DNA of 64,000 nucleotides, from positions 2,294,001 to 2,358,000 of the forward strand of contig NZ_CP006269.1 of assembly GCF_000737535.1 (NCBI RefSeq), given 5' to 3'. The DNA is from Synechococcus sp. KORDI-100 (GTDB lineage: Bacteria > Cyanobacteriota > Cyanobacteriia > PCC-6307 > Cyanobiaceae). The stretch's first letter is position 1. Every line of letters begins with the position of its first letter. Positions 1 through 64,000 of the stretch are shown piece after piece. The notes beneath the pieces are model-generated. The model worked only from the letters and a program-made list of their open reading frames with translations, searched no databases and was not told the origin of the DNA. A program made the position numbers and the translations under genes.

Positions 1-121
1 GATGACAACTCCAGATGTGCTAGTTATCGCCATTCATCGATGAATGGTCCTGATTAACGGCCCAAGCCCAATCTGAGACTGCAGGCAGCGTCCTGCCATC
101 GCCATCGTTTCGATATCAGCC

Positions 122-901
122 ATGATTTTTTCCGAGCTGCACAACTTTCTGTTCCTGAAAGGGCGCAAAGTTGCCAGCACAAGTTTTGAAGTGGCCTTAT
201 CCAAAATCTGTGGTGCCGCTGACGTGATCACTCCGATCACTCCAGTTGATGAACGACATCGCATTGATCTCGGCTATCGACACGCTCAGAATTTCGGAGC
301 CGATCCCGACAGACTCAAGGCCTACATTGAAGCTGTCAAACATGCAAAAGCCGACCAGTTCGAGCACATCAAAAAGCCCAAAGGAACTGTCAATGACCAT
401 TGCACTTTCGAGGAAGCCTGGGATTTTTTTGGTGAACGCTTACGTGGCATAAGGGTCATCGCCATTGCTCGAAATCCCTACCAGACAATTCTTTCTCGCC
501 TGAACCACATGGCGCGCTTTGAGGACTACAAGAAAAGCGGTCAAGCCATTCGCGCCTCAAAAGAGCAATTACGAGAAGAATTGAACCTGTTCATCAAGAA
601 GTTAAACAAGGATTCCTATCCGAAAAACATCAGTCACTACACACCCCCCAGCCATGCATCGATCCCACTGGAGGTGACCTACCTTAAATTTGAACATCTT
701 CAAACCGAACTCAACCAGTTCCTGGCAAGTCTGAACATCTCAGAAGACGTTTCTCTACCCCACCTCAAGAAAGGTCAGAATCTTCCAGACGAGGCCATTC
801 TCGATGTTGCTGATGCGGATCAACTACAGATGATCAACGATTACTTCGACGACGAATTCAAGGCTTTTGGCTATCAAAAACTGAAGGCCCTGCCCCTTTA
901 A
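122..901 (+). CDS. Sulfotransferase-like protein
   Basis: 259 residues. The N-terminus carries KGRKVASTSFE at about residues 13-23. This fits the 5'-phosphosulfate-binding loop of PAPS-dependent sulfotransferases, where a basic residue precedes a Ser/Thr-Ser/Thr pair. VIAIARNPYQTILSRL at about residues 112-127 fits the 3'-phosphate motif (RxPxxxxxSR-like). No signal peptide or membrane segment is visible, so a cytosolic enzyme acting on a sugar or surface polymer is likely, but the acceptor cannot be read from sequence. The ATG at 122 is the only sensible start. It stands alone, with the next gene on the opposite strand. The family call is moderate because the overall similarity to characterised enzymes is low. 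Confidence 0.6.
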   Translation: MIFSELHNFLFLKGRKVASTSFEVALSKICGAADVITPITPVDERHRIDLGYRHAQNFGADPDRLKAYIEAVKHAKADQFEHIKKPKGTVNDHCTFEEAWDFFGERLRGIRVIAIARNPYQTILSRLNHMARFEDYKKSGQAIRASKEQLREELNLFIKKLNKDSYPKNISHYTPPSHASIPLEVTYLKFEHLQTELNQFLASLNISEDVSLPHLKKGQNLPDEAILDVADADQLQMINDYFDDEFKAFGYQKLKALPL

Positions 902-953
902 CCCGCTGTGGATCCAGCTCATCAGGTTTGCGTGGTCATGGCCCGGGCATGGT

Positions 954-1274
954 CTAAAGGCCTGCACAACCACGACCAGTGGTGGCCACTGCAGCAATTG
1001 CTTTCTCTCCTCGTCCATCACCGAGTTGTTGCATGATCAGATCTGCCTGCAGCCCCAGCAGCAGGGTCTGACAGGGAAAGGCATTCCGCGCTGTTGCCCG
1101 CTGAGCCAGGGATTCCGCCTGCAGGATCGCTGTCTGGCAGGCGGCGTTCTGGCCCGCTTGCAAACAGCGCATGGCATTCGAGCGCAGACCCGACCAACTC
1201 GACGCCTGAACGGGCGCTGCCCATGAGCCTGTGAACAAAAAAACGATCAGGACTGTGACGGGGCTGCTGCGCAT
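954..1274 (-). CDS. Small secreted hypothetical protein
   Basis: 106 residues when started at the ATG complementary to 1272-1274; a longer start at 1289 adds five residues ahead of the signal peptide. The N-terminus (MRSSPVTVLIVFLFTGSWAAPVQA) is a clear Sec signal peptide with an AxA cleavage site. The mature part is Ala/Gln-rich, predicted helical, and has about four cysteines (RCLQAGQNAACQT, FPCQ, RGCAG). That suggests a periplasmic or lumenal protein with disulfides. No family is recognised. It faces the small membrane gene at 1299 divergently, with 24 bases between starts. Confidence 0.6.
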   Translation of the reverse strand: MRSSPVTVLIVFLFTGSWAAPVQASSWSGLRSNAMRCLQAGQNAACQTAILQAESLAQRATARNAFPCQTLLLGLQADLIMQQLGDGRGEKAIAAVATTGRGCAGL

Positions 1275-1298
1275 GCACTCAGCGGGCAATTTGCTGAG

Positions 1299-1445
1299 AT
1301 GATGACTGAATTCCGCTCGAACTCCGTGTACACCGACTGGACTGCGATTGCTCTGCTGCTCTTCACGGCTGTGCCTTTGCTCGCAGTGGTGGGTACGGCC
1401 ACATTTTTCGTGCTGCAGAACAAGGAGAAGGCTCCCCTCGGCTGA
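1299..1445 (+). CDS. Small single-pass membrane protein
   Basis: 48 residues, starting MMTEFRSNSVYTDW. One hydrophobic segment runs over about residues 16-40 (TAIALLLFTAVPLLAVVGTATFFVL) and ends with a charged tail, QNKEKAPLG. The size and topology are typical of cyanobacterial accessory subunits of thylakoid complexes. I do not recognise a specific one, and it does not match PsbX or other small photosystem subunits I know. Two ATG codons are adjacent, at 1299 and 1302. The next gene, on the minus strand, ends 2 bases after this stop, so the interval is tightly packed, which supports a real gene. Confidence 0.55.
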   Translation: MMTEFRSNSVYTDWTAIALLLFTAVPLLAVVGTATFFVLQNKEKAPLG

Positions 1446-1447
1446 AC

Positions 1448-1636
1448 TCAGCGGGCAGGACGGGTCACAACGCTGAGGCGCGACTGCTCAGGATCTGCGG
1501 AGGCGTTCAAGAGAATGGGAGCTGGCTCCAGAGCCGATGTCAGCTGCCCTGTCCCGAGGCAGACGAGGCATGTGCGAAAGCGCTGTCCTGAAACGCGTTG
1601 GATCCCGCTGCCTCCACAGGTGGAGCACGTGTGCAT
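1448..1636 (-). CDS. Small zinc-finger (DnaJ-type CxxCxGxG) protein
   Basis: 62 residues. Two CxxCxGxG-like motifs lie close together in the first half: CSTCGGSG at about residues 4-11 and CLVCLGTG at about 23-30. This is the spacing seen in a single zinc site of the DnaJ cysteine-rich domain. The second half is Pro/Ala-rich and unremarkable. Such stand-alone mini DnaJ zinc fingers are common in cyanobacteria and plants, where some help assemble photosynthetic complexes; a role here is inference only. It ends 2 bases from the convergent membrane-protein gene. Confidence 0.65.
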   Translation of the reverse strand: MHTCSTCGGSGIQRVSGQRFRTCLVCLGTGQLTSALEPAPILLNASADPEQSRLSVVTRPAR

Positions 1637-1700
1637 ATCAACTCAATTCGTGTTCCAAACAGTGTGAGCGGAATCTCGGCCCTCGATCCCGAAGGCTTTC

Positions 1701-2594
1701 TTAAGAATCCACTGCATCAGCGCTTTGATGCATCAAGTGCTGCAAAAGCTCATGGGTTGAAAGCCGTGCTCCTGGCTCCACAAGGGAAAGGCTTGCGGCC
1801 AGCTGACCCGTCACTGCCGCCGCATCCAACCCGGCATCCCGCAACGGAGCCAGGCCTGCGCTCGCTTCACGTTTCGACAACTTCTGGCCCTGTTGATCCC
1901 GCAGCAGCGGCACGTGCAGAAACCGTGGCGGCTGCTGGGCGAGGGCCGCGTAGACGCTGAACTGCGCCGGCAGGGAGGCACGCAGATCCTCGCCACGAAC
2001 CACATCCGTGATCCCGAAACACAGCTCATCAATCACCGTGGACAGCTGGTAGGCGACAAAACCATCCGCACGGCGCAGGATCACATCACCACTGCCGTGG
2101 GGGTCGCCTGCAGGAACGCGCAAGCGCCAGCTGGGCAGTCGCGTCCCCTGCCAACCCCAGGTCTGCTGACGGTCCCGACAGGTCCCCGGATAGATGGGGT
2201 GGTCGAGGAGCATGCGACGGGAACATCGGCATGGGAACAGGGCCCCACTGCGTCGCAACCAGGAAAGCCAGGCGTGGTAACGGCCGCGGTAATGGCTCTG
2301 GAGAATCGCTGGACCATCCCAGTCCAGCCCCAACCACATCAGATCACTCAGGATCGACGCCTGGGATCCCGGTCTGTTGCGGGGAGTGTCGAGGTCATCG
2401 ATGCGCAGCAGCCAGGTTCCGCCGTGGCGCCTGGCCTCCAACCATGAGACGAGCGCTGTCCTGAGGTTGCCGAGATGCATCTCCCCCGTCGGAGATGGTG
2501 CGAAACGACCCCGATACCCCCCCGAACGAAGGGCGTGCCCCTGTTCAAGACCGTGGAGGAGATGATCGGGCAGATCAAGACCATTGCGATCCAT
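1701..2594 (-). CDS. gluQ: Glutamyl-Q tRNA(Asp) synthetase
   Basis: A stand-alone glutamyl-tRNA synthetase catalytic core that attaches glutamate to queuosine in tRNA-Asp. Seen are GRFAPSPTGEMHLGN (the class I HIGH signature as HLGN), a Cys-containing insertion (FPCRCSRRML, then YPGTC) matching the family's zinc region, FGITDVVRGEDL, and the KMSKS-like KLSKREAS. There is no anticodon-binding domain, and 297 residues is the usual GluQ-RS size. The ATG at 2594 (MDRNGLDL) is preferred over an upstream start at 2636, because bases 2596-2622 form the hup terminator. The start therefore follows the U-run directly, with no visible ribosome site. Confidence 0.9.
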   Translation of the reverse strand: MDRNGLDLPDHLLHGLEQGHALRSGGYRGRFAPSPTGEMHLGNLRTALVSWLEARRHGGTWLLRIDDLDTPRNRPGSQASILSDLMWLGLDWDGPAILQSHYRGRYHAWLSWLRRSGALFPCRCSRRMLLDHPIYPGTCRDRQQTWGWQGTRLPSWRLRVPAGDPHGSGDVILRRADGFVAYQLSTVIDELCFGITDVVRGEDLRASLPAQFSVYAALAQQPPRFLHVPLLRDQQGQKLSKREASAGLAPLRDAGLDAAAVTGQLAASLSLVEPGARLSTHELLQHLMHQSADAVDS

Positions 2595-2595
2595 C

Positions 2596-2622
2596 AAAAA
2601 GGGCGGCCCAGCGGGACCGCCC
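2596..2622 (-). terminator. Rho-independent terminator of hup
   Basis: Read on the minus strand, GGGCGG-t-CCC and GGG-CCGCCC form a nine-pair stem with one bulged base and a three-base loop, followed by five T. It lies 26 bases past the hup stop and touches the gluQ start codon, so gluQ must depend on readthrough or its own promoter inside hup. Confidence 0.8.
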
Positions 2623-2648
2623 GTTGCAGCAAACAAGACAGTGGCGGA

Positions 2649-2924
2649 TCAGCCCTGAACGCGATCCTTGAACATCTTGCCGGCAGTGAAGGCTGGAACA
2701 CGCTTGGCAGGGATGGCGATCTTTTCACCGGTCTTCGGATTCAGACCCTGACGGGCAGAACGCTCACGGGGCTCGAACGACCCGAAACCAAGGATGGAAA
2801 CTTTCTTGCCCTCAACAACAGAGTCGATAATGGTCTCGATTGCGGCGTCTACGACGAGGGAGACATCAGTTTTGGTGAGTTCCGTACGAGCGGCCACCAG
2901 ATTCACCAGGTCAGCTTTGTTCAT
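2649..2924 (-). CDS. hup: HU-family DNA-binding protein
   Basis: 91 residues, the standard HU length. It starts MNKADLVNLVAA and contains SILGFGSFEPRERSAR (the beta arm base) and NPKTGEKIAIPAKRVPAFTAGK, the classic HU signature. It bends and compacts DNA as a dimer in the nucleoid. A longer reading frame extends to 3035, but the added N-terminus is not HU-like, so the ATG at 2924 is chosen. A strong terminator follows. Cyanobacteria usually have a single HU, essential or nearly so. Confidence 0.96.
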   Translation of the reverse strand: MNKADLVNLVAARTELTKTDVSLVVDAAIETIIDSVVEGKKVSILGFGSFEPRERSARQGLNPKTGEKIAIPAKRVPAFTAGKMFKDRVQG

Positions 2925-3053
2925 TTGAAGGGGGGAGTGGAGGCGGAGACGGCTCTGATACGGCGAAATAAAAGCGCCGCTGCCTTCCCGTGCGCGCCAA
3001 TCGTATGGAGGGTGCGATGGAGCTGCAAGCGACAAGTCCTGTGCCGCAACGCT

Positions 3054-3710
3054 TTAGGACGATGGCGGGGACGTCTCCCAACCGCTGAAGGCCACGAGGC
3101 GCTCACCGCGCAAGGCGCCGAGGCCCGCCCCAGAAGCAAGATCAGGACTGGCTTCTGAAGGAAGCCAATCGCGCAGATTCTCGAGACTGCGCAGCTGGCG
3201 CGGCCAGTGAAATGTGCGGCCATGGCGCAATGGGCCAAGGCGTCCTGCGGACAGTGGCGTCAGCAAACGCCCGCAGAAGAGCAGGTTTGCGGGTGACGGG
3301 GCGAACACCACACAACTTCCTGGCGTGGGGCCTGGGGTCCAGAGCAGCCGCAGACCGGTTGCCGTGCTGTGCTCCTCAGCGAAGGTTTGCATGGGTTGAA
3401 CACCGGGAAGCAGATACGCCTCCTGCTCCTGCACCAGAACCGGCCAACCGAAACGCTCCTGCAGGCGGCGCAATCGACCATGGCCCTCACGACTGGTTAG
3501 CAGGATCCAGGGGTTGCGTCCCGCCCCCAGCTGCTCGAGGGCCTCAAGCGTGGCTTGCGTCAGTGGTGGACAGTCGATCAGGACCGGTTCATCTGCATGC
3601 TCCAACCACCAGGAACTACCGCCCTGACAATCGCGGTTCGGCGGGAACAACCAGAGATCGGGTCGTAACTGCTGCGGCGGCCGGCCGGCCTCCAGGGCCA
3701 TGGTCATCGA
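3054..3710 (-). CDS. Metallo-beta-lactamase-fold protein lacking the metal motif
   Basis: About 218 residues (start at 3710 or 3725). The layout follows the MBL fold: a beta-rich start with LIDCPP, ILLTSREGHGRL where HxHxDH is expected, WTPGPTPGSCVVF where TPGHTPGS is expected, and LLFCGRLL where the metal-binding Asp (GDxL) sits. Nearly all zinc or iron ligands are therefore replaced, so hydrolase activity is unlikely. Similar MBL-like proteins are found in cyanobacteria and plants, some with a ferredoxin-like part. It lies head-to-head with glgX, with 17-32 bases between starts. Confidence 0.6.
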   Translation of the reverse strand, partial: SMTMALEAGRPPQQLRPDLWLFPPNRDCQGGSSWWLEHADEPVLIDCPPLTQATLEALEQLGAGRNPWILLTSREGHGRLRRLQERFGWPVLVQEQEAYLLPGVQPMQTFAEEHSTATGLRLLWTPGPTPGSCVVFAPSPANLLFCGRLLTPLSAGRLGPLRHGRTFHWPRQLRSLENLRDWLPSEASPDLASGAGLGALRGERLVAFSGWETSPPSS

Positions 3711-3742
3711 CATGACGTTCAGCACCGGGGCAAACCACTAGT

Positions 3743-5845
3743 TTGAAATCGACTGGTCCTTCAGCGTTGAGCAGCACGCACCCAGGCACGCCCTGGCCCC
3801 TGGGCAGCAGCCTCACCAGCCGTGGCGTGAACTTCTCTGTGGCTGCACCGGCCGCAGATCGGATGGAACTGCTCCTGTTTGAGCACGGCAGTTCGCGCTC
3901 ACCGCAGAGGGTGATTGAACTGGATTGCCGCAAGCACCGGTCCGGCGATTACTGGCATGTGGAGGTCGAAGGCCTCGGCGAAGGATGCTGCTACGGCTAT
4001 CGCGCCTTCGGACCGCTGGCGCCGGGAGCCCATGGCTTCCAGCCCTCAAAGGTGCTGCTCGATCCTGCGGCGCGAGCGATCACCGGGTGGGACGTCTACG
4101 ACCGCCTGTTGGCGTCCGGGCCATCCACCAACGCCCATGCCTGCCTCAAGGCGATGGTGACCGAACGCGAGGCCTTTGACTTTCAGGCCCATCCCCGACC
4201 CCGGAACAGCTGGCAGCGGACCGTGATCTACGAGCTGCACGTGGGCAGCTTCACCAATCGGGCCGATTCGGGCGTGGAGGAAGCCCGGCGCGGAACCTAC
4301 CTGGGGCTGATCGAAAAACTGCCGTACCTGCAGGAGCTGGGCATCACGGCGATCGAGCTGCTGCCGGTGTTCGCCTTTGACCCCGCCGATGCCCCCCCAG
4401 GTCGTGACAACGTCTGGGGATACAGCCCCCTGAGTTGGTTCACGCCCCACGCCGGCTACGTCAAGGAACCCGATCCTCTGAAAACGCGTCAAGAGTTCCG
4501 CGCCCTCGTGGCGGCCTGCCATGACGCCGGCATCGAGGTGCTGCTGGATGTGGTTTACAACCACACCACGGAAGGCAACCGCAACGGTCCGATCCTGAGC
4601 TGGCGAGGCTTTGCGGATCTCATCTACTACCACCAGGGAGAGGATGGCGACTATCTGGATGTGAGCGGTTGCGGGAATTCAATCGCCGCCAACCAGCCGA
4701 TCAGCACCCAGTTGATCCTGGAGTCAATGCGCTGCTGGGCCCTTGAACTGGGCGTGGATGGCTTCCGATTTGATCTTGGAATCGCCCTGAGCCGTGGTGA
4801 AGGGCTCAAACCCCTCGACCATCCGCCGCTGTTTGAAGCGATCGAAGCCGATCCAGTTCTGAGTGATCTCAAACTGGTCAGTGAGCCCTGGGACTGCGGT
4901 GGTCTCTACCGCCTTGAGGATTTCCCGGCCCGGCGCATCGGCACCTGGAACGGCCACTTCCGCGATGGCCTGCGTCGCTTCTGGAAAGGGGATGACCACA
5001 GCACCTGGACCCTGGCGCAACGGTTCAAGGGCTCGCCAGACCTTTACAGGAACAAAACTGCGGCGCTCGGCCGTTCGGTGAATCTGATCACGGCCCACGA
5101 CGGCTTCACCCTGGCGGACCTGGTCAGTTACAACCGCAAGCACAACCTGGCCAACGGTGAGGACAACCGCGACGGCGAAAACCACAACAACAGCTGGAAC
5201 CACGGTGTTGAAGGACCCAGCAGCGATGCAAGGCTGATCGCCCTGCGGCGTCGCCAGCAACGCAACCTGCTGAGCACGCTGCTTCTGGCCCGCGGCGTGC
5301 CAATGCTGCTGATGGGTGACGAAGTCGGCCGCAGCCAGGGCGGCAACAACAACAGCTGGTGTCAGGACAGTCCGATCAGCTGGATGATCTGGAATCAGGA
5401 CCAGTGCGATCTTGATCTGCAGCTGTTTCTCAAACGCCTGCTCGCCCTGCGCCGCGCCCTCCCGCAACTGTTTAATCCGCTGACGGCGCCACGGGAAACC
5501 GTGAGCAAACATCCCCACGAACAAGGAGACATCTGGCGCCAGTGGCACGGTGTGGAGCTGAGTAAACCGGACTGGGCCGAATGGTCCCGCACCCTGGCAA
5601 CCAGCCTGCACATGGGCAGCCGTGGCGCCCTGTTGTGGATGGGGTTCAACGCCTACGAAAAAGGCATGAGCTATGAGCTGCCCGTGCCGGCCTCTCCCTG
5701 GATGCGGGTGATCGACACATCCCTGCCCAGCGACAAAGACTTTCCGGCTCAGCCGGTGCCCTTCACCGGAGTGGACATTCCCCTGGAAAGCCGAAGCTTC
5801 GTGCTGCTGCTGGCACGCGAAGAAGCCTCGAACCTCTCTCTCTGA
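3743..5845 (+). CDS. glgX: Glycogen debranching enzyme (isoamylase type, GH13)
   Basis: 700 residues. It hydrolyses alpha-1,6 branches of glycogen, mobilising the carbon stored in the light. An N-terminal CBM48-like beta domain is followed by the GH13 barrel with its four conserved regions: DVVYNHT, GFRFDLGIAL (catalytic Asp), LVSEPWDC (catalytic Glu) and LITAHDG. NVWGYSP and GDEVGRSQGGNNNSWCQD are typical of bacterial debranching enzymes. The frame opens with TTG at 3743; an alternative TTG eight codons in is possible, and there is no ATG before the CBM. A tRNA-Gly gene on the other strand follows at once. Confidence 0.93.
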   Translation: MKSTGPSALSSTHPGTPWPLGSSLTSRGVNFSVAAPAADRMELLLFEHGSSRSPQRVIELDCRKHRSGDYWHVEVEGLGEGCCYGYRAFGPLAPGAHGFQPSKVLLDPAARAITGWDVYDRLLASGPSTNAHACLKAMVTEREAFDFQAHPRPRNSWQRTVIYELHVGSFTNRADSGVEEARRGTYLGLIEKLPYLQELGITAIELLPVFAFDPADAPPGRDNVWGYSPLSWFTPHAGYVKEPDPLKTRQEFRALVAACHDAGIEVLLDVVYNHTTEGNRNGPILSWRGFADLIYYHQGEDGDYLDVSGCGNSIAANQPISTQLILESMRCWALELGVDGFRFDLGIALSRGEGLKPLDHPPLFEAIEADPVLSDLKLVSEPWDCGGLYRLEDFPARRIGTWNGHFRDGLRRFWKGDDHSTWTLAQRFKGSPDLYRNKTAALGRSVNLITAHDGFTLADLVSYNRKHNLANGEDNRDGENHNNSWNHGVEGPSSDARLIALRRRQQRNLLSTLLLARGVPMLLMGDEVGRSQGGNNNSWCQDSPISWMIWNQDQCDLDLQLFLKRLLALRRALPQLFNPLTAPRETVSKHPHEQGDIWRQWHGVELSKPDWAEWSRTLATSLHMGSRGALLWMGFNAYEKGMSYELPVPASPWMRVIDTSLPSDKDFPAQPVPFTGVDIPLESRSFVLLLAREEASNLSL

Positions 5846-5849
5846 TCGA

Positions 5850-5920
5850 AGCGGGCGGCGGGAATCGAACCCGCGTCATCAGCTTGGAAGGCTGAGGTCT
5901 TACCATTACACAACGCCCGC
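5850..5920 (-). tRNA. tRNA-Gly (anticodon TCC)
   Basis: Read on the minus strand it begins GCGGGCG and ends CGCCCGC plus T. The D arm region is TGTAATGGTAAGACC, the anticodon loop CTTCCAA gives anticodon TCC, and the T arm is GCGGGTTCGATTCCCGC. The 71-nt length and all four stems are intact. There is no encoded CCA, as is usual in cyanobacteria. Confidence 0.95.
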
Positions 5921-5951
5921 GCTGGTACACCTGTTCCATATCCCCAAGAGG

Positions 5952-7379
5952 GTGGAAGAAGCGTTAGCACGCATTCATTATGACGGTCCGCCCGACCCCA
6001 GCCTTCGCTTGACAGTGCCTGAAACAGTCCAAGGCGGTTCTCGCCAGCGCCTGATGCTGGCTTACGGGCTTGGTGATGCCGGCACCGGACTGGCTGCCAC
6101 CCAACTTGGCTTCTACCTGTTTCCTTTTTTCACTTGCGAAGCGGGTTTGCCAGCCTTCATTGCGGGATCCCTGCTGACGGTGATCAAGGTGTGGGATGCC
6201 CTTAACGACCCGTTGATCGGCTGGCTGAGCGACCACACCAACAGCCGTTGGGGGCCACGCCTCCCCTGGATGCTGACTGCAGCACTGCCACTCGGCATCA
6301 GCCTGGCGGCGATGTGGTGGGTGCCTCCCGGGGACCCATGGCAGCGCACGGCCTACTACGTCCTGATGGCGATCCTGCTGATGACGGCTTACACCAGCGT
6401 CAACCTGCCCTATGCGGCCCTCGCGACCGAGCTGACGCCGGACACCACCGTGCGAACAAGGCTGAACGCAGCCCGCTTCACGGGTTCCATCCTGGCTGGA
6501 ACCATCGGCCTGACGGTGGCGGTGGTCGTGCTGCGGGAAGGCGGGGGCGGTTATGCCCTGATGGGCCAGATCACGGGTTCGGTGGCTGCCGCCGCCACTC
6601 TGTTCTGCTGCTGGGGATTGGCGCCCTATGCCAAACGGGCCCAGCGGCCGAGCCCCAACAGCGAGCGACCGCAGCAGCAGCTGAAGCGCGTGCTGGCCAA
6701 TCCCCGCTTTATTCGCGTGCTGGGCCTCTATCTGCTGCTCTGGTTCGCCGTCCAGCTGATGCAGGTGGTGGCTTTGATCTGGTTGGTGCAGGTGGTGCAT
6801 GTGCCGTCCTCCCAGGCGACCCTTCTGCTCCTTGCGTTCAACATCGCCGCCTTGCTGGGATTACAGCTTTGGAGCCTGATGAGCAACCGGAGAGGACGGA
6901 TCACCTCACTGCGCTGGGGGGCAGGGCTCTGGATCGCGGCCTGCCTGATCTCAATGGCGTATCCCACCCTTCCTGATGCAGCCGGAGTGCTGGAGCTGCT
7001 GCCTCTTGTGGGGCTGATCGCACTGGTGGGTTTCGGAGCCGCCACGGCCTATCTGATTCCCTGGTCCCTGCTGCCGGACGCGATCGATGCCGATCCTGAA
7101 AAACCAGCTGGGATCTACACCGCCTGGATGGTGTTCGGCCAGAAGCTGATCATCGGCCTCACCATGACGGTGTTCGGCAGCCTGCTCTCTCTCACGGGCT
7201 ACATCTCCAGCCAGGGAGACTGCAGCGGTGCCCTGAGTTTCATTGATCAACCTGACACAGCCCTGCTGGCGATCCGGCTCTGCATGGGATTGGTTCCAGC
7301 GGTCCTCGTGGTGCTTGGACTTGTGGTGATGCGAGGCTGGCCTGATCGAGGAGCTCACCTGCAGGCCAACGCCGGATGA
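5952..7379 (+). CDS. GPH/MelB-type sugar:cation symporter (MFS)
   Basis: About 475 residues with 12 predicted membrane segments. AFIAGSLLTVIKVWDALNDP then IGWLSDHTNSRWGPRLPWM contains the hallmark of the glycoside-pentoside-hexuronide family (DxxxDPxxGxxSDxTxxRxGRxRP), and YVLMAILLMTAYTSVNLPYAAL also fits. Such carriers import glycosides with Na+ or H+; the substrate is unknown. The GTG at 5952 is the furthest start and later starts are possible, since the first 30 residues are hydrophilic. The stop overlaps the next ATG (ATGA), so translation is coupled to the MlaE-like gene, an unusual partner. Confidence 0.8.
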   Translation: MEEALARIHYDGPPDPSLRLTVPETVQGGSRQRLMLAYGLGDAGTGLAATQLGFYLFPFFTCEAGLPAFIAGSLLTVIKVWDALNDPLIGWLSDHTNSRWGPRLPWMLTAALPLGISLAAMWWVPPGDPWQRTAYYVLMAILLMTAYTSVNLPYAALATELTPDTTVRTRLNAARFTGSILAGTIGLTVAVVVLREGGGGYALMGQITGSVAAAATLFCCWGLAPYAKRAQRPSPNSERPQQQLKRVLANPRFIRVLGLYLLLWFAVQLMQVVALIWLVQVVHVPSSQATLLLLAFNIAALLGLQLWSLMSNRRGRITSLRWGAGLWIAACLISMAYPTLPDAAGVLELLPLVGLIALVGFGAATAYLIPWSLLPDAIDADPEKPAGIYTAWMVFGQKLIIGLTMTVFGSLLSLTGYISSQGDCSGALSFIDQPDTALLAIRLCMGLVPAVLVVLGLVVMRGWPDRGAHLQANAG

Positions 7380-8125
7380 ACACTCCTCGCTGGCTGAAAC
7401 GACTTGGGGCAAGCTGCCTGATCGGTGGACAAGCCGTGGCAGCCACCCTGAAAGGCCGAATCAACACGGTGGATCTCCAGGATCAACTGATGGAGGCTGG
7501 CCCCGGCAGCGTGCTGATCGTGTTGATCATCTCGGTAGCCGCGGGGTCGGTGTTCAACATCCAGGTGGCAGCCGAACTGACCCGTCAGGGGGCCGGCTCG
7601 ACGGTGGGCGGCATCCTGGCCATCGGCCTGGCCCGGGAAATTGCACCGTTGCTCACCGCCTGCCTGCTGGCTGGAAAGGTTGCAACGGCTTACGCTGCCC
7701 AGCTGGGCACGATGAAGGTCACCGAGCAGATCGACGCGATCACCATGCTTCGAACCGATCCTGTGGAGTACCTGGTGGTCCCCCGGATGATCGCCATGGT
7801 GGTGATGGCACCGGTGCAGTGCTTCTTCTTTTTCATCATGGCGATCTGGAGCGGGCAGATCACCAGCACCGAGTTCTACAACATCCCACCTGCGGTGTTC
7901 TGGACCTCGGTGCGCACCTGGATGGACCCCGAGGATCTCCCCTTCATGCTGGTGAAAGCCGTGGTGTTCGGGCTGATCATCGCGATCATTGCCTGCGGCT
8001 GGGGGCTGACCACCCGTGGTGGTCCGAAGGAGGTGGGCACCAGCACCACCGGCGCCGTCGTCATGATCCTGATCCTGGTGTCGATCATGGATGTGATTCT
8101 CACCCAGGTGCTGTTCGGCGCATGA
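7376..8125 (+). CDS. MlaE/YrbE-type ABC transporter permease
   Basis: 249 residues, five to six membrane segments. GLAREIAPLLTACLLAGKVATAYAAQLGTMKVTEQIDAITML is the MlaE permease signature (EQxDAL-like loop). In Gram-negative bacteria and chloroplasts (TGD1) these permeases move phospholipid between the inner and outer membranes, with an ATPase and an MCE substrate-binding protein. Neither partner is here. The start overlaps the transporter upstream by 4 bases, and the stop overlaps DUF3119 downstream by 4 bases, so the three are likely made from one transcript. Confidence 0.88.
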   Translation: MNTPRWLKRLGASCLIGGQAVAATLKGRINTVDLQDQLMEAGPGSVLIVLIISVAAGSVFNIQVAAELTRQGAGSTVGGILAIGLAREIAPLLTACLLAGKVATAYAAQLGTMKVTEQIDAITMLRTDPVEYLVVPRMIAMVVMAPVQCFFFFIMAIWSGQITSTEFYNIPPAVFWTSVRTWMDPEDLPFMLVKAVVFGLIIAIIACGWGLTTRGGPKEVGTSTTGAVVMILILVSIMDVILTQVLFGA

Positions 8126-8544
8126 GCTCTAATCCCGCAAACGTCACCTTGAAGCCGGATGTACGGCTGCCGCTGCTGGTGGTTGTCCTCGGAGCTGTGC
8201 TGCTGCCGCTGCCCCTGCATCCCTGGCCCACCCTGGTGGTGGTGCTGTTCGGGGTGTTTCTGCTGATTCAGAGCGCAAGTTTGCGGCTGGAGTTCGAGGA
8301 ACGGGCTTTGATCGTGTGGCAGAACGGACGGGAGCTGCGCCGCTTCCCCTACGACCAATGGCTCAGCTGGAGGCTGTTTGCCCCCTGGTTGCCGGGGCTG
8401 CTGTATTTCCGCGAAACCCAGAGCATCCATTTCCTGCCGATCCTGTTCAGCCCGAAGGAGCTGCGGGAACAACTGGAGCTGCGGGTGGGGGCGCTGGAAC
8501 AGCCTTGTCAGCAGGAACAGCCAGAACAGACCAGCAATCGGTAA
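8122..8544 (+). CDS. DUF3119 family membrane protein
   Basis: 140 residues from an ATG that overlaps the permease stop (ATGA). Two hydrophobic segments near the N-terminus (LPLLVVVLGAVLLPLPL and TLVVVLFGVFLLIQSASL) are followed by a PH-like soluble part: LRLEFEERALIVWQNGRELRRFPY, then FLPILFSPKELREQL. This matches the cyanobacterial DUF3119 family, often found beside MlaE-type permeases. A role in lipid trafficking is an inference from position. The C-terminal tail is Gln/Glu-rich. Confidence 0.75.
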   Translation: MSSNPANVTLKPDVRLPLLVVVLGAVLLPLPLHPWPTLVVVLFGVFLLIQSASLRLEFEERALIVWQNGRELRRFPYDQWLSWRLFAPWLPGLLYFRETQSIHFLPILFSPKELREQLELRVGALEQPCQQEQPEQTSNR

Positions 8545-8612
8545 CAAAACAGCACCGGAACCTGTAGATAGTTAAAAGAGATCAAGACAGTTCAGGCTGA
8601 ACTGATCTAGTT

Positions 8613-8795
8613 ATGGCGACCGGCCAAAATTCGCTTATGAAACAAAAAGATTTTCTCAAAAGAACGGCACCCCAGTGGTTTGGCTACGAATCAGCCCAGC
8701 GCAAGCGTTACCTGAAATCTGAAGAGCAGGAGCTCTGCAAAGCCTTCGGCCCCGAGTGGCGTGACGTAATCAGCGAGCGCTCCCAGGCTTCCTGA
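8613..8795 (+). CDS. Conserved small hypothetical protein
   Basis: 60 residues (52 if started at the second Met). Highly basic first half (LMKQKDFLKRTAPQWFGYESAQRKRYLKSEEQ) and no membrane segment. Its composition and codon use look like a real gene. I recognise no family. The spacing to its neighbours leaves room for its own promoter in the AT-richer stretch at 8550-8612. Confidence 0.5.
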   Translation: MATGQNSLMKQKDFLKRTAPQWFGYESAQRKRYLKSEEQELCKAFGPEWRDVISERSQAS

Positions 8796-8888
8796 GCCGC
8801 GTCTCAGCGTTCCACCCCATGTTGACCCCTGTTTCGGGTTCAGTCGATTGATTTGAATGGGGATGTGACGACATCAGGCCAAGCCGAG

Positions 8889-9860
8889 ATGCCCGACGAC
8901 ACCGACCTGACGCCACAGGAACCTGTCTCGACAGAATCGCCAGAAGAAGTCCATTCAGAACAGCAAGCTTCAACAGCGGCAGCATCCGACAATCCAGTCC
9001 TTGCGCTCGCTCTCAAGGATCTGCAATCCCGTCGAGACGCTCTGGAAGCGGAGATCAGAGAGCTCGCCAACCGCAAGCAACAGCTTGAGAGCGAGCTGAA
9101 AACTTCATTCGCCGGCCAGTCCGATGCGATGGCCCGGCGCGTGAAGGGCTTTCAGGAGTACCTCGGCGGAGCCCTGCAGGACCTTGTCCAGAGCGTGGAA
9201 AGCCTGGAGCTTGTGGTGCAGCCCATGGTCGTGAAGCCCTCACCGCTGGATCAGCAGGGCGCCGATGGCAACACGGCAACGAACACGGAACCAGCGGCCC
9301 CAGCTGCAGCCGTGGCAGACACCTTCAAGCCGGATGAACAGCTGATTCGCGATGCGCTGGAGCGGTTTTTAAAGCAACCGGATGTCTACGCCGATCCCTG
9401 GACCCTGCGCCGCAGCATCGACGCGCGCGACACGGCACTGCTGGAGGATTGGTTCTTCAACCAGGGGGGTCGCGGAGCGCAGCCCAGCCGCGGCAATCGT
9501 CCCCGCAACATCCTCGTGAGCGCAGGCCTGATTTCAATCATCGGCGAGCTCTACGGCGACCAGTTCCAGTGCCTGGTGCTGGCAGGCGGACCGGAACGAC
9601 TTGGTGAGTGGCGACGCGGCCTCCAGGATGCCCTCGGACTGAGCCGGGAAGACTTCGGCCCCAGCAGCGGCGTCGTGCTGTTCGAACGCCCGGAAGCACT
9701 GGTGGAACGTGCCGATCGCCTGGAGGAACGGGGCGAAGTGCCATTGATCCTGATCGATGCTGCCGAACGCAGCGTCGACATTCCCGTGCTTCAGTTCCCG
9801 CTCTGGCTGGCCTTTGCAGCTGGAGCCAATGAACGCCTCGACGACGACGACCTGCTGTGA
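8889..9860 (+). CDS. DUF3086 family protein
   Basis: 323 residues from the ATG at 8889; a TTG at 8853 or GTG at 8865 would add up to 12 residues of low complexity. An acidic N-terminus leads into a coiled coil (LALKDLQSRRDALEAEIRELANRKQQLESEL), then a Pro/Ala linker and a globular half with VYADPWTLRRSID and NILVSAGLISIIGELYGDQFQCLVLAGGPERLGEWRRGLQD. This matches DUF3086, a cyanobacterial family of unknown function. The stop overlaps the GTG start of plsY, a neighbourhood that suggests a link to membrane lipid or envelope work. Confidence 0.75.
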   Translation: MPDDTDLTPQEPVSTESPEEVHSEQQASTAAASDNPVLALALKDLQSRRDALEAEIRELANRKQQLESELKTSFAGQSDAMARRVKGFQEYLGGALQDLVQSVESLELVVQPMVVKPSPLDQQGADGNTATNTEPAAPAAAVADTFKPDEQLIRDALERFLKQPDVYADPWTLRRSIDARDTALLEDWFFNQGGRGAQPSRGNRPRNILVSAGLISIIGELYGDQFQCLVLAGGPERLGEWRRGLQDALGLSREDFGPSSGVVLFERPEALVERADRLEERGEVPLILIDAAERSVDIPVLQFPLWLAFAAGANERLDDDDLL

Positions 9861-10462
9861 TCCTGACGACGCTGCTGCTGATTGCGATCGGCTACGTGCT
9901 GGGAGCCATTCCCAGTGGTTACCTCGCAGCTCGCTGGATGAAGGGCATCGATCTACGTGATTGCGGCTCCGGCAGCACCGGCGCCACCAACGTGCTGCGC
10001 AATGTCGGCAAGGTGCCTGCCCTGGTGGTGTTCCTCATCGATGTGGGCAAAGGAGCCCTCGCCGTTCTGTTGACCAAAGCCTTTGGCCTGAACGACTGGC
10101 TGCAGGTGCTGGCTGGCTTGGCCGCCCTGGCCGGTCACATCTGGCCGATCTGGCTTGGCTTCAAGGGAGGCAAAGCGGTGGCCACGGGCTTCGGCATGTT
10201 TCTTGGCCTGGCCTGGCCGGTGGGTCTGGCCTGCTTCGGGCTGTTCATGGCCGTGATCTCGATCTTCCGGATCGTGTCCCTGGCCAGCGTGGTAGCTGCC
10301 CTGGGACTGCCGTTGCTGATGCTGGCGGCTGGCCAGAGCAGCGCCTACCTCGCCGTATCGCTGGTGGCGGCGCTGCTGGTGCTGTGGCGACACCGCAGCA
10401 ACGTTCAACGGCTGATCGCCGGAACAGAACCAAGGATCGGCCAGAAGCAGACCGCAACCTGA
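9857..10462 (+). CDS. plsY: Glycerol-3-phosphate acyltransferase PlsY
   Basis: 201 residues, about five membrane segments. PlsY moves the acyl group from acyl-phosphate to glycerol-3-phosphate, the first step of phospholipid synthesis. Seen are GSGSTGATNVLRNVG (motif 1), HIWPIWLGFKGGKAVATGFG (motif 2, with Ala where many have Gly) and a polar third motif region. The GTG start overlaps the preceding TGA by 4 bases, so translation is coupled to DUF3086. It converges on the giant surface gene, only 6 bases away. Confidence 0.93.
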   Translation: MILTTLLLIAIGYVLGAIPSGYLAARWMKGIDLRDCGSGSTGATNVLRNVGKVPALVVFLIDVGKGALAVLLTKAFGLNDWLQVLAGLAALAGHIWPIWLGFKGGKAVATGFGMFLGLAWPVGLACFGLFMAVISIFRIVSLASVVAALGLPLLMLAAGQSSAYLAVSLVAALLVLWRHRSNVQRLIAGTEPRIGQKQTAT

Positions 10463-10468
10463 ACTCTC

Positions 10469-13400
10469 TCAGTCAAAGAAATCAGGCAGGTCTTCGACCA
10501 CGTTGTAAGTCCAGGTGTTCTTACTGTCGTCAAAGGTTTGCTCGTTAAAGAGATTCTCATAAATCGCCGGGAAATTCACAACATCATCCGCCCCTCCTCC
10601 AATCACATCCTCCTCGCCTAAACCAATCACATCCACTTCAAACTGTTCACTGGGATCATTGAGTTGCCTGGCCAGACGATTCAACTGCTTGTTCAACTTG
10701 CCCTGCATCTTTGGCCACTGAGCAATCCCGTCGTTATCAAGGTTGTATCGAAAGGAACCGTCGTTGTTGTAAAGCAGACCTGCCGCCGTGATCTCATCGC
10801 CGCCCAACGAGTCAGGCAGAGGAATGGGAACACCGGTACCTTCATCACCCCGGTTGTCCCACCATGGGCGTCGTTCCGGACGGCCATCAGTCGCCACCGT
10901 GATCCCCACAGACTCATCCGCTTGAATGTCATTCGAGCGGCGCTTCTCGCGCAGCAGATGGGTTAAGCCCGTGAACGCACCCAACATCTCCGTGCCGGAA
11001 TACAGGTTGGAGGCATTCACCCCCAATTCCTTCCAATTGCGCGGAAAGTAATCATCCTCTGTTGGCTCCGGCAGGTCGTAGGACTCCCAATTCGGATTGT
11101 TCTCGATGCTGTTTCCATAGATTTTATTGGGCGTCGATGTCAACAGGATTCTCTGGGCGAGATTCAAGCCCTCTCCACCGGGCGTTGCACCAGCGAGCAA
11201 ATTGGTCGACCGGAAATCTTCCCGGCGATAATCAACAACATAGCCATAGGTAATCAGGTGAACCGTTAAATTACCTGCCTTTTTGCCATCGTATGGATCA
11301 TCAACCAGCTCATAGTCCTGCAGTGTGCGTGCCAGGGACTGTGATGAGTTGGAGAGGATCGCATTTCTCGAGGTTTCACCAAAGCTTTCAAAACTGTCAT
11401 CGTTGATATTGCGGAATCCATAGCCCGCCTTGGCGGCTGCCTGCTCAAAGGAATAGAAGGCGATCCGGTTCTGGGCCTCCAACATCGTGGGGGCCGAGGT
11501 TTGGCTGGTGGATGGCTCCGGAGACAACATCGATGTTGAATTGTTCATCAACAGATAAAGATGAGAATCCGGCACCTGCTCGATGCAGTCGCTGGTCGCC
11601 AGGCTTGCAGTCGCCTCAACAGAGGAACGTTCATCAGCAAGCGTCAGCGACAGAGATTCCGTTTCAACGAGATTTTCTCCAGCCTGGATATCAAGCTCCA
11701 GCTTGAAGTTATCCACACCCTCCGCCACACGTATCTCGCCCTGCAGTGCTCCAGATTGGAGATCCTTGGAGCTGTAATCCTCTGATGGAATCACCGTAAC
11801 GCTGTAATCAGCTCGGTCTTCCTCAAACCCCGATGGCACAAAGGAATACTCATAGGTCTTGGGCCCTGCGTTATCCGCAATCAGATTGACGTCGTAAATA
11901 AACCTGGACACCAGAACATTCTCATCATCATCCGGACTGCAATCCACCTGCGCCTTGATGGAGGTCACCTGGGGGCCGAGCGGATCACAGATGTCGAGAA
12001 CATCACCAAACCCAACGCTGGCGGTCAGCCCCGTTCCATCCTCAACTCCGCCACCCTCCTGAGGCTCACCGATGGAGAGAGTGAGTGCTTCCTGTCCTGT
12101 GATCTCGCCCGTCGCATTGGCCTCAACAGACACCACCACATCACTCACATCCTCACCCACCAGAATCGTTCCGGCTCCACTGGACTCACGCTGGATCTCC
12201 ACATCCACCGCGTCCCCCTGCAAATCTGTGAATTCCAGATCATTGATCGTGTAATCAGCCGTCAACGACAAGTTGTCAATTCCCAGTTCGTAGCCGTACA
12301 GCGTCGGTAAACCTGGATCAAATGAGGCGCGGTAGAAAAACCTCAGATCTGTGTTGCCGTCATCCGAATCACTGCAGTAGCCAAGACCATCAACAGCCTC
12401 GAGAACAGCACTTTGCTTGCACTCATGATCAGCCAAACTCGCCGTGCCCGAGGCCGACGACAGCTCGTTGGCGAGGGATAACTCCAGTGCTTCCTCACCG
12501 GTGATCGCCCCTTTGGAGGTCACCGAGACATCCACCCGGAACGACTCCACACCGGCATCCACCTGCAGTTGCCCCTCTCTGCCGGGCTGCTTTAAAAACT
12601 CAACGCCATCACTGTTGGCAACTTCAATGCCGGTGATCTCAACCTGATCACCTGAGGTGCCAGCTTGAAAACCCGATAGCACAAAGCTGTACTCGTAGAT
12701 CTGGGGCAGATCACCGGGCTGCACAACAACATCAAAACTGAATGTGGCCTTCTGCTTGTTCGTGAGGCCTTCCCGCTCACAGGCCGCCACGCCCGTCACC
12801 TGATCCACCTCTCCAATCGTGGGTGCACAGTCGGCATCCTTCAGGCTGGTTGCCCCTGTTGCCTCACTGGAGTCGTTGCTGATCGTGAGTGCCAATGCCT
12901 CCTCACCGGTCAGCACCTGGTTGGATTTCACAACCACATCCACTTCAAAGGTCTCCATGCCCGCAGGCACAACAATCTCTCCAGCGGTCTTACTTGTTGG
13001 CCTTAATGTCACATCATCAGGGAAGACAATCTCCTGGAGGCGATAGCCACTCTCGCTCCAATCACCCAAGGCTTCAAAGCTGTATCCATACAACTGCGCT
13101 TCTGTGCCAGCCGGATCAAACGACACCTCAAATTTGAACACCGCATCTTTTTTGCTTGGCGTGCCATCAAGCTCACACGCTGATGTTGCCTCCACGCGTT
13201 GCACCTCTCCAGCAGATGGCAGTGGAAGAATGCAATCGGCTGTCAGCTCTGCCTCACCAGAGGTCTCAGTCAGCGGAATCGTTTGAAATTTATTTTCTGA
13301 CACCTCATAGACATTGGTGAGCGTCAGCGTGATCTCCTCATCGCCAAAGAAGTTATCGCCTGTCAGCAAGATCTCAGCATCAAATGACCGCACATTTCCT

Positions 13401-15802
13401 TGAACTTTGATGTAACCCGAATATGCTTCATCAGACTCTCCATCCACCACATCTTGATCAGCCTGCTGAATGATCTCGACCCCATCATGCACTTGAATGC
13501 CGCCACTATCGAAAGCAACGATATCTGAGTTTTGAATCTCGTATGTTCCTCCCCCCAAACCTTCAGCATTTAATTGATACGCGTAATACTGAATATCATT
13601 GGTTTCCTCACGTTCAACATTGAACAAAAATCGCGCAGCTTCCTGCTCAGAACTTGCAGCCTCATCATCACAAACAGCCTTGCCCTGGATCGATTCAATC
13701 GTCCCAGGAAAACAATCTTCCAATCCGGCACCATTAACCTGTGCACTCTTTTCTTCCCCAGTCATCGCGAGCATCAAATCCAGCTTCAGTGCATCGCCAG
13801 GATTAAGAGAGGCGATTGGTAGAGAAGCCTCGAAAATAAATTGAGAAATTTCGGAGCCATTGGCTTCGTCTTTGTCAACGACAAATTCATTGGCATCCAA
13901 GTCAGGAGAGCCAACTCCACCAATACTTTTCCCGCTAGAATTCAATATCTTAATATCACTAGAGTCCAGAGAAAGAGCTTCGCTGGATCCGCCGTCTCCA
14001 ACCAGAGTCAGATCAAAATCGAATGGCCCATAAAAGTCTTCGCCCCTAAACACATGCTCCCAATCACTGAGATTATCGAGGATTACATCAAACTTGAACA
14101 ACCCTTTTGCGTTTAAGCCAGCACCACTTTCAATGTCACAGCTGGCACCAGCAGCTTCGAGAGTGAAATCAGGTGGGAGCGGAGGTGCCGGTGAATTTGT
14201 AGCCCCGCCAAGATCCGTAAACCCCCTGCCGACGTACTTATTCAAGTCGGGAACGCTGTACCCTGTATATCGAGGGACCGGATTGATGATTCGATTGCCT
14301 AATTCATCTCTTTTAAAAACTTCGCCATTTTTTTCAAAATCAAATACGTAAAAGGCTCCGGGTATATTTCCACCCCCTGTATTTCCATAAGTTTGCCCAA
14401 ACAAATTTTCGTAAGTCTCGTTGAACGAAAGCTGCAAGCCAACAGATATTTCCTCCTCAGAATCTGGGGTCACAACCTTCAAATTGGGATTCAAAAGTTT
14501 GTAGGGATTACAACCTCCATCAGGGCAATCATCGGGCGAAGTCAACTGCTTGAGATCAATACTAAAAAACTTTCTTCCATTGTCATTATTTGATTGCGAC
14601 CCATACAAAACGCCTTCTGCATCTATAGCAATATCCCCGTAACTGCCTGGGGGATAGCCCTTTACTTCATGCTCAATTAATTGACTCGCAGCAGGCGCAG
14701 GACCAACTTCATAGTCTAGCTTTAATTGATATAACTTATTACTTTTACCTCCTCCAAAGTACCAAAGCGAACGGTCGTAAAACGAAGCGTTAGCAGGAAT
14801 ACTATTTTTCGAACCAAAATTATTTCCAGGCGGATCTATCCATCCCCATTCTTGTACCTCTCCGATAGGCCACCAGACAATATTCCATACTGAATTTGAT
14901 GACGGTGGCTGGGCATCCCCAACCACTGCACCCTTATAAAAGAAATAAAGATAATCTTTTGTCGTATCGAAAGCAACGCCATTGCCCCCTGATCCACTGC
15001 CTTGATGCGTTTCTAGCTTTGTAGGATTCGGATTGGCGGGCGTGGGAATAGGGTCCGAAAGATTTAAAACCCTGATAAATGGTTGTCCTACATCAGGTTG
15101 GTTCTCAAATGTTGGATTAATCTGCCAAACATCATTAACTTGATCAACTCCAAAAAACGTATCTCCAATCGACATCACGTCTAGATTCTGAGCAGCAACT
15201 CTGTTCTTGCGCTTTCTTTTGCGTCCCAATTGAAATGCTTCAGGCCAATGCAATGGATCAGTGACGGAAGCCAGCGAGATCTTGACTTTCTTCAACGCAC
15301 GATGTGTAGCCGTCAACCTTTCATTCAGAGCGTTGAAACGACCTAAAGAATTGGGGCTGCTGTAAACAACAGCGCCTGTGAGCTCCTCCAACAAGGCAAC
15401 GAAATCGGCATCGGCACCCACATGGCAACTCCAAAGCGCGATCTCCTCAAGACCCCAGCCAGCCAGTAGCTCCGAATTTGCCAGCAGGGCAGCGCGGTCA
15501 ATCGGCTTATCACCAACCCACACCACACCGGGAGCGCCGTGGGCCATCAGGTGCAAACTCCGCACGGCTTGGCCGTTGGCTCGCTGCTGCTGCAACGCCT
15601 CACCGATCACCTCAAGCGGATTCAGCGCCGGGGGCAGCGCTGATGCTGGCAGCCGCGATGCCGCAAGAAGCTGACGGATCTCCGGGCTACTTGCATCACC
15701 CAGAACCAGAGATTCATCGCAACAACGAGGCGAGCCGGTATCGATCAGCAAGGGACTCACAGACGCTGCCAGCAACTTAGTAACGGCAACGATTGTGAGC
15801 AT
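10469..15802 (-). CDS. Giant DUF4347 surface protein with repeats and a VWA-like end
   Basis: 1777 residues. Residues about 14-155 match DUF4347 (LHLMAHGAPGVVWVG, then EEIALWSCHVGADADFV), a domain found at the N-terminus of very large secreted or calcium-binding proteins. About 190-540 resembles a beta-propeller or repeat region (FGVDQVNDVWQI, AIDAEGVLYGSQSNN). From about 556 to 1407 run roughly six modules of 130-160 residues. Each opens with a Cys after a V-x-x-x-x-A-x-C pattern, contains xxYxYxF, TGEEALxLxxx, and closes with a second Cys. About 1410-1777 is VWA-like: MNNSTSM, YSGTEM, ATDGRP. No C-terminal barrel or sorting signal is seen. The middle third is AT-richer than its neighbours. 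It is divergent from the barrel gene at 15934. Confidence 0.75.
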   Translation of the reverse strand: MLTIVAVTKLLAASVSPLLIDTGSPRCCDESLVLGDASSPEIRQLLAASRLPASALPPALNPLEVIGEALQQQRANGQAVRSLHLMAHGAPGVVWVGDKPIDRAALLANSELLAGWGLEEIALWSCHVGADADFVALLEELTGAVVYSSPNSLGRFNALNERLTATHRALKKVKISLASVTDPLHWPEAFQLGRKRKRKNRVAAQNLDVMSIGDTFFGVDQVNDVWQINPTFENQPDVGQPFIRVLNLSDPIPTPANPNPTKLETHQGSGSGGNGVAFDTTKDYLYFFYKGAVVGDAQPPSSNSVWNIVWWPIGEVQEWGWIDPPGNNFGSKNSIPANASFYDRSLWYFGGGKSNKLYQLKLDYEVGPAPAASQLIEHEVKGYPPGSYGDIAIDAEGVLYGSQSNNDNGRKFFSIDLKQLTSPDDCPDGGCNPYKLLNPNLKVVTPDSEEEISVGLQLSFNETYENLFGQTYGNTGGGNIPGAFYVFDFEKNGEVFKRDELGNRIINPVPRYTGYSVPDLNKYVGRGFTDLGGATNSPAPPLPPDFTLEAAGASCDIESGAGLNAKGLFKFDVILDNLSDWEHVFRGEDFYGPFDFDLTLVGDGGSSEALSLDSSDIKILNSSGKSIGGVGSPDLDANEFVVDKDEANGSEISQFIFEASLPIASLNPGDALKLDLMLAMTGEEKSAQVNGAGLEDCFPGTIESIQGKAVCDDEAASSEQEAARFLFNVEREETNDIQYYAYQLNAEGLGGGTYEIQNSDIVAFDSGGIQVHDGVEIIQQADQDVVDGESDEAYSGYIKVQGNVRSFDAEILLTGDNFFGDEEITLTLTNVYEVSENKFQTIPLTETSGEAELTADCILPLPSAGEVQRVEATSACELDGTPSKKDAVFKFEVSFDPAGTEAQLYGYSFEALGDWSESGYRLQEIVFPDDVTLRPTSKTAGEIVVPAGMETFEVDVVVKSNQVLTGEEALALTISNDSSEATGATSLKDADCAPTIGEVDQVTGVAACEREGLTNKQKATFSFDVVVQPGDLPQIYEYSFVLSGFQAGTSGDQVEITGIEVANSDGVEFLKQPGREGQLQVDAGVESFRVDVSVTSKGAITGEEALELSLANELSSASGTASLADHECKQSAVLEAVDGLGYCSDSDDGNTDLRFFYRASFDPGLPTLYGYELGIDNLSLTADYTINDLEFTDLQGDAVDVEIQRESSGAGTILVGEDVSDVVVSVEANATGEITGQEALTLSIGEPQEGGGVEDGTGLTASVGFGDVLDICDPLGPQVTSIKAQVDCSPDDDENVLVSRFIYDVNLIADNAGPKTYEYSFVPSGFEEDRADYSVTVIPSEDYSSKDLQSGALQGEIRVAEGVDNFKLELDIQAGENLVETESLSLTLADERSSVEATASLATSDCIEQVPDSHLYLLMNNSTSMLSPEPSTSQTSAPTMLEAQNRIAFYSFEQAAAKAGYGFRNINDDSFESFGETSRNAILSNSSQSLARTLQDYELVDDPYDGKKAGNLTVHLITYGYVVDYRREDFRSTNLLAGATPGGEGLNLAQRILLTSTPNKIYGNSIENNPNWESYDLPEPTEDDYFPRNWKELGVNASNLYSGTEMLGAFTGLTHLLREKRRSNDIQADESVGITVATDGRPERRPWWDNRGDEGTGVPIPLPDSLGGDEITAAGLLYNNDGSFRYNLDNDGIAQWPKMQGKLNKQLNRLARQLNDPSEQFEVDVIGLGEEDVIGGGADDVVNFPAIYENLFNEQTFDDSKNTWTYNVVEDLPDFFD
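11584..14137 (-). repeat. About six Cys-bounded tandem protein modules
   Basis: Coding repeats inside the giant surface protein. Opening cysteines fall near residues 556, 711, 875, 1008, 1143 and 1288, at intervals of about 135-165. Shared blocks are A-x-C with acidic residues following, F-x-F-x-V, YxYxF, and G-E-E-A-L-x-L-x-x near the end, then a closing D/E-C. The GEExLxL block recalls Calx-beta repeats, but with Cys where those often have Asp. The modules are diverged, so they are old rather than recent copies. Confidence 0.7.
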
Positions 15803-15933
15803 TCAATAGGGTCAACTCTCGAATTCAGGCAAGCCGAAACGTTGTGGCAGAGGACCAATTCATCAATCGGCAGGGCCAAGCCGCAGACCAGAAGAGGCCT
15901 CAACAGAATTTCCGGAGGACTTAAAAGTGCTGG

Positions 15934-17313
15934 ATGCGGATCACACCAACGCTGTGGCAACTGCTCCCCTCAGCGACCGCCGCACTCCTTAACCTGATTG
16001 CCCTCGACTCGTCACCCGCCAAGGCACAAACATGCACGGTGGATCCCTTCGGTGCTGAAGTCTGCTTACCGCCAGACGAATCAATCGAGCCCCCCAACGA
16101 TCCTCCGAACACACCGCCGCCCTTCGTGATCATCCCGGAGTGCTTCGGGCCCTGCTGGGAATTCCCACCGGCTCCTCCGTATCGGGCCTTTGAAGCAGCT
16201 GCTGATCCCGAACCCACGCCAGAGCCAGCGGAAGAACCGCCCTTGATGCCTGCACCGCCGGCCGAACCGATCCAGCCCCTCTGGTTCAAAAGCGATGCGC
16301 TGGAATCCGAGGTGGCAGAGGCTTACCTCGAGCGCAAGTTGAACGACTATTTCCTCGCCCAGACAAATCAAGCCGTGATCGATCTCGGGGACGCTCCGAT
16401 CGTGGTCTTCGACGGGATTCGCTACGCCGAGCTGTTAACCCCCAACACGCTGCTCTACTCCCAGACCACCAACGAGCCAGGGGTGAATGTTTGGGTGCGC
16501 GGCTTCGGCGGTGAGAGCAAAGCACCGTCGTCACGCGGTCGGATAGCCGACATCAGTGGAGGTGGGGCACAGCTCGGGTTCGACGTTCCCTTAAGCAACA
16601 GCTCCCGCATTGGACTGTTCGGCACCTACGCCGTCAACGATGGTGACGATGGCTCCCGCGGCACCTGGGACACCGACGGCTGGGGTGGTGGCGGATACGC
16701 CGAATACTGGTCGGAAAACTTCTACCTGCGCGGCATGGTGAGTGCCGGCGGCTACTCGGGCGACCAGCGCCGCAGCAATGATGGCGAGATCTATCGAGGC
16801 GAGCGCAGCGGCAATTCCTGGACGGGGGTTGTGAGTGTGGGAGCCCCCTTCGACTCCGGCGACTGGATCCTCGAACCCCAGGCCCTGATCAGCTACACCA
16901 ACACCAGCCTCGATCGCTACAGCGAATCAACGGGTAACCGCGATGATCGACTGCTCTACAACGAGATGGAGCTCGACCGCTTCGACAGCGAGCTCTCCAT
17001 GACATTTGCCCATCCGATCCGAGATGGGCAGCGCTCCCTGTTCATGCCCTTTCTCCGCGTTGGCTGGGTCGCCGACTGGGGCCAGAGCGGCGGCAGCCAG
17101 AAAGTGAGCTTCATCAACGCCGATCGCAACGACAACTGGAGCATCAACGGCGATTCCGATCACGGCGCCCTCGTGGAAATCGGCCTCGATTACACCACCT
17201 ACAACTTCAGCGACACCTCGATGGGCGTCTACGCCCGCAGTGGTGTGGTGCTTTGGGGTGGAGACCGCGGCACCGCTTGGCAGGTGTCCGGTGGCCTGAA
17301 CTTCAAGTTCTGA
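15934..17313 (+). CDS. Outer-membrane autotransporter-type beta-barrel protein
   Basis: 459 residues. A signal peptide ([22 protein letters not shown]) is followed by a Cys-containing Pro/Glu-rich linker up to about residue 120 ([20 protein letters not shown]), a short helical stretch ([19 protein letters not shown]) and a C-terminal barrel of about 280 residues with alternating aromatic strands ([42 protein letters not shown]). It ends GLNFKF with a terminal Phe, the signal recognised by the BAM machine. The passenger is essentially absent. A GGAGG lies 15 bases before the ATG. Its last 11 bases overlap the end of pyrF on the other strand. Confidence 0.8.
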
Positions 17314-18034
17314 GTTCGGCGCAACAAGCCTCAAACGCGGCAGTGGGATCGTTGGCTTTGGTGATCGGCCGGCCGATCACCAGCTGGCTGGCTCCAGCCG
17401 CCATCGCCTCAGCCGGCCCCATCACCCGGGCCTGATCACCCACCGCGGCTCCCTTAGGACGAATGCCTGGCGTGACCAACGCAAAGGGTTCAGGATGCTG
17501 CTCCCGCAACGCCGCGGCCTCCAGAGGTGAGCAGACGCAGCCGCCGATGCCAGCGGTCGCCGACAGCTGCGCCAACGCCGGTACCCGTTCGGCGATGCCC
17601 TGGGCAATGGCAAGTTCCTGTTGCAGTCTTTGCTCTTCCCAGCTGGTCAGCACCGTCACCGCCAGCAGGGTGGGGGCATCGAGACCTGCAGTTTGGGCCC
17701 CCTCGACTGCTGCGGCCTGGGCCGCCTGCAGCGCTTCGCTGCCGGCACAGGCGTGCACCGTTATCAGCTCCGCCCCCACTGCTGCCGCCCGCCGGCAGGC
17801 TCCCGCCATCGTGGCCGGAATGTCGTGAAACTTGAGGTCAAGGAACACCCGCAGGCCCTGCTCCCGCAACTCGGCCACCACTTGCGGGCCCGACTGCACA
17901 AACAGCTCCAGGCCCACCTTCACCCAGCGCAAAGACTTGATTTGGCGGCTGAACGCCAGGGCCTGCTCGGGCGCCATGCCATCGAGGGCCACGATGATCC
18001 GATCGGCGGGATCAGCGGAGAGCGACGGAGCCAA
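17303..18034 (-). CDS. pyrF: Orotidine-5'-phosphate decarboxylase
   Basis: 243 residues. It catalyses the last step of UMP synthesis. Seen are [20 protein letters not shown], the catalytic [13 protein letters not shown] (Asp-Lys-His-Asp array), TVHACAG and the phosphate-binding [15 protein letters not shown]. The size is normal for the bacterial subfamily. The 3' end overlaps the end of the barrel gene by 11 bases, tail to tail. Confidence 0.96.
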
Positions 18035-18093
18035 GGCAAGCGATTGATCCGTAACCCATCCTGTCGCCCTGGCTGGAGCATCTCAACCGGAGT

Positions 18094-19074
18094 TCAGGCT
18101 GAGGGCGACAGCCTGATGCCTGTTGTTTGCTCAATGAAGCTCAGATAGTCGCGCTGGGATTCAGGCTTTCGCATGAATTCGGGGCCAACACCAGTGACAC
18201 CGAGAGCTAAAAAGCCAAAAAGGTGAGCAACACGGCAGGCCTGGATGCGCTCCTGATTCAAAGGCCTGATGGATTGATAAGCCTTAAGAACCCCATCAGT
18301 AACCTGTTCACAAACATGGGGCGAAATTCCTGGATAAACCTGGCGAGGAGTAATCAGGCAAAGATTCATCGTATGCGCCAGATCTATTGCTGGATCAGAA
18401 ATACGAAATCCCCAGTCCAATACGCCTGATATGGAGCCATTGTCAAACATCACATTGGCTCCGTGATAGTCGCCATGAATCACAGCAAGGTTCTCACCAT
18501 CAAGGGGCAAGTGATCGCGAAGCCAGCCAATCAGTTCAGATGCCCAAGGAATCTTCTGTTCACAAAAATCAAAAGCCTTTTGATCAATAGCAGGACTTAA
18601 AAACCGCTCATCTGGAACACCAGCCCGCCTGAAGGCTTCAACAATGGGCCTCACATCAAGCTCATGCATGCGGGCCATTGACTCACCCAAGACCGACGCA
18701 AAGACCGCTGGCTTCTGCTCAACCAAAGGCCGACCTGGCACCAGATCCATCACCGCAAAAACACCCCCCAAGACTGATTGGTCTCCACAAACGCGATGAA
18801 TCACAGGCGTTTTCAGGCCCTGCTGATTCAGAATCTGATGCGCAAGCTGAAGATGCAAAAGCTCCTCCACCTCACGCGCAGGACGCAGAACGCGAAGGAC
18901 TCTCGGCTCCTGGTCAACCAGCTTGTAGCGATACAGCCGGGCATCGAAGCCCCCAGTCAGCCGCGTCGGCTCAACCTCATAAGCGACACGGTCTGACGAT
19001 TCAGATTGCAGATAAGACAAGAAATCAGCAGCAATCTGCTGATCGGATTTGATTTCAGATTCAAGAGTTTGCAT
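18094..19074 (-). CDS. Aminoglycoside-phosphotransferase-fold kinase
   Basis: 326 residues from the ATG at 19074 (MQTLESEIK). AVIHGDYHGANVMF is the catalytic Brenner motif and VLDWGFRISDPAIDLAH the metal-binding DxD region of the APH/choline kinase fold. LTGGFDARLYRY is the glycine loop. The substrate is unknown; most chromosomal members phosphorylate small metabolites rather than antibiotics. The gene is somewhat AT-richer than pyrF and tyrS on either side, which may mean a separate history. Confidence 0.75.
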   Translation of the reverse strand: MQTLESEIKSDQQIAADFLSYLQSESSDRVAYEVEPTRLTGGFDARLYRYKLVDQEPRVLRVLRPAREVEELLHLQLAHQILNQQGLKTPVIHRVCGDQSVLGGVFAVMDLVPGRPLVEQKPAVFASVLGESMARMHELDVRPIVEAFRRAGVPDERFLSPAIDQKAFDFCEQKIPWASELIGWLRDHLPLDGENLAVIHGDYHGANVMFDNGSISGVLDWGFRISDPAIDLAHTMNLCLITPRQVYPGISPHVCEQVTDGVLKAYQSIRPLNQERIQACRVAHLFGFLALGVTGVGPEFMRKPESQRDYLSFIEQTTGIRLSPSA

Positions 19075-19151
19075 TGATCTTGGCCCAGATGAGATCACCA
19101 TCGCCGCAGAACTCCATCAGCGAATCCCCCAAAAGAGGGAACGCTGGCGGC

Positions 19152-20399
19152 TCAGGCCACGAGCCTCCGGAAGGTTTTCTTGCCCAGCTGCAGCACCTTG
19201 CCATCCAGCTCCGCCGCTGCGGCGAACTCCTGGTTGGGGTCGGTGATCTTGTCTCCCTCAAGGCGCACAGCGCCACCCTTGATCTGTCGGCGGGCCTCAC
19301 TGCTGCTGGCACAGATGCCGACGGCGCTGAGCAGATAAAAGGCCTTGGCCGGGAAGTTCACCTGCGCCAAGGACGCCTCGGGCACCTCCGCAGTCGCATC
19401 TCCCACGCCGCCCACCAAGGTGGCGGCATCACGCTGGGCCTTCCGGGCTGCCTCAAGACCATGGCGGCTGGCGGTCACCGCCAGGGCCATCGCCTTCTGC
19501 TTCTCGCGGGGATTCTGCGGCAACGTCGCCAGATCCAGGTCGGTCAGCAACGTGAGGTAGTCGTTGATCGCCGCATCGCCGACCTTCTCCAGCTTGGAGT
19601 ACATCGAGAGGGGATCCTCCTCCAGCCCCACCACATTGCCGAGGCTTTTGCTCATTTTCTGAACGCCATCGAGCCCCACCAGAATCGGCAACAGCAAGCC
19701 GAACTGGGTGCTCCTGCCGAAATGGCGCTGCAGGTCACGGCCCATGGCCACATTGAACTTCTGGTCGGTGCCGCCTAGTTCCACATCGGCGTCCACCGCC
19801 ACCGAGTCGTAGCCCTGCAGCAACGGATAGAGGAATTCATGCAGGGCGATCGGTGTACCGCTGCTGTAGCGCTTGGAGAAGTCGTCCTTGGCCAGCATCT
19901 GGCCCACGGTGCCGGTGCCCAGCAAGCCGATCACCGCAGGCAGGTCCATCCCCTCCAGCCATTCGCTGTTGTATCGAACCTCCAGGCGCCCGGGGGTCTC
20001 GAAATCGAGGAGCGCCGTCTCCTTGGGCTGGTCCTGTCCCAGCTGGCGCAGATAAGTGGAAGCATTGGCAGCCACGTCCTCCTTGCTGAGCAGCACCCGC
20101 GTGGTGCTCTTGCCAGTGGGATCCCCGATCCGTGCGGTGAAGTCGCCGATGATTAACACCCCCGTATGACCCGCATCCTGGAAGGCCCTCAGCTTGCGGA
20201 ACAGGATGCTGTGGCCCAGGTGAATGTTGCTGCCGGTGGGGTCGATGCCCAGCTTCACCCTGAGCGGTCGTCCCTCCTTGTCGGCCTGGGCCAGCCGGGC
20301 CGCCAGGGCCTGATCGGCGTCGCTGGGATCGCCAGCAGGGAATAGATCGGCCATGCCGCGCGCCAGCCACTGCGGCAGGGTTGGGGACGACTCCGGCAT
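19152..20399 (-). CDS. tyrS: Tyrosyl-tRNA synthetase
   Basis: 415 residues. Class I signatures are present: [14 protein letters not shown] (HIGH) and KMSKSLGN. The C-terminal S4 RNA-binding domain is at about 345-410 ([28 protein letters not shown]). [26 protein letters not shown] binds tyrosine and supports the TyrZ-like subtype. The ATG at 20399 (MPESSP) is preferred to one five codons upstream. Confidence 0.96.
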
Positions 20400-20449
20400 C
20401 GGCGCTACGCACAAGCGCTGAGGATCGTACGAGTGATGCCGGCGGGCCT

Positions 20450-20779
20450 TCAGCCGGCCGGCGGCGGCTCAATCTGGGATTTCATCCGCTCCAGGGTGGA
20501 CTGCATCTGCTCGAACATCTGCTCCGGCGTGATCCCGAACTGGCTCAACTGGGTGCGCAGCTGCTCCACCGTGAGCTTGGCCTGGAAATCTTCCGAGAGC
20601 TCAAACCGCTTCATGAACACCCGGTAGCGGCCCATCAGCTCTTCCATGGTTTCGATGAATTTTTTCTTGCCTTCGCGATCGAACTTTCCGTACTCACTGC
20701 CCAGCTGCATCAGCTGCTGGTAGTCGCCAAACAGACGCTTGGCCTCGTCCTGGACGATGTCGGAGTCGAAGAAGGCCAT
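20450..20779 (-). CDS. DUF1825 family protein
   Basis: 109 residues, almost all helical: [23 protein letters not shown], then [33 protein letters not shown] and [15 protein letters not shown]. It matches the cyanobacteria-specific DUF1825 family of unknown function. The start is fixed by the conserved MAFFDSD; a longer open frame upstream is an artefact. It is divergent from the LuxR-type regulator, with about 110 bases shared for promoters. Confidence 0.8.
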
Positions 20780-20891
20780 CCGTACAAATTTCGTTTCCTT
20801 AACGAGAATTCTGCAGACTTCCCGCAACCAGCGGCAGTGCGGATTCACCCCATGTCCACCATGCGAGAAAGCCCCTTCCACCTTGCAGGAG

Positions 20892-21620
20892 ATGAATCTC
20901 ACACAGCATCTGCCCGCCATGCGTGAGTTCATGCAAAGCGGACGCAACCTGTTGCTGCGCCGGCGCACCGTGATCGCCAGCGCTGATCGGGTGCTGATCA
21001 CCAGCCTGGTGAACATGGTCGGTGACAGCGGCCGGATCGAGGGGGCCGCCACCGGCGAACGCGAGGCACTCACCTGCCTGCGCCATGGCACGGCCGACCT
21101 GCTCCTCTGCACCGACCTGCTCGATTCCGGCAGCGGCCCCTCCCTGGTGGCCGCCGCGCGCAGCATCCGACCGGACCTGGTCTGTCTGATGCTGATCCAA
21201 CGCCCCCTGCGCAGCACGATCGAGGCGGCCATAGCGGCGGGCTGCAACGGCCTCTGCAGTCGCGAAAGGGTTGGCAACGGCCATCTGCTCAGAGCCATGC
21301 AGGCGATCGACAGTGACGACACCTACATCGATCCCGTGATCGCCGGCGTGCTGCGCCACAGCCGGCTCAGCAGAGGACATTCCCAGTCCCTGTCCAGCAC
21401 CCTGAGCCTGCGGGAGGAGGACGTGCTGCGGGGAATCTGCCGCGGCCTCACCAACCAGGAGATCGCCGATCAGCTGCACCTCTCGATCGACACCGTGAAA
21501 CATGCCGTGACGGCCCTGCTCGGCAAACTGGAGGCGCGCGATCGCACCCAGGCCGTGTTGATCGCCTTCCGCAACGACCTCGTGGATTTACCCGCCACGC
21601 TGCCGCGTTGGAGCGCTTGA
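20892..21620 (+). CDS. LuxR-type regulator with degenerate receiver
   Basis: 242 residues. The C-terminus holds a LuxR-type helix-turn-helix (LSLREEDVLRGICRGLTNQEIADQLHLSIDTVKHAVTALLGKL). The N-terminal 130 residues follow the receiver layout but lack key residues. ASADRVL stands where the acidic pair should be, LLLCTDLLD places Thr at the phospho-acceptor with Asp one position later, and the conserved Lys is missing at GLCSRERV. Phosphorylation is therefore doubtful and a constitutive or ligand-sensing mode is more likely. The start at 20892 is chosen over the open upstream frame; MREFMQ at 20919 is an alternative. Confidence 0.8.
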   Translation: MNLTQHLPAMREFMQSGRNLLLRRRTVIASADRVLITSLVNMVGDSGRIEGAATGEREALTCLRHGTADLLLCTDLLDSGSGPSLVAAARSIRPDLVCLMLIQRPLRSTIEAAIAAGCNGLCSRERVGNGHLLRAMQAIDSDDTYIDPVIAGVLRHSRLSRGHSQSLSSTLSLREEDVLRGICRGLTNQEIADQLHLSIDTVKHAVTALLGKLEARDRTQAVLIAFRNDLVDLPATLPRWSA

Positions 21621-21624
21621 TCCC

Positions 21625-21954
21625 ATGACATTCGCCCTCTGGTCTCTGACAGGGGCCGTTCTGCTGGCTGGATTGACCTTCCTCAGCTGGCTCGAGCCGC
21701 TGAAAGCTGCCGAGCTGGATCGAACCACCGTGCTGGTGATCGTGACCCAGGCCAACGTCCGCTGCCTGAGCAGCACCGGCAGCATGGCAGCCCAGGACGC
21801 CCTGGACATTGGCAACCGCTTCCTCGATCAGGAAAACATCTCCGCAGGTCAACGCCGGGCGGTGAACAAACGGGACGATGTGGAGGAGCTGATGCAGGCT
21901 TACATCGCTGACCAGGGCGGTTGCGATGCCCTTGTGCGTCTTTTGAAGCAGTGA
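21625..21954 (+). CDS. Secreted or membrane-anchored hypothetical protein
   Basis: 109 residues. The hydrophobic N-terminus (LWSLTGAVLLAGLTFLSWL) is a signal peptide or anchor, followed by a mostly helical domain with two cysteines (VRCLSST and QGGCDAL). No family is recognised. It starts 4 bases after the regulator, so the two are probably co-transcribed. Its stop codon lies inside a 17-bp tandem repeat. Confidence 0.6.
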   Translation: MTFALWSLTGAVLLAGLTFLSWLEPLKAAELDRTTVLVIVTQANVRCLSSTGSMAAQDALDIGNRFLDQENISAGQRRAVNKRDDVEELMQAYIADQGGCDALVRLLKQ

Positions 21955-21991
21955 CAGAGACAAAGCAGTGACAGAGATAAAGCAGTGACAG
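21946..21991. repeat. 17-bp tandem repeat, 2.7 copies
   Basis: AAGCAGTGACAGAGACA, then the same with one change (T for C), then 12 bases of a third copy. The first copy contains the Lys-Gln-stop end of the preceding gene, so each copy repeats that stop region in a shifted frame. Confidence 0.85.
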
Positions 21992-22044
21992 CCACTGGAA
22001 CCAGTCGTTAATGTCAGCCCGACGCCTACCAGCCCTCCAGCCCG

Positions 22045-22617
22045 ATGCCCCAGCGCCACTGGTTGGATCCTCTGGCCAGGCAGGTCCTGCAGGCCACGGG
22101 CCAATTGCCGAGGCCTGTGGTTGCAACACCTCAGCCAGGAGGTCCTGAACCGGCAGCTGCACCGGGCTGGACCATGGACGTGAACCGGGCATCCCGGGAG
22201 CAGTGGTGCCAGCTGCCAGGCTGCGACGCCGACAAAGCTGATCTGCTGGTGCGGCTCCAGCAGGGTGGCGTTCAGTTCAGTTGCGCCGACGATCTTTTCC
22301 GACTGCTGGACCTGCCGGAGGATCTCGCCGCCCTCTGGCACCCCCACCTGATCTTTCATTGGCATGGCGATGCACCGCTGCAACCCGTGGAGGCTCCCCT
22401 TGACCTCAACCGTGCGGCCGCCGGCGAACTGCAACGGCTGCAATGGCCCGATGATCGCCTGCAACGGCTTCTGCGCGAACGTCGCCGCCAAGGCTTCCAG
22501 AATCTGGCCGACCTGCAGGAACGGCTCTGCCTGCCCGCCAGCACCGTTGAAAGCCTGATCGGGCGGGTGTGCTTCGGGACACGACGCGCCGGTCCCTCCC
22601 TGCCGCCACACACCTGA
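22045..22617 (+). CDS. Helix-hairpin-helix (ComEA-like) protein
   Basis: 190 residues with two ComEA-like helix-hairpin-helix repeats. The first is at about 44-92 (MDVNRASREQWCQLPGCDADKADLLVRL) and the second at about 118-165 (LDLNRAAAGELQRL, then RRRQGFQNLADLQERL). These motifs bind the DNA backbone without sequence preference. There is no signal peptide or membrane anchor, unlike competence ComEA, so it is probably cytosolic. The next gene, a GIY-YIG-like protein, begins 4 bases after the stop, suggesting they act together on nucleic acid. Confidence 0.7.
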   Translation: MPQRHWLDPLARQVLQATGQLPRPVVATPQPGGPEPAAAPGWTMDVNRASREQWCQLPGCDADKADLLVRLQQGGVQFSCADDLFRLLDLPEDLAALWHPHLIFHWHGDAPLQPVEAPLDLNRAAAGELQRLQWPDDRLQRLLRERRRQGFQNLADLQERLCLPASTVESLIGRVCFGTRRAGPSLPPHT

Positions 22618-22621
22618 ACCG

Positions 22622-23221
22622 ATGCTGGGCAGCCGCGGGCAAGGAGACCTATTCAACCCGGCAGAGGCCACTGCTGGCCAGCAACCGGAGGCTGAGCTGC
22701 CGCTCCAGCGCGGGCAGCTACTCGCCTGGCAGGAACGGCTGCATCAGCATCAGGCGCCGCTGTTTCGTGGGGAATCCGCCGGGTTGCAGCAGGGCTCACT
22801 GTTCGGGGATGTCAGCCCGGATCCAGTCTCTGCCATCCAACCCCTGGCCTTAACGCCCCTTCCCTTGAGCTTCTGGCGTTGGCCCGACAGTCCGCACCAG
22901 GGAGCTGCGATCTACCTGGTGCTGGATCGCCCGGTCGATCTGGAACAACCGCTTTTGCTTTACGTGGGAGAAACCAAGGCTGCCGATCAGCGCTGGAAGG
23001 GAGACCACGATTGCAAGGCTTACCTAGCTGCCTACGGAGAAGCCCTGCAGCGCTGCGGAATCAGCCAACGGCTCAGCATCCGTTTCTGCACGGATGTTCC
23101 CCAAGCCACCCGCGACAGACGAGACCTGGAGCAACAACTGATCCAGCATTGGCTGCCGCCGTTCAACAAGGAAACGCGTCAACGCTGGGCGACACCGTTC
23201 ACCAGCGACCTTGACCATTGA
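22622..23221 (+). CDS. GIY-YIG-like nuclease-fold protein
   Basis: 199 residues. The first ~90 are Gln/Leu-rich and look disordered (QQGSLFGD). From about 95 the pattern fits the GIY-YIG fold: GAAIYLVLD as strand 1, LLYVGETKAADQRWKGDHDC as strand 2 with the Arg, DLEQQLIQHWLPPFNKE with Glu and the PPFN end. The canonical Gly-Ile-Tyr is replaced by Ala-Ile-Tyr. Nuclease activity is plausible but unproven. It is separated by 4 bases from the HhH gene. Confidence 0.6.
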   Translation: MLGSRGQGDLFNPAEATAGQQPEAELPLQRGQLLAWQERLHQHQAPLFRGESAGLQQGSLFGDVSPDPVSAIQPLALTPLPLSFWRWPDSPHQGAAIYLVLDRPVDLEQPLLLYVGETKAADQRWKGDHDCKAYLAAYGEALQRCGISQRLSIRFCTDVPQATRDRRDLEQQLIQHWLPPFNKETRQRWATPFTSDLDH

Positions 23222-23372
23222 GACAACGACAACAAGGGATGACCTGGTGAGCTGAACCATCTTTTGTCGCTGACGTTGATCACGCAACTGTTCTGGGAGT
23301 GTCAGCAACAGGGAAATGTTTCACCAAGATGCCCCTTCAAACAAAGCGCTTGATTCCAACTCCCGCAGAGAA

Positions 23373-23792
23373 TCAATATCGAAAGGTTTCGGCATGCATG
23401 TAACTCCCCTCGTTCTCACCCTCAACCCACGTACCATCCTCCATCACGACGTTTTTTCGTCCTTCAATCCTATTGTTTGCCTTATCATTGAAGCAGTAAC
23501 GCGACAGCACAAGCTCCTTTCCAATCATCTGACTGGCGAAGCGTCTTTTCAGTGAAGGGTTGACATAATCGCAACTTCCTTGACCCACTTCAAATCCATA
23601 GGTTCGCCAGGCATTCTCTTCTGAGAGTGATTCATGCACATCACCGGATTGGCGCCAACCGATACACGCCTCTTCCGCCTTTTCCAGTGACGCATAGGTG
23701 TTTTCTTCAATCGCTTTCGCAATCACTGGAAGACAACCGACCAGGATCACCAGAAAGATGAGTCGCTTTCCTTGTGCGGGGCTCCAACGCAT
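23373..23792 (-). CDS. Small secreted hypothetical protein
   Basis: 139 residues from the ATG at 23792 (MRWSPAQGKRLIFLVILVG). Signal peptide with cleavage near IAKA. The mature part has YASLEKAEEACIGW, which resembles the TYEELDKAC start of the secreted paralogues at 59 kb. Three Cys in the mature part (EACIGW, GSCDYV, RYCFND). Function unknown. It opens the AT-richer islet of small genes that runs to 25.6 kb. Confidence 0.55.
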   Translation of the reverse strand: MRWSPAQGKRLIFLVILVGCLPVIAKAIEENTYASLEKAEEACIGWRQSGDVHESLSEENAWRTYGFEVGQGSCDYVNPSLKRRFASQMIGKELVLSRYCFNDKANNRIEGRKNVVMEDGTWVEGENEGSYMHAETFRY

Positions 23793-23984
23793 CTTGCCTC
23801 TGTGATCGACCATCACACACCTGACTCAAGTCATTGAAGAGTAGATGGCGATCACCTTTGCTTAAACAACGCGCTGCCAAAAGCTTGAATGCAGCCTGAT
23901 GAGCCGATGAAACGTGCTTCACACATAAGCAGACGGACGAACTGCTGAAGCGATTTCAACGCCTGGGGGGCCATCAAGGCGGAG

Positions 23985-24239
23985 TCAATCAGACCCAAAG
24001 CCCCTGCTTTTCAGCACGGGCTTCTTTCTGGCTTGATCAGATTTGAGCCTCGGTTCAGGGGCATCCACTTTGAAAATCAATCCTTCAAACCAGACGGTCA
24101 AGGAATAAACAACAATCAATGCCGGCAGGATGACTAACCATTCATTCTCGAACTGATAAGGAATTTGTCGTGCCCCAAAAATTGTGAGGTATCCCGTTGC
24201 CAGAGTAAGGACGAGCCGACGGATTGTGCTTGAGGCCAA
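23985..24239 (-). CDS. Small membrane protein, two segments
   Basis: 84 residues. Hydrophobic stretches at about 7-23 (RRLVLTLATGYLTIFGA) and 34-54 (WLVILPALIVVYSLTVWFEGL), then a basic tail (LKSDQARKKPVLKSRGF). No family recognised. It is a typical small accessory membrane protein of unknown role. Confidence 0.5.
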   Translation of the reverse strand: MASSTIRRLVLTLATGYLTIFGARQIPYQFENEWLVILPALIVVYSLTVWFEGLIFKVDAPEPRLKSDQARKKPVLKSRGFGSD

Positions 24240-24291
24240 TGGAACGAACCCAATTCACCTACTTTAGAGAATGAAGACCAAAATGGACGTG

Positions 24292-24375
24292 TCAACAATC
24301 GTATTCAAGTTCTGATCTCTGCTGCCGTATCAAAGCGTCCGCTTCCCGCATTTGAGACTCATCGTATGCGGACAT
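24292..24375 (-). CDS. Possible 27-residue peptide
   Basis: From the ATG at 24375 it reads MSAYDESQMREADALIRQQR and ends EYDC. The composition looks like the start of a soluble helical protein, more gene-like than the open frame upstream of it. It could be a real small gene, or the surviving piece of a longer one. No homologue is recognised. Confidence 0.25.
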   Translation of the reverse strand: MSAYDESQMREADALIRQQRSELEYDC

Positions 24376-24574
24376 GCTGTAGATCGTTGAAGAACGAAAG
24401 ATCCTCTTCGAGCGAAGGACAGCGATGCGTCTTGCCAGGAGATCGAACGACCATTTGGCAACTGAAAGGACTTTACTCACAGGAGCTCTTCCGCGTCTAT
24501 CTCGTTGATAACTGGACTGAATCACACAAGCAATGGCACAGATACCTATTGATGAGCTCTTAACAATTCAAGCT

Positions 24575-24805
24575 TCACTCAACTGCTTCGTCGGCCTGCA
24601 GGACGACCTGCTTTTGCTGGTTTGAGGCTTCACAACGTCGGCATTCGTCGTTATCCAACGCAAAGAAGTTGAGTGATTGCAGATCACCGCAACTGCTGCA
24701 TAGTCGCGCCTCCGGCGGTGGCGATTCAAAGGGCATCTCGGCGTATTCACTGAGGCCATTGCTAGCAACCAGGGAGACAGCAGCGTATGCACGAGCTTTC
24801 AACAA
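24575..24805 (-). CDS. Small zinc-ribbon protein
   Basis: 76 residues. Residues about 36-60 hold RLCSSCGDLQSLNFFALDND then ECRRCE. These two CxxC pairs 19 residues apart form a zinc ribbon. The tail is Gln/Glu-rich. It is probably a nucleic-acid- or protein-binding adaptor; the partner is unknown. The start is uncertain: 24805 is the longest, and the first ~15 residues may not be translated. Confidence 0.5.
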   Translation of the reverse strand: MLKARAYAAVSLVASNGLSEYAEMPFESPPPEARLCSSCGDLQSLNFFALDNDECRRCEASNQQKQVVLQADEAVE

Positions 24806-24873
24806 CCTTGATCTTTGGATTGTCCTAAGGATTCAAGCCACAGGCGAGCAAGGACGCTTGCCAACGTAACCAA

Positions 24874-24999
24874 ATGCAAAATGACATCAGGCTTGTCACA
24901 ATATTTTTATGTTTCAATGCTGCGATCATTAGTCTCGTCGTTTGCCTTTTCATCAAGCCGGGAATTAACTTCAATACTTTAATCAATTCCTTCAGCTGA
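24874..24999 (+). CDS. Possible 41-residue membrane peptide
   Basis: MQNDIRLVTIFLCFNAAIIS continues through a single hydrophobic segment (about residues 7-29) to a polar tail that includes KPGINFNT and ends NSFS. The frame is short but has a coherent single-pass topology. No clear ribosome site and no known family. Confidence 0.3.
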   Translation: MQNDIRLVTIFLCFNAAIISLVVCLFIKPGINFNTLINSFS

Positions 25000-25327
25000 T
25001 CAGATTGATGATAATTTAATTACTACCTTCATATACTGCCTTCGTACCTAAGTTTTTTTCAAGCGAGGCTTCCACAACTTCACTCCGGATGTCAGTCACC
25101 ATGCAAATTCAGGAAGTCTAGTTTCGGCTCCTCTAATCCATCGATGGCACCAGTCATGCCACGGAAAGAGCCTAAAAGCCAAGGCATCTTTCGTTTACCT
25201 CCACGGACATGACCAACTTCAGCTCAATGAATACCTATTTCATCTGTGTTGGTCCATCCATTGATGACTTTTGGCTTTTTGTCGTCGAACAGAGCATCGA
25301 ACCCTTCACTGTTGAACTCTCATCAAA

Positions 25328-25378
25328 CCTGTCGTGTCGTCGCTTCAACCAGGTCGACCGACGACATGACACGACAGG
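25328..25378. repeat. Inverted repeat
   Basis: Left arm CCTGTCGTGTCGTCG (25328-25342); the right arm (25359-25378) is its reverse complement with a 5-base interruption. The outer 11 pairs are perfect, with a 16-base loop region. No T-run follows on either side, so it is not a standard terminator. Confidence 0.7.
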
Positions 25379-25427
25379 AAAGGACAGGATTAAGGGGACA
25401 GCTGAGCCTTGATCGTCAACTTCTGAG

Positions 25428-25469
25428 AATGAACTCCTGAAAGTGAACTCCTGAAGGTGAACTCTTGAA
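25428..25469. repeat. 14-bp direct repeat, three copies
   Basis: AATGAACTCCTGAA, AGTGAACTCCTGAA, GGTGAACTCTTGAA follow head to tail. Copies differ only at the first two bases and one C/T change. The 14-base period is not a multiple of three, which argues against coding. Confidence 0.85.
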
Positions 25470-25556
25470 TCCCGACTCTGAAACCGACCTAAATCTGCAC
25501 ACCGAACATCGCCCGCCTGCCACCTGAGCGGCCAAGACTCCTGCGTTGTCACCTGC

Positions 25557-25715
25557 TCAGGATCCAGGGGGATACAGAATCACCCACACCAGGGGAGTGA
25601 CCCCAACGAGGGCCGCGATCGCCAGCAGCGTGACGTTCTGAAGCACCGAAGGCTGATCAGCTGGGGCTGACCGTACCGGGGAATCAACGGGGCTCGCTAC
25701 GCTCGCAGCTTGCAT
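25557..25715 (-). CDS. Small single-pass membrane protein
   Basis: 52 residues: a Ser/Pro/Ala-rich N-terminus (MQAASVASPVDSPVRSAPAD), then one membrane segment (VTLLAIAALVGVTPLVWVIL) and YPPGS. It is divergent from pepA, with 11 bases between start codons, so the two promoters must lie inside each other's genes. Base composition matches the core genome rather than the islet. No family recognised. Confidence 0.5.
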   Translation of the reverse strand: MQAASVASPVDSPVRSAPADQPSVLQNVTLLAIAALVGVTPLVWVILYPPGS

Positions 25716-25726
25716 TGGCTCTCACC

Positions 25727-27202
25727 ATGCGGCCTTCCCTGTCTTCCGCCGCTCTGCAGGACTGGAGCGGAGATGTTCTTGTCGTTGGCCTGCTCAAGGA
25801 CGATGCCAGCGACAGCCGCAGCAACCTTGAACAGCGTTTCAACGGCCTCGGCAGCGCCCTCGAGCAACAGGAGTTCAAAGCCAAATCCGGCGAGCAGGTG
25901 GTGTTCAACCTGCTGGCTGATCAGGGCCCCAGACGCCTGGTCGTCCTTGGCCTAGGAGAGCCGGAATCCTTCACCCTGAATTGGCTTCGCAATGCCGCCG
26001 CCAAAGGGGCCAAGGCATCGAGCGGCTGCACCGGAACATTGGGCCTGATGCTGCCGTGGGATGGCTTTGAGCCAGCGGCCGCTGCCGCCGCCGCCGCAGA
26101 AGCCGTGCGCCTGGCGCTCTATGCCGACCAACGCTTCCGGAAGGAACCTGAACCGAGACGCATGCCCGGTAATCTCGAGTTGATCGGGCTGCCCTCTGCG
26201 GCAGAAACGAGCCTCGCCAGTGTGGACGCCGACTGCGCCGGGGTGGAGCTGGCCCGTCAGCTCGTGGCCGCCCCCCCCAATGAGGTAACCCCGAAGGTGC
26301 TGGCAGACACTGCTGAGCAACTGGCCAAGGATCACAACCTGGAGCTCACCGTGCTGGAGCGCAGCGACTGTGAAGCGCGGGGGATGGGTGCCTATCTGTC
26401 GGTCAGCCAGGGTTCCGATCTCGACCCCAAATTCATCCACCTCATCTACAGGCCCGCTGGTGAGGTCAAGCGACGCCTGGCCCTGGTGGGCAAGGGCCTC
26501 ACGTTTGATTCCGGCGGCTACAACCTCAAAGTCGGCGCCGCCCAGATCGACATGATGAAGTTCGACATGGGTGGCAGCGCTGCCGTGCTCGGAGCCATGC
26601 GCTCGATTGCCGAACGACGGCCTGCAGGCGTTGAGGTGCACATGGTGGTGGCCGCCTGCGAAAACATGATCAACGGATCCGCTGTGCATCCCGGCGACAT
26701 CGTGACGGCCTCCGACGGCACCAGCATCGAAATCAACAACACCGATGCCGAAGGCCGCCTGACCCTGGCCGATGCCCTGTTATTCGCCTGCGAACAGCAA
26801 CCCGATGCCGTTGTCGACCTCGCCACCCTGACCGGAGCCTGTGTGATCGCCCTGGGCGATGAGATGGCGGGATTCTGGAGCAACGACGAAGCGCTGGCCG
26901 AGGGGCTGCAGGGGGCAGCCGAGACCGCCTGTGAGGGGCTTTGGAGAATGCCGCTGCGTCAGTCCTACAAGGAAGGACTGAAATCAAAACTGGCGGATCT
27001 GAAAAACACAGGTCCACGACCTGGCGGCTCCATCACCGCTGCACTGTTCCTCCAGCATTTCGTGGCCAAGGGCACGGCATGGGCCCACATCGACATCGCC
27101 GGAACGGTCTGGTCGGACAAAGGCCGGGGAGCTGATCCGGCCGGAGCGACTGGCTATGGCGTCCGTACTCTTGTGAACTGGGTCTGCGGTCAGGCGAGCT
27201 GA
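25727..27202 (+). CDS. pepA: Leucyl aminopeptidase (M17)
   Basis: 491 residues. Cytosolic metallo-exopeptidase of the M17 family, a hexamer in known cases. The catalytic C-terminal domain shows GKGLTFDSGGYNLK (metal and active-site Lys), KFDMGGSAAVLGAM, the NNTDAEGRLTLADAL signature, and DLATLTGACVIALG. The variable N-terminal domain covers about 1-170. The ATG at 25727 (MRPSLSS) is chosen; the frame is open four codons further up with TTG. Confidence 0.96.
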   Translation: MRPSLSSAALQDWSGDVLVVGLLKDDASDSRSNLEQRFNGLGSALEQQEFKAKSGEQVVFNLLADQGPRRLVVLGLGEPESFTLNWLRNAAAKGAKASSGCTGTLGLMLPWDGFEPAAAAAAAAEAVRLALYADQRFRKEPEPRRMPGNLELIGLPSAAETSLASVDADCAGVELARQLVAAPPNEVTPKVLADTAEQLAKDHNLELTVLERSDCEARGMGAYLSVSQGSDLDPKFIHLIYRPAGEVKRRLALVGKGLTFDSGGYNLKVGAAQIDMMKFDMGGSAAVLGAMRSIAERRPAGVEVHMVVAACENMINGSAVHPGDIVTASDGTSIEINNTDAEGRLTLADALLFACEQQPDAVVDLATLTGACVIALGDEMAGFWSNDEALAEGLQGAAETACEGLWRMPLRQSYKEGLKSKLADLKNTGPRPGGSITAALFLQHFVAKGTAWAHIDIAGTVWSDKGRGADPAGATGYGVRTLVNWVCGQAS

Positions 27203-27205
27203 ATC

Positions 27206-27445
27206 ATGGATCCCTCACCGCTCCGCTGGTACTTGAAGGCACAGCTGGGGGTGCTCCTGCTTCCGGTGGGGCTATGCCTGTTCGGTGAAGCCGTCAGCCG
27301 ACGTGTTCTTCAGATGCTGGGGAAAGAGGCCGGACCATGGTTCTGGTACGGAACTATCAGCCTCGTCTGCATCAACGCAGGCCTCGGCCTGATGATCGAC
27401 AGCGGCATGACCAAGGGGTTCCCCGGCCGCCGGCACAGAAACTGA
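27206..27445 (+). CDS. Small membrane protein downstream of pepA
   Basis: 79 residues, two hydrophobic segments (about 11-27, LGVLLLPVGLCLFGEAV, and 46-64, FWYGTISLVCINAGLGLMI). It starts 3 bases after the pepA stop and is presumably co-transcribed with it. No family recognised. Confidence 0.6.
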   Translation: MDPSPLRWYLKAQLGVLLLPVGLCLFGEAVSRRVLQMLGKEAGPWFWYGTISLVCINAGLGLMIDSGMTKGFPGRRHRN

Positions 27446-27462
27446 TCAGGACCAGAAACTGG

Positions 27463-27651
27463 TCAGGATGCGACAGCTAATTCGGCAGCTGCACCGCGAC
27501 GTTCAGGGGTCTCAAGGGCATGGATCTGCCAGCGGGCACGGTCTGAACAGGTCGACAGAACGCGATCGAGGTCGTCGGAAGCGTGCTTCGGAGAGTCGTA
27601 TGGACCAACGTGACGGGTCCCGAGACCATCCTTAATGGTCAGCAAATACAT
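27463..27651 (-). CDS. Conserved small hypothetical protein
   Basis: 62 residues from the ATG at 27651: MYLLTIKDGLGTRHVGPYDS leads into KHASDDLDRVLSTCSDRARWQIHALE. The pattern of short beta strand, turn and helix suggests a compact alpha/beta fold. An upstream ATG at 27714 adds a basic, less gene-like extension. Function unknown. Confidence 0.55.
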   Translation of the reverse strand: MYLLTIKDGLGTRHVGPYDSPKHASDDLDRVLSTCSDRARWQIHALETPERRGAAAELAVAS

Positions 27652-27803
27652 ACATTTCCTCCCGCTCTCTCGCCTCTGATGGTACGAGCTGCTCCAAGCA
27701 TGGACTAGAGGCAAGAACCCTGATGTTCACTGAGAACTGGAAGCCTCAAAACCTGTTGCATATTTTATATTTTTCAAAGGTTGATATACAGCTTCTTAAG
27801 GAT

Positions 27804-28439
27804 TCACTCGGATTTGCCAGGAGTTGTCCACGCCGTTGACTGTCGTGCCCGCTCTCCCCACACCGTGTCGAGTCGGCGATCGCGACCACAGCTCAGACGG
27901 TAGAAGTTGTATCTCACGGCATTGTGTTCGGCGTAATCCTGGTGGTAGTCCTCGGCCGGCCAGAAACGCTCCGTATTGCGCAACTCCACCCTCAGATCTG
28001 AGCGCCGTCGTCCCAGCTCCAGCGCTGCGGCCTGGGCACTGGCCTCGGCTTCGTGGGCCTGGGCCCCGTCTGCGGTGAAGATCACCGGGCGATAGGAGTC
28101 GCCTCGATCACAGAACTGCCCCTCACCATCGAGGGGATCGACATTGCGCCAGTAACTGCGAAGCAGAGAGCTGTATCGAATCTCAGCCGGATCGAAGCGC
28201 ACCTGCACTACTTCCTGATGGCCGGTGGTCTCACTGGTCACCTGGCGATAGGTGGGGTTGTCGACATGGCCACCGCTGTAGCCGCTGATCACCTCCACAA
28301 CACCGGGAAGCGACTCCAGGTCGTGCTCCATGCACCAGAAACAGCCCCCGGCGAAAACCGCTGTCTCAAGATCCGCCGCCCCAGAGGGCAGCGCCCACCA
28401 GAACCAGATCGTCATCAAAAGGGCCAGCGCACGCGTCAT
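27804..28439 (-). CDS. msrA: Peptide methionine-(S)-sulfoxide reductase, exported
   Basis: 211 residues. It reduces Met-S-sulfoxide in oxidised proteins. The catalytic [18 protein letters not shown] is followed by [33 protein letters not shown], typical of MsrA, and by YHQDY near the C-terminus. A signal peptide ([20 protein letters not shown]) places it in the periplasm or thylakoid lumen. Its start overlaps the lpxB stop by 4 bases, so it rides at the end of the lipid A operon, fitting a role in protecting envelope proteins. Confidence 0.93.
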
Positions 28440-29617
28440 GCCGTTACCTGATCGAGAATCGCCGCGGCGGCACGATCGGTGACGCCAGGTTGACCCAGGG
28501 TGGCGCGCAGACGGTCGTAACCGTCGAGCATCTGCTGCCGAACGGACGCCTCCTCCAACAGGGGGAGCGCTTCGGCGACCAGTGCATCGGCGGTGAGTTG
28601 ATCCTGCAGCAGCTCCGGCACCAGTCGCTCCTTCAGCAGCAGGTTCACAGGAGAGATGTGATCCACCTGGAATCGCAGCAGATGTCTGGCCACAAGGGCC
28701 GTGACCCGACTGACGCGATAGCCCACCACCTGTGGAACCCCCTGGAGCGCCAACTCAAGATTCACCGTCCCGGACTTGCCGAGAGCCAGATCAGCAGCCG
28801 CAAACAGGGATTTCTTCAGGCCATCAGCCTCGGCGGCAGCAATCACCCGCGCCTGTCGAACGCCGGCCTGCTGCAGCGCCTCCTCCAGCGGTTGTTCAAA
28901 TCGCTTCAATCCCGCTGGCACCAGCACCTGCAAGTCAGGGAAACGGACTTGCAGCTGTGCAGCCGCATCCGCCAGATGCGGCATCAGGTATTTGAGCTCC
29001 TGTGGACGGGACGCAGGCAACAGCAGCAGCACCGGTGCATCCGGAGCGAGGCCGAGGCGATTCCGCGCTGCTCGTCGGTCCGGCAAATCCCGCACACTGT
29101 CCAGCAATGGATGGCCCACCCAGGTGACATCGGCTCCGCGGGAGGAGTAGAACTCCGCCTCCGCCGGGAAAATCGCCAGGATCCGATCGGTGAATCCGAG
29201 CAGCTCGGTGGTGCTGCCATCGCCGAAACGCCAGGCCCATTCCTGAGGAGCGATGTAATACGTGATCGGCAAGTGCGCGTGCTGCTTCCGCAACTTGCGT
29301 CCAAGCCGCACATTTGCCCCCACGTAATCAATCAGCACCACACCGTCGAGAGGACGGGAGCGCAGCAACCGGTCCACCCGCGCCTGCAGGCGCAGGGTCG
29401 GAAGGATCAGGGGGATGGCCTCCCAGAGGCCAATGGCACCCATCGGTGCAGTGTCCTCGAGCAGTTCCGCCCCGGCCTGCTGCATCCGCACACCACCAAG
29501 GGCCAGCAACTCGAGGCTGATGTTCCGTCGGGAGGCTTCCCGGTGCAGAGCATCAATCAACAGGCTGCCCTGCAGATCACCGGACACTTCCCCGGTGCTG
29601 ATCAGCAGCCGAACCAT
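28436..29617 (-). CDS. lpxB: Lipid-A-disaccharide synthase
   Basis: 393 residues, GT19 glycosyltransferase that joins UDP-diacylglucosamine and lipid X. Seen are [19 protein letters not shown] at the N-terminus, [46 protein letters not shown] and [30 protein letters not shown]. The last resembles the nucleotide-sugar site. It is the fifth enzyme in an unbroken run with lpxC, fabZ and lpxA, touching lpxA by one base. Confidence 0.95.
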
Positions 29618-30441
29618 CAGCGGCTGCCCAAGGCTGGCATCGGCCCTCGTCGGCCCTTGCTGATCGAGGCCTCCAGAAAACTGCAGAGGTGTTCCGCTGC
29701 GGGCAGAAGCTCCAGCTCACGAGCCTGCTTGAGACCCTCGGCGATGACCTGATCGGAGCGATAAATCAGATTCCAGACCTCCTGCAACTGCTTCAGTTCC
29801 TGTCCCCCTTGCCTGGAGGCCAGACCGCTGCGACGAAGACCCACTTTGTTCAAGGCCCGCACCCTGCCGGGGTGGCCCTCCACCAGGCAATACGGCGGTA
29901 CATCCCGGTCCACCCGAGTCATCCCGCCCACCATCGCCATGCCACCGATGTGCACGAACTGATGGATGCCAAGGCAACCGCCGATCACTGCTCGATCTTC
30001 AATGATCACGTGGCCAGCAACCTGGATTGCATTGGACATCACGATGCCATTGCCCAGCTCGCAGTTGTGACCGAGGTGGCAATATGCCATCAGGAGGTTG
30101 CGATCCCCGATGCTGGTGCGCTCTCCTTCGTCAGTGGCGCGGTTGATCGTGACGCACTCCCGAATCGTGTTGCCATCGCCGATGACCACCTCCGTCGAGG
30201 CTCCGCGATATTTGAGATCCTGAGGCTCCTGGCCAAGGCAGGCACCGGGAAACACCTTGTTGTCGCGCCCCAACGTGAGTCGCCCCTCCAGGACCGCATT
30301 CGGTCCGATCCAGCAGTTTTCGCCGATCACCACATCCGGTCCAACCACGGCACCTGGACCGATCACCACCCCGGCAGCGATCTGCGCTTTGGCATCCACC
30401 ACCGCCTTGTCATGAATCTGGATGGATCGCGTCTCGCTCAT
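29617..30441 (-). CDS. lpxA: UDP-N-acetylglucosamine O-acyltransferase
   Basis: 274 residues. First step of lipid A synthesis, moving a 3-hydroxyacyl chain from ACP. A left-handed beta-helix of hexapeptide repeats ([22 protein letters not shown]) runs over the first ~190 residues, then a helical C-terminal domain. The catalytic His is in [27 protein letters not shown] is the standard N-terminus. Confidence 0.96.
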
Positions 30442-30446
30442 GGGTC

Positions 30447-30902
30447 TCAGTCCACCAGAGAGAACATCAGCTCACCGGAACAAACCAGCTGACCATCAAC
30501 GGTTGCCTCGGCGCGGACCTTACCGAAGCGCTTGCGCTTGAGACTGAGCAATTCGCAACTGATGGTCAACTGATCGCCCGGAACCACAGGACGACGAAAC
30601 CGAACCCCATCGATTCCGGCAAACACAAACAACCCCTTCGGGAGATCTGGCATCTGGGTCACGATCAGCCCACCCACCTGGGCCATGGCCTCAACAATCA
30701 GAACACCCGGCATCAGCGGGCGATCGGGGAAATGTCCCTGAAAATGCGGTTCATTGATGGTGATGTTCTTGATCGCAACGGCCGAGACGCCAGGCTCGTA
30801 AGCGATCACCCGATCCACCAGAGCAAAGGGATAACGGTGGGGCAGCAAGCCAGCGATCTGCTCACTGTTGAGCACAACATCGACGGCGGGGGAATCAGTC
30901 AC
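30447..30902 (-). CDS. fabZ: 3-hydroxyacyl-ACP dehydratase FabZ
   Basis: 151 residues, hot-dog fold. Dehydrates 3-hydroxyacyl-ACP in fatty acid elongation, competing with LpxA for substrate. [14 protein letters not shown], the catalytic [20 protein letters not shown] (His and Glu) and [15 protein letters not shown] are all present. It lies between lpxC and lpxA as in many bacteria, with a 4-base overlap with lpxC. Confidence 0.97.
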
Positions 30903-31756
30903 AGAGCGGGAGTGAGGCTGGCGTCCTGAAGTGCGGCGGCAAGCTCGGTGTGCAGTCCGTGGGATCCGCGGTACACGAGCACCTGGGCCTGCGGAAAACC
31001 CACCAAGGCCAGGTCACCGATCAGGTCAAGGATCTTATGGCGCACGGGTTCATCCGGGAACCGCAGGGGTGGATTGAGCCAGCCGTCACCATCGCAAACC
31101 AGGGCGTTGTCCAGGGCACCTCCTTGGATCAGGCCTGCTGCACGCAACTGTTCCACCTGATCACGAAAGCCGAAGGTCCGTGCCGGTGCGATCTCGCTCA
31201 CGAAACGATCGGGGGTGAGCTCGATCGCCAGCTGCTGACGCCCAATCGCTGCCTGGGGAAAGTCGATCACACCAACCAGAGAGAAGCGCTCCGCTGGAGT
31301 CGCTGTGATCACGCTGCTGCCCCTTGAGCGCACCAGAGGTTGCTGCAACGGTGCCTGTTGGGGGCGGGGGCTGCCTGCCGGTGTCATGCCCGCCTCAGCG
31401 ATCGCTTCAACCCAGTCCTGGGCCGAACCATCCAGCAGCGGCACTTCATTACCACTCAGCTGGATCTCCACATGGCTGAGACCACAGCCCGCCAGGGCCG
31501 CCAGCAGATGCTCCACCGTGGCGACTCTCCTGTGACCCAGTTCCAGGGTTGTGCACAGGGAACTGTCGCGAACCTGATCAGGACGCAGGCGGATTGCTGG
31601 CCGAGGGTCCCCGGAGAAACTCAGGTGAATTCCTGGCCGATCAGAAGGACGCAACACGACCTCGGCATCGCGACCGCTGTGCAGACCAACTCCCGAGCGC
31701 GCCACAGGGCGACTGAGAGTCCAGGCTCCTGAATAGTCCTGTGGCCAGTTGGTCAC
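30899..31756 (-). CDS. lpxC: UDP-3-O-acyl-GlcNAc deacetylase
   Basis: 285 residues, zinc amidase and committed step of lipid A synthesis. [13 protein letters not shown] gives the first zinc His, [15 protein letters not shown] the conserved DGSA, and [14 protein letters not shown] the second His and Asp. [22 protein letters not shown] is the substrate-binding insert. The start is GTG at 31756, sharing one base with the bamA stop. Confidence 0.95.
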
Positions 31757-34044
31757 TAGAACTTCCAGCCGACTCCGAGATTGAAGCGCCAGTCGCCACT
31801 GAAATCCTTGCTGGCCACTTCCAGACGAAGCGGCCCGACCGGTGTGGACACAATCACGCCGGTTCCAACCGACACGCCGGAGCCGTCCTTGTCCAGCAGG
31901 AGGCCCGGTTTTCCCGGGACATTGCTCTGGGTCCCGAAGTCGGTGCCGGCATCAACGAACACCTCGCCCTGGAAGATGCTGATCAGGGGGAAGCGATATT
32001 CCACCGTGATTTCACCAAAACTCTGGGACACACCCAGATCACAGTCGTACCAGCCTCGGATGGAGTTCGACCCACCCATGCAGAACGCTTCATAGGGAGG
32101 AACTTCGCCCACGATGGTGCCGGCCTTCACCTGAACGCCAATGGCCTGAGGGCAATCAGCCTCCTCGCCGGGCTTGGGACGACACCCCTTGTGAAACTTC
32201 AACCAGTTCACAGGGAAGAACTGCGTGTAGGTCCCCCTCAACCGGTTGAAGGTGGGGGAATCCTCGTTCACGCCAATGAACTGCTCGGTCGTTGCCGTGA
32301 AGAAATTACCGCTGGTTGGATTGCGTGGATCGTTGAAGTTGTTGTACGTGGCACCGATGCGGAACGAAACGAGATTGTTGGTGTCCGCACAGTTGTAGGA
32401 GACGCAAATCACGTCCTTGTTTTTGGTTCGACCGTTCTTGTAATTGTTGGTGGACGCTCCGTATGGACGGGACTCACCCAGGAAGTTGATGGGCCGGACA
32501 TTGGCAACGGAGAATCCCAGCAGGCCCCTCCAGGGTCCCGCTTCGTAGGGGCTTCCATTCAATGGGCGGGAGAAGAAGATGCGACCACCGGTCTTGCGGA
32601 GAGCGATGGAGTCGCCCTCGAAATCGAACCAGCTTTTGTTGGGATAGTCATCTTCAGCCTTGTTGACTGAATTGAATTTGCGGTCAGCGGGGTTGTTACT
32701 GGATCTGATGTTGTAGGCGTACTTGTTGCCGTTATCGATGTAGCCGTCGACGGTGCGGATGTTGCCGTTGTTTTCACTCTGGAAACCCTGAGGCACCTCC
32801 TGGCTGAGGAACAGTGCACCGGAGAACGAGGTGCGGTGGGGATCGCCGTAAATCCAGGGATCCGTGAAGGTGAGATTCGCCAGACCGCCGTACTGGCCGT
32901 AGGTGAGATTCAGACCGAGGTTCCAGGCACGACCGAACAGGTTGGTGTCCTGGAGCTGGACCTGGCCGAACACACCTTGGCTCTGGCTGTAGCCGAGGCC
33001 TCCGGAGAGCTGACCGGTGGACTGCTCGACGATCCCAAGAACGATGATCACCTCTCCGGGCGCCTCCGGCACCGGCTTCAGCGTCACCTTCACGTCGCTG
33101 AACAGGCTCGTTCCGTATAGGCGACGGATGTCTGCCTCGAGCGTTTTGCGATTGAAGATATCTCCGGGTTTGGTGGAGATTTCCCTGGTGACAACCCATT
33201 CCTTGGTTTTCCCCTCAATCGGATTGCCGTTTTCGTCCTCGCTTTCCCCTTCGTTATTGATGAAGTCGACTTCCACACCCGCCACCGTTCCCTGGGTGAG
33301 CTTCAGGGTGACCAGACCATCGGGACTGACCCGCTCCGGTCCCGTGATCCTGGCGAGTGAATAACCCTCGTCTGCAAACCACTTCTGCAACTCCTTCATG
33401 CGTTTCTGAAGGTCGTTGAGATTCAACGTGCGTCCGTAATCGGATCCAAACGTGTCTTCAAGCACCTCGGTGGGGAGCTGCTCGGAGGGAGGGTTCAGCT
33501 CAACGGCGGAGAGCGTGGGGAACGGCTCAACCTGCACGATCACCTGGACACCCAGGGGACCATTCACCGGAGTGATCCGCACATCGGAAAACCAACCCGT
33601 GGCCTGGATGGCATCGAGATCACGCTGGAGTTCCGAGCGCGTCACGCGGCTGCCTGGTCGCACCTGCATGGCGTCGTAGGCGGCGATCTGAAGACGTTCC
33701 TCCTCGGGGTGGCCGCTGATCCCCTCAATCAGAATCTCGGAGATCAGAACCCGAGGTTCCTCAATCACCGTCTCCTGCTCAGTCAGCGTCTCCTGCTCGG
33801 TGACAACCGGTGCGTCACCCGGAACCTGGTCGACCTCAACCGACTCGGTCTCCGTGACTGTCTCCTCGACGTCCTGTGAAATCTCCTCTTCTGGAATCAC
33901 GTCCACCGAAAGAGACTCCGATTGAGCGATGTACGGCACCGACTCGGCCCGTAACGGTGCGGCCAGCAGCGGCAAACCCAGAGCCAATCCGAGAGCACCC
34001 TGCCGGACAGCAACTGTTGGGCGGCAGGAGGAACGTCGGATCAT
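31756..34044 (-). CDS. bamA: BamA/Omp85 outer-membrane assembly protein
   Basis: 762 residues. Signal peptide (LGLALGLPLLAAPLRA), then an acidic Glu/Val/Thr-rich linker (about 45-105), about three POTRA repeats to ~400 (ISEILIEGISGHPEEERLQI; VQVIVQVEPFPTLSAVELN; VEVDFINNEGE), and a C-terminal barrel with MGGSNSIRGWYDCDLG (the VRGF-like motif, here IRGW) and IVSTPVGPLRLEVA, ending GVGWKF. It inserts beta-barrels such as the one encoded at 15934. The purC stop is 41 bases upstream and lpxC follows directly. Confidence 0.95.
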   Translation of the reverse strand: MIRRSSCRPTVAVRQGALGLALGLPLLAAPLRAESVPYIAQSESLSVDVIPEEEISQDVEETVTETESVEVDQVPGDAPVVTEQETLTEQETVIEEPRVLISEILIEGISGHPEEERLQIAAYDAMQVRPGSRVTRSELQRDLDAIQATGWFSDVRITPVNGPLGVQVIVQVEPFPTLSAVELNPPSEQLPTEVLEDTFGSDYGRTLNLNDLQKRMKELQKWFADEGYSLARITGPERVSPDGLVTLKLTQGTVAGVEVDFINNEGESEDENGNPIEGKTKEWVVTREISTKPGDIFNRKTLEADIRRLYGTSLFSDVKVTLKPVPEAPGEVIIVLGIVEQSTGQLSGGLGYSQSQGVFGQVQLQDTNLFGRAWNLGLNLTYGQYGGLANLTFTDPWIYGDPHRTSFSGALFLSQEVPQGFQSENNGNIRTVDGYIDNGNKYAYNIRSSNNPADRKFNSVNKAEDDYPNKSWFDFEGDSIALRKTGGRIFFSRPLNGSPYEAGPWRGLLGFSVANVRPINFLGESRPYGASTNNYKNGRTKNKDVICVSYNCADTNNLVSFRIGATYNNFNDPRNPTSGNFFTATTEQFIGVNEDSPTFNRLRGTYTQFFPVNWLKFHKGCRPKPGEEADCPQAIGVQVKAGTIVGEVPPYEAFCMGGSNSIRGWYDCDLGVSQSFGEITVEYRFPLISIFQGEVFVDAGTDFGTQSNVPGKPGLLLDKDGSGVSVGTGVIVSTPVGPLRLEVASKDFSGDWRFNLGVGWKF

Positions 34045-34085
34045 CGAGACGGAGTCCGGGCAGAGCCATAAAACGTCCGCCGAAC

Positions 34086-34835
34086 TTACATGCAGTTCCG
34101 GGGGTTGGAGGTCGAGGCTTGGACCCGTTTAAGGACCTCCCCGTAGGCCTCCATGACACCCCCGAGATCCTTACGAAAACGATCCTTGTCCAGGATCCGA
34201 TCCTTGGCATCCGTGCTGTTGCGGTCCCAGAGCCTGCAGGTGTCTGGGCTGATTTCATCAGCCAGCAGCAGCTCACCTGAGGCAGTGATGCCAAGTTCGA
34301 GCTTGAAATCAACCAATTGCAGGCCGATTCCCTCGAAAAAAGGAATCAATGCGGCATTGACGCGGCGCGCCAGTTGTTCAATCGCTAACAATTGATTTGC
34401 GTCAGCGATCCCGATCAAACGCACACGCGCTTCGGTGAGCAACGGATCAGCAAGAGCATCATCCTTGTAATAGAGATCCAGCAGGGCCGGGCTGATCGGG
34501 GTTCCTTCGGCAATCGGCGTCTGGCGACAGAGGGATCCGGTGGAGATGTTGCGCAACACCACCTCGAGCGGAATGATCTCCACCCGTCTGACCTTCATCC
34601 AGGTCTCCCCCGCCAAACCGATGTAATGGCTTGGAATGCCGGCGGCTTCCAGCAACTCGAACAAGCGCGCTGAGATCTGACAGTTCAATCGCCCCTTGTC
34701 TGCCAGCTGAGCCTTTTTCTGCGCATTGAATGCCGTTGCATCGTTCTTGAACTCCACCAACACCTGATCGGGGTTGGTCGTGGCATAAATCCGCTTGGCT
34801 TTTCCCTCGTACAGCAGGTCTCCGTGATCAGGCAT
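34086..34835 (-). CDS. purC: SAICAR synthetase
   Basis: 249 residues, purine synthesis step 8 (CAIR plus aspartate). [45 protein letters not shown] and [11 protein letters not shown] are family signatures, with [12 protein letters not shown] at the ATP site. The ATG at 34835 ([12 protein letters not shown]) fits the usual length better than one six codons upstream. It is likely the first gene of the purC-bamA-lpx run. Confidence 0.96.
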
Positions 34836-35372
34836 AACCCCCAGATGCAGCAAGCGCCGAAGCGGCTTTGGTGTTTGAACGGCGAGTGCCGTCGGATCCA
34901 GTCAAATCCATGGGCAAGTCCATGCGGAGATAAAAAGCAGGTGATGCGCCACAAGAGGACAGGAAGGCTGCAGGAGCCACTCCCTCAACAAAACAGTGGT
35001 CACACCGTCGCAGGTCTGTAGAGAGCAACGTCGGCAAGGTGGGTTGCAGACATGAACTGGGAGCACAGGATTGTCACAAGCCCGAGAATCTGTGGAGATG
35101 CCGTAGCAACAGAGTGAGGGAGGCTGGTGTCAACGAAAGAGTGTCAGGAGCGATCCTTGGACAGACTTCCAAAACATCGACTTGCGCCGATAAGTCGAGT
35201 CATCGTGGAAGCCAAGGGGCAAACATTGAAGACATGAATCAAATGAGGCCTATCTGGCTGCTGTTAAGGAGCTGGGCATGCAGAGCAGTTAAGTTCATAT
35301 GCTATTCACGCTAACAACAACAGATCATCCTTTTGTAGCTATTGTTGGTACAATCACACTATCTCAGCGATC
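34836..35372. other. Gene-free interval upstream of purC
   Basis: About 540 bases. The part next to purC should contain its promoter. Several short open frames on both strands have Cys/Arg/Ser-rich, shadow-like composition. From about 35250 the sequence becomes AT-rich and leads into the secreted-protein gene at 35373. No repeat or RNA gene recognised. Confidence 0.5.
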
Positions 35373-35762
35373 ATGAAGTGGGCAAAACTTTTGCTGTACG
35401 GCTTTCTTATGCCTACCGTTATGACCCTGACCTCTTCGAAGGTTTCGGCCGATCTTGTGCTTCCACAAAAGCTTCAAGACAATGCAAAACGTTTAATGCC
35501 TAAGGGCGATTTCCGGCAGGGCATGCAACTGGGGATGATGGCTGGTTCAATGTCTTCATTCTGCATTATGGCCAAAGAGGGCGTTATTGTGCCGGGTGAA
35601 GGACCAATCACCGTCGACAATTTGAATGGTCTTTCAAGCTCACTCCTTTCAAAAGTGCGGTCCGAATTTAATGATTACTTGTTTGAATATCAGAAGCTTG
35701 GGCTGAACATGGGCATTGCCGAATGCAATCAAATCCTTGGCGTAGAACTTGACTTCAGGTGA
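35373..35762 (+). CDS. Small secreted hypothetical protein
   Basis: 129 residues. Signal peptide (KLLLYGFLMPTVMTLTSSKVSA), then a helical mature protein: LPQKLQDNAKRLMPKGDFRQ, followed by GMQLGMMAGSMSSFCIMAKE. Two Cys in the mature part suggest a disulfide (SFC and AEC). No family recognised. It sits alone in the second AT-rich islet. Confidence 0.6.
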   Translation: MKWAKLLLYGFLMPTVMTLTSSKVSADLVLPQKLQDNAKRLMPKGDFRQGMQLGMMAGSMSSFCIMAKEGVIVPGEGPITVDNLNGLSSSLLSKVRSEFNDYLFEYQKLGLNMGIAECNQILGVELDFR

Positions 35763-35824
35763 AACCAGAAACTGGTGAAAGGTTCTGCCTTGACTCAGCG
35801 ACAGCAGGACGAGCAATCGGTCGT

Positions 35825-36043
35825 TCAACAACAGCTCCGGAACCTTACGAACTTCCAACGATTCATTTCAGATGGATTGATTGCGTCGTTGATCTTGACG
35901 AGAACGCGAACCAATCTCTCTGCATGATCTGAAATGTCTTTATGGTCATTCCCCATACCACCGATTGAGACAGGTTCAGTTGATGTCAGCCTTTCCTGTG
36001 CAGAGCAAATGGTATCGGTGAATTCAAAACTTGAGGACGGCAT
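35825..36043 (-). CDS. Possible small hypothetical protein
   Basis: 72 residues from MPSSSFEFTDTICSAQERLT. The later part (DISDHAERLVRVLVKINDAI) looks like an amphipathic helix. An overlapping frame on the other strand at 36031-36240 is about as long, so the choice is uncertain. No family recognised. Confidence 0.3.
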   Translation of the reverse strand: MPSSSFEFTDTICSAQERLTSTEPVSIGGMGNDHKDISDHAERLVRVLVKINDAINPSEMNRWKFVRFRSCC

Positions 36044-36325
36044 GTTCAAGCCTCTCAACAGTTTCAGAGAGTTCCATCATCCCCATCGATCCTCATGAGC
36101 GTATGCCTATCGCAATACACAAGAGCCATCAAGCAGTCACGCATGAGCCGTCAGCGGATAACGGGATGATTGTTCAAGTTCAAGACGTTGCTGACGAGAT
36201 GCCTGCTGATTCATTGAATGGAGCTCACGCGCTGTCTTGATGCTCAGCTTCCACTGGCGCGTCATGTCCATCACGTCATAAAAAAATAAGGAGATGGGCT
36301 GAGCTCCAGGGGCGAACTAACGGCG

Positions 36326-36583
36326 TCATGATCGAATCGTCTGCTCAAGCTTCATCAGCATCAGAGACCGCTGACCCGACAAGACAAACCAGCAGGCACC
36401 TCCGGCGACACCAATGAATGCGACCACTCCAAGCGCTACCCCTGCTGTTCCGATATTGAGGTCACGTTGACAAGCGTCAAAGCCTGGGCCTGGCTCGCAG
36501 CGAGGCAAGACAGCCCTTAGGAGGCCCTCCTGTCCCGCAGGTCCTGCACCTCCGTACCCCCTGATCTGAGCCTCGGCGAGCAT
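36326..36583 (-). CDS. Small membrane protein
   Basis: 85 residues: a Gly/Pro-rich N-terminus with two cysteines (LPRCEPGPGFDACQRDL), one strong membrane segment (TAGVALGVVAFIGVAGGACWFVL) and a short tail SGQRSLMLMKLEQTIRS. The pattern is that of an anchored small protein. The GC content is higher than in the islet around it. No family recognised. Confidence 0.5.
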   Translation of the reverse strand: MLAEAQIRGYGGAGPAGQEGLLRAVLPRCEPGPGFDACQRDLNIGTAGVALGVVAFIGVAGGACWFVLSGQRSLMLMKLEQTIRS

Positions 36584-36729
36584 CTCTATGCAATGTCATG
36601 TCTTTAAGAAGAGCTGCAAGCTCTGGCACCCACCTGGCGGAAGGCGATCGGGTTGGCCCATGAAGCCAACATGCAGAGTCACGTCAGGCGATCCGAGTAG
36701 TTAATATTTCGTAATAATTGTAAGTTCTG

Positions 36730-36969
36730 ATGATGTCAGTCCTTTTTCCAATTGCTTATGCCTCTGTTTTTATTGGCCTTCTGGTTCAAGTTTTCCAATT
36801 GATGCGGCGTTCTGCTGGCTCAGGCTTGGCAGCCAAGAAAGACAGAACTGGTTTACGAACCATTCATCCTGAATTGTTGGATGAGAACGGCAATGTCACC
36901 GACGAAGAGCTTTGGGCAATCAGATTTGCAGATTTCAAAGACGTCAAGTGGACACCGGAAGCTGGCTAA
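36730..36969 (+). CDS. DUF2973 family small membrane protein
   Basis: 79 residues (78 from the second Met). One N-terminal membrane segment (VLFPIAYASVFIGLLVQVFQLM) is followed by a cytoplasmic part ending HPELLDENGNVTDEELWAIR, the conserved block of cyanobacterial DUF2973 proteins. Function unknown. An AT-rich stretch upstream (TTAATATTTCGTAATAATTG) may hold the promoter. Confidence 0.7.
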   Translation: MMSVLFPIAYASVFIGLLVQVFQLMRRSAGSGLAAKKDRTGLRTIHPELLDENGNVTDEELWAIRFADFKDVKWTPEAG

Positions 36970-37589
36970 GAGAGAGGGCTCCCATCGAAAGTCCAAAGTT
37001 CCAAGCCATAAGCCTAGTTCTCACGTATTCCAGCTCCTCGGCCTGTTGATGCATCCTGAGGGTTGAGGAGTGTTTCTTTGTTCCTGGTCAATGGCATTAA
37101 CATATAGCTTTGCACACAAAGGATGGCCTCTGAATGTTCATGCAAAGGCAATCTACATTGCGGAAATACGCAACAAAATTGCATAAAAAAATACCATCTT
37201 ACCGATCTCAATGTCGATACTAAAAGAAGCGCACTCAACAAAAGCTAGCTAAGCATACAAACTCGCTACGTAAAGGGCGGAGCAAGCATGAAAACGCATG
37301 GGTGACGAAGGTGTGGCCTTCGAAGGACATTCAATCTGACTTATTATTATCGCATATGATCTTATTTTTTAACCTGTAAAATTATTCCCACTCACCGGCG
37401 CACTCCTTCTTTCAACAGCACCAGCTCAGGCTTTAGAAACAGCATTTGATTAACCTGGGAAATTTATCAAGATTGACCCAACAAACAGTCCACGTTAATG
37501 CCATTCAAGGGACATTCTCTCATCACCCATCAACGTAAATCCGTGATAGCGCTGTGCATAGCTGCCCCCCTCAGCAACCCCTGAGAACG
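36970..37589. other. Intergenic stretch with a decayed gene
   Basis: About 620 bases between DUF2973 and the protein ending at 37590. It is AT-rich around 37140-37380. The only recognisable content is the signal-peptide relic at 37379-37453. An open frame on the minus strand at 37014-37241 has no gene-like features. Confidence 0.5.
37379..37453 (+). pseudogene. Relic signal peptide of the 59-kb secreted family
   Basis: The frame reads KLFPLTGALLLSTAPAQALE then TAFD and stop. PLTGALLLSTAPAQALET matches PLIGALLLSTAPVQAIET of the frameshifted paralogue at 59646-59974 at nearly every residue. The codon before it is GTA where the family has ATG, and the frame closes after 24 residues. What remains is a start-less, truncated copy about 20 kb from its relatives and on the opposite strand. 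Confidence 0.7.
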
Positions 37590-38537
37590 TCAGGGCAACG
37601 GTGCATCCGTAAGCGGATCTACAGCAGCGTGTCCTCCGGGATCACGCGGGGAGCGCAAGGCAGGCCCCGGTTCCCCGACGTCCTGAAGCTGCCAACTGCT
37701 GTACTGATCATCCAGACGGGCCGTCAGTCGTTCCAATCGCTGTCTCGGACGTTCCCCATCGCCACCGGCAGCGAGCTGCAGGCGCAGCTGAACACGCAGC
37801 AGATCCACCGCCAATCCCCAGGCTTCATCGGCAGCGGCCTGATCCAGAGCCAGCTCCAGTAACTGATCCGCGCGATCAAAATCCTCCTCCGCCAGAAGTT
37901 CCGCCGCCCGTCCCAGTCGACGTGCCGCCATCCGTCCGATCGAACGTCCTGACAACAGCACCTCCGCCGCGGCGAGCCGATCACCGGCAGCCTCCTCATG
38001 GTGTGCCAGCTGATCCAGACCATTCACCATGACCGGCTCCCCAGGCTCAGCTGAAGCACCCGGAGCTTCGATCAGTTCCAGCTGCTCAAGCGCCAGCAGA
38101 TCGCCATTCACCAACCGCCGCAACGCCCGGGCCGCACGCGGATGATCCAAGGCAGCATCTGCCGCCTGCCAACTGAGCCGCAACCACCGTTCCCGATCAG
38201 CTCCCGCTCCTGGGAGATAGCGACCTAACACCATGCGAGCTCCTTCGGGGGAGCGACAGGTCAGCAACACCCGCGCATTGCTCAGCACCTCGTCCATCGT
38301 CTGAGGCGTCGGGTAGACGCTGAGCAGACGATCCCGCAGCTGCTGCTGGCGATCTGACAATCCGAATGCAGCGGCTTCCACACAGCCCTGTTCCAGGTCG
38401 GAAAGAGTTCCCTCGACCAGCAAGGTCTGGAACGACTCCTCAGCCATGGGCTGGAGCTCCTGCACGGAACTCTGGTCCGCAGCTGAGGGTGCCGCAGCCA
38501 GCAGCAGCATTACCAGAGCAAAGGGTGCGGTCCCCAT
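37590..38537 (-). CDS. Secreted helical-repeat hypothetical protein
   Basis: 315 residues from the ATG at 38537 (MGTAPFALVMLLLAAAPSAA), a clear signal peptide. The rest is almost entirely helical with paired helices (ARALRRLVNGDLLALEQLEL; AAEVLLSGRSIGRMAARRLG; AAELLAEEDFDRADQLLELA), like TPR or related solenoids. A Pro/Arg-rich tail ends it. It is divergent from purD, with 57 bases between starts. Function unknown; a periplasmic scaffold is plausible. Confidence 0.65.
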   Translation of the reverse strand: MGTAPFALVMLLLAAAPSAADQSSVQELQPMAEESFQTLLVEGTLSDLEQGCVEAAAFGLSDRQQQLRDRLLSVYPTPQTMDEVLSNARVLLTCRSPEGARMVLGRYLPGAGADRERWLRLSWQAADAALDHPRAARALRRLVNGDLLALEQLELIEAPGASAEPGEPVMVNGLDQLAHHEEAAGDRLAAAEVLLSGRSIGRMAARRLGRAAELLAEEDFDRADQLLELALDQAAADEAWGLAVDLLRVQLRLQLAAGGDGERPRQRLERLTARLDDQYSSWQLQDVGEPGPALRSPRDPGGHAAVDPLTDAPLP

Positions 38538-38594
38538 GACGGTCTGCGGTCTACAAAGGAAACCTACGAGGCACATCACGCTCCGCCTGCGCCC

Positions 38595-39899
38595 ATGGCC
38601 ATTTCGAGCACCCGTCCCAACACCCTGCCGGCACTTCGGCGGCTGTTAATCGTCGGCAGCGGTGGCCGTGAGCACGCTCTCAGCTGGGGGCTGCGGCGCT
38701 GTCCCTCCGTGGACGCGGTCTGGATTGCACCGGGCAACGGCGGAACCAGTGCCCAGCAGGTTTCGATCGCTGAAACCGATGCTGAACGTCTGGTGGAGCA
38801 CTGCCGCACCGAAGCGATCGATCTGGTGATCGTGGGTCCGGAAGCCCCCCTGGCAGCCGGTCTGGCCGACTCGCTTCGGGACGCTGGCATCGCCGTCTTC
38901 GGCCCGGGTGCTGACGGGGCGCAGCTGGAGGCCAGCAAAGCCTGGGCCAAACAGCTAATGCAGGACGCCGGCATTCCCACCGCCAGACATTGGGCGGTGA
39001 GCAGCGAAGCCGACGCCCTGGCAGTGCTTGAGCAGGTGGACAGCCCCTTGGTGGTGAAGGCCGATGGCCTGGCGGCGGGGAAAGGCGTCACCGTGGCGGA
39101 GAGCATCGCCGAAACGAAGGCCGCCATTCAGGAGGCCTTTGGTGGACGGTTTGGGGTGGCCGGTACCCAGCTCGTTCTCGAGGAACGACTGCAGGGGCCG
39201 GAGGTGTCCGTGTTCGCACTCTGCGACGGAGAGCGGATGGAGCTGCTGCCGCCAGCCCAGGATCACAAGCGACTTGAGGAGGGCGATCGTGGCCCCAACA
39301 CCGGAGGGATGGGGGCCTACGCGCCCGCACCACTCCTGGATCAGGACGGTCTTGAGCAAGTGCGCCGCATCGTGCTCGAGCCCACTGTTCAGGCACTGCG
39401 TGGGCGCGGAATCGACTACCGCGGAGTCATCTATGCCGGGTTGATGCTCACAGACGATGGACCGCAGGTGATCGAATTCAACTGCCGATTCGGCGATCCG
39501 GAATGTCAAACCCTGGTGCCACTGCTGGGACCGGAGCTGGCCCTTGTCCTACAGGCCTGTGCTCACGGTCGCTTGGATCTGGCACCAACGCTGACAATCG
39601 ACAACCACTGCAGTGCCTGCATCGTGGCGGCTGCCAAGGGTTACCCGACCGCCACCCGGACCGGCGATGCCATCAATCTCTCCATCACGACTGACGCCCA
39701 GTTGCAGCTGTTCCATGCCGGCACCCGCCGTGATCCATCCGGCGCCCTGGTGAGCTCGGGGGGACGCGTGCTTGCCGTGGTGGCCCAGGGTGCTGACTTC
39801 GATCAGGCCTTTACCGCGGCCTATGGCGGTCTCGAACAAGTCCATTTCGATGGAATCCATTACCGTCGCGATATCGGCCATCAGGTACGGACCGACTGA
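38595..39899 (+). CDS. purD: Phosphoribosylamine-glycine ligase
   Basis: 434 residues, ATP-grasp ligase, purine synthesis step 2. LLIVGSGGREHALSW at the N-terminus, DLVIVGPEAPLAAGLAD, PLVVKADGLAAGKGV, HKRLEEGDRGPNTGGMGAYAP and VIEFNCRFGDPECQTL are all standard. The stop overlaps the nblS start (TGATG), so the purine gene and the sensor kinase are translationally linked. Confidence 0.96.
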   Translation: MAISSTRPNTLPALRRLLIVGSGGREHALSWGLRRCPSVDAVWIAPGNGGTSAQQVSIAETDAERLVEHCRTEAIDLVIVGPEAPLAAGLADSLRDAGIAVFGPGADGAQLEASKAWAKQLMQDAGIPTARHWAVSSEADALAVLEQVDSPLVVKADGLAAGKGVTVAESIAETKAAIQEAFGGRFGVAGTQLVLEERLQGPEVSVFALCDGERMELLPPAQDHKRLEEGDRGPNTGGMGAYAPAPLLDQDGLEQVRRIVLEPTVQALRGRGIDYRGVIYAGLMLTDDGPQVIEFNCRFGDPECQTLVPLLGPELALVLQACAHGRLDLAPTLTIDNHCSACIVAAAKGYPTATRTGDAINLSITTDAQLQLFHAGTRRDPSGALVSSGGRVLAVVAQGADFDQAFTAAYGGLEQVHFDGIHYRRDIGHQVRTD

Positions 39900-41950
39900 T
39901 GACCAGCGGCACGCAAGCCACCGCTGACTGGGCCCTCCCTCCACAAGGTGGGCCTCCCGACGATCAGGACGGGGTCTGGCGCCGCATTGTTCTCTGGTGG
40001 GAGGAATTCAGCCTCCAGACCAAGCTGCTCGCCATCGCCACCCTGGTGGTGAGCCTGATGATGACCGGCATCACGTTCTTCGCCCTCAACGGCATCCAGC
40101 GCGATGCCGTGATGAATGACACCCGATATGCCCGGGACCTGGGCCTGCTGCTGGCAGGGAACGTCACCGAGCTCGTGGCTCAGGAACAGGATCGGGAGCT
40201 GGCGGATGTCGCCGAGAAGTTCTGGCGTTCCAGCCGCAGCGTTCGCTACATCTTCTTCGCCGATCCCGATGGGGTCATCTACTTGGGGATACCGATCAGC
40301 GCTACACCCGCCGGTGGTGAAGGGGAATTACGTCTCAACCGTCGCCTTGAACTGCCGGATGAGCTGCGCCGTCGCCCCCAAAACCCCCTGGTCCGCCAAC
40401 ACCTGACACCCCAGGGACGGGTGATCGACGTTTTCGTGCCGCTGATTCGCAACGGTCGCTACTACGGAGTTCTGGGATTGGGGGTGAACCCCAACGAAAC
40501 CGCCCTGGCCAGCGCAGCCCTCACCCGCGAGGTGACGGTGGCCGTATTCATCTCCATCTGGGTGCTGGTGATTCTTGGGGCGGTCTTCAACGCCCTCACC
40601 ATCACGCGTCCGGTGAAGGAGCTGCTGCGCGGCGTCCGTTCCATCGCCTCCGGCAATTTCCAGGCCCGCATCGCCTTACCTGTCGGCGGGGAACTCGGGG
40701 AACTGCTCACCGGATTCAACGCCATGGCCTCTCAGCTGGAGGCCTACGACGAGGCCAACATCGAGGAGCTGACAGCCGCCCAGGTGAAGCAGCAGTCCTT
40801 GATCGCCACCATGGCCGATGGGGCCATCCTGCTTGATGCCGAGGGACGCATCGTGTTGGCGAACCCCACGGCCAGACGGCTGTTCCGCTGGGAGGGACGC
40901 AATCTCGAGGGCCAGGAGCTGGTGGAGGAGCTCCCCGATCTGCTGGCGATCGAGGTGCATGCTCCCCTGGATGCCCTGCTTCTCAATGGTGCTGACAGCG
41001 AGGATCTGCGCTGCAACGTCGGTGAGCCCGCCCGAACCTTGCGCATCGTGATGCAGGCGGTGCGCGATGCCAGCGGTGAATCGCTCAAGGGGATCGCCGT
41101 CACCGTTCAGGACCTCACCCGCGAAGTGGAGCTGAACGCAGCCCAGAGTCGATTCATCAGCAACGTCTCCCACGAGCTGCGCACACCGCTGTTCAACATC
41201 AAGAGCTACGTCGAGACCCTCTACGACCTCGGCGACCAACTCAGTGACGAGGAGAAGCGGGAATTTCTCGGCGTTGCCAATGCTGAAACCGATCGTCTGA
41301 CCCGTCTGGTGAACGACGTTCTGGACCTCTCCCGCCTGGAATCAGGACGTGCCGTGCAGTTTGAGCCGATGAGCCTGCGGCCGGCCATGGAGCAGACCCT
41401 GCGCACCTACCGCCTCAATGCGGACGAGAAACAGGTGCGCCTCGAACTCGACGTGCACGCCGACCTGCCGGAGGTTCTCGGCAACTGGGATCTGCTGCTT
41501 CAGGTTCTGGACAATCTCGTCGGCAACGCCCTGAAATTCAGCCGTGCCGGGGGTGTTCTTGCCTTGCGCGCCTACCCCTGGCCGGACAGCTGTCGGGTGG
41601 AGCTGCAGGAGACGACCGCAGCAGACGGACCGACCTGCCAGTTGACTTCACCACTGCCGCGCCTGAGGGTCGAGGTGGCTGACACGGGCTGCGGCATCAA
41701 TCAAACCGATCAGGAAAGGATTTTCGATCGGTTCTACCGCGTTGAAAATTCGGTGCACACAGAGGTGGGCACGGGCCTTGGCCTTTCGATCGTTCGCGGC
41801 ATCCTCGAAAAGCACGGCTCCAAAGTGCAGATGGCGAGCGAGCTGGAGGTGGGCACGACCTTCTGGTTTGATCTGCCGCTGCAGCAGGCCGATGCCGATG
41901 AACTGCAGCTTCAGTCCGAGCGGCGCTCTCTGGTTGAACAGGAGATCTGA
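39899..41950 (+). CDS. nblS: NblS/Hik33-type sensor histidine kinase
   Basis: 683 residues. Order: membrane segment at about 40-65 (LLAIATLVVSLMMTGITFFAL), an extracytoplasmic sensor domain, a second membrane segment near 215-240 (VAVFISIWVLVILGAVFNAL), HAMP, a PAS domain (IATMADGAILLDAEGRIVLANPTARRLF), the dimerisation and phospho-acceptor box (FISNVSHELRTPLFN) and an ATPase domain (DNLVGNALKFS, DTGCGI, GTGLGLSIV). This is the layout of NblS/Hik33/DspA, the cyanobacterial master sensor for light, nutrient and redox stress that works with the response regulator RpaB. It converges on kaiC with 4 bases between stops. Confidence 0.92.
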   Translation: MTSGTQATADWALPPQGGPPDDQDGVWRRIVLWWEEFSLQTKLLAIATLVVSLMMTGITFFALNGIQRDAVMNDTRYARDLGLLLAGNVTELVAQEQDRELADVAEKFWRSSRSVRYIFFADPDGVIYLGIPISATPAGGEGELRLNRRLELPDELRRRPQNPLVRQHLTPQGRVIDVFVPLIRNGRYYGVLGLGVNPNETALASAALTREVTVAVFISIWVLVILGAVFNALTITRPVKELLRGVRSIASGNFQARIALPVGGELGELLTGFNAMASQLEAYDEANIEELTAAQVKQQSLIATMADGAILLDAEGRIVLANPTARRLFRWEGRNLEGQELVEELPDLLAIEVHAPLDALLLNGADSEDLRCNVGEPARTLRIVMQAVRDASGESLKGIAVTVQDLTREVELNAAQSRFISNVSHELRTPLFNIKSYVETLYDLGDQLSDEEKREFLGVANAETDRLTRLVNDVLDLSRLESGRAVQFEPMSLRPAMEQTLRTYRLNADEKQVRLELDVHADLPEVLGNWDLLLQVLDNLVGNALKFSRAGGVLALRAYPWPDSCRVELQETTAADGPTCQLTSPLPRLRVEVADTGCGINQTDQERIFDRFYRVENSVHTEVGTGLGLSIVRGILEKHGSKVQMASELEVGTTFWFDLPLQQADADELQLQSERRSLVEQEI

Positions 41951-41954
41951 GGAA

Positions 41955-43493
41955 TCAGTCCTCGCTCGACACCCCGCGAGCGATCCTGGACAGCTCGTTG
42001 CGTTCATCGGTGGTCACCCGATGGGGCACACCCGAGATGATCCGTTCGAAGTTGGAGAACGAATCCTGAATCTGCGGACCGTTTCCGGTGATCACGAATT
42101 CACGGATTCCCTTGTCGTGCCATGAACCGCGCATCTTGAACACGTTCAAGGCCCTGGCCATCTCACCGCGAATCTCCACGTATTGCAGCAGCAGGATCGT
42201 GTCGGTGATGGTGGAGATATGGGAATCCGTGATCGAATGACTTCCCATGAATTCCTCAGAGGTGTTCGTGAAGAAACCGGCAATCTCCTCCTGCTTGGCG
42301 TAACCGGTCACACCGATCACAAACTGACGGAACGCGTTGTGACTGACACCACGCGCCAGGGCCGACAGCGAATCAATCGCCATACGTGATGGTTTGAACT
42401 GACTGATCTCGGTCTTGATGATCTGGAGGTGATCCTCGAGGCCGGTTGACTCGGGATAGGCGCAGATGATCTTGAGCTGGCCGTCCTGCTCCATCTGCTC
42501 GAAATCAATCCCCCAGCTGGTGCCGTTGCGCAGCAGTTGAGCTCTGGATTCCTCATAGGCGAACAGGATCGCCCGTTCCTTGTTGCGACAGGCATCCTCA
42601 ATGAACTTGGACACCAACAAGGTCTTGCCGGTTCCCGTGGCGCCTGTGGCCAGGATGATCGAATCCTTGAAGAAACCACCGCCACACATCTCATCGAGAC
42701 GGGGGACGCCGGAGCTGACCCGCACATTGGAGGAGCGCTGGGTGAGACGCATCGCTCCCAACGGGAAGATGCTGATGCCGTGGGTCCCCATCGTGAAGGG
42801 GAACTCGCCCTTCATATGGGTGGTTCCGCGCAGCTTGAGAATCTCGACCGTGCGACGGCGACGTTCCCCTTCGAGAACATTGCGCAGGATCACAACGTTG
42901 TCGGAGACAAATTCCTCAACGCCGTAGCGGGCGATTGGTCCGTATTCATCAATCCGCTCGGTGGTCATCACCGTGGTGACCCCGATCTCCTTGAGGCGGG
43001 CAATCAGCCGGAAGATCTCCCGTCGCACGACGAAGACGGCGTCGTACTGCTGAAACACCGCCGTGATCGAATCGATCGCGACCCGTTTGGCTTTGTACTT
43101 GCGGATGGCGTAGTTAATCCGCTCGATCAGACCGGAAAGATCAAAACTTCCCGCCACATCCTGTCCATCCGGATCCGGCGAGGCATCCAGAATGAAGAGC
43201 TTGTCCTGCTCAACCATGTCCTGCAGGTTCCAGCCGAAGCTGGCGGCATTGCGCAGGATGTCGAGAGGCGACTCCTCGAAGGTGACGAAGATGCCGGGCT
43301 CGTCGAATTGCTTGATGCCGTTGTGAAGGAAATGCAGCGAGAACACGGTCTTGCCGGTGCCGGACGTGCCGCTGATCAGCGTGCTGCGTCCAATCGGAAG
43401 ACCGCCCTGACAGACATCATCAAAGCCCTCGATCCCGGTCGGGAGCTTTTGTACCTGCATCTGAGCAGGGCCACTGGCGGGGGGGAACTGCAT
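41955..43493 (-). CDS. kaiC: Circadian clock ATPase/kinase KaiC
   Basis: 512 residues from the ATG at 43493 (MQFPPASG); a further ATG 12 codons upstream is open. Two RecA-like halves: CI with SGTSGTGKT and the catalytic Glu pair TFEESP, CII with ATGATGTGKT and AYEESRAQ. The phosphorylation loop ITDSHISTITDTI in CII keeps the neighbouring Ser and Thr that cycle over 24 h in Synechococcus elongatus. It forms a hexamer driven by KaiA and reset by KaiB. It lies 66 bases after kaiB. Confidence 0.98.
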   Translation of the reverse strand: MQFPPASGPAQMQVQKLPTGIEGFDDVCQGGLPIGRSTLISGTSGTGKTVFSLHFLHNGIKQFDEPGIFVTFEESPLDILRNAASFGWNLQDMVEQDKLFILDASPDPDGQDVAGSFDLSGLIERINYAIRKYKAKRVAIDSITAVFQQYDAVFVVRREIFRLIARLKEIGVTTVMTTERIDEYGPIARYGVEEFVSDNVVILRNVLEGERRRRTVEILKLRGTTHMKGEFPFTMGTHGISIFPLGAMRLTQRSSNVRVSSGVPRLDEMCGGGFFKDSIILATGATGTGKTLLVSKFIEDACRNKERAILFAYEESRAQLLRNGTSWGIDFEQMEQDGQLKIICAYPESTGLEDHLQIIKTEISQFKPSRMAIDSLSALARGVSHNAFRQFVIGVTGYAKQEEIAGFFTNTSEEFMGSHSITDSHISTITDTILLLQYVEIRGEMARALNVFKMRGSWHDKGIREFVITGNGPQIQDSFSNFERIISGVPHRVTTDERNELSRIARGVSSED

Positions 43494-43559
43494 GCCTACA
43501 CGTTCACGATCCGACGCTAGTGAGAACACCGCGACGGGAGCCGTTGATCACCATCTCGC

Positions 43560-43922
43560 TTAAGAATCCCCGAGAGATGTGTCGTCCTCGTCATCGATTG
43601 TGTCGATCAGACTCGAGCTGAGCGCGTTGTCCGCCAGCTCGTCGTAGAGCAGATCGAGACCGATCAGCACGCGTTCACGGTCTGAGAGATCGCCGATGAT
43701 GCGCCGCACCGGTGGCGGAAGAATTTTGGACAACGTTGGTGTGGCAAGGATTTTGTCCTCTTCTGCCAGCTGCGGATTCTTCAGCACATCGATCACCTTG
43801 AGGGCGTACACACCGCGAAACTCGGTTTCAAGGATGTTGCGAAGGGTTTTCAACGCCCGCATCGAGTTGGGCGTGTTCCCTGCCACGTAGAGCTTGAGGA
43901 TGTAGGTCTTGCGCGGGCTCAT
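43560..43922 (-). CDS. kaiB: Circadian clock protein KaiB
   Basis: 120 residues with the thioredoxin-like start [18 protein letters not shown] and [26 protein letters not shown]. KaiB switches fold, binds KaiC CI and sequesters KaiA. The acidic C-terminal tail ([15 protein letters not shown]) is longer than the S. elongatus protein. Its start overlaps the kaiA stop by 4 bases. Confidence 0.98.
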
Positions 43923-44797
43923 AACGACATCTCCGGGGCATCGGGGGGCTCGATCTCCCGGCGGGCGCGACCAGAGGCCGACCCGGACAGAGGGATGTCC
44001 GGCGGGATCGAACGCCGATACATCTCACACAGATGGGCCATCACATCGAGAAGCGCAAGGCGGTAATCCTGAAGAAAGTCGTTCTTATGTCCTTCAAGCC
44101 TCAGTTGTTTCCAGAACTCATCGATCAGATCAACGTGGATTTCCACGGTGCGTGTGATCGGCAGATCGCTGAAGAACGCCGTGTTCACAAAACTCTCCAG
44201 GGCCTGATTGGCAGCAGCGGGATCGCGGAAGTAGCTGATCAGCAGATCCCTGTAGGTGCGATGCAACGACTGGAGCAGCTCCTTGCGTTCATCCGGCAGG
44301 AGGCTGCCCAGGAATCGGGATGGATCGCGTTTGTAAAAAACCCCGAGGTAGCCGAGCCGTTCCTGGAGGCGACTGGAGAGCCTCCAGACTTCGCCGGATC
44401 CAGCGTCATCCTGACGCCCGTCCGCCCGCCCCTGGCGCAGGAAGCGGGAAATCGAGGCATCAACGTTGTATCCAAGCTGTTCCAGCTGATCGGCCGGCAG
44501 ATGCAGCTCCTCTGAGTGGTAATCCACATGGCCCTTCACCTCACCCACCACCACGGCTGGAAACAGCAAGCCAGCACTGACAAGCCGCTCACGGGTCTCA
44601 GGATCCAGTAGAGGTTGTTCCACGACCACTGCGTCGATGTCCTCCTGGCGGCGCTCGATCAGTTCAACCAGGCCACCCCCCTCGGCAAGGTCGACAACGA
44701 TCGGCTTGTAGCGATTTCCCGGCAGCCATTGGCAACAAGCCTGGACCAGATCTGGGGTCCTCAGCAGCAACGCAATCGTGAGGGCCGGCCGGGCCAT
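43919..44797 (-). CDS. kaiA: Circadian clock protein KaiA, full length
   Basis: 292 residues, close to the S. elongatus length of 284. The N-terminal half is the pseudo-receiver domain ([20 protein letters not shown], then [20 protein letters not shown]). The C-terminal half is the helical KaiC-binding dimerisation domain ([39 protein letters not shown]). KaiA stimulates KaiC autophosphorylation. Its presence as an intact gene separates this genome from Prochlorococcus. Confidence 0.96.
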
Positions 44798-44928
44798 CCT
44801 TCGGCGGGGTTCGACTCAATACGTGAATCTTGACGAGGGGGCGCTCGAGGATCGAAGATCTTGGTTTGTCTTTCGATTGCGGCTCAGGCCGAATCGGTTT
44901 CATCCGAGCCTGACTGCGTCCCCCACCC

Positions 44929-45366
44929 ATGGCCGACACCAAGCCCTCTGCTGAGGACACCACCGCTGAAAAGGCTGCTGGAGCCGCTCCCAAAGCAGCC
45001 GCCAAAGCCAAACCCGCCTCTGGAGACTCCTCAGACGCCTTCGCGATCGTTGAAGCCTCAGGCACCCAGATGTGGCTTCAACCGAACAGGTATTACGACC
45101 TCGACAGAATCCATGCCGAGGTTGATGACACCGTCACCCTGGACAATGTCCTGCTGGTGAAAAACAGCAAGGGCACAACCCTCGGCCAGCCATACGTCAA
45201 GGACGCGAGTGTGTCACTGAAGGTGATGGCCCACCGTCGTGGCCCGAAGATCATCGTTTACAAGATGCGCCCGAAAAAGAAGACCAGGCGCAAGAATGGT
45301 CACCGGCAGGAGCTCACCCGTGTGATGGTGGAGTCCATCAGCGTGGGCGGCAAGCCGATCAGCTGA
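44929..45366 (+). CDS. rplU: 50S ribosomal protein L21
   Basis: 145 residues: an Ala/Lys-rich N-terminal extension of about 35 residues, then the L21 core [62 protein letters not shown]. The core alone is about 105 residues, the usual length, so the extension is lineage-specific. It is followed by rpmA, the usual partner. Confidence 0.96.
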
Positions 45367-45412
45367 GACCCCCCAAACCTCTGATTCACCGCCCTCCCAT
45401 CCCTTCCACCCC

Positions 45413-45679
45413 ATGGCACATAAGAAAGGCACAGGCTCCACACGCAACGGTCGCGATTCCAACTCCAAACGCCTGGGCGTGAAGGCCTATGGCGGTGAAA
45501 CGGTTTCCGCAGGCTCCATCCTGATTCGTCAGCGCGGTACGTCCGTGCTGCCCGGCGTCAACGTCGGCAAAGGCAAGGACGACACCTTGTTTGCCCTCAC
45601 CGATGGGGTGGTGAAATTTGAAACCATCCGCCGCGGCCTGCGCAATCGCAAGCGCATCAACATCGCTCAAACCGTCTGA
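45413..45679 (+). CDS. rpmA: 50S ribosomal protein L27
   Basis: 88 residues. [20 protein letters not shown] then [32 protein letters not shown] is the invariant L27 start. It does not carry the cleaved N-terminal extension known in Firmicutes. It stands 46 bases after rplU and is very likely co-transcribed. Confidence 0.98.
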
Positions 45680-45688
45680 CCTGACGCT

Positions 45689-46147
45689 TCAGACGCCCGA
45701 GGCGGTGCGTCCATGACGCCGCGCCCGCGTCAACACAATCAGCAACCCCAGCACATTCAGCCCCAGCACGATGGCGTCGCTGGGGCTTTGTTGTTGAACC
45801 AGTTTGAACACCTCATAGGGCAGGGGCAGCGCCATCAAGGCCACCAGCAACCAGTCGCCCCAACGGCGCTCGTTCCAGGCCGCCCAAGCTGCCAGATACA
45901 CCAGCAACGCGTAAGAACCACTGATCAAGGCAATCGCCCGCAGGGAATCGGGTCCGAGATCCAGCGCTCGTCGAGCCAGGCTGGCCAACAGCATGCGGTC
46001 ACCAGCCACAAGATCATCAGCCAGCAGAGCCAGCCGCCCCATGTCCTGACTGCTGATCGACGCCGCCACACTCACCAGCAGCAGCAACGTGGCCACCACC
46101 ACCTTCTTGATCACGATCAAGCGGATGAGAAGGCCCTGCAGTTTCAT
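45689..46147 (-). CDS. DUF2127-like membrane protein
   Basis: 152 residues, four predicted membrane segments (VVVATLLLLVSVAAS; LRAIALISGSYALLVYLAAWA; WLLVALMALPLPYEVFKLV; IVLGLNVLGLLIVLT). LIRLIVIKKVV at the start and the YEVFKL block fit DUF2127, a family of unknown function. It sits tail to tail with rpmA. The methyltransferase stop at 46149 lies 1 base before its ATG. Confidence 0.65.
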   Translation of the reverse strand: MKLQGLLIRLIVIKKVVVATLLLLVSVAASISSQDMGRLALLADDLVAGDRMLLASLARRALDLGPDSLRAIALISGSYALLVYLAAWAAWNERRWGDWLLVALMALPLPYEVFKLVQQQSPSDAIVLGLNVLGLLIVLTRARRHGRTASGV

Positions 46148-46148
46148 G

Positions 46149-46904
46149 TCATCCGATCGGCTGATAGGCGCGCGTGGTGATCAACAAAGGATGGAAGATC
46201 TCAAGGAATCGACTCTGCAAGGTCTGGAAGAACTGCTCCACAAGCCCTGGATCATCGAAATGAAAGGGGTACTGCCCATGATCCCCCTTGAAGAAATACC
46301 AATTCAGCAAGGCCAGCGAACCTGGTTGCATCCGGCTGTGGAAGTCGAGGAGTTGGGCGGAAGGGTCCGGCAGATGTTCCAGAACATCCAGGCAAACCAC
46401 CGTGTCGAAGCGAACGGCCGCTGTTTCGGCAAGGTCGCGATGCGTTGAGAGCTTGTGGCTGATTGCCAGGGCCTCCGCCCGCTGTTGCACAAAGGCACGG
46501 TTGTGGGGATTCAGGTCCACGAACCAGACATGGTCGACCTTAGGGAGCAAGGCAGCTGACAGGGCATGGGTGCCGATGCCACCGCCGAAATCCAGAACCT
46601 GCCCTCGTGCGCACATGCCCTGCAGGCGAAGGGTGTCGGCGATGTAGTCAGCACTGCTCAGGTGCCAGGCGGCCAGCTCAAGCAGATGCCCGGTGCCGAC
46701 GGTGTCCTCATAAAACGCTGTGGCATCTTCGGCGCGGAAAGCGCCTGGATGCAGATCCGCCAGCTCCTCCGTGCTGCTGGGCAGCCGCTGCTCGACAGCG
46801 TCGATCGACAGGTTCAGATAGCTGCCAAGGTGCGCCTTGAGATTCAGGCCATCAGCAAGGAAGGCCGAAACATCCACCTCACGACTGCTGCACAGCTGCG
46901 GCAT
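46149..46904 (-). CDS. SAM-dependent methyltransferase
   Basis: 251 residues. QVLDFGGGIGTHALSAALL is the class I SAM-binding motif I, VWFVDLNPHNRAFVQQRA motif II, and FDTVVCLDVLEHLPDPSAQL motif IV with post-motif region. The N-terminal 90 residues are helical and may form a lid. No target can be assigned. It is coupled to the DUF2127 gene and divergent from truB, with 75 bases between starts. Confidence 0.8.
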   Translation of the reverse strand: MPQLCSSREVDVSAFLADGLNLKAHLGSYLNLSIDAVEQRLPSSTEELADLHPGAFRAEDATAFYEDTVGTGHLLELAAWHLSSADYIADTLRLQGMCARGQVLDFGGGIGTHALSAALLPKVDHVWFVDLNPHNRAFVQQRAEALAISHKLSTHRDLAETAAVRFDTVVCLDVLEHLPDPSAQLLDFHSRMQPGSLALLNWYFFKGDHGQYPFHFDDPGLVEQFFQTLQSRFLEIFHPLLITTRAYQPIG

Positions 46905-46979
46905 GGCGTTTCAACATCGAGCGCGTCACTGTCGCATCCGGCCGGGTGCAACAGTCGGAGTGGCGAACGACCAGCGGAC

Positions 46980-47858
46980 GTGAACGGCCCCTTCGGCTTT
47001 GTGGTGATCGACAAGCCCGCAGGCCTGACCTCCCACGACTGCGTCAGCCGCCTGCGGCGCTGCTACGGGCTGAAACGCGTCGGCCATGGCGGGACCTTGG
47101 ATCCTGCAGTCACCGGCGTGCTGCCGATCGCACTGGGGCAGGCCACACGGTTGCTGCCTTACCTGCCAGGGGACAAAACCTACCGGGGGGTGATTCAGCT
47201 GGGCGTGAGCACCAGAACCGATGACCTTCAAGGTGAGGTTCTACGCAAGCAACACTGGCCTGTGCTTCGCGCCGATGCCATCGACGCTGCGCTAGATCAA
47301 TTCCGCGGCAGCATTCTTCAGAGGCCCCCACAGGTGTCAGCCGTTCACATCGCCGGCGAACGGGCCTACGCGAGAGCACGAAGGGGAGAGGTGATGGACA
47401 TCCCAGCCCGTGAAGTCACCATCCATCGGCTCACACCCTTGCGCTGGGAGCAGGACAGCGGGCAATTGGAGCTAGAAGTGCACTGCTCCTCTGGAACGTA
47501 CATCCGCTCGATCGCAAGAGATCTCGGTGCCCTTTTTGAGTGTGGCGGAAGCCTTGCCTCGCTGCGCCGCATCCAAGCCCTCGGCTTCCACGAAGACCTG
47601 GCACAGGCCCTGCCGGAATCGGAGCAGCCTGAACAACGTCCAGAACCCCTATCGCCACTTCTCGCCTTGAGCCACTTGCCACAACGCCAGCTGGACGATG
47701 GGGAGCAGATGGACTGGCGATGCGGACGACCAATCTCCATGAAGCCGGGGAGAGGCGATGCCGTCGTTGTGCGCAACCCAAACGGGTCAATCGCGGGGAT
47801 TGGTCATTGGGACGACGAGCGATTGATACCGAAAGTTGTGTTCGATGCTGTCGGATGA
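46980..47858 (+). CDS. truB: tRNA pseudouridine-55 synthase
   Basis: 292 residues from the GTG at 46980 ([18 protein letters not shown] follows). Seen are [18 protein letters not shown] with the catalytic Asp, [37 protein letters not shown] and [10 protein letters not shown]. The C-terminal part from about 215 is a short PUA-like domain ([20 protein letters not shown]). The open frame continues 414 bases upstream across the methyltransferase, but that part is not TruB-like. Confidence 0.95.
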
Positions 47859-47997
47859 AACCCCTTGCAGTGATCAGCCGTCTGCGAAAGATGGAGACCG
47901 TGATTCCCTATCCAATTCAGACCGAGGTGCATGTTCAGGGCAACAGCTTGCTTGCCTAACAGCCGACAAAATTGGAACAACTTCTGACCTTGCTGCC

Positions 47998-48738
47998 ATG
48001 GCGGGCCACAGCAAATGGGCCCAGATCAAACGCACCAAGGCGGTGGTCGATGCCAAGCGTGGCGCCGTGTTCACGCGATTGGCCCGCGAAATCACGGTGG
48101 CGGCTCGCGGCGGAGCTGATCCGGCCGGCAATTTCCAGCTGCGCACGGCCATCACCAAAGCCAAAGCAGCAGGGGTACCGGCAACCAACATCGAACGGGC
48201 CATCGCCAAGGGGTCTGGCCAGGGAGGTGATGGCAGCCAACTCGAGGAGGTGCGTTACGAGGGCTATGGCCCCGGCGGCGTGGCGATCCTTGTGGAAGCA
48301 CTCACCGACAATCGCAACCGAACCGCAGCAGACCTTCGCCTGGCCTTCAGCAAAAACGGTGGCAACCTCGGCGAGTCGGGCTGCGTCGCCTTTCTGTTTG
48401 AACATCGCAGCGAAGTGCTTCTCAGCGCAGACGCCTCCAAGGAGGAGCAATTGCTGGAGTCTTTGCTGGACCTCGACGCCGATGGCTACGAGCTTGTTGA
48501 CGATGGTTCCACAGCCTTGGTGCATGGCCCCTTCGCGGCCCTGGAAGACCTGCAGGACGGCTTGCGACACCGGGGATGGACGATCCGTGAATGGGGCCAC
48601 AACTGGCATCCACTCACCTCGATCGACATCGAAGAATCGGACCTCTCCGAGCAATGCCTGAAATTGCTGGAGACACTGGAAGGCCTCGATGACGTTCGCA
48701 GCGTCAACGCCAACCTCGGCGAGTTTTCCGGGCCATGA
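47998..48738 (+). CDS. YebC/PmpR-type transcription or translation regulator
   Basis: 246 residues. [20 protein letters not shown], then [20 protein letters not shown] and [23 protein letters not shown] are the family signatures. YebC proteins are now linked to relieving ribosome stalling at proline runs as well as to transcription control. The start is fixed by MAGHSKW. It follows truB after about 140 bases. Confidence 0.93.
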
Positions 48739-48760
48739 TGTCGGCATCTGGCACTCAGTA

Positions 48761-49432
48761 ATGCGCCGAGTTCTTCTGGCCGTGGCTATCGGCGTCTTCG
48801 CAGCATCGACAGGCTGTCAGAGCTCGTCGAACGATCCGTCGTCGGGCGCTGCAGTGCCGAAAGAGGGAGAGCCTGTCCTGCGCGTCACACTCGACGTCGA
48901 GGAACCGGCCAAGAGCATGGGCGTTCTTCAGACGACGGACAGCAACCATGCCTTCAACGTTGGCTATGGCAAGAACGGCATCGCCTGCGAAGGAAGCACC
49001 TTCACCGAAGGCGTCACACCGGTGGGTCGCTTTCGCGTGAATGCCTTACTCAGCGATGACAACTTCGTGATGGATCCGGAGCTGATCAAGACATCCGGTA
49101 AAAGCGAGGAGTTTCTGAAGACAACGCTGTTCAGCAACATGAACAGCATCGACTTCAAGGGAGACGGTGAAACCGGTGAGTACGGCATTGGATACGTCAG
49201 CCTGGCTCCGATCCCAGAAACGCCTCAGCCGTTCGAATTCAATGAGTACGCCGGAACGTTTCGCTGGTACAGCTTCGCCATTCACGGCACCAACAACGAC
49301 AGCCGAGTGGGGCAGAAAGTGACCGGAGGCTGCCTCAATGCGAAGGGGGCAGACCTGGAGGTCTTGCTGAAGAATCTTGAGGTTGGAGACGTCGTTGAAA
49401 TCACGGCCAATGGACCCTGCCAAGAGGGCTGA
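48761..49432 (+). CDS. L,D-transpeptidase-like lipoprotein
   Basis: 223 residues. Lipoprotein signal LLAVAIGVFAASTGCQSSS with lipobox STGC. The domain resembles YkuD L,D-transpeptidases: GVTPVGRFRVNALL (the PTPxGxF strand), WYSFAIHGTN and KVTGGCLNAKGADLEVLLKN (the S/T-H-G-C active site as T-G-G-C). The Cys is kept but the His before it is Gly. It may cross-link peptidoglycan or be a binding relative. Catalytic competence is uncertain. Confidence 0.65.
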   Translation: MRRVLLAVAIGVFAASTGCQSSSNDPSSGAAVPKEGEPVLRVTLDVEEPAKSMGVLQTTDSNHAFNVGYGKNGIACEGSTFTEGVTPVGRFRVNALLSDDNFVMDPELIKTSGKSEEFLKTTLFSNMNSIDFKGDGETGEYGIGYVSLAPIPETPQPFEFNEYAGTFRWYSFAIHGTNNDSRVGQKVTGGCLNAKGADLEVLLKNLEVGDVVEITANGPCQEG

Positions 49433-49447
49433 ACAAGGCTTAGCGAC

Positions 49448-49615
49448 TCAGCAGAATTCTTGCCAGACAGCACGGAGATCTTCGGGTTCCAGCGTGAGGA
49501 AATGAATTTTGGCCTCGTTCAACGCCGCCTTGAGTCGCCGCTCCTGCCGACAAGGAAGCAGCTCCTCAACGCGCTCGAGGAGTTGCAGATACATCGCCAG
49601 AGTGGAGACATTCAC
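49448..49615 (-). CDS. Small helical protein (possibly frameshifted part)
   Basis: 55 residues from a GTG at 49615: MNVSTLAMYLQLLERVEELL, then PCRQERRLKAALNEAKIHFL and DLRAVWQEFC. Composition and heptad pattern look real. Upstream, in another frame, the ATG at 49686 gives MNPHPGDASLALQRHIADIS and stop. Joined by a frameshift, the two make one coherent protein of about 80 residues. Either a frameshift or two very small overlapping genes is possible. Confidence 0.45.
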   Translation of the reverse strand: MNVSTLAMYLQLLERVEELLPCRQERRLKAALNEAKIHFLTLEPEDLRAVWQEFC

Positions 49616-49623
49616 GGTAAGGA

Positions 49624-49686
49624 TCAGCTGATGTCCGCAATGTGACGCTGCAGAGCCAGCGACGCATCACCTGGATGGGGGTTCAT
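49624..49686 (-). CDS. 20-residue frame, probable N-terminus of the next
   Basis: MNPHPGDASLALQRHIADIS then stop. Its ATG overlaps the stop of the upstream frame (ATGA), the mark of a coupled start. It stops 8 bases before the GTG of the helical protein at 49615, in a different frame. It reads most naturally as the start of that protein with a frameshift between. Confidence 0.35.
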   Translation of the reverse strand: MNPHPGDASLALQRHIADIS

Positions 49687-49949
49687 GATTCCTCCTGATC
49701 AGGACGACGGATCATCTTTGCCAGCATTTCCAGACGGGCGTTCTCCGATTCGGAGGCCCGACTGGCCATCCAGTTGCTGGCGGCCTTCTGCTGAGCAATC
49801 TGCTGAACCAGAAACAGAGCGGTCTGGCGGAGTTCTTCGATGTCCTGACAGTCGCGGATGAAACGACTCAGGCGTTCCGTCTCGAAGCTCTGTTCGAGGC
49901 CTCGTTCGAGGGGATCGATGCTCAGGAGTCTGGTGCGATTGGGATGACG
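49683..49949 (-). CDS. Helical protein in frame after nagB, no standard start
   Basis: The nagB frame continues directly past its TAG with about 88 sense codons: NRTRLLSIDPLERGLEQSFE, then RLSRFIRDCQDIEELRQTAL and FLVQQIAQQKAASNWMASRA. The composition is fully protein-like and coiled. There is no ATG, GTG or TTG before the Met of MASRA, so it starts at a rare codon such as CTG or ATC, or is reached by readthrough or reinitiation. The ends are given as the full open frame; the true start is unknown. Confidence 0.5.
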   Translation of the reverse strand, partial: RHPNRTRLLSIDPLERGLEQSFETERLSRFIRDCQDIEELRQTALFLVQQIAQQKAASNWMASRASESENARLEMLAKMIRRPDQEES

Positions 49950-50726
49950 CTAAAGATGCTGAAGTGCCTCTGCGTCCGCCCACAGACAGACCTGGCGATG
50001 GTTACCGAGCCAACTCGCCGGCAACCGCTCATCTGGACGCTTCAGCATCAAGAGCGATCGGAGAATCGGCGCCTTCGAGGCACCGGTCACAACGAGGTGA
50101 ATGTCGTCTGCCATCAGGATTTCATCAAGCCCAAGCGTGATCGCCCGCGTTGGAACCGAGGCTGAATCACCCCCGAACATGCCAGCGTTCTGCTCCCGTG
50201 TGGAGCTGGACAACGTCACAACGCGGCAACCGGTTCGAGGTCCGCAGGGTGGTTCGTTGAACCCCACATGACCGTTGCTCCCCAAACCCAGCAACTGCAG
50301 ACCGATCCCGCCGGCAGCCTGCAGGGACGCGCTGTAGCGCTCTGCCTCCGTCTCAGCATCCTCCGCCTGGCCATCGGGCAACTGCAGCGCTGTCGTTGGG
50401 AGCCCCAACGGACCACCCAGATGCAGCTCCATGAAACAGCGATAACTGCGCGGGTCAGCGGCGGGGAGCCCCAGGTATTCATCCAGATTGAAGCTGCACC
50501 ATCTGGCTCTAAGGGCGGCCAGATCGATCGGATCCCAGGCGCAGAGCCGTTCAGCAAGAGTGGCGTAGAGGGGTTCCATCGTCCGGCCGGTGGCCAGCCC
50601 CAGGGGCTTGCATCGGGCATCCGGCATCAGTCGCTGGCGGAGCTGGTCCTCCAGATGGGCCGACAGAGCCTCGATTAGGGCAGCTTTCGTCGACCGCTGT
50701 TCCAGCCGGTGGGGGAAACCCTGCAC
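49950..50726 (-). CDS. nagB: Glucosamine-6-phosphate deaminase-like protein
   Basis: 258 residues from a GTG at 50726. PLGLATGRTMEPLYATLA (phosphate loop), WCSFNLDEYLGLP, LLGLGSNGHVGFNEPP and TRAITLGLDEILMAD follow NagB rather than 6-phosphogluconolactonase (the GxxGHIAFNEP and TxGLxTIL patterns). It converts glucosamine-6-phosphate to fructose-6-phosphate and ammonia. The frame is open up to 50885 inside the SpoIID-like gene, but the start near 50726 gives normal length. Confidence 0.8.
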   Translation of the reverse strand: MQGFPHRLEQRSTKAALIEALSAHLEDQLRQRLMPDARCKPLGLATGRTMEPLYATLAERLCAWDPIDLAALRARWCSFNLDEYLGLPAADPRSYRCFMELHLGGPLGLPTTALQLPDGQAEDAETEAERYSASLQAAGGIGLQLLGLGSNGHVGFNEPPCGPRTGCRVVTLSSSTREQNAGMFGGDSASVPTRAITLGLDEILMADDIHLVVTGASKAPILRSLLMLKRPDERLPASWLGNHRQVCLWADAEALQHL

Positions 50727-50739
50727 GTGCCCTGCCGGC

Positions 50740-52110
50740 TCAACCTCTCCAGAGTGGCTTGATCTGCGGCTGCTGCGCCATGGACGGATCGTGATGGGTC
50801 CGGAACGGGACAATCTCAGCACCCCGGTAGTAGTGCTGAAGAATCGTGCGGAAATCGGCTCCCTGCTCTGCCAGACCGTGGGCACCCCACTGACTCATCC
50901 CGACGCCATGGCCATAGCCCTGGCCACGAACGAGAAGCTGCTGCCCCGCGGCGGGTTGGCCCTGGATCCTCATCGGCAGCAGCGATGGGGGTGATGAACG
51001 CAGGACGGGGGTGACCGCAGCTCCTGATGAAGCCACAGATGCGGTGATCCGATCAATCCGGGAGCCTCCGGATCCTGACGCCGCTGCTGGTGCCGCGATG
51101 GCAGGAAGAGGCTGCAGCCCTGGCCGGTCCAGGGCACTCACCATCTCGAAGTCCACCAGGGTGCTCTTGAGACCGAGCCGGCGTCTCAGTTCCGAGCCCG
51201 TCAGCAGAAGCACTCCCCGTGGGCCGCGGATGCGCGCCTGACGAACCCTGCCGCTGCCGCTGCGACTCAGCACGTCAACGGAATCCAGGCCACCGGTCTC
51301 AGGCAGGCGTTGGCGGAGGCTGACGGCATCGAATCGCTCCTGCCAGCGATGCACTGGACTGTGCTGATCGTGATCGGGAACACTCACCAGATAGGGCAGC
51401 TTTTGGCGCCACACCATGCCGCTCTCCTCTGTGGCCCCTCCGGAACTGCTGTGAAACACCGCATCGATCAGCTGTCCTCGGTGCACCAACACCAGGGAGC
51501 GGGTGCTGCGCACCGCTTCCCGAGTGCTGTCGGTCTCAGATTCCACGCCGCGGTACACCTGACTGGCCACCGTGGCTTTGACGTCCCAGCCCTTCCCGCC
51601 ACCACGCTGCTTGAGGGCATAGGTTCGCGCCGCCACAGCCTGCGCCTGCAGAGCTGCCAACGGCCACTGATGGGGCATTTCGCTGCCGACGACACTGGCG
51701 AGATAGGTCTCGATCCCCAGCTGATTCACGACCTGCAGCTGACCAGCGTGTGACTGAATCAGCAAGGTCCCCCGGTAGCGGCGTTGTCCGAGCCAGATGC
51801 CACGCGGGTCATCGTTCTCCACGCGCACGACGACACCGGGCGCCAGCTGGCGCTGATCCAGCTCCAGACGCAGCAACCTCTGCTCTGAACCGCTGAGGCC
51901 CCGGACCCGCATCGGCTCGTTGCCATCCGCCCGCAGGATCAAACGGGGACCCTGCTTGAGCAACACCCGCATCTGCGGTTCCCTCGCGGCGGGCACAGCC
52001 ACCCCCGGCAACATCACCACGGCAGCAAGACCCGTCAGGGCAGCAGCTCCGAAGCAGGGAACAGAACGCACGGCCTTGGACTCGACAACCCAGTGTGACG
52101 TGATCGCCAC
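50740..52110 (-). CDS. SpoIID/LytB-domain protein
   Basis: 456 residues. Hydrophobic N-terminus (VPCFGAAALTGLAAVVMLPGVAVPAA) for export. VNQLGIETYLASVVGSEMPHQW, LQAQAVAARTYAL and the closing RGQGYGHGVGMSQWGAHGLAEQG are the SpoIID signature. SpoIID removes stem-less glycan in spore formers; in cyanobacteria and plants-line relatives it probably trims peptidoglycan. An Ala/Ser/Pro linker interrupts the domain at about 335-385. It ends 13 bases before nagB, linking amino-sugar recycling with wall trimming. Confidence 0.88.
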   Translation of the reverse strand: MAITSHWVVESKAVRSVPCFGAAALTGLAAVVMLPGVAVPAAREPQMRVLLKQGPRLILRADGNEPMRVRGLSGSEQRLLRLELDQRQLAPGVVVRVENDDPRGIWLGQRRYRGTLLIQSHAGQLQVVNQLGIETYLASVVGSEMPHQWPLAALQAQAVAARTYALKQRGGGKGWDVKATVASQVYRGVESETDSTREAVRSTRSLVLVHRGQLIDAVFHSSSGGATEESGMVWRQKLPYLVSVPDHDQHSPVHRWQERFDAVSLRQRLPETGGLDSVDVLSRSGSGRVRQARIRGPRGVLLLTGSELRRRLGLKSTLVDFEMVSALDRPGLQPLPAIAAPAAASGSGGSRIDRITASVASSGAAVTPVLRSSPPSLLPMRIQGQPAAGQQLLVRGQGYGHGVGMSQWGAHGLAEQGADFRTILQHYYRGAEIVPFRTHHDPSMAQQPQIKPLWRG

Positions 52111-52152
52111 GGGTCAGCTAGGTGTCAGCATGAGCATTGAGGGTCAGCGGCC

Positions 52153-53112
52153 TTGCAGGTCACGTTTCTCGGCACCAGCTCCGGCGTCCCCACTCGGGCC
52201 CGCAACGTCTCTGCGGTTGCACTGCGACTTCCGCAGCGGGCGGAGATGTGGCTGTTCGACTGCGGCGAAGGTACCCAGCACCAGTTTCTGCGCAGTGATC
52301 TGCGGCTCTCACAGTTGCGCCGGATCTTCATCACACACATGCACGGGGACCATGTTTTCGGCCTTCCAGGCCTGCTGGCCAGCCTGGGACTCTCCGGCAA
52401 CAGCAACGAGGGAATCGATCTTTACGGACCGGATCCCCTGGAGGGATTCCTCAGCGGGGCCCTGCGCAACAGCTCCACCCGCATCGGTTACCCCCTGACA
52501 GTCCATCGCAGCCGACCAGCCGCCGAGACGGGAACCGTCCTGTACGAAGACGATGAACTTCTCGTTCGCTGCACTCCACTGACCCATCGCGTCCCGGCCT
52601 ACGCCTACCGGGTGGAACAGAAGCCCCTGGCCGGACGATTTGACGTGGACAGAGCCAAACAACTCGGCATTGCACCAGGGCCGATCTACGCCCAGCTGAA
52701 ACGCGGCGAATCGGTGAAGCTCGAAGACGGCCGCGTGATCGATGGACGCAGTCTTTGCGGACCGGATCGGGACGGTGTGAGCGTCGTTTACTGCACCGAC
52801 ACGGTGTTCAGCGAAGCGGCGGTCAATCTGGCCTTGGGAGCGGATCTGCTGATCCATGAAGCCACCTTCGCCCATGAGGAAGCTGAGATGGCCTTACAGA
52901 AGCAGCACTCGACCAGCACGATGGCAGCGCAGACCGCTGCGGAAGCCGGTGTCGGGCAACTGGCGCTCACCCACCTCAGTCCCCGCTACGCCCCAGGCAA
53001 TGCCGTGACCGCTGACGACCTGCTGGCAGAAGCTCGGGCGATCTTTCCCAACACGGTTCTGGCCCGCGACTTCATGCAACTGGACGTGACAGCCCGCTGC
53101 AACAGTTCGTGA
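52153..53112 (+). CDS. rnz: Ribonuclease Z
   Basis: 319 residues. tRNA 3'-end endonuclease of the metallo-beta-lactamase fold. [16 protein letters not shown] at the N-terminus, [20 protein letters not shown], the zinc motif [16 protein letters not shown], and [11 protein letters not shown] plus LTHLSPRY for further ligands. The start is TTG at 52153; no ATG lies before the conserved N-terminus. It is divergent from the SpoIID-like gene by 42 bases. tRNA genes in the window lack encoded CCA, in line with RNase Z use. Confidence 0.95.
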
Positions 53113-53186
53113 TCCCGACGCGGAGGGCCACTCCCCCGTGATACAAGAGCCTGGTGCTGTGCACCCGTCAGATCCCGGCATCCTTT

Positions 53187-53699
53187 ATGGACTCCTTCCT
53201 TTCCCTTCTGCGACGGTCCCTGATGGGGCTGATGATCCTGGGGCCGTTGACCATCGGCCTGGTGCTCGCCAGCCCTGCGGATGCCGCGCGCTGGGATGCG
53301 GAGACCCTCACGGTCCCCAACAATCCGGACGGTGTGCAGGTCACCTTCTCTGAGCAGGAAATCAACACCGGCCGCAAGGTGTTCAACACCAGCTGCGGCA
53401 CCTGTCATGCCGGAGGGATCACCAAAACAAACCACAACGTCGGACTGGATCCCGAGACTCTCGCCCTGGCGACACCACCGCGGGACAACGTCGACGCACT
53501 GGTGGATTACATGAAGGATCCAACCTCGTACGACGGTGAATACAGCATTTCGGAACTGCATCCCAGCATCCGCAGCGCCGAGCTCTATCCCGCCATGCGG
53601 GACCTCACCGATGAAGATCTCCGCCTGATGGCTGGATACATTCTGGTGGCCCCCAAGGTTCAGGGCACGGCCTGGGGTGGCGGCAAGATCTACTTCTGA
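53187..53699 (+). CDS. psbV: Photosystem II cytochrome c550 (PsbV)
   Basis: 170 residues. Signal peptide MDSFLSLLRRSLMGLMILGP to about residue 34 (SPADA) sends it to the thylakoid lumen. The heme site is SCGTCHAGG and the second axial ligand is the His of ELHPSIRSAE. It is an extrinsic subunit that stabilises the water-oxidising Mn cluster. The start at 53187 is chosen over an open frame 11 codons longer. The end overlaps the convergent hypothetical gene by 10 bases. Confidence 0.94.
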   Translation: MDSFLSLLRRSLMGLMILGPLTIGLVLASPADAARWDAETLTVPNNPDGVQVTFSEQEINTGRKVFNTSCGTCHAGGITKTNHNVGLDPETLALATPPRDNVDALVDYMKDPTSYDGEYSISELHPSIRSAELYPAMRDLTDEDLRLMAGYILVAPKVQGTAWGGGKIYF

Positions 53700-54100
53700 T
53701 CTCCGGCGGCCGGCAAAACCTCGCCGGTCTGTGATGGAGGCATGCCGTTGACAGCCTCCATCGAACGGGGATGTTTGCTGTACCACCACTCCTGAAACTC
53801 CCTGCTGAATTGCTGGGAGAACAGTGTCAACACAGTTGATGTTGGCCTCGAACCAGGTTGAAGAAGTTCCACCGCGTAAGAGGGGGATCGACGGGCCGCC
53901 AGATCGGGCACAAACCGTCGACCCACCCGCCGCCAGCTCGGCTCTTTGCTGCGCCATGCCAGCCTGCAACAGGGCCAGGGCAATTCCTCACGATCGAACA
54001 GGCGACAGCAGGGTCCCAGGACCCTGAAGCTGTATTGGCCCCCAGGGCTGGTATGGATGCTGCCGGCGGCCAGCAGAGCATCAACGACAGGACGGCTCAC
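53690..54100 (-). CDS. Conserved hypothetical protein
   Basis: 136 residues, Arg/Pro/Ser-rich, with three cysteines near residues 31, 32 and 44-45 (GPCCRLFD, WPCCRLAW). RRVGRRFVPDLAARRSPSYA and STVLTLFSQQFSREFQEWW look like folded protein segments. No family recognised. It is tail to tail with psbV. No signal peptide. Confidence 0.5.
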   Translation of the reverse strand: MSRPVVDALLAAGSIHTSPGGQYSFRVLGPCCRLFDREELPWPCCRLAWRSKEPSWRRVGRRFVPDLAARRSPSYAVELLQPGSRPTSTVLTLFSQQFSREFQEWWYSKHPRSMEAVNGMPPSQTGEVLPAAGDQK

Positions 54101-54143
54101 GGCTGGCGAAGGTGAACGTGACTATGGAAGACGGGCAGCCAAC

Positions 54144-54166
54144 AAAAAACCACCCCGAAGGGTGGT
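54144..54166 (-). terminator. Rho-independent terminator of petF
   Basis: On the minus strand ACCACCC, loop TTCG, GGGTGGT and then six T. The seven-pair stem with a stable tetraloop lies 48 bases after the ferredoxin stop. The strong signal fits an abundant transcript. Confidence 0.85.
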
Positions 54167-54214
54167 GCTGGCGGGGGCGACGCAGCAAGAAGGACACCCC
54201 CGGTTGGACAGAGC

Positions 54215-54514
54215 TCAGTAAAGCTCTTCCTCAGCGTGGGTTTTGATCGTGCAGTCGGATGTGGGATAGGCCACGCAGGTCAGCACAAAGCCGGCTTCGA
54301 TCTGGTCGTCGTCCAGGAAACTCTGATCGGACTGATCAACGGTGCCAGCGGTGATCTTGCCTGCACAGGTGGAGCAGGCACCGGCGCGGCAGGAATAGGG
54401 AAGGTCGATGCCCTGCTCTTCAGCGGCATCGAGGATGTACTGGTCGTCAGGCACATCGATGGTCTCGTTCAGACCTTCGCTGTCGTTGACCAGGGTGACC
54501 TTGTAGGAAGCCAT
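54215..54514 (-). CDS. petF: [2Fe-2S] ferredoxin
   Basis: 99 residues from [20 protein letters not shown]. The cluster is bound by Cys in [14 protein letters not shown] and VLTCVAYP, the plant-type ferredoxin spacing. It accepts electrons from photosystem I and passes them to FNR and other enzymes. The longer frame to 54619 is not ferredoxin-like. A terminator follows at 54144. Confidence 0.97.
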
Positions 54515-54649
54515 GGATGGTTGATTACGTACAGGTGCCCGTAGGGCCGAGCCTGCAGGACCGATCTTGTCTACTTCAATCAGGCCCAATCCAGTCGGTT
54601 CACAGGCCCTAGCCGGCAAGGTCCAATCGGAGGGGATGCACTGATAAGT

Positions 54650-55558
54650 TCAACTTATGCCTGAACTCTCGCTGCGGCTGATCTCCAGTAATCCCCAGCG
54701 TCCCTGCTCGGCTTCCCTGGTGACCTGCCAACCCAGATCGCTCAACACCTGCTTCAGACGTGGGGCCTGATCCACCAGCAGGCCGCTGAGCAGCGCCCGG
54801 CCCTCGCAAGACAGCAGACGTTTGAAGCCTGGAGCAAGCGCCTCGATCACCGGTGCCAGGATGTTGCAGAGCAGCACGTCGGCCTGCCGCCCCTCCAGCA
54901 GCTGCACAAGCTCATCCAGGGATCCCAGGCCGACTCTCAGCCGGGACGTCTCCCATGCGTTGAGGTCGCGATTGTCGGTCGTCGCACGCACGGCCATCGA
55001 ATCCGTATCAGCACTGACCACGGCCTCAGCACCGAGTCCCAGGGCCGCCAGCCCGAGCACACCACTGCCGCAACCAAGATCCGCCACCAAAGCCCCGACC
55101 GGGGGGTGGGCCTCAAGAGACTCCAAACAAAGACGGGTGGTGGGATGGCTGCCGGTGCCGAAGGCACTGCCGGGATCCATCTTGATCACGAGGCGCGACT
55201 GGTGTTCCGGCGGGGCCTCCAGCCAGGCAGGCAGGATCAGGAATCGCGTTCCCACGGGATCGGGCTGCCAGTGTTGCTTCCAGCTCAGGCTCCAGTCCTC
55301 ATCGACCACCTCGTCCCAGCGTCCCTGGGGAAACACCAACCCGAAGGGTTCCGCCAGAGCAGCCAGACTGAGCATCAGCTGGCTGCGATCGCTGACTGAC
55401 CACTCCGACTGCGGCAGCCACAGCAATAACGAGACTTGATCCCGTTGTTCGGGGGCGTGCTGCAGGGCATGACGATGGAGGCCGAGGTCGCTCAGCTTCC
55501 ACAACAGGGATTCTTCGAGCTCAGCGGGACAGGGCAGCGCCAGACGCCACCACATCAA
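54650..55558 (-). CDS. prmA: Ribosomal protein L11 methyltransferase
   Basis: 302 residues. MDPGSAFGTGSHPTTRLCLE and VADLGCGSGVLGLAALGLGA (SAM motif I), SADTDSMAVRATTDN and DVLLCNILAPVIEALAP are typical PrmA. It trimethylates L11. The N-terminal ~60 residues are the substrate-recognition domain. The ATG overlaps the serA stop by 4 bases. Confidence 0.94.
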   Translation of the reverse strand: MMWWRLALPCPAELEESLLWKLSDLGLHRHALQHAPEQRDQVSLLLWLPQSEWSVSDRSQLMLSLAALAEPFGLVFPQGRWDEVVDEDWSLSWKQHWQPDPVGTRFLILPAWLEAPPEHQSRLVIKMDPGSAFGTGSHPTTRLCLESLEAHPPVGALVADLGCGSGVLGLAALGLGAEAVVSADTDSMAVRATTDNRDLNAWETSRLRVGLGSLDELVQLLEGRQADVLLCNILAPVIEALAPGFKRLLSCEGRALLSGLLVDQAPRLKQVLSDLGWQVTREAEQGRWGLLEISRSESSGIS

Positions 55559-57141
55559 AGCGTCACCGGATGGGCTTCCTGAATGCCATCGACCGCCCTG
55601 ATGGTGTCCAGAACAGCGCTGGGAACCGGGTCGTCAATGCTCAGCACCATCACCGCATCGCCTCGAACAATGCGTCGCCCCACCTGCATCGAAGCGATGT
55701 TGACGTTGTGTTCACCAAGCAGTGATCCGAGGTGGCCGATGATCCCGGGCATATCCCGGTGACGGGTGAACAGCATGTGCCGGCTGGGTGACACGTTCAC
55801 AGGGAATTCGTCGATGCTGGTGATGCGAAGTTCTCCGTCGCTGAAGACAGCGCCGGTCACACTGTGTCCACCCTGCGCACCACGGGACGTGAGCTGCACG
55901 GAACCACCAGCGAAATCCCGGCTCGATTCATCCTTCACCTCCAGCACATGAATACCGCGGGCCTTGGCTTCCAGGGATGCATTCACGTAATTGATGCTGT
56001 CCCCCAGAGCTGAACTCAACATTCCCTTGAGCGCCGCAATCACCAGCGGCTGGGAAGGATGCTTCGCGAATTCACCCTGAAGGCGAAGCTCCAATTCCTG
56101 CACCTGTCCGCCAGCGAGCTGACTGACGAGTAGACCCAGCGTTTCCGACAGCTGCAGCTGGGGCTTGAGCCGTTCCATGATCTCGGCGCTCAACCCGGGA
56201 ATGTTCACAGCACTGCGGGCCGGCAGCCCGAGCAGGACATCCCGGATCTGCTCCGCCACATCAATGGCGACATTCTCCTGAGCCTCTTCGGTGGAAGCGC
56301 CGAGATGGGGCGTCAGGACCAGGCCACGCTCCACGGATCGCAGAGGTGAATCCGCCGCCAGTGGTTCGCTCGCGTACACATCCAATCCGGCTCCAGCAAT
56401 GACGCCGTTGTCGACCGCTTCGGCGAGATCCGCTTCATCGACGATGCCCCCACGGGCACAGTTGACGATCCTAGCCGTCGATTTCATCGAGCGCAGAAGC
56501 TCCGCATTCACCAGGTTTTCGGTGTCCTTGGTGCGGGGGATGTGCAGTGTGACGTAATCGGCCATGCGGAACAGCTCATCCAGCTGGGTCAGGCGCACCT
56601 GCATCTGCTGCGCGCGATCGGCGGCAATGAAGGGGTCGTAGGCAATCACATCCATCCCCATCGCCCTGGCCACACGGGCGACATGGGAGCCGATCTTGCC
56701 CAGGCCGACCACACCGAGGGTCTTCTTGTAGAGCTCGTTGCCGACGTAGTTCTTGCGATCCCACTGTCCGTTTCGCATTCCCGCGTGGGCCTGCGGTACA
56801 TGACGTGAGAGAGACAGCATCATGGCCAGCGCATGCTCCGCAGCCGCAATCGTGTTTCCCTCCGGTGAATTCACCACGAGCACTCCCCGCTGGGTGGCGG
56901 CGGGGACATCGACGTTGTCGACACCGACCCCGGCTCTGCCGATGATCTTGAGCTGATTCGCCGCAGCAATCACATCAGCTGTGACTTGCGTACCCGAGCG
57001 GATCATCAGGCCGTCGTAGTCACCGATGATCCCGATCAGATCCTCCGGGGAAAGACCGGTGCGCTGATCAACCTGCGCCACTTGGCTGAGGATGTCGATT
57101 CCGGCCTGGTCGATGGGATCGGAAACCAGAACTTTCGTCAT
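55555..57141 (-). CDS. serA: D-3-phosphoglycerate dehydrogenase
   Basis: 528 residues from MTKVLVSDPIDQAG, the long bacterial type. The NAD domain has GVVGLGKIGSHVARVARAMG, VNCARGGIVDEADL and the catalytic VLTPHLGAST. The C-terminal third has an ASB-like intervening domain and an ACT domain (MPGIIGHLGSLLGEHNVNIA) that usually binds serine for feedback. First step of serine synthesis. Coupled to prmA. Confidence 0.96.
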   Translation of the reverse strand: MTKVLVSDPIDQAGIDILSQVAQVDQRTGLSPEDLIGIIGDYDGLMIRSGTQVTADVIAAANQLKIIGRAGVGVDNVDVPAATQRGVLVVNSPEGNTIAAAEHALAMMLSLSRHVPQAHAGMRNGQWDRKNYVGNELYKKTLGVVGLGKIGSHVARVARAMGMDVIAYDPFIAADRAQQMQVRLTQLDELFRMADYVTLHIPRTKDTENLVNAELLRSMKSTARIVNCARGGIVDEADLAEAVDNGVIAGAGLDVYASEPLAADSPLRSVERGLVLTPHLGASTEEAQENVAIDVAEQIRDVLLGLPARSAVNIPGLSAEIMERLKPQLQLSETLGLLVSQLAGGQVQELELRLQGEFAKHPSQPLVIAALKGMLSSALGDSINYVNASLEAKARGIHVLEVKDESSRDFAGGSVQLTSRGAQGGHSVTGAVFSDGELRITSIDEFPVNVSPSRHMLFTRHRDMPGIIGHLGSLLGEHNVNIASMQVGRRIVRGDAVMVLSIDDPVPSAVLDTIRAVDGIQEAHPVTL

Positions 57142-57440
57142 GAAGGTCCACAAGCTGTAACAGTCCAGTGCTCACCAGGGTTCTCAACCACCCGGTATGC
57201 ACAGGGAATTCACAGCTTAAAGCTTGGTCTGCAGCCTTAGATACAAGTATTTGCTTCTAAACATGCTCTGCGTAGCCTTGCTTCAGATGGTCCTATGTGG
57301 CTCCGTAGCAGGTCGAATGTGTGTTTTAGGTACAAACTGTCAGGCAGGCATCTCTTGTCCAAGAGCCCTTAAAAGGTACCTCACGGAACACCACCTGATG
57401 GCTGATATTGCTATGGATTCGTAGGCGTCCTTCTTCACCA
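57142..57440. other. Promoter region between serA and the first RiPP gene
   Basis: About 300 bases. The serA side carries its promoter. The right side carries the 32-base repeated element at 57379-57410. A 66-codon frame at 57224-57424 runs through that element and is very Cys/Leu-rich, with no sign of being translated. Confidence 0.5.
57379..57410 (+). promoter_or_regulatory. Repeated 32-nt element before RiPP precursor 1
   Basis: Begins CCTCACGGAACACCACC and ends CTGATATTG. 29 of 32 bases match the element at 58483-58514, and its end lies 30 bases before the ATG here, 31 there. The flanking sequence does not match as well, so the element itself seems kept by selection. It may be promoter plus 5' UTR, or a regulator site. 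Confidence 0.6.
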
Positions 57441-57659
57441 ATGTCAGAAGACCAACTTAAGGCTTTCTGGGAAGCTATTCAGGCAGATTCAGCGCTTCAA
57501 CAAAAGCTCCAAGGCGTCACTGACCCTGGTGCCATTGTGGACATTGCTAAAGAAGCAGGCTTTACGATTTCTGCGGAGGATCTACAGGCAGCTCAAGTGG
57601 AGCTTTCGGACGAACAGCTCGATGCTGCGGCTGGCGGAGCTGAGTGCTGGACGATTTAA
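57441..57659 (+). CDS. ProcA/Nif11-type RiPP precursor 1
   Basis: 72 residues. The leader is 66 residues long: MSEDQLKAFWEAIQADSALQ, then IVDIAKEAGFTISAEDLQAA and ELSDEQLDAAAGG. It matches the Nif11-like leaders of prochlorosin (ProcA) precursors and ends in the Gly-Gly cut site. The remaining core is only AECWTI: one Cys and one Thr. In ProcA systems a LanM enzyme dehydrates Ser/Thr and joins it to Cys. Here the Thr follows the Cys by two residues. No LanM or export peptidase is in the window. The ATG at 57441 is chosen over an upstream GTG/ATG frame. Confidence 0.8.
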   Translation: MSEDQLKAFWEAIQADSALQQKLQGVTDPGAIVDIAKEAGFTISAEDLQAAQVELSDEQLDAAAGGAECWTI

Positions 57660-57832
57660 TTCGGCCTGGCTTGGATGTTGTTCAGCACAGCCGGGCAACT
57701 TAAGTTAATGTGCGCGATAGAGGTATGGGTTCGAATAAGAAATCAAAACCTTTCAATCACTGGTTTTTGTTCTTCACACACATCCAAAAGCTCATCAAAC
57801 AGCATCCATTACTTAGCACTATCAACACTTAT

Positions 57833-57864
57833 CCCCGTCAGCAATGGCAAGTTTTTTTATTGCC
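57833..57864 (+). repeat. T-rich imperfect repeat after RiPP gene 1
   Basis: CCCCGTCAGCAATGGCAAG then a T-run and ATTGCC. A close relative lies at 58440-58470 just before the second element, and a looser one at 58810-58841. The T-run suggests a terminator, but the stem is weak here. Confidence 0.5.
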
Positions 57865-57924
57865 TTGTCGTCCATGTGAGCAAGGTCAAAAGTGATCTTG
57901 TACTGGCTTGCCCCCTTCCAGATT

Positions 57925-58166
57925 ATGGATAAGATCACTTTGGAAAATCCTTCAGACGAGGAAGTCGATTCCCGGTAGGAACAGAGATGTGGGAGCAGTA
58001 CGACGAAAGCGGCAGCATCAGCACCAGTCATTGGTCATGGAATCGATGGGAAAAAGGTAAATTTGTCGAAGATGAAAGCTATGAATGGTGCGACGCTGAG
58101 AATGAGCGCAGGTTGGGGGTAAGAGTTCGCGAAACGAAATACTTCATCTTCTTCAGAGAGATTTGA
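57925..58166 (+). pseudogene. Possible frameshifted small gene
   Basis: MDKITLENPSDEEVDSR from the ATG at 57925 ends at a TAG. In the next frame, from 57987, MWEQYDESGSISTSHWSWNR then EKGKFVEDESYEWC and VRETKYFIFFREI runs 59 residues to 58166. Both parts look coding, and the second frame is open upstream to 57933, through FPVGTEMWEQ. A single-base frameshift near 57965 would join them into about 79 residues. The second part alone could also be a functional gene. No family recognised. Confidence 0.45.
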
Positions 58167-58439
58167 TACAAACAAAGAGAGCATAACTATTGGATTGAAA
58201 GGGCTGGTGGCTGGAGAATTAAAATACCTTTTTGCAAAACATACGAGCAGACAAGGGTTGACAACTGGATCGTGGTTGATTTGCCCTTTTTTATATTATA
58301 TTTATGGTTTGTCTTTTCTCGCACTCCTGTTCGCTGATGCCTCAGCAGAGCGGCTGAAAGTTATACAAAACCCTTGAAGGGAAAGACATGGCAGTTTGAT
58401 TGTGCTGATCGATCTCCCGACTAAACCTCACACCCACCA

Positions 58440-58470
58440 CCCCGTCAGTAATGGCGTGTTTTTTAATGCG
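58440..58470 (+). repeat. T-rich imperfect repeat before RiPP gene 2
   Basis: CCCCGTCAGTAATGGCGTG then a T-run and AATGCG; matches 57833-57864 in about 25 of 31 bases. It ends 12 bases before the shared element of the second precursor gene, suggesting that the duplicated unit carried the tail of one gene and the front of the next. Confidence 0.5.
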
Positions 58471-58482
58471 AGGTGATCTGTG

Positions 58483-58514
58483 CCTCACGGAACACCACCC
58501 GACGACTGATATTG
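58483..58514 (+). promoter_or_regulatory. Repeated 32-nt element before RiPP precursor 2
   Basis: The second copy, with three transitions against the one at 57379 (T/C, T/C, G/A). All differences lie in the central CYGAYGR part. The outer parts are identical. Confidence 0.6.
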
Positions 58515-58545
58515 ATTAACACAGCGCATACTCCCTCCGTTACCA

Positions 58546-58782
58546 ATGTCAGAAGAGCAACTCAACGCCTTTCTAGAGAAGATCAAAGCTGACACCGAAT
58601 TGCAGGAAAAGCTCAAGCCAGCAGCCTCCCCTGAAGCTGCTATTGAAATCGCTAAAGAAGCTGGGTTTGCAATTAGCGCAGAGGATATTCAATCTAAGGG
58701 AAAAGAATTGTCAGACGATGAGCTGGAAGGTGCACCTGGCGGTCAAAATAGAGGCTGCAGACTCTGGCTCACAGCTAACTAA
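58546..58782 (+). CDS. ProcA/Nif11-type RiPP precursor 2
   Basis: 78 residues. The leader is also 66 residues: MSEEQLNAFLEKIKADTELQ, IEIAKEAGFAISAEDIQSKG, ELSDDELEGAPGG. It is closer to the published ProcA leaders than precursor 1. The core after Gly-Gly is QNRGCRLWLTAN, one Cys and one Thr five residues apart, which would allow a single (methyl)lanthionine ring. Leader length is identical to gene 1 while the cores share nothing but Cys and Trp, the usual pattern of leader conservation and core diversification. A hairpin and T-run follow at 58811. Confidence 0.85.
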   Translation: MSEEQLNAFLEKIKADTELQEKLKPAASPEAAIEIAKEAGFAISAEDIQSKGKELSDDELEGAPGGQNRGCRLWLTAN

Positions 58783-58810
58783 AAGACAACCGTAGCTTAC
58801 GCCCTCAAAG

Positions 58811-58834
58811 CCCCTGCTTGACAGTGGTTTTTTA
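58811..58834 (+). terminator. Probable terminator of RiPP precursor 2
   Basis: CCCCTG, loop CTTGA, CAGTGG with one mismatch, then six T. It lies 28 bases after the stop. The stem is short, so efficiency may be modest. Confidence 0.55.
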
Positions 58835-58907
58835 TTGCTTCAACAAATCCCATTTAAACGGTAAATCATCGTCGTTTGTTATTGAGCCTTTTTGCTGGAA
58901 CCTACAA

Positions 58908-59234
58908 CTAAGGTTTAAGTGAACATTCAGGGAAGCTCTCTAGCATATTTTCTGCTCCTGCATTCCACATAGGGCTCGCATTATTCTCAGCCATTATCTT
59001 ATTCACTTTATCCCAAGATAAAAATAATTCCTCTTTTGTAAGTATACCTTTTTCTTCTGAATCACAAAGCAAATACGCCACCATCGACGAAGAAACATAA
59101 TCACCAGCACCTTCGCACAAATTAGTAGTTTCTTCTGTAGCTAGGCAAGCTTTATCTAGCTCCTCATATGTTTCAAACGCCTGAACTGGAGCTGTTGAAA
59201 GAAGCAGTGCGCCAAGTAGCGGAAAGAGTTTCAT
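58908..59234 (-). CDS. Small secreted Cys protein, tandem paralogue 1
   Basis: 108 residues. Signal peptide MKLFPLLGALLLSTAPVQA, then FETYEELDKACLATEETTNL as the mature start. LCDSEEKGILTKEELFLSWD resembles paralogues 2 and 3, and ECSLKP closes it. Four cysteines in the mature part suggest two disulfides. Exported and soluble. No known family. The 26 bases before the ATG are nearly identical to those before paralogues 2 and 3. Confidence 0.7.
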   Translation of the reverse strand: MKLFPLLGALLLSTAPVQAFETYEELDKACLATEETTNLCEGAGDYVSSSMVAYLLCDSEEKGILTKEELFLSWDKVNKIMAENNASPMWNAGAENMLESFPECSLKP

Positions 59235-59264
59235 AGGACTAGCCTGAAAGAACTGTTATGACAA

Positions 59265-59588
59265 CTAGGGTATAGGTTTAATTGGACAGTCTGGGAATTT
59301 TTCTAATGTCATCTCTACTGCTTCATCCGGCAGTGGTGCCCAACCATTCAACGCAACAACTTCATCCAAAGTCAAATCTAAATTCTCTTTTGTAATCCTG
59401 CCTTTTTCTTCTAAGCAACAAAGCATAGTCATCGTCATCATTCCAGCACCGAGTTGTGCAGCAACTACGCACAAATTACCGATTTCTTCTGAAGCATCAC
59501 AAGCTTTTTCCACTTCCTCATATGCTACAAAAGCCTGAACTGGAACTGCTGAGATAGGGAGTGAACCGATGAGTGGAAGAAGTTTCAT
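59265..59588 (-). CDS. Small secreted Cys protein, tandem paralogue 2
   Basis: 107 residues. Signal peptide MKLLPLIGSLPISAVPVQA, mature start FVAYEEVEKACDASEEIGNL, middle CCLEEKGRITKENLDLTLDE, end FPDCPIKPIP. The Met-rich stretch GAGMMTMTML is hydrophobic and may bury against the core. The 3' end and the spacer after it are nearly the same as those of paralogue 4, showing that the array grew by duplication. Confidence 0.7.
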   Translation of the reverse strand: MKLLPLIGSLPISAVPVQAFVAYEEVEKACDASEEIGNLCVVAAQLGAGMMTMTMLCCLEEKGRITKENLDLTLDEVVALNGWAPLPDEAVEMTLEKFPDCPIKPIP

Positions 59589-59645
59589 AGGATTAGCCTG
59601 AAAGAACTGATGACGGAATGCATGTGATTATTCAGTTGAGTCTAT

Positions 59646-59974
59646 CTATTCAAAGTCGCCGATATTGATTTGTTCATACGCACAACCTCTCTTTACATCT
59701 GCCCACATTCCCTCAAGCAAAGCATTAGCTATATACTCGTATTTTTGGCTAAACTGTCCCTTCGCTACAGACAACACTTCCTCAAATTCTTGTTGACTAA
59801 TTTTTTCTTGCTGCTTCAGCCCGCATGAGTAATGAAGATCCCTGAGACGTATCCAATTATATAAACTTCGAGCATCTTTCCTAACTCTTCATTATTTAAA
59901 TCCTCAAATGTTTCAATAGCCTGAACTGGCGCTGTTGAAAGGAGAAGTGCACCAATGAGTGGAAGGAGTTTCAT
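59646..59974 (-). pseudogene. Tandem paralogue 3, frameshifted
   Basis: Signal peptide MKLLPLIGALLLSTAPVQA, then IETFEDLNNEELGKMLEVYI and GYVSGIFI. The frame ends at a TGA at 59816. One base shift at about 59828 restores a frame reading YSCGLKQQEKISQQEFEEVL through WADVKRGCAYEQINIGDFE to a TAG at 59646. The restored sequence aligns with the EEKGxLTKEE region of its neighbours. A single missing base is the simplest explanation; a sequencing error cannot be excluded. Confidence 0.7.
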
Positions 59975-60004
59975 AGGATTAACCTGAAAGAACTGTGATG
60001 ACAA

Positions 60005-60352
60005 CTAGGGAATAGGTTTAATTGAACATTTCGGATGAGTTCTCAGCACGAAATTCACTCCTTCTTTGCGCAGATTATCGGGCTGAGGACTCAGTTCAAC
60101 CTCTTCCCAATATCCAGTTACTTCTTCTGCTGTAAGGAAGCCTCTCCACTCTAATTTACAAAGTGTGTTTGTGACAAACACAGAAGAATGCCACTCAGCA
60201 GATCTATCACATAGCTTTGTGTTTTCTCCTGAAGAAATGCAAGCGTTGACATATTCATCGTATGTTTCATAAGCCTGAACAGGTGCTACTGAAAGGAGAA
60301 GTGCACCTAGCAATGGAACAGTTATAAGTAATGACCTCATGAAAAATGACAT
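60005..60352 (-). CDS. Small secreted Cys protein, tandem paralogue 4
   Basis: 115 residues from MSFFMRSLLITVPLLGALLL, with the usual cut site SVAPVQA. Mature start YETYDEYVNACISSGENTKL, middle LCKLEWRGFLTAEEVTGYWE, end HPKCSIKPIP. Four cysteines keep the family positions. The upstream part differs from the others, so it may carry the array promoter. A longer frame to 60475 is unlikely to be translated. Confidence 0.7.
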   Translation of the reverse strand: MSFFMRSLLITVPLLGALLLSVAPVQAYETYDEYVNACISSGENTKLCDRSAEWHSSVFVTNTLCKLEWRGFLTAEEVTGYWEEVELSPQPDNLRKEGVNFVLRTHPKCSIKPIP

Positions 60353-60651
60353 GATTTTGTGAAGACAATTATCGTATGCACAGGGACCAAAACACCCCGT
60401 AGCCCCCAATGATTCTCCTGAGATTCTGTCAGGGATCTGGGTATAAATATTATTTTTCTCTGCTAACACCAACACTTAGCCAGGTGGGGGGTCCATTTCT
60501 GCCTGCAGCTGGCCAGCCAGACGGTCATGTGACAGTTCGATGAGAAAGGGCGCAGCACTGCCGCGCCGAACTCCAGGGAGCAGCCCTCACCCCCCCCCCC
60601 CCGCCAATTCAGAGGACAGAGTTCAGAATTCAAAGGACTGGATATGAGCGG
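60353..60651. other. Intergenic region with a 13-C run
   Basis: About 300 bases between the divergent paralogue 4 and the membrane-protein gene. It holds a run of 13 C at 60590-60602, 49 bases before the ATG at 60652. No gene seen. Confidence 0.6.
60590..60602. repeat. Poly-C tract, 13 bases
   Basis: Thirteen consecutive C in the region expected to hold the promoter of the gene at 60652. Mononucleotide G/C runs of this length are prone to slippage and to sequencing error. Confidence 0.8.
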
Positions 60652-61152
60652 ATGGCGATCTGCGTGGTGGTTCTTCCTGATGCCGAGGCGGCGGAGCGTT
60701 TGACGCAAGGGCTGAAGAACAGTGATCTACCCCTGATGCAGTGCCTCACCATTCCGCCCGATAGCGATGCAATCGACCAGGTGGAACTGCTGAGTCCCAA
60801 TCTGACCCGGCAGCGACGTCAGAAAGCGATGGCTCGCTGGCTGATGCCCTTCGGATTTCTCGCCGGACTCACCTTCACCAAAATCACCACGCTCACAACC
60901 TTCGACAGCTTCGGCCCATGGGGCCAGCCGGTGATCGGGGGACTCCTGGGCATGGGATCCGGCCTGATGGGCAGCTACGCCGCCGCGGCCAGCGTCAATT
61001 CCGAAAACGAAGACGGCGTTCGCATCCTTCGCAACCGTCGCGAGGAAGGTCGCTGGCTGCTCCTGATGGAGACACCAAGCGGCATCGATCTTCCCTGGCA
61101 AACCGTGCAGCGCAGTCGGCCATTGCAGGTGGTTCGTCTCAGCGAGCTGTGA
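60652..61152 (+). CDS. Conserved membrane protein, function unknown
   Basis: 166 residues. An N-terminal soluble part with alpha/beta pattern (MAICVVVLPDAEAAERLTQG) is followed by two hydrophobic segments in a Gly-rich hairpin (MPFGFLAGLTFTKI; PVIGGLLGMGSGLMGSYAAA) and a C-terminal soluble tail. The Gly-zipper hairpin recalls small-conductance or stress membrane proteins, but no family is certain. The stop overlaps the GTG of the S4 gene. Confidence 0.6.
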   Translation: MAICVVVLPDAEAAERLTQGLKNSDLPLMQCLTIPPDSDAIDQVELLSPNLTRQRRQKAMARWLMPFGFLAGLTFTKITTLTTFDSFGPWGQPVIGGLLGMGSGLMGSYAAAASVNSENEDGVRILRNRREEGRWLLLMETPSGIDLPWQTVQRSRPLQVVRLSEL

Positions 61153-61940
61153 TACTCCCCCGCGACGAGCTCTTAAGGGGGAGCCATGATCCCCTGCGCT
61201 TTGGAGCTGCGGTTGATCTTGCTGAACAGGTGCTGCGCACCTGGCAACCGGGTTGGACGGACTTTCTCGATGCGCCGATGCAGGAGGAGATCTTCAACCG
61301 GCTTGGTGGCCTGAGCGAACTGCGTTGGAACCGTCATGGAGGGCACCCCGGCGCCGAGCGGTGCCGATTGTTCTGCCAACGAACCGATCAGATGGGCGTT
61401 GATCCGGAATCACTCTCCGTTCCGGTACGAGGGCTTCTTGTGGAGGGGAATTTTCTGTTCGACCCACTCCGTCCGGAGGACCTGCGTCAGGCTCTGCAGG
61501 AGATGGGGGCATCGCCAGGCGGGCTCGGCGATCTCTGGGTGCGCGGCGACCGCGGCGGACAGGGGTTGTGCACCCCTGAATGTGCCGAACTGCTCAACGG
61601 CGGTGCCGGCGCCGTGCGGGATGTGGCCATCCGATGTGAAACCGTGGCGATCGAGCAACTGCAACTGCCGGCACAACGCGTCCCCAGGGTGTTTGCAAGT
61701 GTTGAAGCCTCCTGTCGGCTGGATGCCATCGCCTCCGCAGGATTCGGGATCTCGCGAGCCAAAGTGGTGGCTCAGATCAAGTCCGGGCGGCTGCGAATGA
61801 ACTGGGGGGCCATCCGGCAAGCCAGCCGCGAGCTGGTCGTTGGAGATTGCCTTCAGCTGCAGGATCGCGGAACCGTCGAAGTTCTCTCTCTGGCGCGCAC
61901 CAAAAAAGATCGCTGGCGCGTGGAGATGCGACGCTCCTGA
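61149..61940 (+). CDS. S4-domain RNA-binding protein (YlmH-like)
   Basis: 263 residues from the GTG at 61149. DPLRFGAAVDLAEQVLRTWQ, then FLDAPMQEEIFNRLGGLSEL, and a C-terminal S4 domain, CRLDAIASAGFGISRAKVVA then QIKSGRLRMNWGAIRQASRE. This layout matches YlmH-like proteins, annotated in cyanobacteria as a photosystem II S4 domain protein. YlmH binds ribosomal peptidyl-tRNA complexes in other bacteria. The upstream overlap (GTGA) couples it to the membrane gene. Confidence 0.85.
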   Translation: MILPRDELLRGSHDPLRFGAAVDLAEQVLRTWQPGWTDFLDAPMQEEIFNRLGGLSELRWNRHGGHPGAERCRLFCQRTDQMGVDPESLSVPVRGLLVEGNFLFDPLRPEDLRQALQEMGASPGGLGDLWVRGDRGGQGLCTPECAELLNGGAGAVRDVAIRCETVAIEQLQLPAQRVPRVFASVEASCRLDAIASAGFGISRAKVVAQIKSGRLRMNWGAIRQASRELVVGDCLQLQDRGTVEVLSLARTKKDRWRVEMRRS

Positions 61941-62023
61941 CAAGCAATGTCCACGACCACTGACTGCTAATCTCCTTAACCGGTCAGAGGTCGCACCGAA
62001 CAGGAGCGAAGACTGATCTGATC

Positions 62024-62095
62024 GGGCGATTAGCTCAGGGGTAGAGCACTACATTGACATTGTAGGAGTCACTGGTTCAAATCCAGTATCGCCCA
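62024..62095 (+). tRNA. tRNA-Val (anticodon GAC)
   Basis: GGGCGAT pairs with ATCGCCC at the 3' end, with discriminator A. The D arm is AGCTCAGGGGTAGAGC, the anticodon stem CTACA and TGTAG encloses TTGACAT, anticodon GAC, and the T arm is CTGGTTCAAATCCAG. 72 nt, no encoded CCA. It lies 22 bases before murD. Confidence 0.95.
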
Positions 62096-62117
62096 CTTCC
62101 CAATCAGGGATCGGTTT

Positions 62118-63497
62118 TTGGCGGATCGCGCAGTTGTTGTTGGGCTCGGGCGCTCCGGCATGGGCGCAGCCAGACTTCTGCACTCACAGGGCCTGCCCGT
62201 CAGCGTGATCGAACGCGGAGTCGGTCCAGCCCTCGAAAAGCAGGCCGAACCGCTGCGTCAACGGGGCATCGAGGTGGTCCTGGGTCTGCCGCTGCTTCCA
62301 GAGAGCTTCCAGCGCTGGAGAGGTGCTCTGCAGATGGTGGTGATCAGCCCGGGAATCGCCTGGGATCATCCAACCCTTGGAGCTCTGAGGCATGAAGGAA
62401 TTCAGGTGCTCGGGGAGATGGCCATTGCCTGGCGAGCCCTGAACCACATCCCCTGGATCGGAATCACCGGCACCAACGGCAAAACCACCGTGACCCATCT
62501 GCTCAGCCACGTGCTGCAGTCGGCGGGTCTCAGCACTCCCATGGGCGGAAACATGGGCATCTCAGCGGCTGAGCTGGCGCTGCAGCTCCGACAACCCAAT
62601 GCCATCACCCCCGACTGGCTTGTGATGGAGCTGAGCAGCTATCAGATTGAAGCGGCCACCGAGATCGGACCTCGCGTCGGCCTCTGGACCACCCTGACGC
62701 CGGACCATCTCGAACGTCACGGAACGGTGGACAACTACCGGGCGATCAAGCGTGGGCTGCTGGAGCGCTCCGAACAGGCCATTTTCAATGCCGATGATCC
62801 GGATCTTCGCCGACATCGCCACAGCTGGGACCGCGGGATCTGGGTGAGCGCCGATGGGCCCGATCCGGATGGATGCCCTGCTGATCTCTGGATCGATGCC
62901 GAGGGACGGGTCTGCGAGCCGGAAGGTCCCCTGTTTCCAGCTGAGTCCCTGGCGATGCCCGGAACGCACAACCGCCAGAACCTGCTGATGGTCACCGCTG
63001 CAGCTCGGACGATCGGTCTCAGCGGCGATCAGATCGCCTCAGGGCTGACCAGCTTTCCTGGGGTGCCCCATCGCCTTGAACGGATTGCATCGCGGAATGG
63101 ATGCTCGATGTTCAATGACAGCAAGGCCACCAACTACGACGCCGCTGAAGTCGGCCTTAAAGCCATGGCTGCTCCTGTGGTCGTTCTGGCAGGTGGCCAG
63201 ACCAAGCGCGGAGATGCCCGCGGCTGGCTGAAACAACTCCACGACAAAGCCTGCTCCGTTGTGCTCTTCGGAAGCGGGGCAGACGAGCTTCATGGTCTGA
63301 TCTCATCAAGCGGATACAGCGGCTCGCTGCATCGCTGCCCGGATCTGATTCAGGCGGTCACGCTGGCCCTGAAGGAGGCGGATCGTCTCAAGGCCGTCAG
63401 CCTTCTGCTGTCTCCGGCCTGCGCCAGCTTTGACCAGTACAAGGATTTTGAAGCCCGTGGGGATCACTTCAGAACCCTGATTCAGCACGCGATCTGA
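62118..63497 (+). CDS. murD: UDP-N-acetylmuramoyl-L-alanine:D-glutamate ligase
   Basis: 459 residues. N-terminal Rossmann-like domain (VVVGLGRSGMGAARLLHSQG), central ATPase with ITGTNGKTTVTHLLSHVL, GNMGISAAELAL, MELSSYQIE and TPDHLERHG, then the C-terminal domain with SKATNYDAAEVGLKAM. It adds D-Glu to the peptidoglycan precursor. The start is TTG at 62118, close to the conserved N-terminus. Confidence 0.96.
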   Translation: MADRAVVVGLGRSGMGAARLLHSQGLPVSVIERGVGPALEKQAEPLRQRGIEVVLGLPLLPESFQRWRGALQMVVISPGIAWDHPTLGALRHEGIQVLGEMAIAWRALNHIPWIGITGTNGKTTVTHLLSHVLQSAGLSTPMGGNMGISAAELALQLRQPNAITPDWLVMELSSYQIEAATEIGPRVGLWTTLTPDHLERHGTVDNYRAIKRGLLERSEQAIFNADDPDLRRHRHSWDRGIWVSADGPDPDGCPADLWIDAEGRVCEPEGPLFPAESLAMPGTHNRQNLLMVTAAARTIGLSGDQIASGLTSFPGVPHRLERIASRNGCSMFNDSKATNYDAAEVGLKAMAAPVVVLAGGQTKRGDARGWLKQLHDKACSVVLFGSGADELHGLISSSGYSGSLHRCPDLIQAVTLALKEADRLKAVSLLLSPACASFDQYKDFEARGDHFRTLIQHAI

Positions 63498-63575
63498 CAC
63501 CGGTGGGACAGATCGAGCGGGCTTTCTGCGAATCGATGTCTTGAGGCCGATGATGGTGTCAACAACACAGCAGGT

Positions 63576-64000
63576 ATGGCCTTCTGGCTGATGAAAAGCG
63601 AGCCCGACGCTTACGGGATCGATCAGCTGAGGACTGAGGGAACCACTCTCTGGGACGGAATTCGCAACTACCAGGCTCGCAACTTCATGCGCAGCATGCA
63701 GCCCGGTGATCAGGCTTTTTTCTACCACTCCAATTGCAAACCGCCCGGCATTGTCGGCCTCATGGAAGTGATCGAAACAGGCCTGGTCGATCCCACACAA
63801 TTCGACCCGAATGCGAAATACTTCGACGCCAAATCCCAGCGGGACGCACCACGCTGGGATTGCGCTCGATTGCGGTTCATCGGCGAGTTCAGCACCATGC
63901 TCAGCCTTGAGCAGCTCAGGGAGATCTACAGCATGGAGCAGCTACCGGTGATCAAGCGCGGCAACCGACTCTCGATCCTGCCTGTCCCTGAAGACACCGC
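63576..64000 (+). CDS. EVE-domain protein, cut by the window edge
   Basis: 141 residues visible of a normal ~150. MAFWLMKSEPDAYGIDQLRT and WDGIRNYQARNFMRSMQPGD, then FFYHSNCKPPGIVGLMEV, are the EVE (PUA-like) signature, and DPRSKYFD-type residues appear as YFDAKSQRDAPRW. EVE domains bind modified bases in RNA or DNA. The frame is still open at 64000, and only a few codons are missing. Confidence 0.92.
   Translation, partial: MAFWLMKSEPDAYGIDQLRTEGTTLWDGIRNYQARNFMRSMQPGDQAFFYHSNCKPPGIVGLMEVIETGLVDPTQFDPNAKYFDAKSQRDAPRWDCARLRFIGEFSTMLSLEQLREIYSMEQLPVIKRGNRLSILPVPEDT

Follow-up and report, generated by a model that had tools for sequence, protein, structure and literature searches.

Two RiPP precursor genes lie close together in the window, the stretch of 64,000 nucleotides that was analyzed (positions 2294001-2358000 of one 2.789-Mb contig), and their leaders are of two different types. 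Precursor 1 has a leader that we call type A, whereas the leader of precursor 2 is of the ordinary ProcA type. Both genes share an upstream element, and in the genome LanM, YcaO and the C39 exporter are each encoded by a single gene. The function that we infer for the two genes is to serve different machineries: precursor 1 is probably azol(in)e-modified by YcaO and SagB and precursor 2 lanthionine-modified by LanM, both in trans, under a common upstream element and with export through the C39 transporter.

A preliminary description of this DNA had recognized two Nif11/ProcA-type precursors with 66-residue leaders ending in Gly-Gly, and the open reading frames and profile scores agreed with it (Table 1). 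The Pfam Nif11 model gave 63.9 bits for precursor 1 and 64.1 bits for precursor 2 (cut-off 23.8), and NCBIfam TIGR03798 gave 80.5 and 84.1 bits over residues 1-66 (cut-off 32.3). Therefore, the two genes are not chance open reading frames. The proteins are 55% identical to each other, and in addition to the model score both showed the other features of the TIGR03798 family: a leader ending in Gly-Gly, a variable core and several paralogues. Start, Gly-Gly, stop and upstream element are all intact in both genes. Comparison of the leader of precursor 1 with that of its paralogue at 1791.9 kb of the contig yielded a dN of 0.061 and a dS of 0.52 (dN/dS ~0.12); thus, the leader is under purifying selection. 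This value and the intact upstream element weakened the earlier suggestion that precursor 1 might be a dead gene. Each core contains Cys and Thr, which are separated in precursor 1 by a single residue. This spacing had been regarded as too tight for a usual ring, an argument that is insecure, because the methyllanthionine of mersacidin joins adjacent residues. When the PDB was searched with 27 residues of precursor 1, there was no match, and the AlphaFold model of the protein (mean pLDDT 68, pTM 0.45) was too weak for an argument based on its surface.

Table 1. Features of the precursor region, in window coordinates
Feature	Position	Strand	Description
Islet holding both precursors	57154..60651		about 3.5 kb long; flanked by serA and the ORF at 60652
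Shared upstream element, precursor 1	57380..57410	+	31 bp
Precursor 1	57441..57659	+	72 aa; 66-aa type A Nif11 leader ending AAAGG; core AECWTI
Terminator-like hairpin and T-run	58443..58466	+	upstream of precursor 2; similar sequence at 57833-57848
Shared upstream element, precursor 2	58484..58514	+	28 of 31 bases identical to the precursor 1 element
Precursor 2	58546..58782	+	78 aa; 66-aa ordinary ProcA-type Nif11 leader ending GAPGG; core QNRGCRLWLTAN, 12 residues

The window had been described as free of modifying enzymes. A tblastn comparison of seven RiPP-related proteins of the same genome (YcaO, SagB, LanM, C39, second ABC, HlyD-like and methyltransferase-like) with it agrees with this description (best E = 0.022). 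A search of the whole genome for a LanM/ProcM enzyme, a C39 transporter and further leaders found all three. The sole LanM, with a single match each to PF05147 and PF13575 and 727 bits against TIGR03897, carries the CCG motif, the mark of the ProcM group according to the main text of PMC10783134. The sole YcaO is homologous to LynD and TruD across nearly its full length and ends in PxP, like LynD. It is adjoined by a SagB-type dehydrogenase related to CyaGox/ThcOx, and the two proteins pass the cut-offs of TIGR03604, TIGR03882 and TIGR03605; the TOMM leader-binding and SagD-type models are those passed by YcaO. A YcaO with a leader-binding part and a SagB-type dehydrogenase, the enzymes of a Nif11-type TOMM/LAP system, are therefore both present. 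The single C39 exporter gene is of the NHLP/Nif11 type; for it and for the second ABC and HlyD-like genes the NHLP/Nif11 exporter models were the best ones, with scores below the equivalog cut-offs. With one ProcM-like LanM, one C39 exporter and 21 Nif11 matches in the genome, the earlier proposal that maturation takes place in trans is credible. An MNIO gene (MbnB/TglH/ChrH, PF05114) with a DUF2063 neighbor was noticed some 3 kb away from the exporter genes (L026:1347-3076, C1:1384347-1386076); these genes could belong to another RiPP pathway.

LanM, YcaO and SagB are encoded in one cluster on the minus strand, which, with precursors named by their cores, reads methyltransferase-like gene, FHACACI, LanM, FCGRASCSRDTIYECM, CRGCQPWEQVGSM, GGFVSSVLSV, YcaO and SagB. 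The type A precursor GGFVSSVLSV ends upstream of YcaO with no gene between them. Thus a type A sibling is clustered with YcaO, and the precursors of the window lie about 0.56 Mb away from it. For the methyltransferase-like gene, Pfam gave no match and NCBIfam none better than E 0.025; on its far side is a resolvase gene.

Ten of the Nif11 matches in the genome are full-length ProcA-like leaders. Four are of type A, namely those of precursor 1, GGFVSSVLSV, FHACACI and a degenerate gene at 31.4 kb that lacks an ATG start and has Gly-Cys instead of Gly-Gly; the other six, including that of precursor 2, are ordinary. A profile built from the four own type A leaders gave 136-144 bits for this training set (141 for precursor 1), 118.6 bits for a leader from the UW140 MAG, 93 bits for the next best leader and 74 bits for precursor 2. 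In a sample of 400 genomes of the family, with at most 15 candidates scored per genome (e.g. 15 of 257 in G295), leaders reaching at least 113 bits were found in three genomes of three genera: the present one (G000, four), G141 (three) and G348 (one). The next score was 96.7 bits.

For closer comparison, 132 full leaders remained of 150 matches after 18 partial ones were dropped; they came from chosen, non-random stretches of 12 genomes. A quick tree built from 131 leaders placed all of type A on one side of a branch with an SH-aLRT value of 93. The lineages nearest to it, placed with weak support, were leaders of the YcaO genomes G295, G317, G029, G120 and G047, and precursor 2 grouped, again with weak support, with ordinary leaders of its own genome and of G141. 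The eight type A cores (ACSSLSW, GGFVSSVLSV, AECWTI, FHACACI, RSGVGCACT, GCYFVTMSMP, FDLSCLNVGGG and ICVIFTHR) are 6-11 residues long (median 8.5) versus a median of 21 for the 124 others (p 3e-6), only nine of which have cores of 11 residues or fewer. Cys together with Ser/Thr occurs in six of the eight type A cores and in 109 of the 124 others. Therefore, core make-up does not separate the types, and inability to form lanthionine was discarded as a mark of type A.

Type A was best separated by the columns Gln21, Val26, Gly25, Trp10, Ile13, Asp34, Gln14 and Ala18, five of which fall in helices 1 and 2 as predicted by a model of modest confidence. In predicted helix 1, precursor 1 has Trp10, Ala12 and Gln14; the residues at these positions in the majority of other leaders are Leu, Lys and Lys. 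Precursor 1 also has an L(X)4L motif (LSDEQL, within ELSDEQL). This motif was rejected as a mark of type A, being present in the last 16 leader residues of 4 of the 8 type A leaders and of 63 of the 124 others. A separate observation concerned the core CQVNSAKLSFPPYCEF, which recurs, with close variants, on diverged leaders of several genomes (L025:8791-9060, L043:9447-9710, L045:23-277 and L138:3346-3630); here a prochlorosin core is conserved and its leader changes, the opposite of what is usual. L045 and L046 are labeled as a Blastopirellula MAG, perhaps owing to contamination.

Close relatives of the YcaO, defined by at least 58% identity over nearly the full length, make up a set of eight genomes: the present one and seven others among the 400 (59-91% identity). 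G277 has a match of about 37% identity, and G295 has one in addition to its close relative. LanM was found in 26 of the 400 genomes, a count that takes in partial matches such as that in G204, and all eight genomes with the close YcaO are among them. Each of the three type A genomes has a close YcaO, and the distribution of type A follows YcaO and not LanM. The preliminary description had treated both genes as one ProcM-type set; this treatment has to be revised in view of the YcaO and SagB genes and of the separate mini-core clade, tracking YcaO, to which precursor 1 belongs.

The helix-1 motif FWxAxQ was searched as an exact DNA pattern for FW[DEKN]AxQ[AS]D, covering every candidate and counting exact matches only. 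The pattern was present in 9 of the 400 genomes, i.e. in seven of the eight close-YcaO genomes, in G253 and in G032, where the match showed no further leader similarity in any frame and was left out of the count. As part of a Nif11 leader, FWxAxQ thus occurred in 7/8 close-YcaO genomes versus 1/392 others (Fisher p 2e-13; 9e-5 within the 26 LanM genomes; 9e-12 without the own genome; 9e-13 with G032 counted; 9e-13 overall and 4e-4 within the LanM genomes with G277 counted as a YcaO genome), these p-values being post hoc because the carriers were already known when the motif was chosen, with only its absence elsewhere blind and the genomes non-independent. The sole FWxAxQ leader of G295, among at least 150 leaders, lies 2.5 kb from YcaO, and the sole one of G029, among 21, lies 2.9 kb from YcaO. 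In G348 (a Synechococcus UW140 MAG), a 12-kb contig holds the type A gene with part of SagB, a methyltransferase-like gene, an outer-membrane efflux gene and HlyD-C39-ABC exporter genes, and YcaO and an adjoining partial LanM are found on a contig that ends inside SagB. On this contig the type A precursor is separated from the methyltransferase-like gene by an IS200-like transposase gene (L036:10184-10966), an arrangement that may be relevant to the mobility of such clusters. The association has its exceptions. The type A genes of G141 are unlinked to YcaO, G317 has a close YcaO and no FWxAxQ motif, and G253 has two FWxAxQ leaders without a YcaO match. Because of G253, neither Trp10 nor FWxAxQ can be taken as a strict mark of YcaO.

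The two precursors sit together on one islet (Table 1). A serA match was present in 31 other genomes and the loci of 19 were examined; at all 19 of these same-genus loci the counterparts of serA and of the ORF at 60652 were about 100 bp apart, with no precursor between them. The minus strand of the islet (58908-60475) encodes three or more small proteins that are paralogous to each other (37-47% identity) and begin like signal peptides; Pfam gave no match for them. A shorter ORF (59816-60004) has the same start.

The upstream element had exactly two matches in the window and none in 100 shuffles. Its consensus had 12 copies in the genome, compared with none for the reversed pattern, and all 12 sit just upstream of Nif11 genes: eight at intact ProcA-like genes of both leader types, two at 1235 and 1237 kb, and two at the broken copies at 829.6 and 2022 kb. 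The pair at 1235/1237 kb (L028; C1:1234752-1235084 and 1237307-1237636) consists of near-identical Nif11 genes without ATG or Gly-Gly, both carrying the element. The remaining two full leaders, those of FHACACI and of the 31.4-kb gene, have the element with six and five mismatches, respectively. When up to six mismatches were allowed among the 132 leaders, the element was found for all ten of the own genome and for 3 of 28 in G141, which were the only hits among the 122 leaders from other genomes. Being restricted to these two genomes, it was dismissed as a general procA promoter.

Synonymous sites are saturated between the leader of precursor 2 and the type A leaders. Conservation of the upstream DNA despite this saturation suggests that both types belong to one regulon or to recombining cassettes. 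A sigma-70-type promoter was not found in the region of the precursors, nor was a known RNA family (Rfam, E up to 0.5). Terminator-like sites numbered two in the region versus 1.7 in shuffles, which by itself is not above chance. The sequence CCCCGTCAGYAATGGC followed by a T-run is present in two copies, one 3' of precursor 1 (57833-57848) and one 5' of precursor 2 (58440-58455), and similar DNA is also seen 5' of other ordinary precursors; the copies are perhaps cassette ends or terminators.

As to the mechanism, the leader-recognition domain of the LynD-like YcaO would bind the type A leader of precursor 1, and the enzyme would convert the Cys of AECWTI, and perhaps its Thr as well, into azolines, which the SagB-type dehydrogenase would oxidize to azoles. 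Precursor 2 would be the substrate of the ProcM-like LanM. Its core has the form Cys-(X)4-Thr, suited to one methyllanthionine, which would link Cys5 to Thr10 of the core. The C39 transporter would cut both precursors after Gly-Gly and export them. A precedent for the first step is MprC, a YcaO reported to read a structured NHLP leader through L(X)4L and helix 1 (Gln7, Ser10, Gln11, Ala14 and Trp17) (PMC12455567); according to the same report, a non-substrate leader works with MprC once these helix residues have been grafted on and L(X)4L has been changed. By analogy, YcaO may accept precursor 1 by reading its helix 1 and its L(X)4L motif.

Possible, and put forward more tentatively than the assignment of the two window genes, is a general form of this idea, in which the first helices of the leaders are an address by which a single family of scattered genes under common control is distributed to two unrelated machineries of the same cell. 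Leaders with the FWxAxQ face would go to the LynD-like YcaO, and their mini-cores would become azole oligopeptides; the other leaders would go to the ProcM-like LanM. If so, a few changes of helix residues would re-route a precursor.

Further observations run counter to the assignment of type A to YcaO. LynD and TruD act on Cys, and the type A core GGFVSSVLSV has none. Furthermore, the YcaO cluster of the own genome also contains LanM and ordinary precursors, and LanM is present in all eight close-YcaO genomes; linkage to YcaO thus does not exclude LanM. AECWTI, having Cys and Thr, could itself be a substrate of LanM. It is accordingly conceivable, if unlikely, that both genes encode ordinary prochlorosin precursors modified in trans by LanM and that YcaO and SagB serve other substrates. 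The single ProcM-like LanM with its CCG motif and the Cys and Thr of both cores would agree with this, as would the tolerance of ProcM-like enzymes, SyncM having up to 79 SyncA substrates (PMC9872173). However, a sibling of the leader clade of precursor 1 adjoins YcaO, and type A is confined to 3 genomes, all with a close YcaO, versus 26 with LanM. Moreover, the type A cores FHACACI and GGFVSSVLSV could not form lanthionine on their own.

We regard it as less likely still that type A precursors give rise to hybrids, one core being processed by YcaO/SagB and then by LanM or in the reverse order, with azoles as secondary modifications of prochlorosins as proposed in PMC10783134. The clustering of the LanM, YcaO and SagB genes in the own genome, the partial LanM that adjoins YcaO in G348 and the known dehydrazoles, hybrid products of a LanM-like enzyme and a YcaO (PMC10676384), are in line with such a sequence. 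Nevertheless, there is little space for two kinds of modification in a core of 6-11 residues, G141 has its LanM, YcaO and type A genes at widely separated sites, and the LanM-like enzyme of the dehydrazole pathway is described as lacking the zinc ligands (PMC10676384), whereas the own LanM has the CCG motif. Very improbable, finally, is that either or both of the window genes are remnants that decay or stay unmodified and yield no product. Core 1 is indeed very short, and broken copies exist elsewhere (the 31.4-kb gene and the copies with split frames at 829.6 kb and 2022 kb), but both window genes have kept all their parts, the leader of precursor 1 is under purifying selection, and every one of the eight type A genes, which come from three genera, has a short core. 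We therefore retain the assignment of precursor 1 to YcaO/SagB and of precursor 2 to LanM as the probable one.

The cluster itself is already known. Arias-Orozco et al. (2023) described ycaO and sagB as neighbors of syncA genes in KORDI-100, and they proposed azoles as secondary modifications (PMC10783134); the syncA/LAP cluster in Fig. 6A of that paper likewise shows the core FHACACI, LanM, ycaO and sagB together. In its main text, the leaders appear as one conserved logo, with no leader types, no link between leader and YcaO and no shared upstream element, and AECWTI does not occur there, although the supplements may list it. No other paper on the YcaO/LanM cluster of KORDI-100 was recognized among the matches listed in a literature search. 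What is new relative to the published cluster is the split of the leaders, its link to YcaO and the shared upstream element; the leader-based sorting is a new, testable proposal.

Several known systems are related. Prochlorosins and synechococsins (ProcA-ProcM, SyncA-SyncM) have the same Nif11 leader with Gly-Gly, variable cores, dispersed genes and one ProcM-like LanM, and the present genome, with its ProcM-like LanM and with Cys and Thr in the window cores, agrees with them; in contrast to these systems, type A forms a separate mini-core leader clade that tracks YcaO. Cyanobactins (LynD, TruD, PatE) are similar in their YcaO, homologous over nearly the full length, and in a dehydrogenase related to ThcOx/CyaGox. 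The own precursors differ from the PatE type, with its short leader and recognition sequences, by having Nif11 leaders and Gly-Gly. Nif11 precursors have been reported with TOMM machinery (Haft et al. 2010, PMC2887384; Cox et al. 2015, PMC4603692) and also with LanM (Haft et al. 2010, PMC2887384). As far as these reports describe them, Nif11/NHLP-type TOMMs share with the present case a Nif11 precursor beside a fused cyclodehydratase, a SagB-type dehydrogenase and NHLP-type exporter models; here, however, TOMM enzymes and LanM exist for one precursor family in one genome, and the precursors are scattered. MprC/MprE (PMC12455567) likewise has a YcaO with a recognition domain, for which helix 1 and L(X)4L were proposed as the reading surface. 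The leaders of MprE are NHLP and the own ones Nif11, and recognition, demonstrated for MprC, is carried over to the present YcaO by analogy.

How a cell with several RiPP machineries allots its precursors to the enzymes is an open general question. The genome analyzed here is a small natural test of it: it combines two types of leader with single genes for YcaO, LanM and the C39 exporter and with a shared upstream element, and its roughly ten precursors are short and easy to make. If the helix code holds, it would provide a rule by which the chemistry of orphan Nif11 precursors in marine picocyanobacteria could be assigned, and also a means of re-routing these precursors; some of the peptides now counted as prochlorosins would not be lanthipeptides.
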